The notes under the pieces were generated by a model. It made no database searches and was not told the origin of the DNA. It was given only the letters and a program-made list of their open reading frames with translations. Below are positions 1 through 32,323 of a DNA stretch of 32,323 nt, one piece after another. The stretch is from IMG/VR virus record IMGVR_UViG_3300051212_000755, positions 1 through 32,323 of that record. One strand, given 5' to 3'. This DNA comes from a virus. Both the position numbers and the translations under genes were made by a program. How positions within the stretch are numbered: the first letter of the stretch is position 1; every line of letters starts with the position of its first letter.

Positions 1-938
1 CCAAGGAGATCAACCAAGGGCTATATGCAGAGTGCCAGGTAAAAACAACATTGACCAGCCAGCATATTTGTATAACCACACACTAGACCCTATGCTAGTG
101 ACTAACGTGGTTATACAAATGTGTTGATGCCCAGCTAGCTAGTAGTACTCCTAGAGTAGAAGACTATGTTGGCCTATATTACGCATTGTTGGAAAGGGCA
201 ACCAATGTAAAAAATGCCACAACGGTGTTGAAATCTGTGGCAAGCAAGTAGGCTAGCAATAGCTGAAAAGACGCGGAACGGATACACGGTGGAAGCTGCC
301 CCCACCCTAAAGGAACCAGCCCCCTAATTTGTTAACAGTTGTAGGGGTTAAAGATAAGACCTGTTACCGTAGCATATACGTAGTTATGCGTTACTATAAA
401 CGAGATTATAGAAACAGTGGAGCCGATTCTGCGCAAGCATGGCGGCCAACCACTAGATGCCACAAGCCGTAGTTAACTGGAGCTGTGGGGTAGATAGTCG
501 TTAACAAGTGCCAGTAGCTCAAACGTGCTCAGAGCGACAGTGTGCTAGAAATAAGCCCTCTAGCCTGGCAACCGGTTCTAAACTTTCGCGGTTTAGGGTC
601 GGGGTTTAGCAGTAACCTAAAACTGCTTGTGCCCTAAGGGGCCAATGCGCCAACAATAAATGGCAAGGCTATAACCACAGTGCCTGGTTAGTCGCGTTCT
701 TATAATTGTTAATAGCCCTCAACGCAGGGTAATCTAGGTGCAAATCCTAGACGCGCTAGTTGCCCATCTTGGCTGGAACCCAAGACCTAAAGCAACTAAG
801 AACAGCAAATGTTCGTGGCATCAACTACACCGACTTACGACGACTCGCAATCGTCTAGAGTGTTGCAAAGATGAATGGTGGTCGTAGTAGCGCTATGTAA
901 AAGTAATCCACCCCATTAAACCAAAAAACTGACGAGTT
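1..938 (+). ncRNA. candidate giant structured non-coding RNA (5' end probably outside window)
   Basis: No credible reading frame covers this stretch, yet it is full of nested stem-loops. Clear helices are 64-80/107-123 (17 bp with G-U pairs, enclosing 81-86/95-100), 184-191/198-206, 216-221/236-241, 321-326/342-347, 372-376/385-389 and 394-399/406-411 inside 361-365/413-417, a GCAA tetraloop at 433-436, 544-549/559-564, 578-583/591-596, 608-613/622-627, 758-763/792-797 enclosing 767-772/780-785, and 836-841/881-886. A strong rightward terminator ends it at 940-970. Length, ornate folding and a phage setting resemble the GOLLD and ROOL classes; that assignment is inference, and no family-specific motif could be verified by eye. 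The promoter is not in the window. A structured packaging or replication region of DNA is an alternative. Confidence 0.65.
689..758 (+). other. tRNA-like domain inside the large RNA
   Basis: An 8-bp closing helix (689-697 with 751-758, one bulged T) encloses a CCCT/AGGG hairpin (about 716-729) and a T-arm look-alike at 734-750: five base pairs CTAGG/CCTAG around a seven-base loop TGCAAAT. The middle part does not form a proper D arm or a 5+7+5 anticodon arm, and no CCA end is encoded, so this is not called as a functional tRNA. A T-arm mimic could recruit tRNA-processing enzymes. Confidence 0.4.
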
Positions 939-939
939 C

Positions 940-970
940 AAAAGCCCGCTATATGCGGGCTTTTGTTTAT
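940..970 (+). terminator. intrinsic terminator of the large RNA
   Basis: A perfect 10-bp stem (940-949 with 955-964, five-base loop TATAT, GC core GCCCGC) runs into a T-rich stretch. It lies directly ahead of the SD site of the next small gene and defines the 3' end of the upstream RNA. Confidence 0.85.
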
Positions 971-982
971 CTAGGAACTACA

Positions 983-1189
983 ATGGAATTAACCAACCAG
1001 CAACTAAAAGAACTCAACGACGACGTGCAAGAATTCATCGACAAGCTAAGGATACACTATCAAGACGACACCCTAGCCATTGCAGCAGCACTAACGCAGT
1101 GGGGACTCAGGCTCTACAAATCAGAACTAAGCACACCAGAATTTTACCAACTACTCGTATACACAATTGAAACTAACCGTTACCTCTGA
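983..1189 (+). CDS. small protein of unknown function (68 aa)
   Basis: The start at 983 is chosen because AGGAA lies five bases upstream; an earlier in-frame start at 953 would begin inside the terminator stem. The product is a short acidic, helical-looking soluble protein (starts MELTNQQLKELNDD) with no signal peptide or membrane segment and no motif I recognise. The stop codon is part of the recurring 10-mer TGACCCTAAA (1187-1196). The gene stands alone between the terminator of the large RNA and the promoter at 1228, so it may be expressed by read-through. The function is unknown. Confidence 0.6.
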   Translation: MELTNQQLKELNDDVQEFIDKLRIHYQDDTLAIAAALTQWGLRLYKSELSTPEFYQLLVYTIETNRYL

Positions 1190-1227
1190 CCCTAAATCTC
1201 AGCACACCTGCACACTAAAATCTACGC

Positions 1228-1257
1228 TTGTTTTTGCTCATACAAGTGTGATATAAT
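1228..1257 (+). promoter_or_regulatory. sigma70-type promoter, rightward
   Basis: TTGTTT (1228-1233), an 18-bp spacer, then a perfect TATAAT (1252-1257). The arms CTTGT (1227-1231) and ACAAG (1242-1246) form an inverted repeat over the -35 and spacer. It would transcribe the structured leader and the genes from 1535 on. Confidence 0.65.
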
Positions 1258-1263
1258 TATATA

Positions 1264-1410
1264 TAAATTAATGAAATTTAATGTATGTGTTGAGAACCTA
1301 AGGTTAGATCAACTAGGGCAAGCATCTCCGAGTTCCGAGGAAGGCGACCGGCCCTATGTTGAGTGAGAATACTAACAGCTTAGGGTCAGCAACACAATAC
1401 ATTTGATGTT
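1264..1410 (+). ncRNA. structured RNA / 5' leader of the 1535-2636 genes
   Basis: Immediately after the promoter a closed RNA domain is visible. An outer helix of 13 bp with one bulged base joins 1280-1292 to 1390-1403. Within it 1310-1319 pairs with 1351-1361 (10 bp, one bulged T), and a small hairpin AACC-TAA-GGTT lies just before. The inner part is GC-rich, unlike the AT-rich flanks. The layout is that of a cis-regulatory RNA or riboswitch, but I recognise no known class, and no terminator or SD-masking switch is evident. The rest of this gap (1411-1534) is very AT-rich and then C-rich, with nothing else I can call. Confidence 0.5.
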
Positions 1411-1534
1411 TTGTGAAAATTTAACCTAAAATTTTGCTTATATAAAATTTTTATTTTTCAAATTGTAACAAGTAAATTAACTGAATTAATCGCCCCACCC
1501 CCTCAATCCGGCCACACTAGGCAAACAACCCAAA

Positions 1535-2275
1535 ATGTTAATACGCAAACAAGACATATACCAACTAGAGATTGAACACTGGCTAGAGCTACCAGAGGAT
1601 TTACTAGAGCGGGAAATTGAAAACGCAAACCTACATAACTACAGCACCTGGCTGCTGCCACAATTGACGGCACATTTTGGTCGTTGGCGACTCTATGCTA
1701 GCGGTAAAGAAACTGTGGTAAAAAACTGCACTACAGCACTAGACAAAGTCTTATACCGCATTAGTCGTGTGCGTCGTAGCCTGTTAATAAAAAATCAGAT
1801 CAAACAGCCAGAGTATGGACAATATACGCCATTAATCCTCTTAGGGCTTAAACGTAGTCAAGGTTACAACTATGAGCAGTTTCGTGAGTATAACGAGCTT
1901 AAGTGGTTGTTAGAACCACACCTCTTAGAAATTTTAACTAAAGACATACAGGTACCACAGAAAAACAGACTCTTAGAAATCAGAGACCAAGGGTTAATTT
2001 ATAGAACTGGTAAAAATGCTGGTAGTAGACGAAACCCAGAAAGTACCTGGCAATTGTACAGCATACAAGATACTGAGCTTGGCGGTTACCCTAAACTGCT
2101 GCAAACTATGCTTACACAATGCTGGCTGGCACACCCAAAACATCGACGTGAAACTATGATCTTAGACCCACTAGACTGGGACCTAATGCCAGAGCCACTA
2201 ATAGATGTAGATGTAGTTAAACCGGTGGTGGCGGACACTAAAACAAAAACTGGATATATGGATGTACCATGGTAA
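1535..2275 (+). CDS. phage protein of unknown function (246 aa)
   Basis: A single long frame with normal phage-like composition. The product is soluble, with many Trp, Tyr, Arg and Leu residues, and I see no catalytic motif, signal peptide or membrane helix. The central region is basic (residues 60-120), which would fit nucleic-acid or protein binding but proves nothing. The start lacks a good SD site; the leader RNA ends about 130 bases upstream. The 3' end overlaps the longest version of the following HTH frame, suggesting coupled translation. The function is unknown. Confidence 0.7.
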   Translation: MLIRKQDIYQLEIEHWLELPEDLLEREIENANLHNYSTWLLPQLTAHFGRWRLYASGKETVVKNCTTALDKVLYRISRVRRSLLIKNQIKQPEYGQYTPLILLGLKRSQGYNYEQFREYNELKWLLEPHLLEILTKDIQVPQKNRLLEIRDQGLIYRTGKNAGSRRNPESTWQLYSIQDTELGGYPKLLQTMLTQCWLAHPKHRRETMILDPLDWDLMPEPLIDVDVVKPVVADTKTKTGYMDVPW

Positions 2276-2324
2276 ATTATGTGGATTGCCTCGACATTTA
2301 CAGCATTTACGGTTTAGGGTCAAA

Positions 2325-2636
2325 ATGAAATATACTAAAGAAATCACAGATAAAATTGTTGAACAGTACAAAAGTGGTCAAACCGCTAAACAGATAGCAG
2401 AAACTCTAGGCGTCGCTGACCGTAGCATTATAGCCAAGCTTAGCAGTTTGGGTGTCTACCAAAAAAAGGTCTACACCAACAAACGTGGCGAGGTGCCAGT
2501 CAAAAAATACGAGATGATCGAACGATTGGCCGAACTGTTGGAGGTGCCATCAGATCAGCTAGAAAGTTTAGAAAAAGTAAACAAAAATGTACTTAAATTG
2601 CTGGAAATTAGGTTATCTGACCCTAAACCGCAATAA
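2325..2636 (+). CDS. HTH DNA-binding protein, paralogue A (103 aa)
   Basis: The N-terminal half (residues 1-50) is a helix-turn-helix region with the pattern KEITDKIVEQYKSG..AKQIAETLG..DRSIIAKLS, matching two other proteins in this window at 3632-3958 and 7314-7640. After it comes the shared VY..K.Y..K.GE.PVKK stretch and a helical C-terminus. The start at 2325 is preferred because the homologues begin just before the Y-T/S-x-E-x-T block; the longer frame from 2262 overlaps the upstream gene. No clear SD is present, but TTTAGGGTCA lies directly upstream (2313-2322). It is the only rightward copy and the most diverged. A role as transcription regulator is inferred from the fold. Confidence 0.75.
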   Translation: MKYTKEITDKIVEQYKSGQTAKQIAETLGVADRSIIAKLSSLGVYQKKVYTNKRGEVPVKKYEMIERLAELLEVPSDQLESLEKVNKNVLKLLEIRLSDPKPQ

Positions 2637-2647
2637 TTGTACCAAAT

Positions 2648-2674
2648 AGCCCTGCCTTGTGCGGGGCTTTTTTA
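2648..2674 (+). terminator. intrinsic terminator after HTH paralogue A
   Basis: An 8-bp stem (2648-2655 with 2661-2668, loop CTTGT) with one G-U pair is followed by a run of T. It ends the 1535-2636 transcription unit. Confidence 0.85.
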
Positions 2675-2721
2675 TTGCCTGGACGTGTGGGTTTCTGTGG
2701 TTTAGGGTCAGAAATATTTAC

Positions 2722-2751
2722 TTGACACTGTGGCCGTTTTGGCACTATAAT
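2722..2751 (+). promoter_or_regulatory. promoter module P1, rightward
   Basis: TTGACA (2722-2727), 18-bp spacer, TATAAT (2746-2751), then TTGGCGCA in place of the GGCGCC box. TTTAGGGTCA (2701-2710) ends 11 bases before the -35, the position that the second CCGAC site holds in sister modules. No inverted repeat covers this -10. The first 200 bases downstream are structured and non-coding. Confidence 0.75.
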
Positions 2752-2940
2752 GTTGGCGCAAGACCACTAAAATTTTGCTTTTGCACTAGGTTAGCCACTG
2801 GCGCAAATTCAAGTTTTTGCACTTGAAGTTTTAGCACTGGCGCAGCACCACTAGTGGTGTGCTAAGTTCTAGAACCTATATTGTTATAGATCCTAAACCG
2901 TTCCAAGTTCTAGAATTTAGCACGGTTATAGAAATTGTAG
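2752..2940 (+). ncRNA. putative structured transcript from P1
   Basis: This stretch has no gene but several strong inverted repeats: 2859-2875 with 2907-2923 (16 of 17 pairs Watson-Crick) enclosing a hairpin CTATA/TATAG (2876-2889), a perfect CACCACTAGTGGTG palindrome (2846-2859), TCAAGT/ACTTGA (2808-2825), and repeated phrases such as CACTGGCGCA (2774 region, 2836 region). It fits a short regulatory RNA made from P1. No terminator is seen before P2, so its 3' end is unknown. Confidence 0.45.
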
Positions 2941-2955
2941 CGTTCCAAAAACTAT

Positions 2956-3037
2956 CCGACCGGCGGCGGCTTAGGGTCGACAGGCGGCGGCATTTTCGCT
3001 TGACACGCACGCAAATTTTATGGTAAAATTTGGCGCC
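2956..3037 (+). promoter_or_regulatory. promoter module P2, rightward
   Basis: Two 11-bp sites, 2956-2966 and 2977-2987, start 21 bp apart. TTGACA follows 12 bp later (3000-3005), then an 18-bp spacer and TAAAAT (3024-3029). The -10 lies in a perfect inverted repeat, CAAATTTTA (3012-3020) with TAAAATTTG (3024-3032). GGCGCC is at 3032-3037, followed by a stem CGTTAT/ATAACG (3042-3060). The second site overlaps a TTAGGGTCGA motif. No rightward gene follows. Confidence 0.75.
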
Positions 3038-3102
3038 AGATCGTTATCAATTTTATAACGGTATAATAACCATAACAACACCCAATTACACCCAAAACCG
3101 AC

Positions 3103-3183
3103 CCGACGAACGGCAGATTGGAGCCGACGAACGGCGGAGAAAACGCTTGACACGCGTGCAATTTTACTGGTAAAATTGGCGCC
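3103..3183 (+). promoter_or_regulatory. promoter module P3, rightward
   Basis: Two exact CCGACGAACGG sites at 3103-3113 and 3124-3134 (21 bp apart), 12 bp, TTGACA 3147-3152, 18-bp spacer, TAAAAT 3171-3176. The perfect inverted repeat CAATTTTAC/GTAAAATTG (3159-3178) spans the -10, and GGCGCC is at 3178-3183. P3 lies about 147 bp behind P2 with the same layout, so the pair looks like a tandem duplication that has diverged. Confidence 0.8.
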
Positions 3184-3256
3184 AGGTAGTTATAAATTAT
3201 ATAATTTATAACCGTTCAGGAAAAAATAACGGCCCGCTTTGGGCCGTTATGGTTTC
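3178..3256 (+). ncRNA. putative short RNA from P3 (about 75 nt)
   Basis: From the expected start in GGCGCC the transcript would hold a perfect 24-base AT palindrome (3189-3212) and then a 10-bp GC-rich hairpin (3226-3250) that also serves as terminator for the leftward gene. There is no reading frame. Transcription from P3 and termination at this hairpin are predictions from sequence only; the T-run on this strand is weak (GGTTTC). Confidence 0.45.
3221..3256 (-). terminator. terminator of the leftward HTH-B operon, possibly bidirectional
   Basis: A perfect 10-bp stem (3226-3235 with 3241-3250, five-base loop) lies 14 bases past the stop codon of the 3264-3578 gene. On the leftward strand it is followed by six T, a textbook intrinsic terminator. 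Confidence 0.85.
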
Positions 3257-3263
3257 TAGAACC

Positions 3264-3578
3264 CTAGTCTACTAGGTCTATTTCCAGCATGTTATCAATT
3301 ATATAACCTGGAAGCTTGGTGGTTTCACCATGCATGTAGCGATCGACCGCTATAAATTCTCCGATCTTGCGATCGAATTTGTCATTATCAGCACACCAGG
3401 CAAATGCAACGTCATAAAATTTAGCATGACGCGCATTGTTTACACAAGGCATGGCAACAAGGCAAAATCCGTTTTCATCGCCTACGGGCGGGCGATTATG
3501 AACAATTCCGCCAGACTCGCGCACAAGTGCGACCATTTGCTTGCGATATGCTTTTTGAGCTTTTGTCATCTTTTCCAT
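3264..3578 (-). CDS. protein of unknown function (104 aa)
   Basis: AAGGA lies at a good distance upstream of the start at 3578. The N-terminus is lysine-rich and helical (MEKMTKAQKAYRKQMVALVR), and the rest is a mixed alpha/beta sequence with three Cys residues (FCLVAMPCVNN and AWCADND) that do not form an obvious zinc site. No signal peptide or membrane segment is seen. It is the second gene of a two-gene leftward operon behind HTH paralogue B and is followed by a clear terminator. Gene pairs of an HTH regulator plus a small unknown protein occur twice in this region (see 7069-7640). The function is unknown. Confidence 0.7.
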   Translation of the reverse strand: MEKMTKAQKAYRKQMVALVRESGGIVHNRPPVGDENGFCLVAMPCVNNARHAKFYDVAFAWCADNDKFDRKIGEFIAVDRYMHGETTKLPGYIIDNMLEIDLVD

Positions 3579-3631
3579 AACAGTATTCCTTTCTAGAGTT
3601 TAGAATGGAACGGGTTTCCCCGTTCCAAATT

Positions 3632-3958
3632 TTACAGCGGTTTGCTGTTTGCTAAGGCATCGAAAATGGCCTTAAGAGCCGATTTGTTCGCCTTAGTTAG
3701 CGATTCTATATCGTTTTCCGATAGGCGAAGAATCGCGCCGATAGCATCGGCCGTTACATCTTTTTTAACAGGCTTTTCGCCTGTTTTCGAGACGTACTGT
3801 TTAGCGATATAAACTTTCTCACGCGAAAGTTTCGCTACAATACTGCGAACGGTTTTACCCATTGCCGACGCGATTTGCTCGACGGCAACCCCTGCCTGAT
3901 AATCTGCTATAATCTTAGCAGTCTGCTCAGGCGTATAGTTAACGGCTTTTTCTGCCAT
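3632..3958 (-). CDS. HTH DNA-binding protein, paralogue B (108 aa)
   Basis: Close paralogue of the product at 7314-7640 and more distant from that at 2325-2636. Residues 8-55 contain the HTH (YTPEQTAKIIADYQAG..VEQIA..MGKTVRSIVAKLS), followed by EKVYIAKQY, KTGEKPVKKDV and a helical tail that includes ENDIESLTKANKSALKAI. AGGAG precedes the start by eight bases. The gene is read leftward from a promoter with TATAAT at 4015-4020, divergent from module P4. Sequence-specific DNA binding is inferred from the fold; that it binds the CCGACNNNCGG sites next door is a hypothesis. Confidence 0.8.
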   Translation of the reverse strand: MAEKAVNYTPEQTAKIIADYQAGVAVEQIASAMGKTVRSIVAKLSREKVYIAKQYVSKTGEKPVKKDVTADAIGAILRLSENDIESLTKANKSALKAIFDALANSKPL

Positions 3959-4014
3959 GCTATAACTCCTAGAACTGTCTTGGGCTTGACCCTATGTCTC
4001 CCGCAACAGAATCA

Positions 4015-4046
4015 ATTATACACGGGTTTGCCTGGTAGATTGTCGC
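4015..4046 (-). promoter_or_regulatory. leftward promoter of the HTH-B operon
   Basis: On the minus strand TATAAT occupies 4020-4015, with GCGACA (4046-4041) 20 bases upstream, so the -35 is poor. The region 4041-4068 contains an inverted repeat (TGTCGC / GACAAT) and is nearly identical to 6809-6836 ahead of the HAD operon, indicating a shared regulatory element. Confidence 0.55.
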
Positions 4047-4097
4047 CCAGATGACAATTGGCCTACCATTCATCAGGTGGATCAGCGGCAACCCAAC

Positions 4098-4191
4098 CCG
4101 ACCAACGGCAGACTGCATCCGACGAACGGTACCCCGCAGGGGTTGACACGGCCGCAAAATCTATGATATAATTATCATAGATTTTGGCGCC
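4098..4191 (+). promoter_or_regulatory. promoter module P4, rightward
   Basis: Sites CCGACCAACGG (4098-4108) and CCGACGAACGG (4119-4129) start 21 bp apart. After 13 bp come TTGACA (4143-4148), an 18-bp spacer and TATAAT (4167-4172). The -10 sits in the longest inverted repeat of the family: perfect 14-bp arms 4155-4168 and 4173-4186. GGCGCC is at 4186-4191, here 13 bp past the -10. Confidence 0.8.
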
Positions 4192-4262
4192 ATCGCTCTA
4201 AATTCTATAACTTAGAGCGATATAGAAAAAATTATAGCGGCTATAGGCCGCTTTAATTTTTA
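4186..4262 (+). ncRNA. putative short RNA from P4 (about 75 nt)
   Basis: The expected transcript begins at GGCGCC, folds a perfect 10-bp stem (4192-4201 with 4212-4221) and ends at a hairpin AGCGGC/GCCGCT (4236-4252) followed by TTAATTTTT. It carries no reading frame and ends at the 3' edge of the SprT-like gene. Expression is predicted, not shown. Confidence 0.5.
4228..4262 (-). terminator. bidirectional terminator after the SprT-like gene
   Basis: The stem 4236-4241/4247-4252 lies just past the leftward stop codon at 4260. It is followed by T-rich sequence on both strands (ATAATTTTTT leftward, TTAATTTTT rightward). Confidence 0.75.
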
Positions 4263-4649
4263 TAACGTCCTCACAATTGGTTCGTTTTTATTTATATAAT
4301 ATTCGTGGGTTGCCGACGGTGGCAAGCCATACTCTAGCATCATGCGCCGCCAATCAGGCCCATGCCAAAAGTCTGTGGGATCTTCGCCGTTAATTATATA
4401 ATCTGCAACATGAATTAGCTCATGCGGTACAATTACACAAAGCATCTCAGCTTTATAACGGTTAAAAAATTTGCTAGCAAATTCTACCTCATGCACCTCG
4501 CAGTGGGCTAGGCCCGCAGTGCGATACATGCGATTGCTAATTCTAACCTTTGGAACGCTATGCTTTTTTAGTTGGGGCCACAATTCTTGCATAGCAGTCC
4601 AGTGTAGGGTAACAGCGGCTGTTACAACTTTTATCAACGAATCGGCCAT
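4260..4649 (-). CDS. SprT-like zinc metallopeptidase (129 aa)
   Basis: The zinc-peptidase motif HELIH is at residues 76-80, with a third ligand candidate His in the later FWHGPDWRRMM block (H96), the layout of SprT/Spartan-type domains. Family members cleave proteins crosslinked to DNA or act on DNA-bound proteins; in phages their role is mostly unknown. The length fits a stand-alone SprT-like domain without a C-terminal zinc ribbon. GAGG lies eight bases ahead of the start. The gene is last in a leftward three-gene operon behind a DnaQ-like exonuclease and a small membrane protein and overlaps the latter by 16 bases. A DNA repair or processing role is plausible from the neighbour, but the substrate is unknown. 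Confidence 0.82.
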   Translation of the reverse strand: MADSLIKVVTAAVTLHWTAMQELWPQLKKHSVPKVRISNRMYRTAGLAHCEVHEVEFASKFFNRYKAEMLCVIVPHELIHVADYIINGEDPTDFWHGPDWRRMMLEYGLPPSATHEYYINKNEPIVRTL

Positions 4650-4885
4650 AATTTATACCTCGCAATAATTGTTACAAGAATTAGATTGGCAATATAGTTT
4701 GCTATAAGAATCATATCGCCCTTGGGCACGATATAGATTGTCATGGAAACCATACCAGTCCACCACATTGCTATAAAACCTAAGGTAAGCCCGTCCGAGT
4801 TTTTAGAACGATAGGATTCAATGGCTTGGGGCAGGGCCGAAGCCCCAAGCAGTATAGAACCTAGAACGCCGAATGTATCAAACAT
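4634..4885 (-). CDS. PQ-loop / SemiSWEET-like small membrane transporter (83 aa)
   Basis: Three hydrophobic segments (residues about 5-20, 34-53, 57-76) flank a PQ-loop signature: ASALPQAIESYRSKNSDGLT, followed by LGFIAMWWTG. This order and the 83-residue length match bacterial SemiSWEETs, half-size sugar carriers that work as dimers in the membrane. The start at 4885 is supported by AAGGA at the right distance and by the family length; the frame stays open upstream to 5002 but would overlap the exonuclease heavily. It overlaps genes on both sides by 8 and 16 bases, so it is translationally coupled. A transporter gene in phage DNA is unusual; the transported compound is unknown. Confidence 0.75.
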   Translation of the reverse strand: MFDTFGVLGSILLGASALPQAIESYRSKNSDGLTLGFIAMWWTGMVSMTIYIVPKGDMILIANYIANLILVTIIARYKLWPIR

Positions 4886-5570
4886 TGTAATGATCCTTGA
4901 CCTGAAATTTCTTCCAATCATAAGGCTCGATGCGATCGCGCCAACCTTTAGAACGTACAATCTTTTGTAGGATTGGAATCTCAAAATCCCTAGCATCTTC
5001 AAGTGCAGTGTGGGGTTCAGTAATAAGATTACCAGTTACAAAACCTGCAACAGTCTCAGCGTCAGTCTTGAATGTCATATTACCTTTATCGGTCGCATTA
5101 TTGAAACGATGATTGTCGAGAACAAAACGCTTATACTTTTTGGAACGGCAGATGTTACCTACAGCGGCTTGCCAAAGGCAAAAGCGGCTAGTGAAAGAAT
5201 CTAGAACGATGCCAGAGTTAGCACATTTGCTAGTATCAAAGGCAAGATTGTATGCGGTTAAGATAGGATCATAAGTACCGATACATTTATTGATCCAGTT
5301 ATTTATAGCAGTTACCGATGCAAGCATACGTGTACCAGAATCTAGCATGTTCTGATAATTAGCACGACGACGCTCAAGGTTAGCGTTAGACCAAAAACCG
5401 TTAGCATTTTTATCATGGAATAAGGTTGCAGGGTCATAGAACTCACGAACTAGAACGCTACAACTATTGTAAATCTTGCCGTGACGGTCACAAACTACAA
5501 TGGCAAAATCCATAACGGTATCGTTAAGGGTCGTTTCAGTATCTAGAACAGCGAAGTATTGTCGTTTCAT
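4878..5570 (-). CDS. DnaQ-like DEDDh 3'-5' exonuclease (230 aa)
   Basis: The three exonuclease motifs are present in order: DTET at residues 10-13, AYNLAFD around residue 112, and HTALEDARD at 187-195, with the H-x4-D spacing of the DEDDh class. Two metal ions held by these acidic residues would cut nucleotides from DNA or RNA 3' ends. No polymerase domain is attached, so it may be a proofreading subunit, a repair exonuclease or an RNase; the sequence does not decide. AAGGT precedes the start. It is first in the leftward operon with the PQ-loop and SprT-like genes, behind a TATACT promoter and divergent from module P5. Confidence 0.85.
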   Translation of the reverse strand: MKRQYFAVLDTETTLNDTVMDFAIVVCDRHGKIYNSCSVLVREFYDPATLFHDKNANGFWSNANLERRRANYQNMLDSGTRMLASVTAINNWINKCIGTYDPILTAYNLAFDTSKCANSGIVLDSFTSRFCLWQAAVGNICRSKKYKRFVLDNHRFNNATDKGNMTFKTDAETVAGFVTGNLITEPHTALEDARDFEIPILQKIVRSKGWRDRIEPYDWKKFQVKDHYNV

Positions 5571-5601
5571 AATTTATAACCTTAAAAGTTGAGCAACACC
5601 C

Positions 5602-5607
5602 AGTATA
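5602..5607 (-). promoter_or_regulatory. leftward -10 box of the exonuclease operon
   Basis: Minus-strand TATACT, about 30 bases upstream of the exonuclease start, has no recognisable -35 (TGGCAC at 17 bp). All four leftward promoters here combine a good -10 with a weak -35, which suggests dependence on an activator. Confidence 0.45.
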
Positions 5608-5673
5608 CCATAAAATGCCAGATAGTGCCATAATTCGCCGCCGCCCATCGGCTAGCCACCACCACACATCCGA

Positions 5674-5757
5674 CCGACCAGCGGCGGCTACGAGCCGACG
5701 AACGGTCGGCTCAGGCCTTGACACGCTCGCAAAAATTATGATATAATTTTTGGCGCC
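5674..5757 (+). promoter_or_regulatory. promoter module P5, rightward
   Basis: Sites CCGACCAGCGG (5674-5684) and CCGACGAACGG (5695-5705) are 21 bp apart. After 12 bp come TTGACA (5718-5723), an 18-bp spacer and TATAAT (5742-5747). Perfect 10-bp inverted repeat arms 5730-5739 and 5743-5752 cover the -10, and GGCGCC is at 5752-5757. A 9-bp stem ATGGCTATA/TATAGCCAT follows (5758-5787). Confidence 0.8.
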
Positions 5758-5799
5758 ATGGCTATAAATTTTATAATCTATAGCCATAACGTGGAACAG

Positions 5800-5815
5800 T
5801 GTTCCACGTGAAACC
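5800..5815. promoter_or_regulatory. parS-like ParB site 1 (14 of 16 bases)
   Basis: TGTTCCACGTGAAACC matches the canonical parS TGTTTCACGTGAAACA except at positions 5 and 16; position 5 is variable in known sites. It overlaps a 19-base palindrome (5790-5808) and ends on the stop codon of the leftward gene at 5815. Partition use is inferred. Confidence 0.5.
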
Positions 5816-6180
5816 TAAACTTGTATGCTTTCCCAACCTGCAAGAGCACGCTTTGCCATTTGCTGGTAGAACGTAGCAGATTTTAGATCACCACGCTCAA
5901 TGTCAGCGCTAGCCCAACTTGTATAACGCTCTGCATCTCGTAACAGTTGACGCCGATTCAACTCGCGCCAAAAATCAGAACGTCCATCTGGCATAGGGCT
6001 AAGGTCAAACTCAGCGGGCAGGCTATGATACTCTGCACGCAAATCGTTATACATTCTAGTAACCCAACCTAAATCGTTCCAATCGCTAACCGTTCCAAAA
6101 TCTGGATCAAAACCGTACATTTCGTTATAAAGTTCAACCAGATTATCTTGCATGTTATAGAGCTTAGCTATAGTTTCCAT
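5815..6180 (-). CDS. protein of unknown function (121 aa)
   Basis: The start at 6180 is chosen because AAGGA lies upstream and it begins just after the stop of the HAD gene (TGATATG junction); a longer frame from 6234 would overlap that gene by 53 bases. The product is acidic and aromatic-rich, with helical stretches (METIAKLYNMQDNLVELYNE at the N-terminus). I see no membrane segment and no motif that I recognise. It is second in a two-gene leftward operon, translationally coupled to the phosphatase. No T-run terminator follows; instead a palindrome and a parS-like sequence lie at its 3' end. The function is unknown. Confidence 0.68.
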   Translation of the reverse strand: METIAKLYNMQDNLVELYNEMYGFDPDFGTVSDWNDLGWVTRMYNDLRAEYHSLPAEFDLSPMPDGRSDFWRELNRRQLLRDAERYTSWASADIERGDLKSATFYQQMAKRALAGWESIQV

Positions 6181-6181
6181 A

Positions 6182-6658
6182 TCAATGTCCTTGTTTGCTT
6201 GGAACGTAAACGCCCCGAATGTTAAAGTAATCACAAACTGCTTTAAGATATGCTACATTATCCTCATAAAATACAGCGTCATTAAAAGTATAACCTAGTG
6301 TGCTATACAATTTGAAAATCCGTTTTAGTCCTTCAATCTTGAGAGTAGCACCAGAACGGTTATCATTTTCATTACGGCTAACGATATGGTCAGGTGTACC
6401 TAGTTTGCTATAAATAAATGCACGATCAGCGTTCCGCAAAATACGGGCAGTAGCAATAACGACAATACAGTTGGGATCATCGAGATCGTTTTTATATTGT
6501 TCTGCCAATGGTAACAAACTATCATCAAGTGCCCGATACTCGTTAGCACGCCAGTAGTCGAGATCAATGCGCTCAATACCGTTATTAACAATGGTACGAT
6601 ACCTGTGCATACTGCAAACAATTGTGCCATCCATGTCATAGATCGCTATCCTTTTCAT
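6182..6658 (-). CDS. HAD-superfamily phosphatase (158 aa)
   Basis: Motif I is YDMDGTI (D8 and D10), motif II the Thr of VVIATAR (T70), a motif III candidate lysine lies at K107 (TLKIEGLK), and motif IV is the acidic pair in FYEDN (E132, D133). This is the full HAD set for aspartyl-phosphate chemistry. Length and layout, without a large cap, resemble phage deoxynucleotidase and polynucleotide 3'-phosphatase-type proteins; the substrate cannot be read from the sequence. AAGGA precedes the start. The mRNA has an unusually long, structured leader of roughly 115 bases. The next gene is coupled to it. Confidence 0.85.
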   Translation of the reverse strand: MKRIAIYDMDGTIVCSMHRYRTIVNNGIERIDLDYWRANEYRALDDSLLPLAEQYKNDLDDPNCIVVIATARILRNADRAFIYSKLGTPDHIVSRNENDNRSGATLKIEGLKRIFKLYSTLGYTFNDAVFYEDNVAYLKAVCDYFNIRGVYVPSKQGH

Positions 6659-6735
6659 AACCTGTATCCTTATAAAGTCTAGAATGTTGTAAGGTTTAAC
6701 TTGTCTGCCCTTGCCCTATCGGCCCTATCCGAGGG

Positions 6736-6758
6736 TAGGCGGGGTTACTGGCCGCCTA
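6736..6758 (-). other. leader stem-loop of the HAD operon
   Basis: A 7-bp GC-rich stem (TAGGCGG 6736-6742 with CCGCCTA 6752-6758) lies in the untranslated leader between the TATACT promoter (6783-6788) and the HAD start. Next to it is a near-direct repeat of CCCTATC (6714-6730). It may be an attenuator or stability element; no T-run follows. Confidence 0.35.
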
Positions 6759-6782
6759 GAGTCATGCCCTACAACAGAAACA

Positions 6783-6814
6783 AGTATACCTGAATTTTTG
6801 AGGTCAAATGTCGC
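6783..6814 (-). promoter_or_regulatory. leftward promoter of the HAD operon
   Basis: Minus-strand TATACT (6788-6783) has GCGACA (6814-6809) 20 bases upstream, the same spacing as at 4015-4046. The inverted repeat TGTCGC/GCGACA (6809-6824) and the following TTGCCTACCAT are shared with that promoter, as is the CTGTTG downstream of the -10. Confidence 0.55.
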
Positions 6815-6864
6815 CCAAGCGACAATTGCCTACCATCCATACCCTACAGCCTGCCACACATCAG

Positions 6865-6947
6865 ACGACCAGTGGTCGATCCTACCCGACGAACGGTAGC
6901 CGCGGGGGCTTGACACGCTGCCAAATTATATGCTATAATTTGGCGCC
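6865..6947 (+). promoter_or_regulatory. promoter module P6, rightward
   Basis: A degenerate first site ACGACCAGTGG (6865-6875) and an exact CCGACGAACGG (6886-6896) are 21 bp apart. After 13 bp come TTGACA (6910-6915), an 18-bp spacer and TATAAT (6934-6939). The inverted repeat CCAAATTATA/TATAATTTGG (6921-6943) is perfect, and GGCGCC is at 6942-6947. A CGCTATA/TATAGCG stem (6950-6968) and a T-rich stretch follow. Confidence 0.8.
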
Positions 6948-6990
6948 TGCGCTATAAAAAATATAGCGGTATATTTTTTGTGTGCGCTAC

Positions 6991-7006
6991 TGTTTCACGT
7001 GAAACA
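6991..7006. promoter_or_regulatory. canonical parS ParB-binding site 2 (16 of 16)
   Basis: TGTTTCACGTGAAACA is an exact copy of the classical bacterial parS sequence. It is the centre of a perfect 28-bp palindrome (6985-7012) with no loop and no T-run, which argues for a DNA-binding site over a terminator. It lies downstream of P6 and before the 3' end of the leftward gene at 7069. Confidence 0.65.
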
Positions 7007-7068
7007 GTAGCGTGCAAGGAATGTTATCATAAACATAACGTACAGCCACAGGGCCAGGGTAAGTGTTC

Positions 7069-7281
7069 TCATTCCTGCATCGATCCAGTAAGTGTATTGT
7101 AATGCTTATTATAGCTAGGCCCAGTGAGTTTGCGACCCAGGATTCTATTTTTTATAAGCCACATGAAACCTTTGTAATCAGTGGGCACAATAAAAAACTG
7201 TAGCGGTTCCTCAACGGCAACTTCAGCACGACGAGTAAACGCTATAACTTTTGAATCAGTGGCAAGTGCTACATTTTTCAT
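7069..7281 (-). CDS. small protein of unknown function (70 aa)
   Basis: A short basic protein (starts MKNVALATDSKVIAF) with a central aromatic and hydrophobic stretch (PLQFFIVPTDYKGFMWLIK), which is more like a folded core than a membrane helix. No motif is recognised. There is no clear SD; instead a 9-bp stem with a GCAA tetraloop (on the minus strand) lies about 10 bases upstream of the start, between this gene and the preceding HTH gene, and may control its translation. It is the second gene of the leftward operon beginning at 7640. The function is unknown. Confidence 0.6.
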   Translation of the reverse strand: MKNVALATDSKVIAFTRRAEVAVEEPLQFFIVPTDYKGFMWLIKNRILGRKLTGPSYNKHYNTLTGSMQE

Positions 7282-7289
7282 AATGTTTA

Positions 7290-7311
7290 TATAGGGGCTT
7301 GCGCCCCTATA
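7290..7311 (-). other. intercistronic stem-loop with GNRA tetraloop
   Basis: The arms TATAGGGGC (7290-7298) and GCCCCTATA (7303-7311) pair perfectly. Read leftward the loop is GCAA, a stable GNRA tetraloop. It sits between the HTH stop codon (7314) and the start of the 7069-7281 gene. No T-run is present, so a processing or translation-control role is more likely than termination. Confidence 0.5.
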
Positions 7312-7313
7312 CC

Positions 7314-7640
7314 CTAGTTGGCAGAGTTACGGATAAAATCCGAGATTGCACGCAGTGCGCTCTTGTTAGCCTTAGTGAGAGAATCTATATCATTCTCGCT
7401 GAGCCTGAGAGCCGCACCGATGAAATCAGCGTGAACATCCTTTTTAATGGGAGTCTCACCGCTTTTAGTTCTATATTCTTTAGCGATATAAACTTTTTCA
7501 CGGCTGAGCTTCGCTACAATTGAGCGAACAGTCTTGCCAACTTTCTCGGCAATTTGCTCAACGCTAACACCGGCCTGATAGTCGGCCACAATCTGAGCAG
7601 TTTGCTCAGGGCTATAGTTGGGTGCTTTGGCAGTTGCCAT
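7314..7640 (-). CDS. HTH DNA-binding protein, paralogue C (108 aa)
   Basis: Nearly the same protein as paralogue B at 3632-3958: the HTH core VEQIA..VGKTVRSIVAKLS, the EKVYIAKEY segment, K.GE.PIKKDV and the ENDIDSLTKANKSALRAI tail are all conserved. It begins at 7640 with CTGGAG upstream. Its promoter (TTGCTA, 17 bp, TATACT) is divergent from the late promoter P7 only about 50 bp away, the typical place for a repressor or activator of the late genes. That role is inferred from position and fold. Confidence 0.82.
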   Translation of the reverse strand: MATAKAPNYSPEQTAQIVADYQAGVSVEQIAEKVGKTVRSIVAKLSREKVYIAKEYRTKSGETPIKKDVHADFIGAALRLSENDIDSLTKANKSALRAISDFIRNSAN

Positions 7641-7671
7641 TTGCTAACTCCAGTGGGTTGAAAGAAACTCT

Positions 7672-7700
7672 AGTATAGGCCAGTCGAGTAGCAGTAGCAA
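7672..7700 (-). promoter_or_regulatory. leftward promoter of the HTH-C operon
   Basis: Minus-strand TTGCTA (7700-7695), 17-bp spacer, TATACT (7677-7672), about 30 bases ahead of the start codon. It is the best of the four leftward promoters. Confidence 0.6.
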
Positions 7701-7714
7701 CTACCATTCGTCAG

Positions 7715-7757
7715 CCGACAGACGGTCTTGACACGGGACGGGTTGGTATGGTACAAT
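7715..7757 (+). promoter_or_regulatory. late promoter P7 for packaging/head/tail genes
   Basis: TTGACA (7728-7733), 18-bp spacer, TACAAT (7752-7757). Only one direct 11-bp site is present (CCGACAGACGG 7715-7725), and it abuts the -35 at two bases, ten bases closer than in other modules; a reversed, degenerate copy (CCATTCGTCAG 7704-7714) lies next to it. There is no inverted repeat on the -10 and no GGCGCC. The changed geometry suggests different regulation of the one module that drives genes. Confidence 0.75.
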
Positions 7758-7909
7758 AGGGGCGGTTATCGGACTGTTATAAGAAATTGTTCTGGGGGCC
7801 CCTGCTCACGGCCTATTTCAGAAATTTTTTCAAAACAGCTAAGGTGCCAAAATCTCAACTTGCCCAACAACTACCACCCATGATATACTCCAATAAACTG
7901 GAGAAATCG

Positions 7910-8380
7910 ATGTCAACACACCTACCAGCCGAAACCGTACAAATCTCACCAGAAGCACTGGAAGTAGCCAACTGCTATCTTCAGCTTAATGATGCCAAAC
8001 AGGTAGCCCACGAGCTGCAACTGGAACCAAACCAAGTAACACAAATCCTAGGTCGCCGTGAAGTCAAGCAGTATATAGACAGTGTATTCTTTGACATGGG
8101 GTACAATAACCGATTTTTAATGCGAAGTGCAATGGACGCACTAATCAAGCAGAAGTTTCAGGAGCTGGAAGAAGCTGGCGTTGGCAGCTCAAAAGATATT
8201 GCAGACCTTCTACAAATGAGCCATAAAATGTCAATGGATCTCTTAGACAAGCAACTGCAGTTAGAGAAACTACGTCAAGGCACACCAGGACCACAAAAGC
8301 AGGTTAATGTTCAAATCAACGACGACGGCAGCAAGTATAGTCAGCTTATACACAAACTGGTGTCAGGCGACGGCATATGA
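7910..8380 (+). CDS. terS: terminase small subunit (156 aa)
   Basis: It lies directly ahead of the large terminase gene in the late operon. The N-terminal region (residues about 15-55) looks like a DNA-binding HTH (LEVANCYLQLNDAKQVAHEL and NQVTQILGRREV), followed by long amphipathic helices rich in Gln, Leu and Lys that would form the oligomer ring. The start at 7910 is chosen for GGAG seven bases upstream; the frame is open from 7787 but those residues look unlike a terS N-terminus. It would recognise viral DNA and load the motor. The identification is by position and architecture. Confidence 0.75.
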   Translation: MSTHLPAETVQISPEALEVANCYLQLNDAKQVAHELQLEPNQVTQILGRREVKQYIDSVFFDMGYNNRFLMRSAMDALIKQKFQELEEAGVGSSKDIADLLQMSHKMSMDLLDKQLQLEKLRQGTPGPQKQVNVQINDDGSKYSQLIHKLVSGDGI

Positions 8381-8475
8381 GCGCCCTATGGTTCACCCTA
8401 AACTGTATCGGCCTTAGCATACTCTTAACAATAGCACTAGCGGAACTCATCCATGCTCGTAGTAAGCAGAAATAA
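8377..8475 (+). CDS. 32-aa single-span membrane micro-ORF between terminase genes
   Basis: An ATG overlaps the terS stop as ATGA (8377-8380), and the frame runs 32 codons to TAA at 8473-8475, ending inside the start of the large terminase gene (8453). The product begins MSALWFTLNCIGLSILLT and ends in a basic tail (HARSKQK): a short lumenal end, one hydrophobic helix and a positive inside anchor. It exactly fills the gap between two genes that would otherwise not be coupled. It could be a translational coupling leader or a real small membrane protein, for example holin-like. There is no independent SD beyond coupling. Confidence 0.5.
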   Translation: MSALWFTLNCIGLSILLTIALAELIHARSKQK

Positions 8476-9742
8476 CGTAGAAACAGAGTACATTAAGGAG
8501 TTTGATCCCACCCAACGTTTTATCAAACTACCTATCGACAACTATCTCCGACTACTAAACCTCTACGATACTATCAACAGGCCCCAAATCGCACTAATCA
8601 ATGCAGTCAATGACCCACAGTACAGGTTCATTTGCGCTGCACTTGCCCGTCGATTGGGCAAAACATACATAGCCAATGTTATAGGTCAACTGGTTACACT
8701 AGTACCCAACTGCAATGTACTTATCATTAGCCCCAACTACAACCTCTCAGCAATTTCATTCGAGCTGCAGCGTAGACTGATCAAACACTTTGACCTAGAG
8801 GTAACCCGTGACAACCTTAAAGACAAGATTATCGAGTTATCCAACGGCAGCACAATACGCATGGGTTCAATCAGTACGGTCGATAGTACCGTGGGTCGCA
8901 GTTATGACCTTATCATATTTGATGAAGCTGCTCTCAGCGATCATGGAGAAGATGCGTTTAACATTGCACTGCGCCCTACGCTAGATAAACCTAGTGCAAA
9001 AGCCATTTTTATTAGCACACCACGTGGTAAAAACAACTGGTTTAGTAAGTTTTGGAGTCGTGGATTCGATCCAAACTTTCCAGAATGGGTTTCACTACAA
9101 GCAGATTATTCGGAGAATAGCCGCATGGCACAGTCGGATGTTGATGAAGCACGCAGATCTATGAGTAAAGCGGAGTTTGAGCAGGAATATATGGCAAGTT
9201 TTACTAGTTACCTAGGTCAGATCTATGAAGGATTCAAGCCTGAGTATATCTTAGAAGAGTTACCAGACCTACGCGGCGAAACAATTGCTGGCCTAGACCC
9301 TGGCTACAAGGATGAAACAGCTTGGGTAACCATTACCTACGACTACAACACTGATTGTTTCTATGCCGTACAGGATTATTGCGAGAGTGAAAGGACTACA
9401 CGTGAGCATGCAGAGCATTTTAGTCGATTTATTGATCAATATGGTATAGAAACTGTATTTATTGATAGTGCAGCTGCACAATTTGCCGCTGATCTAGCCT
9501 ATAACTACGATATTGCTACCACACGCGCTAAAAAAGATGTACTACCAGGCATTGCATATGTGCAAACACTAGTGCAGCAAGGTAGATTTAAGGTACATCG
9601 CGACTGTAACCATGTGTTAGCCATGCTAGATCAATATCAGTGGGACGATCGCGAGGGCCTAGCACGTGAACGCCCCAAGCATAATCGTTATAGTCACATG
9701 GCTGATGCTGTTCGTTATGCACTTTATAGTTATGTGGTATAG
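8453..9742 (+). CDS. terL: terminase large subunit, ATPase-nuclease packaging motor (429 aa)
   Basis: Residues 61-71 carry the Walker A-type loop (CAALARRLGKT), residues 153-160 Walker B (LIIFDEAA) and ISTPRGKNNWF the coupling motif. The C-terminal nuclease has the acidic residues D282 (AGLDPGYKDE), D338 (VFIDSAA) and D418 (HMADAVRYAL) of the RNase H-like fold. It would pump DNA into proheads and cut it into genome units. The length is typical. GGAA lies upstream of the start, which overlaps the micro-ORF. The C-terminus is followed at once by a promoter and the HNH gene. The identification is very secure. Confidence 0.96.
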   Translation: MLVVSRNNVETEYIKEFDPTQRFIKLPIDNYLRLLNLYDTINRPQIALINAVNDPQYRFICAALARRLGKTYIANVIGQLVTLVPNCNVLIISPNYNLSAISFELQRRLIKHFDLEVTRDNLKDKIIELSNGSTIRMGSISTVDSTVGRSYDLIIFDEAALSDHGEDAFNIALRPTLDKPSAKAIFISTPRGKNNWFSKFWSRGFDPNFPEWVSLQADYSENSRMAQSDVDEARRSMSKAEFEQEYMASFTSYLGQIYEGFKPEYILEELPDLRGETIAGLDPGYKDETAWVTITYDYNTDCFYAVQDYCESERTTREHAEHFSRFIDQYGIETVFIDSAAAQFAADLAYNYDIATTRAKKDVLPGIAYVQTLVQQGRFKVHRDCNHVLAMLDQYQWDDREGLARERPKHNRYSHMADAVRYALYSYVV

Positions 9743-9758
9743 CTGGTAAAATTTTGGG

Positions 9759-9788
9759 TTGCACTGGTGCTACCCTTTAGTATATAAT
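9759..9788 (+). promoter_or_regulatory. internal promoter of the HNH/portal genes
   Basis: TTGCAC (9759-9764), 18-bp spacer, TATAAT (9783-9788). The expected start near 9795 is about six bases before the HNH start codon at 9801, so the mRNA would be almost leaderless. Confidence 0.6.
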
Positions 9789-9800
9789 TACACAATTAAC

Positions 9801-10220
9801 ATGGCAAAAAATACAAACAACCGTATTGCTGTTAAATGGGTTAGGGACAAAGCCAAGGCTGCCTACCAAAAACAATCTAGTTGCTACATCTGCGGTGCTA
9901 CCAATGACCTAGAGCTGCATCACCTACACAGTATAACTAACCTGTTATATAGTTGGGCAGATCAACATGGTTATGATATTAGCAGTGACGAGGGAATCTT
10001 AGCTGTTCGTGATGATTTTATCACTGAGCACTATCATGAGTTATATGAACTGGTTTACACACTCTGTAATCGCCATCATGTAATGCTGCATAGTGTTTAT
10101 GGTAAAATACCCACGGTTAGCTCAGTACCTAAACAGCGTACTTGGATTGAAACGCAGAAGTCTAAGGCTTCTGGGTTAGTGGTAGAGAAGACTGGCGGAT
10201 TCTTTAGCCGTTTTACCTAG
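9801..10220 (+). CDS. HNH endonuclease associated with packaging (139 aa)
   Basis: A Cys pair CYICG (C28, C31) and a second ligand region LCNRHH frame the HNH core LELHHLHS (H40, H41), with a further His in VMLHSVYGK. Small HNH proteins beside the terminase and portal are known in HK97-type phages, where they help the motor cut cos DNA. The start at 9801 is chosen because the longer frame from 9759 lies over the -35 box and adds sequence unlike the family. No SD is visible, in keeping with a near-leaderless transcript. A homing endonuclease is less likely, since no gene is interrupted here. Confidence 0.82.
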   Translation: MAKNTNNRIAVKWVRDKAKAAYQKQSSCYICGATNDLELHHLHSITNLLYSWADQHGYDISSDEGILAVRDDFITEHYHELYELVYTLCNRHHVMLHSVYGKIPTVSSVPKQRTWIETQKSKASGLVVEKTGGFFSRFT

Positions 10221-10228
10221 GAGTGGGT

Positions 10229-11404
10229 ATGAGCAGAATGGAAAGATTACGTGAGTGGGTGGTTGAAAAACTAAATCCTGCTCAACAACGCATTAGTGAG
10301 TCGGAAGGTAGTAGTGTAGGCAGTACACAGCCTATAAGCTATAGATACTACTTTCGTGATATAGACTGTGTAAACACTAGTGTTAACAAGGTAGTTGCCG
10401 CTTGCGCTAGCCTTGATTACGATATAAAAGACAAGCAACATGAAGGTGTAGTAGTTGGACTACGTCAAAAGAGCTTAAATACTCTACTTAACTTTAGACC
10501 AAATCCCTATCAGAGTGCACAGGAGTTTCGCCGCAGTTTATTCACAGATTTCCTCCTAGATGGTAATGCCTTTGTGCATTTTGATGGTACGTTTATGTAT
10601 CACCTGCCAGCAGAAAATGTGGAGATCTTAACTGATAGCAAAACGTTTATTAGTGGCTATAAGTATAATGGCGAAATCTTATTTCGTGAAAATGAAGTTT
10701 TTTACTTTCGTGATGTTAATAGTGAGAGTATTTATCGCGGGCAGAGCAGACTATCGGCTGCGCGTCAAAGTATAGATACACTGTGGAACATGCACGAGTT
10801 TCAGCAAAACTTCTTTAAAAATGGTGCTATCTTTGGCATGGCACTAACCACAGAAAATACACTGTCACAAGCCGCTAAAGAAAAAACTTATCAGTACTGG
10901 GCACAGCGATATAATCCACGTAGTGGTGGTCGGCGTCCAATTATCCTAGATAGCGGACTAAAGCCTGTTAAACTGCAGGACAATGACTTTCAAGACCTAG
11001 ACTTTGACAAAGCTATTGCACGTCACAGCGAGCGCGTAATGACAACTGTAGGTGTACCGCCTATATTATTGCAGGGTGGTAACAATGCTAACATTGCCCC
11101 TAATCTTAAACTATTTTACCTGGAAACTGTACTGCCAATCGTTAGGTTATATGTTTCCGCAGTGGAAAGATATTTTGGATATGACGTGGCAGAAGTAACC
11201 AATAATGTCAGTGCACTACAGCCCGAATTAAAAGACGTAGCAGCTTATCATAGCACACTAGTTAACGGCGGCGTTATAACTCCTAACGAAGCCCGTATAG
11301 AATTAAGGTATCCAACCATAGCTGGAAATGATACCCTAAGAATACCTGCTAACATTGCAGGTTCAGCAGCCAATCCATCAGAGGGTGGTAGGCCTAGCAA
11401 CTAA
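10229..11404 (+). CDS. portal protein, HK97 type (391 aa)
   Basis: It sits between terminase/HNH and protease/capsid. The sequence has the typical features of HK97-family portals: NPYQSAQEFRRSLFTDFLLDGNAF near residues 90-120, the VFYFRDV and GQSRLSAARQSI segments, the GLKPVKLQ stretch and a C-terminal GVPPILLQGG motif with the long stem helix after it. Twelve copies form the ring at the capsid vertex through which DNA passes. The start at 10229 has TAGGAG five bases upstream; a GTG two codons earlier is possible. The protein tail is rich in Gly/Pro/Ser, as is usual. Confidence 0.93.
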   Translation: MSRMERLREWVVEKLNPAQQRISESEGSSVGSTQPISYRYYFRDIDCVNTSVNKVVAACASLDYDIKDKQHEGVVVGLRQKSLNTLLNFRPNPYQSAQEFRRSLFTDFLLDGNAFVHFDGTFMYHLPAENVEILTDSKTFISGYKYNGEILFRENEVFYFRDVNSESIYRGQSRLSAARQSIDTLWNMHEFQQNFFKNGAIFGMALTTENTLSQAAKEKTYQYWAQRYNPRSGGRRPIILDSGLKPVKLQDNDFQDLDFDKAIARHSERVMTTVGVPPILLQGGNNANIAPNLKLFYLETVLPIVRLYVSAVERYFGYDVAEVTNNVSALQPELKDVAAYHSTLVNGGVITPNEARIELRYPTIAGNDTLRIPANIAGSAANPSEGGRPSN

Positions 11405-11414
11405 GAGGAGTAAG

Positions 11415-13403
11415 ATGGATATAAAAAACAAAGTACTCTATTTTGACAGCAAGTTTACTGCCAAGGCTGCCGGCGAGGACGATGACAGTATCATGATTGA
11501 AGGTTATGCTTCTACTAATGATAAAGATCGTCAAGGCGATGTAGTGCCAGCAGGAGTTTGGAAATCAGGTATGGTAAACTACCTGAAGAATCCAATCATC
11601 TTAGCATATCATAATCACACAATGCCTATTGGCAAAATGGTTGATTATAAAGCTGACGAACATGGACTGTGGATTAAAGCACAGATTCCCAGTGAAGTTG
11701 GCGATATTTACAAGTTGATCAAAAAGGGTATATTAAGCGCATTTAGTATTGGGTTTAGGGTCAAGGATGCTGAGTATGAGCAGGCCAGTGAAACCTTTAT
11801 GATTAAAGATCTAGAACTGCACGAAATCAGTGTAGTTAGTGTACCTGCAAATCAAAACACATTATTTAGTTTAGCCAAGGCATTTGATAGTGCCCAAGAG
11901 TTCGAGTTATTTAAACAGCAATTTGCCGATGTTAGCGAATCAGCTAAAGGGCTAGAGTCCTCTACAAACGCAAATAGCGAAACCAAAAAGGAATGGAACA
12001 TGGATCCAAAAGAGTTAGAAAAATTATTGGCCGACGCTGCTGCTAAGGCTGCTGCTGAAACAGCACGTGCTGTTGTAGAGGCTCAAACTAAAGCTGCTGA
12101 AGAACTGCAGCGTAAAGCTGATGAAGAAGCACAGCTACAAGCTAAGATTAAAGCTGCTGTTAGCGCAGTTCAAACAGTTGACACAGGTGCAGAAAAGCTA
12201 TTAGCTGAAGTTGAAAAGCGCTTAGCCGAACAAGCTGATAGCCACAAGAGCGCCCTAGAAGGTCTAGAGAGTGCACTACGTGAAAAAGCTGCTGAGCTAG
12301 AGGCAATTCAAAAGAGCCGTATGCAGTTTACAGATGTTAAGAGCGGTGATGGTGGTGTTACATATGCAGAAAAAGAAGCTGCTGTATTTATTAGCAAGAT
12401 CACTAAGAAGCCTATCGAAGAAACCAAGTATGCCAAGAGCCTAGTACAAAAATACGCTAGTGGTGGTACAGCTGGTGCTGCTGGATCGGGTGGTGGAGCC
12501 GGTGGTGCAGTTCGCTTACCAGGTCAAACTTGGGAACTAGAAGTTAGCACCAACATGGAAAACGAGATTCGCCGTCAATTAGTTGTTGCTGGTACAATCC
12601 GTCAGATTGCAATGCCACAGCCTTTTATGAAGCTGCCTATCAATCCAGATGCTGGTGCAGATGCAACCTGGGTAGCAAACAGTGATTTTGGTGCTGCAGC
12701 TAGCAGTGGTACAGCTCGTACACATGCGCTCAAAGACATTGAAATCAGCAGCGCTAAACTAGCTACTAAGGAATACATCGCCTTTGAAGAAGAGGAAGAT
12801 GGTCTTATCGCCCTAGTACCTATTATCCGTGATGCAATCACACGTCGTATGGCTAAGACACTAGACAAGTCTATGCTCCTAGGTAATGACGTTGGTGCTA
12901 CAACATATAGTGCTGGTATCAATGGTCTAGCATATTATGATGGTGCTGCTAGTGCAAGTCCTACAGTTGCAGTTGGTGGTAAACTAACATTTACACAATT
13001 CCAAGCTGCACGTCGTGCACTAGGTGTTTGGGGTCTAGAGCCCAGCGAACTAATCATGTTCGTTAGCCAGGCCGCTTACTATGACTTACTAGAAGATAGT
13101 ACTTTCCAAAGCACAGACAAGATCAGTGAGTCACGTAATACACTAATTACTGGTCAAGTTGGCTTAATCGCTCAAACTCCAGTTGTTGTTAGCGCACAAA
13201 TGACAGGTGCAGCTGCTAATGATGCACTAGCCGTTATGGTTAACCCACGCAACTTCGTTGTTGGTAACCATCGTGCAATGCGTATCGACACAGATGACGA
13301 AGTCATCAACCAGCGCCGTGTTATCGTTGCTAGTATGCGTATCGCTATGAGCCGCCTAACAAGCAATGAAGGTAGCGGTGTTGTTGCAGTTCGTTACGTT
13401 TAA
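11415..13403 (+). CDS. prohead protease - scaffold - major capsid fusion (662 aa)
   Basis: Residues 1-160 form an HK97-type (S78) prohead protease: EGYAST.D..RQGDVV, the His-containing AYHNH (H66, H68), the Ser-containing ILSAFSIGF (S108, S111) and LHEISVVSVPAN. Residues 196-320 are a long Ala/Glu/Lys coiled coil like the HK97 delta/scaffold domain. After a Gly-rich linker (about 350-370), the HK97-fold capsid protein follows. GAGGAG lies four bases ahead of the start. Protease and capsid are usually separate genes; here they are one frame. An internal start with its own SD at 12000 may give a separate scaffold-capsid product. Confidence 0.92.
   Translation: MDIKNKVLYFDSKFTAKAAGEDDDSIMIEGYASTNDKDRQGDVVPAGVWKSGMVNYLKNPIILAYHNHTMPIGKMVDYKADEHGLWIKAQIPSEVGDIYKLIKKGILSAFSIGFRVKDAEYEQASETFMIKDLELHEISVVSVPANQNTLFSLAKAFDSAQEFELFKQQFADVSESAKGLESSTNANSETKKEWNMDPKELEKLLADAAAKAAAETARAVVEAQTKAAEELQRKADEEAQLQAKIKAAVSAVQTVDTGAEKLLAEVEKRLAEQADSHKSALEGLESALREKAAELEAIQKSRMQFTDVKSGDGGVTYAEKEAAVFISKITKKPIEETKYAKSLVQKYASGGTAGAAGSGGGAGGAVRLPGQTWELEVSTNMENEIRRQLVVAGTIRQIAMPQPFMKLPINPDAGADATWVANSDFGAAASSGTARTHALKDIEISSAKLATKEYIAFEEEEDGLIALVPIIRDAITRRMAKTLDKSMLLGNDVGATTYSAGINGLAYYDGAASASPTVAVGGKLTFTQFQAARRALGVWGLEPSELIMFVSQAAYYDLLEDSTFQSTDKISESRNTLITGQVGLIAQTPVVVSAQMTGAAANDALAVMVNPRNFVVGNHRAMRIDTDDEVINQRRVIVASMRIAMSRLTSNEGSGVVAVRYV
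11988..12002 (+). promoter_or_regulatory. internal ribosome binding site and start for scaffold-capsid
   Basis: AAGGA (11988-11992) lies seven bases ahead of an in-frame ATG at 12000, which opens residue 196 of the fusion (MDPKELEKLL), precisely where a stand-alone capsid precursor normally begins. Confidence 0.6.
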
Positions 13404-13440
13404 TTAAACCTAAACTTAGGCAGGGTTCACATGAGCCCTG

Positions 13441-13472
13441 TCTCTAAAGCCTAGCGTGCTAGTCTTTAGAGA
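13441..13472 (+). other. long stem-loop between capsid and connector genes
   Basis: A 9-bp stem (TCTCTAAAG with CTTTAGAGA) continues into an inner CTAG/CTAG stem with a four-base loop, immediately before the AGGAGG of the next gene. A smaller 7-bp hairpin (about 13423-13442) precedes it. With no T-run, this looks like an RNA processing or 3'-end protection element for the capsid mRNA. Confidence 0.5.
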
Positions 13473-13485
13473 CACAGGAGGATTT

Positions 13486-14052
13486 ATGGCTGACCTAATT
13501 ACTAGAGCAGAATATAAAAATTACTTGGGAATTAGCAGTAGCAATAAAGATACTGAGATTGATTTATTAATACCCAAGGTTAGTCAGTTAGTAAAAACCT
13601 ACTGCCGCAGAAATTTTACTGACTACTATGACGAAGCAAAAACGGAATACTTTGATGGTGGTTTTGACAAACTAATATTAAAAGAAACTCCAGTAAGTAA
13701 TGTTACTCAAGTTAGTAAAAGTACTAATTATGGCCAAACATATACTAATCTGACTAAATTTACAGATTGGATATTAGATGGAGATTCAGTTAGAGCAGTA
13801 AGCAATGGTGGCTGGTTTCAAGAGTATATGCGAGGCTATCGCGTAACCTATACAGCTGGATACGAAAGTGTACCAGAAGATCTTAAATTAGCTGTACTTG
13901 ACCTAGTAGAATACTACTCAAAGAATAACAGTGCAGTGCACGTAAACCGCGATGTAACACCTAACGTAACACAAATACAGTATGTAGCTAGTACAAATTT
14001 TCCAGCACATATTAAGCGTGTATTAGATCAATACACAGCGGATTATGCATAA
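13486..14052 (+). CDS. head-tail connector, gp6-like (188 aa)
   Basis: The N-terminus MADLITRAEYKNYLGIS followed by DTEIDLLIPKVSQLVKTYCRR is typical of HK97 gp6-type adaptor proteins, which join the portal ring to the tail. A later VTYTAGYESVPEDLKLAVLDL block is also family-like. The start at 13486 follows AGGAGG, the strongest SD in the window; an upstream in-frame start at 13456 lies inside the hairpin. Position directly after the capsid gene agrees. Its stop overlaps the next start (TAATG). Confidence 0.85.
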   Translation: MADLITRAEYKNYLGISSSNKDTEIDLLIPKVSQLVKTYCRRNFTDYYDEAKTEYFDGGFDKLILKETPVSNVTQVSKSTNYGQTYTNLTKFTDWILDGDSVRAVSNGGWFQEYMRGYRVTYTAGYESVPEDLKLAVLDLVEYYSKNNSAVHVNRDVTPNVTQIQYVASTNFPAHIKRVLDQYTADYA

Positions 14053-15458
14053 TGGCTAGAAAAAGTTTAAAAGATGTACAAGGAGTAGTAGCAAAACAGC
14101 TTGCAGCAATAAGTACCGCAGAACAGCGAGAGTTGTTACGTACACCAGTTCATTTTATTCCTCTTAATATACAGGCTTTAGAGATAACTTTAGGGAATAT
14201 TATTAAAGAGGACAGGCAAGACCAAGATATACAAGGTCAAGCTGCTCTAGAAAATTTTAGAGATGAAATACTTAAGTTTGTCGCAAAGCAAACTAGTACC
14301 TATAAAAATAAAATCAAAATAACTAGCACGGGTACAGAGTTTGCAGGACCAACTGGAGTTTTTGCTCCACTGGGTACAAGTACTATAGCAGATTTTACGC
14401 CTGCAGTTGTTTATGAAAATGAAAAAGTCATAGGGCTACTATTTAAAACCTATGATACTACCTATGATAGTCTGTTTAGGAATTTTTTAAATAAAGAACT
14501 AACTAAACTAATTTTCTTTGAAAAATACAAAGACGACCCTAAGGCTGCAACAGCTTACAAAGGCTTTGAAGGCAAAAAAGGTTTTGACATAGGGCACATA
14601 TTAGCACCTGGTTCCAGTTTAAGCAGAAGCCCACTAGGTGAGCGTATAAAAAAGTTACTGCAAGAAGTAAACACTATTAGTGCAGGTCAAAATGCCGCTA
14701 AATTGCAACAATTTGGTGGTAAGATTCAAGAAATACAAAATAAGCTATACAAAGAGAGCTCATATGGTGTGCAAGTAGAGGCCACACTATCCAAGGATGT
14801 AAAAAATTTTTTAATAGGTGCACAAGCTGTAGTAGTTATTATACAAGAGCGTTTAGAAAATCAGTATAAGTATGGCTCACTAATAGAAGGAAAGCTAGGT
14901 AACGAAATACTAGACTTACTACTAGAGTTAGGGTTTTCAAATAGTTTGGAAGAAGACATAGATGAAATATTTTCCAGCTATATTTTAACTGGTACAAGCA
15001 ATGTAATTGCTAAAAAGTCTAAAGGCTTTGCTATAGCTTTAAATGGCACTAAACCCAAATTTGTAAAGCCTAATGTATCTAGTGCTATCAAAATACCTGC
15101 CAGCAAAACCTATAAACCTGGCCTAGCAGCAGATAATCTAGTAAGCTTACAAGCACTACTAGACCTAAGACTGGTAGAAACCATAAAACAAAATATGGGC
15201 AGTGGTAATAGACGTGATATACTTAACCTACGCAGCGGCAGATTTGCAGAAAGCGTCAAGGTACAGCGATTGAGTAGTAGCAGACAAGGCATGATAACAG
15301 CATTTTATAGTTATATGCGTAACCCATATGCTACTTTTAGCAGTGGTGGACAACAAGAACTGCCTAGGACTAGAGACCCTAAACTGTTAATTAGCAGGTC
15401 AATTAGACAAATAGCAGCCCAAATAGTCGGCAATAGATTAAGGGCACAACTAGTATGA
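14052..15458 (+). CDS. structural protein of the head-tail junction, unknown subtype (468 aa)
   Basis: It occupies the place of head-closure and gp10-like neck genes, between the connector and the tail terminator, and is joined to both by overlaps (TAATG and ATGA), so it is almost certainly a virion or assembly protein. The last ~100 residues (NLRSGRFAESVKVQRLSSS, then YSYMRNPYATFS) look like a gp10/neck-type domain. The first ~350 residues contain helical stretches and no motif I recognise, making it much larger than usual neck proteins. It could be a fusion of two junction components. No signal peptide or membrane helix. Confidence 0.65.
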   Translation: MARKSLKDVQGVVAKQLAAISTAEQRELLRTPVHFIPLNIQALEITLGNIIKEDRQDQDIQGQAALENFRDEILKFVAKQTSTYKNKIKITSTGTEFAGPTGVFAPLGTSTIADFTPAVVYENEKVIGLLFKTYDTTYDSLFRNFLNKELTKLIFFEKYKDDPKAATAYKGFEGKKGFDIGHILAPGSSLSRSPLGERIKKLLQEVNTISAGQNAAKLQQFGGKIQEIQNKLYKESSYGVQVEATLSKDVKNFLIGAQAVVVIIQERLENQYKYGSLIEGKLGNEILDLLLELGFSNSLEEDIDEIFSSYILTGTSNVIAKKSKGFAIALNGTKPKFVKPNVSSAIKIPASKTYKPGLAADNLVSLQALLDLRLVETIKQNMGSGNRRDILNLRSGRFAESVKVQRLSSSRQGMITAFYSYMRNPYATFSSGGQQELPRTRDPKLLISRSIRQIAAQIVGNRLRAQLV

Positions 15459-15895
15459 GTAAAAGAGCAAGTATAGTCAGGGCCCTGGCTACAGCGTTTA
15501 AGAGTATAGATGGTACTGGGCCTTATAAAACCAATCTATATAACAATAGTTATGCCAAGTTAAAATTCTGGGATGAAATACAAGATTTTCCCAGTGTATA
15601 TATGACACCAGGCAGTGAAGCACGCGAATACTTACCCAGCGACTTTAAGTGGGCTTATTTAGCGGTTAGCATTAAAGCATATGTCAAAGATGAAGAAAAT
15701 GCTCCTGAGCTACTAGAGCAATTGCTTGAAGATCTAGAAACTTGCATTGACAGTAACAGAGAATTAGTATACGACGTGGACAACAATTTATCAACAACAG
15801 AAATACTAATACAACAGATAACAACTGACGAAGGTCTATTAGCACCTTATGGTGTCGGTGAGATCAATCTACAGGTGCGATATGCACTTGAATAA
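15455..15895 (+). CDS. tail terminator / tail completion protein (146 aa)
   Basis: The length, the position between the junction protein and tail tube gene, and the pattern of a helical N-terminus (SKRASIVRALATAFKSI), a central beta region (FPSVYMTPG, YLAVSIKAYV) and a helix with many Glu (APELLEQLLEDLETCI) match lambda gpU/HK97 tail terminator-type proteins, which cap the tail tube and attach it to the head. It starts inside the upstream stop (ATGA). The subtype is inferred from order. Confidence 0.7.
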   Translation: MSKRASIVRALATAFKSIDGTGPYKTNLYNNSYAKLKFWDEIQDFPSVYMTPGSEAREYLPSDFKWAYLAVSIKAYVKDEENAPELLEQLLEDLETCIDSNRELVYDVDNNLSTTEILIQQITTDEGLLAPYGVGEINLQVRYALE

Positions 15896-15964
15896 CGTGT
15901 GAGGCATCGACACAGATAAAAGTCTAGTAGACGTGCCAAGCGTTACAACTTAAAAGGAATGACT

Positions 15965-17236
15965 ATGGCAGTTAATTTAATTCGTAATAGTAGAGTTTTC
16001 TTTACTACAAACGTAGACAGTGCTGGTAATGTTAGAGTAGGTAGCACTCCTGGCGGCGTAACACTTAAAGACGCCAACTACTTATTTTCAGCAGATAACA
16101 CATTTGAAATCCAGGTATTAGAGGGATTAAGTTTTACACAAAATACTACCAGTGATACAGTTACACTAAATGAAACAGGTGATGCGCCTAATCGTGGTCA
16201 GCGCAGCTTTAACACTGCCCTAGAACCAGTTGATTTTAGTTTTAGTACTTATGTGCGTCCTTATCTAAAAAATGTAACAACTAGTAGAACTGGTGCATAT
16301 TTTGAGGGTGGTAATGTAACCTGCGAAGAAAGATTTTTATGGAATGCTTTTGCTAGCGCCGATGCTATTGGTGCACCAGACGGCACAACATTTGATGTAG
16401 GTACTGATACAGGCACTAGTTCTACAGCTTGGTTCGAAGATGAAACCAAAGCCAGACTAATCCTAGAAAGAAGTAATAAAAATCAACTGCAAAAATTTGG
16501 TTTAATTATTGCGTTCAGCGATCAGGTATACGTTATTGATAACTGTGCTATGGACACAGCTACTATCGATTTTGGTATTGACCAAATTGCAGCTATTCAG
16601 TGGGCTGGTAAAGGTACGCTAATTAGAAGTGTAGCAATGAGCGTTGCTGCAGTAAGTGGAGGTACTAGTGCAATTAGTGGTGCTGATACAGCTGGTAGTG
16701 GTAATGCTGCCAAGGCAAAAAATGCCAATGCTAGATATATCACTAATAAATTGAGCGTACTCTCCTTAGATGATACTATTGCTGGAACAACAGGTGACTA
16801 TAAGTTTGCTATTACTGGCGGATCTATTACACTAGCAAATAACATTACCTATATTACACCAGCTAACTTAGCTCAAGTAAACCTTCCAATTACCTACTAC
16901 ACAGGTACACGCAGTGTAACAGGCACATTCAATGCCTACCTAAAGAGTGGCAGTGGTAGTACTAATAAAACCAGTGGTCAATTGCTACAAGAGTTGCTAC
17001 AAAGTAGTAGTACTGATACAGAGCCAAGTTTTGCTATTACATTTGACATGGGTGGTACTAGTGGTACTTTTGTTAAGTTCTATGTACCAGCAGCAGTTGT
17101 GCAGATTCCTACTGTTAATACCGAGCAAGTTATTAGTACAACTATTAACTTTACTGGCCAGGGTTATAGTAGTACAGACTTTAATATTGAAAAAGACAAC
17201 GAACTTGCAGTTACTTACAACTGTATAGCAGTTTAA
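15965..17236 (+). CDS. major tail tube protein (423 aa)
   Basis: Beta-strand-rich, Ser/Thr/Gly-rich sequence located just before the chaperone genes, which is the fixed place of the tail tube gene in lambda-like phages. Residues 1-220 appear to hold the tube domain and residues 230-423 a second, Ig-like or repeat tube domain (ITGGSITLANNITYITPAN onward), so it is about twice the length of the smallest tube proteins. AGGA lies six bases before the start at 15965; the ATG two codons earlier is too close to that SD. A strong hairpin follows the stop. Confidence 0.82.
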   Translation: MAVNLIRNSRVFFTTNVDSAGNVRVGSTPGGVTLKDANYLFSADNTFEIQVLEGLSFTQNTTSDTVTLNETGDAPNRGQRSFNTALEPVDFSFSTYVRPYLKNVTTSRTGAYFEGGNVTCEERFLWNAFASADAIGAPDGTTFDVGTDTGTSSTAWFEDETKARLILERSNKNQLQKFGLIIAFSDQVYVIDNCAMDTATIDFGIDQIAAIQWAGKGTLIRSVAMSVAAVSGGTSAISGADTAGSGNAAKAKNANARYITNKLSVLSLDDTIAGTTGDYKFAITGGSITLANNITYITPANLAQVNLPITYYTGTRSVTGTFNAYLKSGSGSTNKTSGQLLQELLQSSSTDTEPSFAITFDMGGTSGTFVKFYVPAAVVQIPTVNTEQVISTTINFTGQGYSSTDFNIEKDNELAVTYNCIAV

Positions 17237-17246
17237 TAGTACAACA

Positions 17247-17275
17247 GGTGCCGGTTTACGCCGGCACCAAATTTT
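17247..17275 (+). terminator. partial terminator after the tail tube gene
   Basis: A perfect 8-bp GC-rich stem (GGTGCCGG 17247-17254 with CCGGCACC 17261-17268) is followed by AAATTTT. The T-run is short, so partial read-through is likely, allowing high tube and lower chaperone expression. Confidence 0.65.
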
Positions 17276-17306
17276 CGAGTAATTATATTTATAACGCAGG
17301 AAACAC

Positions 17307-17720
17307 ATGGCACAGGATATTAGCCTAAAATCACTATTAGTACCAAGTAAAACAGTTACAGTTGAATACCCTGGTTTTCCAGATTTTAAATTAGAGTTGA
17401 GTTATGTAAGCCGTGAAACACTAATTAATCTTAGAAAGCGCGCAACTAAAACTATATTTAAGGGTCGTCAAACAACCGAAGAATTTAATGAAGATTTATT
17501 CTTAGAACTATACTGCGACGCAGCTATTAAGGGCTGGACAGGATTAAAGTTTAAGTATATTAATCTATTAGCACCTGTTGATGTATCGCAATTTGATCCA
17601 GACGACGAACTTGGTTTTTCCAAAGATAACGCACTCCTACTAATGAAATCAAGCAGCGATTTTGACAATTTTGTTAGTGATAGGGTAAATGACCTGGGAA
17701 ACTTCAGCAAGAACAACTAG
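17307..17720 (+). CDS. tail assembly chaperone G (137 aa)
   Basis: It lies between the tail tube and the tape measure gene, as lambda G does, with a length normal for the class. AGGAAA precedes the start. The product is acidic at its C-terminus and soluble. At codons 130-132 the mRNA has the slippery heptamer G-GGA-AAC (17696-17702), six codons before the stop, where ribosomes can shift back one base into the frame of the next open region. G and the shifted G-T product coat the tape measure protein during tail assembly in known phages. Confidence 0.88.
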   Translation: MAQDISLKSLLVPSKTVTVEYPGFPDFKLELSYVSRETLINLRKRATKTIFKGRQTTEEFNEDLFLELYCDAAIKGWTGLKFKYINLLAPVDVSQFDPDDELGFSKDNALLLMKSSSDFDNFVSDRVNDLGNFSKNN

Positions 17721-18091
17721 AAGAAATACAGGCTAAATTTAAAAGTTACTTGGTTAATGGTAGTTTAGGCATGACCAAGGAGCAGTACTATGAAATGTGC
17801 GAGCAAATGGGTACTGAGCCAAACGAAGATGAATTACCTGTTGAGCTAGCTGACTTCTATCCAGAAGTACAGCTGCTACTTAGCATATATGGAATCTTAC
17901 GCGACGAGTGGGAATTTATAGGTGGAAATTATTTAGGTAAAAATTTAAATGGTATCCTAGACCTGTTCGACGTATATGAAGTAGAGAGTTTAGATAAAAG
18001 ATTTTACTTGCAAATTATACACCTATTAGATAGTGTGCGTATTGAATATATTAGGCAAAATCAAAAACAAGAAAAACCCGCTAAAACCTAG
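17307..18091 (+). CDS. tail assembly chaperone G-T, made by -1 ribosomal frameshift (about 261 aa)
   Basis: The T frame is open from 17693 to 18091 and has no good start of its own; its first possible start is a TTG at 17750 without SD. A -1 shift on GGGAAAC at 17696-17702 joins codon 132 of G to T, reading on as LQQEQLEEIQAKFKSYL. The heptamer fits X-XXY-YYZ in the zero frame and differs from lambda's GGGAAAG only in the last base. The T part is acidic and helical with a lysine-rich end. The T stop codon lies within the following terminator stem. Confidence 0.85.
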
Positions 18092-18104
18092 CGGGTTTTT
18101 TATT
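18073..18104 (+). terminator. intrinsic terminator after G-T
   Basis: A perfect 10-bp stem (18073-18082 with 18090-18099, seven-base loop) runs into TTTTTTATT. The T stop codon (18089-18091) is inside the hairpin, so translating ribosomes may affect termination. Confidence 0.88.
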
Positions 18105-18121
18105 ACTCAAAATATTTTGGT

Positions 18122-18150
18122 TTGACACACACTAGCTTTAGTGTTATAAT
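18122..18150 (+). promoter_or_regulatory. promoter of the tape measure and distal tail genes
   Basis: Consensus TTGACA (18122-18127), 17-bp spacer and TATAAT (18145-18150). The spacer holds a perfect inverted repeat ACACTA/TAGTGT (18129-18144), a possible operator. With the terminator just upstream, it makes the distal tail genes a separate transcription unit. Confidence 0.8.
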
Positions 18151-18182
18151 TGAACTAACAATTTGGCAGTGTTGGAAATTTA

Positions 18183-18195
18183 ACTCCACTGGAGT
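18183..18195 (+). promoter_or_regulatory. SD-masking hairpin before the tape measure gene
   Basis: ACTCC (18183-18187) can pair with GGAGT (18191-18195) around a three-base loop, which buries the SD GGAG of the gene starting at 18200. This would lower or gate translation. Confidence 0.45.
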
Positions 18196-18199
18196 AGTT

Positions 18200-21100
18200 A
18201 TGGCCGGAAAAACATTAGAATATGACTTAAAGGTACTCGATAAAAGCAAAAGTATGCAACAGCGTACTAAAGATGCCAAAGAGTATAACAATGAGTTAAG
18301 TCGTTCAGAAAAATTAATGCAGCAGTCAAGACGTGCTGCTTATAAACAAGAATCTGTAGATTATGGAGCCACACGTGCGCTTGCTATGGGCACGGGTGCG
18401 TCTGGTCGCGATTTTGCCAAAGAAGCACAAGGCCTTGGCGGTTTAGTTAGATTGTACGCTACATTTGCTGCTAATATATTTGCTGTAACAGCCGCGTTCC
18501 AACAGCTTAGTAAGGCTATGGATACTACAAACATGGTTCAAGGCATGAACCAGTTAAGCGCTCTTAGTGGAGTGGCCTTAACTAATGTTAGCAAAAATTT
18601 AGTGCGTGCAACAGATGGTGCCATTAGCTTGCGTGAAGCTATGGAAGCTACAGCTATGGCTACTAGTGCAGGTTTAAATGTTAAACAGATTGAAGATATT
18701 GGTACTATTGCTAAAAGCGTATCCTTAGCATTAGGCAGAGATATGACTGATAGTATTACACGTTTAACACGCGGTATTGTTAAGTTAGAGCCAGAATTAT
18801 TAGACGAACTTGGCTTATTTACAAAAATTGGCCCAGCTACAGAAAAATATGCTCTTAGTGTTGGTAAAAGTGTTACACAATTAACTGATTTTGAACGTCG
18901 TCAAGCATTTGCCAATGCGGTTATTACAGAGGGTTTAGACAAATTTAGTCAAATACGCTTACAAGCAAACCCCTACAGTAAACTATTAGCCAGCTTAAAA
19001 GACGTTGCTCAAGCAGGTTTAGAATTAGTCAATAAAGTACTAACACCAATTATCGAAATATTGAGCCAAAGCCCTACAGCACTAGGAGCAATCTTAGCAG
19101 GAATTGCAGTAACACTAACAAAGCAAGCGCTTCCTGCGATTGCTAACTTTAACAAATCTATGCGGGATAGCGCCGCAGAAGCAGTAGAGGCAGCCACAAG
19201 ACGAGCTGTAGAAGTTGACAAAATACTAAAAAGAGAAGTAGCTAATAGAAAAGCAGCAGCAGATGCTGGTGCAGAAGCAGAAAGTATGCGTTGGGAAAAA
19301 ACTAGCCAAGTATTAGAAGCACTGGCTAAAGATAGGGCGCAAAAGATTGCTAAGGCTAGTAGATCTGGTGAAGGTACCGCAGTTGCTAGAGATATACTAG
19401 GTAAATCAGTTGCAGAAATTACATCAAAGGACTTAGCTACACTTGATGAGCTAGGCAAAAGACAAACAAAAGTAGCAGTTCTTTATAGGGATTTAGCTCA
19501 AGCTAAACGTGACTACGATCGTGAAGCAGAAAACTATGAAAAGGGTAGACAAGCCGCTGAAAAATATTATGCATCTCAGCAAAGTTTAATTACAACTACT
19601 GGTAGATTACTATATCAAGCACAGGAAGAGAATCAGCGTGCGCGATCACAAGAGATTACTGCCAATGCAGCAGCAACTACTAGCACTTTAGGATTACGTG
19701 CAGCCCTATCTCAATTATTTACCGAAATTGGCAAGGCCAGAGCTGGTGATTTAGTAAAAACAATTGAAGTGTTAGATGCTCAAGGTAAGAAAACCGGCGA
19801 GACTGTTCAATATACGATTGAACGTATGGGAGCTTTCAGAGCGGCACTTACAGGTGTAAGTGGAGCAGTAAAGATATTTACTACATATGCCGCCAATTTA
19901 GTTAGCTTTTTTGGTATATGGGGACAAGCATTTGCGCTAGCAGGATTAGTAGTAGGTGGGCTATATAATTATTTTGCCAAGGCCACAGACGCGCTAGAAA
20001 AATTTGATGAAAAAATAGATAAAAATAAGGCAAATATAAAAGTCTATAGTGACTCTCTTGAAGCTATATCTAAAAAAGATCCTGCTCAAGTATTTAGCGT
20101 ACAATCTTTAACAGCGCAAGCAAATGCAGTAGAAGGGTTAGCACAAAGTTTAAGTCAATTAAGAACCGCAGCTATATCAGCTTTTGATACATTAGAACGT
20201 AAAGGAAATGTATTTGAAAAGATTGTAGAGGGTTGGAAAAGTGCTTTTGGCAAGGGCATAGGCGATCAGTTTAGAACAGAGTTAACAAAGAGTATTGAAG
20301 CACAAGTTAAAGGATTAGATAGAAGCCCATTAAATAAAGAACTAATAGAAAATTACGGTAGAATACTAGACGTACAAGCTCCTGTTGCTAATTTAGATAA
20401 ATTACTTGCGGCTATAGATAAGTTACCTCTTAAAGGTGCTCGTATAAAATTATTAGTTGATACTCAAGAAGAGTATAGTAAGAAATTAAAAGAATCTTCC
20501 AGAATACAGGAAGTATTTAAAGAGAATATTAAAAAGACAGACGAAGATTTTAAGAAGTTTATTACACAGTATAATATAGACGACCCCTTTACTAGATTTG
20601 TTATTAGCGCCACAAAAAGTTTGGGTGACTTGCAGCTTGCTATAGATCAACCTATTACTCAAAGCATAGAGAATTTAATAGAAGCATTAAATAGATTAAA
20701 TTCAACACCACTATTCGATCAAAAAGATATGGCTGTATTAGAACAGGCTAGAATTGATCTAGTAGGATACAATAAGCAATTAGGCGATCAATCAAAATAT
20801 TTAGACGAACTAAGACAAAAACGCATTGAAATTCAGGAAAAAGTTGGCACTAATCCATTTATAAAAGACGGACAGTTTGTAGGTCGTACTGATATTAGAA
20901 CAAAAGCTTCAGAAGAAGCAAAAAATCTATTAGCTGAAAGTGTTGGAATAAATCAACGAATAGCTCAAGCTGAAGATACTTTTAGATCTATTGAGCAAAA
21001 AGCAGCCAATGCTTCTAGAGTTGTAGCAAACGCAATACCAAGTGCATTAGATCAATATACTGGTCGTTTCGCTAGTATTTTAAGTGCACAGTTGGCTAAA

Positions 21101-23050
21101 GGTGCTACTACCTATCTTCAAGCATTATATCAAAGAACTACAGAACTAGTTCCAGAAAGCGCCAGAGATGTAGCTCAACTAAAGAATAAAGAACTATCCA
21201 GCGAATTAAGTCTTATAAAGGCAATGGAATCTTTAGCTGCTACTATGCGACTAAATGATGTAAATGCCAGAGAACGTGAAATAGATCGTCAAATTGAAGA
21301 TAAGAAAAATACAGAAACTTTATCACAGGCTTTTTATGAATTAGCCACACGATTAAGTCCTGGCAGTGCAACGGCTCAAGCCCAAGCAGCATCTTTAAAT
21401 AAAATACAGGTAGAAAGAACCGCCCTAGAGGATAGAAAGTCAAAAATACAAACTGAAAAAGATATACTGGCACAAATTAGAAGAGATCCAGTAGCAGGTT
21501 TTAGAGCTACTGCTGGTAAAGGATTAGATGCGGCAGCCATTGCTAACGCACAAGAAGCTGCAGTTGCTCAAACTGGTTTTAATGCTAAGAAAACTCAAAT
21601 AGCAAATCAACAAAATCTAAATACTTTAGAGGGCGAGGAAAAAGTACGTGAAAGCATTCAAGGTTTAGAGCAACGTAGACTTGAGCTTGAAGGGCGTAGG
21701 CGTGCACTTAATACAGAAAACTTAGGTTTATTACGAGAATTTAATCTAATAAGTATAGACCAATATGAAAATTCTGTAGTAGCCCTAAAAAATGCAGAGA
21801 TAGAAAACGAATTAACAAAGATTAGATCTAAAACAGCATTTGATGTAACAAAAGCAGATGCATTAAGTGTAGAACTTATAAAGCAGGGTAAGCAAGGTCT
21901 AGCAGACCAACTTACCACACAGGCTAGATTGTGGAAGATTGCTGAAGATGAGAATGCAGAGCGCGATGCTGGCATTAAGAAGGCAAAAGTGCTTGCTGAT
22001 ATTTATAAAGCACAGGCAGAAAGAGCCTACGAAGTTTATAGTATACAAAGAAATCTTACTATTGAATTAGCTAAAATTGATAGACAAACAGTACAAGAAC
22101 GATTAAGTATCAATGAACAAATATTTAACATTGAAAAAGAACGCGGCCGATTCACCGATGAAGAAGTACGGCAATTAGAGAAAAGCTTTGCTATTACAAG
22201 AGCTAATCTTGATTTTGAAGGTAAGCGAGCAGATATTTTAGATGATCTAGTTAAGAAAGAAGAAGATTTAAATAAAGAACGAGTTTCCAAAGGTATGACT
22301 GACGAAGAATATAACGCTAGACTTGTTCAAATTACTTCTCTTGGTGCTGCTGAGTTAAAGAACGCACAGGTAGCTAAAGACGGCAGAATGAAAATTATAG
22401 AAACTCAAAATAATTTAACTACTGCACAAAAAAGCTATTTAAATTTATTAACAGAAAGTGTAGAAAGGTTACAGGACTTATTTGTAACTTTTGCTCAAAC
22501 CGGTAAATTCGAGTTTAAGAATTTTATTAATTCTATACTGTTAGATATGCTAAAGCTAGAATTAAAAATGCGTGTTTTTCAACCATTACGTGCGTCTTTA
22601 TCAAGCTTATTCTTTCCAGGGATACCAGTAACAGGTGCCGCTAGTAAGGGTGCTATGTTTACAGCTAATAGCGCTTATTTCTCTAACGTAGATAAGTATG
22701 CCCAAGGAGGATTGATAAACAGTCCCACAGTATTTAAACACAGTGGTGGACCTAAATTAGCTATGGCTGGGGAAGCTGGTCCAGAGTTTATTATGCCAGC
22801 ATTTAGAACAACTAGCGGAGATTTAGGCGTTAGAGCTGTAGGTAGTGGTGGTGGAAAAACAGAAATTAATATCTACAACAATACTCAAGCTAATGTTGAA
22901 GCTAAGGAAACAGTAGATAGTAGAGGTAACCGTAGCTTTGATGTAATTATTAGCGAAATGGTAGCGGGAAATATGGCTCAACCTGGAAGCTCTATGCAAA
23001 ATTCTTTGCGGGGTAATTATGGATTAAGCCCAGCATTAGTAAGGAGATAG
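18200..23050 (+). CDS. tail tape measure protein (1616 aa)
   Basis: The largest helical protein here, directly after the chaperones. The N-terminal 250 residues have the tape measure-type domain (about residues 60-220: FAANIFAVTAAFQQLSKAM, ALGRDMTDSITRLTRGIVK). Hydrophobic segments occur near 270-300 and 565-590 (FGIWGQAFALAGLVVGGLY), then long coiled coils rich in Glu/Lys/Gln. The C-terminus carries the lambda gpH-like end (YAQGGLINSPTVFKHSGGPK, then AGEAGPEFIMPA). It sets tail length and may enter the host membrane. The start at 18200 has GGAG five bases upstream; the open frame before it overlaps the promoter. By rough proportion 1600 residues suggest a tail of around 240 nm. Confidence 0.93.
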   Translation: MAGKTLEYDLKVLDKSKSMQQRTKDAKEYNNELSRSEKLMQQSRRAAYKQESVDYGATRALAMGTGASGRDFAKEAQGLGGLVRLYATFAANIFAVTAAFQQLSKAMDTTNMVQGMNQLSALSGVALTNVSKNLVRATDGAISLREAMEATAMATSAGLNVKQIEDIGTIAKSVSLALGRDMTDSITRLTRGIVKLEPELLDELGLFTKIGPATEKYALSVGKSVTQLTDFERRQAFANAVITEGLDKFSQIRLQANPYSKLLASLKDVAQAGLELVNKVLTPIIEILSQSPTALGAILAGIAVTLTKQALPAIANFNKSMRDSAAEAVEAATRRAVEVDKILKREVANRKAAADAGAEAESMRWEKTSQVLEALAKDRAQKIAKASRSGEGTAVARDILGKSVAEITSKDLATLDELGKRQTKVAVLYRDLAQAKRDYDREAENYEKGRQAAEKYYASQQSLITTTGRLLYQAQEENQRARSQEITANAAATTSTLGLRAALSQLFTEIGKARAGDLVKTIEVLDAQGKKTGETVQYTIERMGAFRAALTGVSGAVKIFTTYAANLVSFFGIWGQAFALAGLVVGGLYNYFAKATDALEKFDEKIDKNKANIKVYSDSLEAISKKDPAQVFSVQSLTAQANAVEGLAQSLSQLRTAAISAFDTLERKGNVFEKIVEGWKSAFGKGIGDQFRTELTKSIEAQVKGLDRSPLNKELIENYGRILDVQAPVANLDKLLAAIDKLPLKGARIKLLVDTQEEYSKKLKESSRIQEVFKENIKKTDEDFKKFITQYNIDDPFTRFVISATKSLGDLQLAIDQPITQSIENLIEALNRLNSTPLFDQKDMAVLEQARIDLVGYNKQLGDQSKYLDELRQKRIEIQEKVGTNPFIKDGQFVGRTDIRTKASEEAKNLLAESVGINQRIAQAEDTFRSIEQKAANASRVVANAIPSALDQYTGRFASILSAQLAKGATTYLQALYQRTTELVPESARDVAQLKNKELSSELSLIKAMESLAATMRLNDVNAREREIDRQIEDKKNTETLSQAFYELATRLSPGSATAQAQAASLNKIQVERTALEDRKSKIQTEKDILAQIRRDPVAGFRATAGKGLDAAAIANAQEAAVAQTGFNAKKTQIANQQNLNTLEGEEKVRESIQGLEQRRLELEGRRRALNTENLGLLREFNLISIDQYENSVVALKNAEIENELTKIRSKTAFDVTKADALSVELIKQGKQGLADQLTTQARLWKIAEDENAERDAGIKKAKVLADIYKAQAERAYEVYSIQRNLTIELAKIDRQTVQERLSINEQIFNIEKERGRFTDEEVRQLEKSFAITRANLDFEGKRADILDDLVKKEEDLNKERVSKGMTDEEYNARLVQITSLGAAELKNAQVAKDGRMKIIETQNNLTTAQKSYLNLLTESVERLQDLFVTFAQTGKFEFKNFINSILLDMLKLELKMRVFQPLRASLSSLFFPGIPVTGAASKGAMFTANSAYFSNVDKYAQGGLINSPTVFKHSGGPKLAMAGEAGPEFIMPAFRTTSGDLGVRAVGSGGGKTEINIYNNTQANVEAKETVDSRGNRSFDVIISEMVAGNMAQPGSSMQNSLRGNYGLSPALVRR

Positions 23051-23051
23051 T

Positions 23052-23417
23052 ATGGCCTATACATACTCGTGGACAGCATTAAATTTGCCACAAGTACCTC
23101 AAAAAGGTTTTAGTGAAAATCATGGAGCACTTATCCAAAGAACCAGTATGGATAAAGGCCCCGCCAAAATGAGATATTTAGGTAAGCGTCCTAGTCAATT
23201 AAGTCTTAGTTTTATTATGACTAATGCTGAAGTAGCTACACTAAAAAACTTTGTAGAAAATACAATTAGAGGAACTATACGCTTTGGTTTTCCACACCCT
23301 AGAACCAACACTATCGAAGAAGTTAGAATAATTCCTCAAGGAGATAGCTTGTTTACTACAAGCTATCTTGCCCCAGGATATTGGACAGTATCACTACAGT
23401 TAGAAGTATTACCATGA
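23052..23417 (+). CDS. minor tail protein, lambda gpM-like (121 aa)
   Basis: It follows the tape measure gene after one base, with AAGGAG upstream. Short protein with a beta-rich core (MRYLGKRPSQLSLSFIMTN, TIRGTIRFGFPHPRT) in the position and size range of lambda gpM, part of the tail tip built around the tape measure end. The assignment rests on order, length and general pattern; the next gene overlaps it as ATGA. Confidence 0.75.
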   Translation: MAYTYSWTALNLPQVPQKGFSENHGALIQRTSMDKGPAKMRYLGKRPSQLSLSFIMTNAEVATLKNFVENTIRGTIRFGFPHPRTNTIEEVRIIPQGDSLFTTSYLAPGYWTVSLQLEVLP

Positions 23418-23965
23418 GCAGATTAACATCAATGTCTCCAGAGGCATTAAAAGCAATATTTTCTCCAGAAACAGATACTAATTTAATTACTACTGTAACT
23501 ATTTATGATCCTGATAATGTAAACAATGTTGTACTAAGACTTTGTGACAGTTTCACTAAACGTATTAGTGAAACTGCTGAAGAAGTTATATATGGTATTA
23601 CTTGGAAAGGCAGCGATTATACTTTTTTGCCTATGGAAATCAGTTTGCCTACTGAAGAACAAGGTCAAGCGCCTAAATGTTCTATTACTATGTTTGACGT
23701 AACTAGATATGTGGTACCTATTGTTAGAACTATTACTGGCCCTCCAAAAATAAAGTTAGATTTACTACTATCTAAATATGTAGAGCCAGGTAATGCATTG
23801 TTTAATACTAATGCTGATGCAGAGGCTACTTTTAACGATTTTTACATAAGTAATTTTACTTATAATAAGGATCAAGTTTCTGCCGAATTAACTATGATAA
23901 ATTATGAACGTGAACCTTTTCCACTTCATAATTTTACTCCAGCATATTTTCCAGGATTATTCTAA
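23414..23965 (+). CDS. minor tail protein, lambda gpL-like / DUF1833-type (183 aa)
   Basis: The start at 23414 overlaps the upstream stop (ATGA). The sequence is beta-rich with the block YGITWKGSDYTFLPMEISLP followed by RYVVPIVRTI, and DFYISNFTYNKDQVSAELT near the end, in keeping with DUF1833-type proteins found at this place. It has no cluster of cysteines, so the iron-sulphur domain of lambda gpL appears to be missing. Its stop overlaps the start of the tail-tip fusion (TAATG). Confidence 0.72.
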   Translation: MSRLTSMSPEALKAIFSPETDTNLITTVTIYDPDNVNNVVLRLCDSFTKRISETAEEVIYGITWKGSDYTFLPMEISLPTEEQGQAPKCSITMFDVTRYVVPIVRTITGPPKIKLDLLLSKYVEPGNALFNTNADAEATFNDFYISNFTYNKDQVSAELTMINYEREPFPLHNFTPAYFPGLF

Positions 23966-26900
23966 TGTGGTCAAATAAATATATTGGAATTCCTTTTAAG
24001 GAACGTGGTAGAGATTTTAATGGTGTAGATTGTTGGGGATTGGTTAGACTTATTTACAAAAATGAGTTTAATATAACATTACCTAGTTTTGTTGATGACT
24101 ATACAACAACAGATGATACACCTAGGCTAGAAGAATTAATTGCTCAATATCGTGAAGGTTGGGATGAAATAACTGCGCTTGAATCAGGCGCAGTTATTTT
24201 ATTTAAGCTACTTGGAAGTGAATCCCATATTGCTGTAGCTATAAACGATAAACAATTTATTCATATTAGTGAAAATTCTACTAGTGTTGTTGAGTCTATT
24301 GATAGCGTCCTATGGCGTAAGCGTATAGTTGGATACTTTAAGTATAATTCTAGTAAAAATGTTATATTAAATACCGTTCCACACCCACTAAAAACTGAAC
24401 GATATACACTACCAATAACTCCTGGTACTACTCTACAGCAACTACACACTTTTGTAGTTGATGAGTGGAAAGTTGCACCAGAATTAAAATCCTATGCAGC
24501 TATACTTGTAAACGGTCGCCCTATTACAGTAGAGCGGTGGGATACTTTTGTCCTTAAAGACACAGATGTTGTCGAATACAGAGCTATTCCTGGAAAAGAT
24601 ACTATTAGACTAGCACTATTTGTTGCGCTAGCTATTTATGCCCCCTATATTGCCGGAGCATTAGAACCTGCTTTAATTGCAGCTACTAGTGGGGGATTAG
24701 TAGGGCAGACACTTGCTATTAATTGGGCTATGGGTACCGTAGGCAGCGCCTTTGCTACAATGGCAGTTACTATTGTTGGCGGAGCACTAATTAATGCAAT
24801 AGCTCCAGTACGTCCACCAACAACAAAAGATCCTGGTACTACAGAACAACAATATATGGTTACTGGTGGTGCCAATCAATCAAACCCATATGGAGCAATA
24901 CCTGTAGTATTAGGTAAAGTTCGCATGACACCAGCCCTTGGTGCTCAAAATTATGCTACATTTTTAAATGAGCGCGACAGCTATTTAACAATGCTACTGG
25001 CCTGGGGATATGGCCCACTAAATATAGATGCTACAACTTATAAAATTGGTGAAGTTGCACTTAATCTAGGCCAACAAAATCAAAGCTATCAGTTTGCTAA
25101 GTTTGACAGTCCTAATCAAACACAGGACATGTTTATCACCTTAGATAGAAAAAATGATAGTGCTGATGCAGCAAATATTGAAAAATTTAATACTATTTAT
25201 AGCAGTGATGTATATCAAAATTTAGTTAATACAGCATTAACTGGTGCTAGAGACGCTAATAACAAACCATATAGCCCACTACAAAATGGTAATACACAAA
25301 CTCAGTCTGTTATGGGTTATGTTGGTGGTGAGCAAGACCAGCGTTACGGCGAAACAGACCAATACACAATTAATGCAATTCCTGCTGGACCATGGATCAC
25401 TGCTGCAAATAACGGCGATAGTGTAAATACATTAGTAGTAGATATACATTTTCCACAGGGTTTGAGTAGGATAAACACTAAAGCGGGTGATCGTGAACCT
25501 GCACCTGTAAATATAGCTATTGAATACAGCACAAATGGTGGCACAACTTGGAATAGTTGGATAGAGCCATATACAGCATATGCAGGTGGTAAATCAGTTG
25601 GCGGATTAATTGGTAGTGATGCGGCTAAAAAAGATGCATTTACTATTAGTTTTGAAAAGAACTTTCCTACTGGTACAACTGGTACACTAAGTGTTAGAGC
25701 TCGCAGAGAAAATGGTGATGATCCAGATATAGTACCAGACTATAGGTATAGTGATACTGTAACATTTTTAGCCGCAACATTCTATAAAACACCTAGTAAT
25801 GGTGAAATATTAGTAGATCCACGTAATTCTAAAATAGCTAAAACTGCACTACGCATTAAGGCTACTGATCAAATTAATGGTCAACTCGACGGTATTAATG
25901 CTATTGTACAAACTTGGTTAAATCGTTATAACGGTACCAGTTGGAGCTATGGAACAAGTAGTAATCCAGCAGATTTGTTTAGATATGTACTACAACATCC
26001 AGCAAATCCGCAACCCGTTACAGATAGTCAATTAGATTTACCACAAATACAATATTGGTGGAATTACTGTAACCAGAATCGTTCTATTACTTATACACCA
26101 ACTGTTGGTAGCCAAAAAACCGAAACTTTTAAGTTAGAGTATAATAGCATAATAGCAGATACGCGTAGTATTATGGATATACTACGTGATATATGTGCAG
26201 CCGGCAGGGCCAGCCCTGCACTTATCAACGGTAAGTGGTCTGTAACTATTGACGAGCCAAAGTCAAATATTGTACAACATTTTACTCCACACAATAGTTG
26301 GGGATTTGAGGGAATTAGAGCCCTACCCAAATTACCAGACGGATTGCGTGTAAACTTTTTAGATGAAGATAACAACTATCAACAAAGTGAAATAATTGTA
26401 TATAAAACAGACAAAACGGCTAGTACTGCTGAGTTATTTGAATCTATACAACTACCAGGAGTAACTAAAGCTGCTGCGGTTGTAGATCATGCTAAATGGC
26501 ATATGGCACAGGCATATCTACGTCGTGAAGTATATTCACTTAATGCAGATTTAGAATACCTAGTATGTAACCGTGGCGATCGTGTAAAAGTCATGCACGA
26601 TGTACCTATGTGGGGTCTAGACAGTGGTCGTGTTAAAAATCGCCTAGCTAGTGACTTATTAGAACTAGATGAAACTATCAGCATAAACAGTAGCCAAAAT
26701 CATACTATTAGAATACGTAGTTCTGTTGGTGCTAGCACAACTAGAGGGATTGTACAGTCTTTTAATATAGCCAACGCTAGTGCCTCAAATAACGTAATTA
26801 CAATAACTACTAGTAGTGTACATAGTTTATCTGTTGGTGATATGATAAGTGTTAGCGTGCCAAGCTTAAGCTATGCACATAATCAGGTATCTGTTACAGC

Positions 26901-29900
26901 AGTTAGCGGAGATCAATTAAGTTTTACCTATACACAAGCGGTTAATTCATTTGGTCAAACTAATCTTAGTGGTACTGTAACATTAAATAGCGGATATTAT
27001 AAGAAAGTAAAGCTTTCTAGTAGTACAACTACCACAGAAGTTAGTGGTGGAGATTTGTACTTATTTGGTTACTTAAATCAAGAAGCACAAGATTTATTGG
27101 TAATTAGTATTGAGCCTACAAGTAATAAAAGTGCTAGACTAACTCTTGTAGATTACGGTATTACTGATACATACAATTTATTTACAGATTATCAAACATT
27201 AAATACTACTAACACAGTTTTCGAAACACAGATAAGTTTACCACCAGAATTAAATAGAAGCTTATATACTAGTACACAAAAACCAATTATAACAGGCGTA
27301 TCCAGTGATGAAACTGCTGGAGATTTAATTGCGCCCGTAATTAGTGAAAATCGTATAAAAATAGCTTTTGGGCATCCAGCGGACTTGCCTACTAACACAG
27401 CTTTTATTGAATGTGAATACGATCTTAACAGTGCTGTATCTACAGTTAGTACAAAATCAATTAGAGTAGCATATCCTGATAACACAATTTATATACCAAA
27501 TGTATTAAAAAATGAAACTTATAAGTATAGATTACGATATATTGCTAATAATGGTGTAGTTGGGTTATGGACCAATTTTGCAACACATACTGTTCAAGGT
27601 CGTGTTCGTGGTTTAACCAATGTAAGTAATTTGTCATATGACTTAAATGAGTTAAACATAGAATTAACTTGGGACATACCTATTGATAGTGACTATGACA
27701 CTACAGAGTTACGCTATGTAACTAGTGCTGTACCTAATTCTGTTGAATCTACACAGGAGAAAAATACACTGTGGACAAATAGTACGCTTATAGGTTATAG
27801 CAAAACTGGTAAATTTAATTGGATTAAACCAGCTAGTAATAACTATCGCATATTAGCAAAACACGTTGGCAGAAGTGGTAATGCTAGTATTGTTCCCAGA
27901 ATAGTAAATGTTAGTTGGACAAATTTAATAATTGCTAGTATTAGTAGTGATTTAGTTCCAGCTGTACCTATTGTATCATTTAATGATAATAATCAAGCTA
28001 TACTTACTGGAACGGGTGCAACTATAACTGTTAAACAAGGTGGTACAATACTTAAGTATGATGGAGTTGGTACTGCTAACGGACGTTGGAGAATAAGTCA
28101 AAAAGTAGACGGTATTGGTTTAACTAGTGGTAGTATTAGTACCGTACAAGATGCTACTAATGGTGATAATACCGCTACACTAGGAAATCTAACAAGTTTT
28201 ACAGCTGAAACAAGCGCTACAGTTACTTTAACTATTAGTGGTAAAAGTACTTTTGGTGATAGTTTTACTATTACTGAAATATACAAGTATAATAGGTTAA
28301 CTAGTGGCAAAAGCTCCAGTCTTGTATTCGCATATAAACGTGCACCAGATAATACTAGCTGGACCGGATGGCCTACTAGCCTAGGACCAGGATCTGCCAC
28401 GTTTGATTTTAGCACTTTTCAAATAGATACTAGTACAGATCAATTAGATAACGGTTGGTCAAAAGAAATATATGGCACTGGTACACTTGATCCATTATGG
28501 GTAACTGTTGCAACAGCTAAAAGTAGTGGTGGAACCGATACTATTACTGCTAATGAATGGTCTACGCCTGTAAAATATAGTGAAAATGGTATAAATACTG
28601 CAACTGTTACGTTATACAAACGTACTGCTACATCTACACTTAGCACAAATTTAACACCAACCGCTAGTTTAAAATACACTTTTAGCACTGCTGCAATTAG
28701 TGTGTGGAATGTAGCTGATATACTTAATACTATATTAAATGGTTGGTCTACTACTCCTCCTGCGGATAGCTCTGGAAAATATCTCTGGGCTATTTATGCT
28801 AGCGCAGCTAGTTCCTCAACTGTAGATGAAATTACTACAGGTCAATGGACTACACCTACTATAGTAGCAGAACACGGCAATGATGGTAAAGTTATAGATA
28901 TTAGTGGAGTAACTAATTTTGTAGTAGATATTAATGGAGTGTATAGTCCTAGTACTGCTACACTTACTGCTACATATCAAAATCTGACTCCTAGTAGTTA
29001 TTCTTGGGCTATAACCGGAGCTACTCCTGCTACTGGTAGTAATCAAACAATTACTATAACTCCTAGTGCAAATGTAACTAATATAACTGCAGCTTTAACA
29101 ATTACTGCTAGTGGTGTAAATTACAGTAAAACTGTAACTATGAGTGTTGCTAAAGATGGCAGTATTGGTAAGCGCACAGCTACTGGTATAGTTCATTACC
29201 AAAGCGTAGTAACTGATGGCAGTACGCCAAGTATAAGTAATACTGGAGTAAGTTATGATTTTACTAGTGGTGATTTTACTGGGTTATCTGGCTGGGCAAA
29301 GGGTGCTCCAGTATATGCTGCTGGCAACTCTAACAAATATTACTATGTTACATACACAGTAGTAGAAACAACTGCTGGTGGTGGTACAGGACAGCCAATA
29401 TTTGGCAGTGTTACTCAAGCAATTGGATTTACTGGATTAGTTACATTTACTGCCGCAGAAAGCATAAGTAATGGAACAAATACTTTAAGTTTCGGCAATA
29501 GTGGAACTACTAGCATTAATGGTGGTAATATTATTACTGGCACAGTTACTTCCGATAAAATAGATACTAGAAATTTAACTGTTAAAGACGCTAATGGTAA
29601 TATATTATTTGGAGCAGGAACAGCACTTGATTGGAGTAATATTAGTACAAGCTATCCTAGTATATTAGACAATAGCAACGTTACTGCTACTAGTATAGGT
29701 GCAGTTAAAACTGATTTAACTAATGCTCCCGCTGGCATATTGAACAGTAACATTACAGCTACTAGCTTAGGTGCTATTAAAACAGATTTAACCAATGCAC
29801 CAGCCGGAATATTAAATAGCAACTTGTACATTAGTAAAACAGGAGCGGTTTATTCACTACAAGGAGGCGGAGCTACTAGTACAACTATTGATGCGGCAGG

Positions 29901-30291
29901 TTTAGCAGCTGTAAAAACTGATTTAACCAATGCACCAACTGGAATATTAAACGGACAAATTAGCATTACGGAAACCAACGGTACCATTACTCTTAGTAAT
30001 GCCGGTACTGGATCGTTTACTACTATTACTAGTAACAATAAAATTAGTAGTACTAATGTAGCCACTTTTATGCAGGAAGCAGCAATTGGAGATGCTTATA
30101 TCGGAAATCTTAGTGCTGGAAAAATAACTGCAGGAACTTTAGATGCTGCTAGAATTGGAGCTGGTAGTATAGATGCTGGAAAATTAGTTATTGGGGCTAG
30201 TAATACAGGGAGTTATATTAAACTATTTAATAATAAAATAGAAGTTTATGAAAACAATGTATTAAGAGTTGTAATGGGGAATCTAGCATAA
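23965..30291 (+). CDS. tail-tip fusion: NlpC/P60 peptidase + gpI-like domain + gpJ-like host-specificity protein (2108 aa)
   Basis: Residues 1-120 are an NlpC/P60 cysteine peptidase: FNGVDCWGLVRLIY with C23, then SESHIAVAIND with H88 and a third polar residue near H100. Residues about 130-210 resemble the ubiquitin-like gpI domain (TPGTTLQQLHTFVVDEW, LVNGRPITVE). A hydrophobic region at 220-275 follows, then the gpJ core (NPYGAIPVVLGKVRM, LLAWGYGPLNI), fibronectin-like and repeat domains, and a C-terminal receptor-binding end with SADKI/AGTLDAARIG-like phrases. In lambda these are three genes (K, I, J). The frame is intact throughout, with no stop or frameshift. It would digest peptidoglycan locally and bind the host receptor. 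Confidence 0.88.
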   Translation: MWSNKYIGIPFKERGRDFNGVDCWGLVRLIYKNEFNITLPSFVDDYTTTDDTPRLEELIAQYREGWDEITALESGAVILFKLLGSESHIAVAINDKQFIHISENSTSVVESIDSVLWRKRIVGYFKYNSSKNVILNTVPHPLKTERYTLPITPGTTLQQLHTFVVDEWKVAPELKSYAAILVNGRPITVERWDTFVLKDTDVVEYRAIPGKDTIRLALFVALAIYAPYIAGALEPALIAATSGGLVGQTLAINWAMGTVGSAFATMAVTIVGGALINAIAPVRPPTTKDPGTTEQQYMVTGGANQSNPYGAIPVVLGKVRMTPALGAQNYATFLNERDSYLTMLLAWGYGPLNIDATTYKIGEVALNLGQQNQSYQFAKFDSPNQTQDMFITLDRKNDSADAANIEKFNTIYSSDVYQNLVNTALTGARDANNKPYSPLQNGNTQTQSVMGYVGGEQDQRYGETDQYTINAIPAGPWITAANNGDSVNTLVVDIHFPQGLSRINTKAGDREPAPVNIAIEYSTNGGTTWNSWIEPYTAYAGGKSVGGLIGSDAAKKDAFTISFEKNFPTGTTGTLSVRARRENGDDPDIVPDYRYSDTVTFLAATFYKTPSNGEILVDPRNSKIAKTALRIKATDQINGQLDGINAIVQTWLNRYNGTSWSYGTSSNPADLFRYVLQHPANPQPVTDSQLDLPQIQYWWNYCNQNRSITYTPTVGSQKTETFKLEYNSIIADTRSIMDILRDICAAGRASPALINGKWSVTIDEPKSNIVQHFTPHNSWGFEGIRALPKLPDGLRVNFLDEDNNYQQSEIIVYKTDKTASTAELFESIQLPGVTKAAAVVDHAKWHMAQAYLRREVYSLNADLEYLVCNRGDRVKVMHDVPMWGLDSGRVKNRLASDLLELDETISINSSQNHTIRIRSSVGASTTRGIVQSFNIANASASNNVITITTSSVHSLSVGDMISVSVPSLSYAHNQVSVTAVSGDQLSFTYTQAVNSFGQTNLSGTVTLNSGYYKKVKLSSSTTTTEVSGGDLYLFGYLNQEAQDLLVISIEPTSNKSARLTLVDYGITDTYNLFTDYQTLNTTNTVFETQISLPPELNRSLYTSTQKPIITGVSSDETAGDLIAPVISENRIKIAFGHPADLPTNTAFIECEYDLNSAVSTVSTKSIRVAYPDNTIYIPNVLKNETYKYRLRYIANNGVVGLWTNFATHTVQGRVRGLTNVSNLSYDLNELNIELTWDIPIDSDYDTTELRYVTSAVPNSVESTQEKNTLWTNSTLIGYSKTGKFNWIKPASNNYRILAKHVGRSGNASIVPRIVNVSWTNLIIASISSDLVPAVPIVSFNDNNQAILTGTGATITVKQGGTILKYDGVGTANGRWRISQKVDGIGLTSGSISTVQDATNGDNTATLGNLTSFTAETSATVTLTISGKSTFGDSFTITEIYKYNRLTSGKSSSLVFAYKRAPDNTSWTGWPTSLGPGSATFDFSTFQIDTSTDQLDNGWSKEIYGTGTLDPLWVTVATAKSSGGTDTITANEWSTPVKYSENGINTATVTLYKRTATSTLSTNLTPTASLKYTFSTAAISVWNVADILNTILNGWSTTPPADSSGKYLWAIYASAASSSTVDEITTGQWTTPTIVAEHGNDGKVIDISGVTNFVVDINGVYSPSTATLTATYQNLTPSSYSWAITGATPATGSNQTITITPSANVTNITAALTITASGVNYSKTVTMSVAKDGSIGKRTATGIVHYQSVVTDGSTPSISNTGVSYDFTSGDFTGLSGWAKGAPVYAAGNSNKYYYVTYTVVETTAGGGTGQPIFGSVTQAIGFTGLVTFTAAESISNGTNTLSFGNSGTTSINGGNIITGTVTSDKIDTRNLTVKDANGNILFGAGTALDWSNISTSYPSILDNSNVTATSIGAVKTDLTNAPAGILNSNITATSLGAIKTDLTNAPAGILNSNLYISKTGAVYSLQGGGATSTTIDAAGLAAVKTDLTNAPTGILNGQISITETNGTITLSNAGTGSFTTITSNNKISSTNVATFMQEAAIGDAYIGNLSAGKITAGTLDAARIGAGSIDAGKLVIGASNTGSYIKLFNNKIEVYENNVLRVVMGNLA
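29680..29955 (+). repeat. 72-bp coding repeats in the tail-tip protein
   Basis: Two adjacent 24-codon units (29680-29751 and 29752-29823) encode almost the same peptide (TDLTNAPAGILNSN core), and a partial third copy lies at about 29902-29955. The DNA differs mainly at synonymous positions while the protein is conserved, so the repeat is old and kept by selection on the protein. Confidence 0.75.
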
Positions 30292-30653
30292 TGGCTTATG
30301 GATTAAAGTTATTAGATAGTAGTGGCAATGTAGATTATGACAGTACTAGTACCGGTGGAGTTTATATAAATACTATACAATTTCCTATAACTGGTAGTGG
30401 TTATGTTACTTATGACGGCAGTAGCACTTTTAATAGTGCTACCTTGCCTAATTTAAAAAATAGGGTTTTATTTTGGATTACCTTATTTAATGGAGATCAA
30501 AATTGGTCTTATTCACCACAAGTTGTATATGATCCAGAAGGTCCTAGTTTTATACCTAGAATATATTACGAACAAATTAATGTTGGTAATATTAATGACC
30601 CAACTGGTACTATTACTAGAAACACCAGCACAATATTGGTATTTGCAAAATGA
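30291..30653 (+). CDS. small tail protein / fibre accessory (120 aa)
   Basis: The start overlaps the stop of the tail-tip gene (TAATG), and its stop overlaps the next start (ATGA). The N-terminus MAYGLKLLDSSGNVDYDS is like that of the next protein (MSYGFKFYNTSGEIVLDD), a pattern known from small proteins that follow gpJ-like genes. It is beta-rich, without cysteine, signal peptide or membrane helix. It is probably a tail-tip or fibre component; the exact role is unknown. Confidence 0.68.
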   Translation: MAYGLKLLDSSGNVDYDSTSTGGVYINTIQFPITGSGYVTYDGSSTFNSATLPNLKNRVLFWITLFNGDQNWSYSPQVVYDPEGPSFIPRIYYEQINVGNINDPTGTITRNTSTILVFAK

Positions 30654-32323
30654 GCTATGGATTTAAATTTTATAATACTAGCGGTGAAATAGTACTTGAT
30701 GACAATTATATTAAACCCTGGTTTGCAGGCAAAGGCGTTCCAATTAGTGTAACTGGGCCTGTAAGCGGATATAATAACGATAAGTATTATACTGTAAATT
30801 ATCAAACACCAGGAATAGGTGGAAACAGTAATTTTGCAGCAATTACTGTTCCTAATAATGGTGGAGAATATTGGACTGACGGTAATTGGAGCGCAGGATA
30901 TAATTTTAGTATTAATGTATATTTTCCTATTAGTTATACACCTACTACTAGTGACGCACCGGAAGTGTATTTTTTCTCAGTAAATCCTGTAAATCCTAGA
31001 TCTACCAGTGGATATGGGTTACAATTACGTAGATCAGATGCACAGTGTACATTTGACTCAAATATTAAGCATTTTAAACCCAGTAACGCTGTTCAGTTTA
31101 CTATGCCTTATCGTTATGCTACCGGATATTTTTCTACTAGTACAGGTTGTGGGAATCCTGCTGATCAAGCAAATTGTAGCCAAGTTATTACATTAAGTGG
31201 AGTCCCTACTAAAGCAGCTTTTATATTACCATACTTTTTTAAAAGCCAAGCATATACTAGATATACTGGTCAAGGTAATTTTTCATACTTATTTGATTTT
31301 CAGGCTGTTTATAAAAGATCTGCTACTAATCAAATAACTGTTAGAGTTGCTACTAAAAATTATGAAGACATGGAAGGATTTTTCTATGGATATGATTTTA
31401 CTAACGGTGCAGATACTCAGTATATAATTTATATCGATGGAAGTAGATATGACGTAGGTGGTGGTAGTATAGAATTTCCAGCAGCCACTTATAGTTTAAG
31501 TGCAAGCCCTACTAGTGTAGCTGAGGGAAATAATATAGTTGTTACATTAACTACAACTGGAGTACCAAATGGAACCAATGTACCATGGGTAATTAGTGGT
31601 ACAAATATTACTAGTGAAGATTTTTCACTAGGCGGAGTATTGTCTGGCAGTTTTACAGTACAAAATAATACAGCATCTGTAACAATACCTACAACTAGAA
31701 ATGATAATAGTGAAGGTACAGAAACAGCCACTTTTAGTTTAACTAATAATGCCGCAAGCGTAGCTTTTAATATTACTAATGTTCCATTTTATACAAATCC
31801 AAATATAACTAATTTTAGTTATAGTCCTGCAAGTCCTGATGAAACTGCAAACAGCGTAGTTACGTTTACTATAAATGTACAGGATAATACTGTTAGTGGT
31901 GCGCCCAGAGATTTTTACTGGGCTATAGAAGGTGGAGCTAATGTAACTGGTGATGATTTTGTAGGGCTAATATACGGTACGCTAACTACAGAAGATGGTA
32001 CTGGGCAACGTACATTTAGCATTACAATAAAACAGGATTATGCTACTGAAAATGCACAAGAGCAATTTCGTGTTAATTTTTATACTGCTGGACCATATGT
32101 AGGAACCCCATTTTATCAAAGTAGTTATATAACTATAGCTGATACTAGCAAAGATAGACCTACAATTAATTATTTTCAAGTTAAACCCAATAGTATTGGT
32201 ACTTATGGTAGTAGCGTAACTGGATTAAGTGGTGAAACTCCTTATTTTAAATGGGATGTTACAAATGCCACAAGTGTTACTATTGATAATGGTGTTGGCA
32301 CAGTTGCTAGTAGTGGTACCGAT
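30650..32323 (+). CDS. fibre / receptor-binding-type protein with Calx-beta-like repeats (558 codons, 3' end outside window)
   Basis: The frame starts at an ATGA junction and stays open to the last base. Residues 1-270 are a beta-rich, Tyr/Asn/Gly-rich region whose first ~25 residues match the preceding small protein. From about residue 280 there are repeats of Calx-beta type: LSASPTSVAEGNNIVVTLTT ... TSEDF ... EGTETATFSLTN, then ASPDETANSVVTFTI ... TGDDF ... ENAQEQFRVNF, and the start of a third unit near 515. Calx-beta folds are extracellular adhesion modules, so a host-contact role is likely. It contains a cysteine-rich patch (STGCGNPADQANCS). Confidence 0.75.
   Translation, partial: MSYGFKFYNTSGEIVLDDNYIKPWFAGKGVPISVTGPVSGYNNDKYYTVNYQTPGIGGNSNFAAITVPNNGGEYWTDGNWSAGYNFSINVYFPISYTPTTSDAPEVYFFSVNPVNPRSTSGYGLQLRRSDAQCTFDSNIKHFKPSNAVQFTMPYRYATGYFSTSTGCGNPADQANCSQVITLSGVPTKAAFILPYFFKSQAYTRYTGQGNFSYLFDFQAVYKRSATNQITVRVATKNYEDMEGFFYGYDFTNGADTQYIIYIDGSRYDVGGGSIEFPAATYSLSASPTSVAEGNNIVVTLTTTGVPNGTNVPWVISGTNITSEDFSLGGVLSGSFTVQNNTASVTIPTTRNDNSEGTETATFSLTNNAASVAFNITNVPFYTNPNITNFSYSPASPDETANSVVTFTINVQDNTVSGAPRDFYWAIEGGANVTGDDFVGLIYGTLTTEDGTGQRTFSITIKQDYATENAQEQFRVNFYTAGPYVGTPFYQSSYITIADTSKDRPTINYFQVKPNSIGTYGSSVTGLSGETPYFKWDVTNATSVTIDNGVGTVASSGTD

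Follow-up and report, generated by a model that had tools for sequence, protein, structure and literature searches.

Promoters and genes of the locus

The DNA analysed here (the window) comprises positions 1 to 32,323 of the IMG/VR record IMGVR_UViG_3300051212_000755. Its two largest proteins match tail domains, and no close DNA relatives of the window were found among 50,697 phage records. A block of leftward genes is separated by short rightward modules, and the terminase genes lie beyond it. The features are given below, where P1–P7 are promoters and H2 and H3 are inverted repeats.

2722–2760, + strand: P1, TTGACA-18-TATAAT-GTT-GGCGC without a palindrome, downstream of the rightward gene block
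2956–2987, + strand: P2 paired upstream sites (2956–2966 and 2977–2987), 21 bp apart
3000–3037, + strand: P2 core (-35 3000–3005, H2 3012–3032, -10 TAAAAT 3024–3029, GGCGCC 3032–3037)
3042–3060, + strand: P2 H3 (downstream hairpin)
3103–3134, + strand: P3 paired upstream sites (3103–3113 and 3124–3134)
3147–3183, + strand: P3 core (-35 3147–3152, H2 3159–3178, -10 TAAAAT 3171–3176, GGCGCC 3178–3183)
3189–3212, + strand: P3 H3
3264–7640, - strand: leftward genes separated by the modules, including one for a 104 aa protein
3632–3958, - strand: D5/GcrA-like HTH
4098–4129, + strand: P4 paired upstream sites (4098–4108 and 4119–4129)
4143–4191, + strand: P4 core (-35 4143–4148, long H2 4155–4186 with 14-bp arms, -10 4167–4172, GGCGCC 4186–4191)
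4192–4221, + strand: P4 H3
4236–4252, both directions: terminator-like site after P4 H3
4260–4649, - strand: SprT-like
4878–5570, - strand: leftward gene
5674–5705, + strand: P5 paired upstream sites (5674–5684 and 5695–5705)
5718–5757, + strand: P5 core (-35 5718–5723, H2 5730–5752, -10 5742–5747, GGCGCC 5752–5757)
5758–5787, + strand: P5 H3
5800–5815, unstranded: parS-like ParB site, TGTTCCACGTGAAACC, one mismatch, after P5 H3
5815–6234, - strand: leftward gene
6182–6658, - strand: polynucleotide-kinase-like
6865–6896, + strand: P6 paired upstream sites (6865–6875, weaker, and 6886–6896)
6910–6947, + strand: P6 core (-35 6910–6915, H2 6922–6942, -10 6934–6939, GGCGCC 6942–6947)
6950–6968, + strand: P6 H3 with a T-run, rightward terminator-like; predicted RNA of ~38 nt
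6991–7006, unstranded: perfect parS site, TGTTTCACGTGAAACA, after P6 H3
7069–7281, - strand: leftward gene
7314–7640, - strand: D5-like HTH
7715–7757, + strand: P7, upstream of the terminase genes; a single CCGACAGACGG site 2 nt from the -35; no H2

The pattern TTGACA-N18-TAHAAT occurs seven times in the window, always on the + strand (starts at 2722, 3000, 3147, 4143, 5718, 6910 and 7728, with TAWAAT or TACAAT as the -10), compared with a mean of 0.03 (largest 1) in 100 dinucleotide shuffles. These are the seven rightward promoters listed by an earlier sequence-only reading, and the parts that it assigned to P2–P6 (paired upstream sites, GGCGCC, a downstream hairpin and a -10 within an inverted repeat) are all present. 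P1 and P7 have only the -35, the -10, the spacing and the G+C-rich box in common with the modules and lack the palindrome; P1-class promoters were also found in the related loci L005, L021, L024, L067 and L071.

That reading had also proposed a repeated regulatory cassette, with P2 and P3 as its recent tandem copy. The cassette itself agrees with the fixed geometry and changing sequence seen in hundreds of relatives. The recent copying does not, since the same tandem pair is present in L005 (2128, 2253), L023 (93, 218) and L024 (4577, 4725); P2/P3 is an old tandem pair.

Module family and its inverted repeats

P2–P6 belong to a family of about 380–400 distinct modules in IMG/VR T5-like phages, so the pattern is far from absent in relatives. 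The family exists and is deeply conserved. P2–P6 scored E-values of 3e-6 to 1e-10 against a covariance model that was itself built partly from P2–P6. No description of such a module was found in the literature searched, as the sequence-only reading had supposed, and the modules appear to represent a type of phage gene switch not yet described.

Each module consists of TTGACA, exactly 18 bp, TAWAAT within H2, GGCGC and H3. The -35 matches the consensus at 5.89 of 6 positions on average, an extended -10 (TGn) is present in 298 of 382 modules, and the modules conform to the sigma70 pattern of TTGACA and TATAAT 16–19 bp apart. The case for their being promoters is strong. The spacing does not depend on the direction of the search: starting from the palindrome plus TGGCGC, we obtained 447 candidates, 391 of which had TTGAC nearby, nearly always 10–13 nt upstream of the arm, and the spacer was 18 bp in 386 of 387. 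The G+C box is mainly GGCGCC, GGCGCA or GGCGCG, and the bases 3' of it vary.

H2 is a perfect inverted repeat with AT-rich arms of 8–14 bp; at its centre there is mostly TGn with A/T on both sides. The earlier notion of a palindromic -10 is right in placing the -10 inside an inverted repeat and too narrow in its extent, because H2 spans the spacer as well. Among 104 distinct 18-bp GGCG promoters, the H2 arms averaged 8.8 bp, compared with 4.0 in shuffled sequences and 4.1 in 283 other promoters. In 29 representatives, the complementarity of each half with its own partner was 10.0 and with swapped partners 6.1.

Such symmetry might simply reflect back-to-back -10 elements of a bidirectional promoter, and the left arm does contain a leftward TAWAAT in 284 of 382 modules. 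However, the opposite strand has no -35: leftward matches averaged 2.14 of 6 (2.39 in shuffles), none reached 5 or more, and the complementarity runs beyond the -10. A bidirectional promoter with a symmetric -10 was rejected on these grounds, and we consider this explanation very unlikely.

H3, a second perfect inverted repeat, begins 4–12 nt downstream of the initial G in GGCGC, and its arm is at least 7 bp long in 72–84% of modules, compared with 3–4% in shuffles. Its pairs are nearly all Watson–Crick, G.T pairs being almost absent on either strand, while its sequence and loop vary freely from module to module. The G.T/A.C asymmetry in H3 at first seemed to point to a leftward RNA (9 v 2 in 78 sequences); this weakened to 21 v 11 in 348 sequences, so no conclusion on the strand was drawn. 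A third hairpin, H1 (TAGGGG..CCCCTA), upstream of the -35, was convincing by eye but did not exceed the control family-wide.

Almost perfect Watson–Crick pairing combined with low sequence conservation is also what template-switch mutation at replication stalls, rather than selection, could leave behind. Against this, the geometry to the -35 and GGCGC is fixed over deep divergence, and P1 and P7 of the same phages have no palindrome; this origin appears extremely improbable.

Strong terminators were found downstream of 105 of 388 modules (1 in shuffles), the rightward ones peaking at 36–39 nt. It is conceivable that the product itself matters, each module making a small hairpin RNA (GCGC plus H3) that acts in trans. 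The position of H3 just past GGCGC and the T-run at ~38 nt that ends a subset are consistent with this. However, 283 of 388 modules have no strong intrinsic terminator downstream, so a short RNA of defined length would not be a general product of the family, and the free variation of H3 and the near absence of G.T pairs also argue against such a product, which we regard as quite unlikely. Since no sequence is conserved in H3, we did not retain the idea of a trans-acting or anti-CRISPR-like RNA. In Rfam, the window gave no match at the gathering score; a sub-threshold match to the Trp leader was seen at 870–968 (E 0.12).

Orientation, upstream sites and parS

In records of up to 128 kb, the modules are grouped into a single cluster close to the terminase and share one strand, the late strand. 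Both neighbouring ORFs are leftward for 227 of 327 modules; lying between leftward genes in the opposite orientation, the modules would therefore fire against them. This orientation relative to the flanking genes (leftward, 3264–7640) had been missed by the sequence-only reading.

In all 58 promoters of the close clade, the two CCGACnRRYGG sites of the pair are set exactly 21 bp apart; they lie 12–13 nt from the -35, with one match on the reverse strand. The clade-specific upstream element is common to the modules and the late promoter P7. Of 30 P7-like promoters, 15 carry the CCGAC-type site and four the ACAACAT/TAGG..CCTA element; none has both, and 11 have neither.

The modules could be passive insulators, in which polymerase is held at a near-consensus promoter and H3 and the terminators stop leftward read-through, the RNA being irrelevant and the timing unregulated. 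Their location in the gaps between leftward units, the near-consensus -35 and extended -10, and terminators facing both directions are all in line with this idea. It leaves unexplained the self-complementary spacer and the precisely spaced upstream sites common with the late promoter, and we consider it unlikely, though the most serious of the competing explanations.

A new observation is that parS lies beside H3 in part of the modules, including P5 and P6. The site at 6991–7006 is an exact canonical parS and that at 5800–5815 has one mismatch, where 0.13 sites with up to two mismatches are expected. In the family, 69 of 403 modules (17%) have a parS-like site (up to two mismatches) in the 95 nt that follow them, and none has one upstream; the mismatch distribution of these sites shows a clear gap. 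Of the 68 parS contexts in module-bearing loci, 67 are found no more than 300 nt from a module, each of them on its downstream side. No ParB_N gene (PF02195) was found in the records of 16 relatives, the control being positive in 10 genomes.

This downstream-only placement and the lack of a ParB_N gene in those records would suit a centromere-like zone, in which host ParB loads at parS by H3 and spreads, silencing the leftward region or linking the phage genome to host partition, with promoters and hairpins as barriers to spreading. However, a parS-like site is lacking from 83% of modules and from two thirds of the loci with at least three modules, and many other viral contigs contain exact parS but no modules. 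Since 83% of modules do without it, parS cannot be the core function, and a centromere-like zone seems distinctly improbable.

Possible mechanism and comparison with known systems

Based on the above, we tentatively suggest, as the leading reading but one held at less than even confidence, that the modules are hairpin-gated host sigma70-type promoters of the late regulon, which oppose and silence the leftward, probably early, units that they separate. Each would offer near-consensus contacts (TTGACA, 18 bp, usually TGn, TAWAAT). Since the spacer and -10 are self-complementary, the promoter can be either a polymerase-accessible duplex or an extruded hairpin. The balance between these states may be set by supercoiling together with a phage regulator acting at the upstream sites peculiar to the clade. 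In the on state, RNA polymerase would load in every gap between leftward genes and make a short untranslated RNA whose 5' end, near GGCGC, carries H3; for some members of the family, this RNA would be terminated after ~38 nt. As a result, the leftward units would be blocked or silenced while the late operon (P7) is on. A further version, possible but rather doubtful, treats the DNA structure of the spacer and -10 as a supercoiling-sensed switch: its many copies in the phage lineage would fire against the early genes and close them when the late operon is turned on, and host ParB would be recruited by parS beside some copies.

The sequences directly show the anatomy of the modules, their conservation, near-perfect complementarity, orientation and clustering, and the upstream element in common with P7; we infer their function, including transcription from them, hairpin extrusion, timing and silencing. 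Silencing and timing are read from the orientation and the common upstream element, which might just as well bind a repressor. A cruciform needs negatively supercoiled phage DNA, and the leftward genes are assumed to be early by analogy with T5. The parS sites at 17% of modules are left unexplained by hairpin-gated late promoters. No sigma70 region 2 gene was found in 11 records (control positive), and a search for phage RNA polymerase (PF00940) gave no match, as did its control.

If true, this would be a promoter class set by structure plus sequence, present in several copies per genome in a common environmental group of T5-like phages. As natural replicates, the modules would then make it possible to test whether ordinary sigma70 promoters are governed by the extrusion of DNA hairpins. 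They would also hint at how the early-to-late switch might be timed in a T5-like phage for which the search yielded no sigma factor. The parS sites pose the separate question of whether such a phage recruits a host chromosome-partition protein. Compared with bacterial chromosomal parS, the exact TGTTTCACGTGAAACA adjoining P6 is alike; here it is phage-borne and restricted to 17% of modules.

The Frpo/ssi sites of conjugative plasmids also combine TTGACA/TATAAT with a -10 in a hairpin, and two perfect hairpins adjoining a promoter on one strand only could act on single-stranded DNA as a promoter or priming site, as in Frpo or the M13 origin, which polymerase would use for very early expression or DNA priming. 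In Frpo, each of the -35, -10 and UP elements has a complementary region (PMC11541004), and the -35 and -10 are both double-stranded in the folded single strand. The module -35 lies outside any stem: its pairing probability in the single-strand fold was 0.53, equal to the background of 0.53 (-10: 0.89), and the 150 nt upstream contain TGTCAA in only 52 of 398 cases. Frpo identity was rejected accordingly, and a single-strand site of this kind is improbable.

The localized nicks of T5, tf and phiKMV-type phages likewise follow a repeated motif on one strand only, with GCGC in T5. The modules might be such interruption sites, nicked at G/GCGC between two hairpins of the late strand: the T5 annotation N-Pu/GCGCN fits their (T)G/GCGCN, and it is the late-sense strand that carries the T5 nick sites examined. 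However, GGCGCC and GGCGCA contexts do not fit the consensus R/GCGCRGG on the nicked strand (PMC3517423), T5 nick sites have neither promoter (-35/-10) nor H2, and T5 itself has no module; nick-site identity was rejected, and there is very little to be said for it in probability.

T5 early promoters and intergenic promoter–terminator units are comparable in that the phages are related by terminase and the units have their own promoters and terminators. Nevertheless, T5 and the T5-like Vibrio phage D239 contain neither an exact TTGACA-N18-TAWAAT nor a module. The E. coli rrn P1 promoter, which we take to be similar in its consensus-like elements and the GCGC-rich stretch after the -10, differs in having no palindrome and a long rRNA product.

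Two cases are comparable with hairpin gating. With a hairpin placed between its -35 and -10, the rrnB promoter lost its activity, which was restored by the gyrase inhibitor novobiocin (PMC4496689). In the early hairpin promoters of N4, inverted repeats are conserved, unconserved bases are free if pairing is kept, and we count gyrase-dependent extrusion among the likenesses. The N4 vRNAP promoter is defined by a G+C-rich heptamer centred at -11 with inverted repeats on either side (PMC4496689); the mostly TGn and A/T centre of H2 does not correspond to it, and N4 identity was rejected. N4 uses its own virion polymerase, a G+C-rich heptamer and a short stem, whereas the modules combine a sigma70-type -35/-10 with AT-rich arms of 8–14 bp.

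Gene layout and the seven promoters

The 32,323-base virus record is complete. Its terminase large subunit, for which 458 relatives were found in IMG/VR, shares about 48% identity with the subunits of Vibrio T5-like phages. The late genes (terminase, portal, head, tail and tape measure) run rightward from 7787, and all credible genes between 3264 and 7640 are leftward.

Genes between 2325 and 7640 of the window
2325-2636, last gene of the rightward block, before promoter P1: third D5/GcrA-like small HTH gene
3632-3958, leftward: D5/GcrA-like small HTH protein
7314-7640, leftward: D5/GcrA-like small HTH protein
within 3264-7640, leftward: SprT-like protein
within 3264-7640, leftward: polynucleotide-kinase-like protein
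within 3264-7640, leftward: further genes

A long gap in credible genes at 1-950 contains inverted repeats and, near 730-760, a tRNA-T-arm-like piece; neither a tRNA nor an Rfam family was found in this gap.

Seven rightward promoters (P1-P7) had been proposed from the sequence at 2722, 3000, 3147, 4143, 5718, 6910 and 7728, and all were recovered there (seven matches versus 0.03 expected). The whole layout, as had been claimed, is common to P2-P6, hereafter modules: upstream sites, TTGACA, an 18-bp spacer, a -10 within an inverted repeat (H2), GGCGC and a further inverted repeat (H3). P1 and P7 have the same promoter and G+C-rich box, and the palindrome is absent from them. The modules lie in the intergenic gaps of the leftward block and are oriented against its genes, a feature absent from the sequence-only reading, whose observation of seven promoters is confirmed and extended.

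Palindrome-free P1-type promoters are followed by short repeats, e.g., TTTTGCACTTGAAG and CACTGGCGCA (window, 2722-2890; loci L067 and L071 of relatives, 4241 and 3265, respectively). The window also holds 14 copies of GTTTAGGGTC with at most one mismatch (1.5 expected), at positions including 591, 2312, 2619, 2700, 2969, 11753 and 15375; many cluster around the rightward block and P1.

Conservation of the module in relatives

The first family set comprised loci of relatives found via terminase, and the promoter scan required both -35 and -10. In these loci, 102 promoter matches (83 distinct) had arms of at least 7 and a GGCG box; every one was on the late strand and had an 18-bp spacer. The other promoters mostly had a 17-bp spacer and no palindrome. 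The reversed search took an inverted repeat with TGGCGC behind it as the starting point. Of its 447 candidates, 87% had TTGAC upstream, and the spacing was 18 bp in 386 of 387, although the search was partly exposed to promoter selection because many loci came from promoter-pattern scans. Most of the leftover candidates inspected were H3 read from the opposite side.

The H2 arms (8-14 bp) vary in sequence and length; in the long P4-type H2, GGCGC is shifted outward with the arm and -35 to -10 is still 18 bp. Among 29 representatives, pairing was 10.0 for own versus 6.1 for swapped halves, the largest of 200 swapped means being 7.2, and in 217 distinct sequences 2170 pairs were Watson-Crick versus 18 others. 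There is covariation between the left arm and the third base of the -10 (TAAAAT occurs together with TTTTA). The three positions preceding the -10, which usually make up the H2 loop, read TGn, the extended -10 motif, in 298/382 modules. GGCGC follows the right arm of H2 in every module by selection of the set; P1-class promoters also contain it. H3 starts 4-12 nt past the first G of GGCGC, is almost perfectly paired and varies freely in sequence.

Only part of the modules have a T-run after H3. Strong rightward terminators occur within 170 nt downstream of 70/388 modules, with a peak at 36-39 nt, and leftward ones at 45/388, compared with 1 in the shuffled control. In the window, rightward terminator-like sites were found at P6 and P4.

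A covariance model detected modules in 27 of the 38 records searched, in one cluster on one strand each; weak opposite-strand matches were reverse readings of these palindromes. Wherever the terminase position is known, the cluster is immediately upstream of it, and both ORF neighbours are leftward for 227/327 modules by a crude ORF caller. In two contigs of about 100 kb, G009 (102,184 b) and G019 (100,539 b), the cluster runs across the contig ends, pointing to either a circular map or breakage at the repeats. Neither covariance-model matches nor exact TTGACA-N18-TAWAAT were found in T5 and Vibrio phage D239. An exact 20-base pattern had no match among 84,980 cellular genomes and at least 120 matches in viral contigs. 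Of the earlier cassette interpretation, repetition and conserved geometry were upheld, and a recent tandem copying of P2/P3 was not. Near-consensus elements and fixed spacing, kept through deep divergence, argue strongly that the modules are promoters.

Upstream elements and parS sites

In the close clade, the paired CCGACnRRYGG sites are exactly 21 bp (two helical turns) apart in 58/58 two-site promoters, the nearer one lying 12-13 nt from the -35. The distant clade has another element, ACAACATAGG..CCTA, in their place. Among 30 P7-like promoters, 15 carry a CCGAC-type site 2-3 nt from the -35, four carry the distant-clade element and none has both. This recurrence is the main argument for placing the modules in the late regulon; the common element fits an activator or a repressor alike. 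A late leader, ~GGGCGGTTATYRGACT, is conserved after the P7-like promoter in both clades (7757-7800 in the window).

The canonical bacterial ParB site (parS), TGTTTCACGTGAAACA, is exact at 6991-7006, just past H3 of P6, and a one-mismatch copy lies at 5800-5815, just past H3 of P5. In 2.4 Mb of relatives, parS with at most one mismatch gave 101 matches versus 1 for a control palindrome. In module-bearing loci, 67/68 parS contexts lay no more than 300 nt from a module, always on its downstream side and nearly always at 29-65 nt. With up to two mismatches, parS lies within 95 nt downstream of 69/403 modules and upstream of none; mismatch counts beside modules include no values at 3. No ParB_N gene was found in the records of 16 relatives. 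By these results, one module in six carries parS as a discrete extra, probably one that serves host ParB. Exact parS is common in other viral contigs too, and none of the 80 such contigs read has a module beside it.

Possible regulation and known systems

Judging by their direction and their place in the gaps, the modules may act against the leftward units. The best precedent for the palindrome comes from phage N4: with an early-promoter hairpin inserted between its -35 and -10, the rrnB promoter was inactive except under gyrase inhibition (PMC4496689). By analogy, H2 could serve as a supercoiling-sensitive gate on the promoter. According to its annotation, the D5 protein of T5 is needed for late transcription and takes part in shutoff. 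Given this annotation and the three D5-like HTH proteins here, one reasonable guess is that a D5-like factor acts at the upstream sites, and the proteins at 2325-2636, 3632-3958 and 7314-7640 are candidate regulators of the modules.

Several known systems were compared with the module. A reading as Frpo, the single-strand promoter of conjugative plasmids, fails because the -35 is outside any stem; an N4-type promoter was rejected on loop and flanks, though the phage may have a polymerase of that type; and a bidirectional promoter was rejected because a second -35 is missing. No paper describing the layout was found in a literature search, most subscription journals being outside its reach. With the T5 nick sites (single-strand interruptions), the modules have GCGC as the sole common feature. 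Overall, there is a real chance that the module represents a new regulatory principle.
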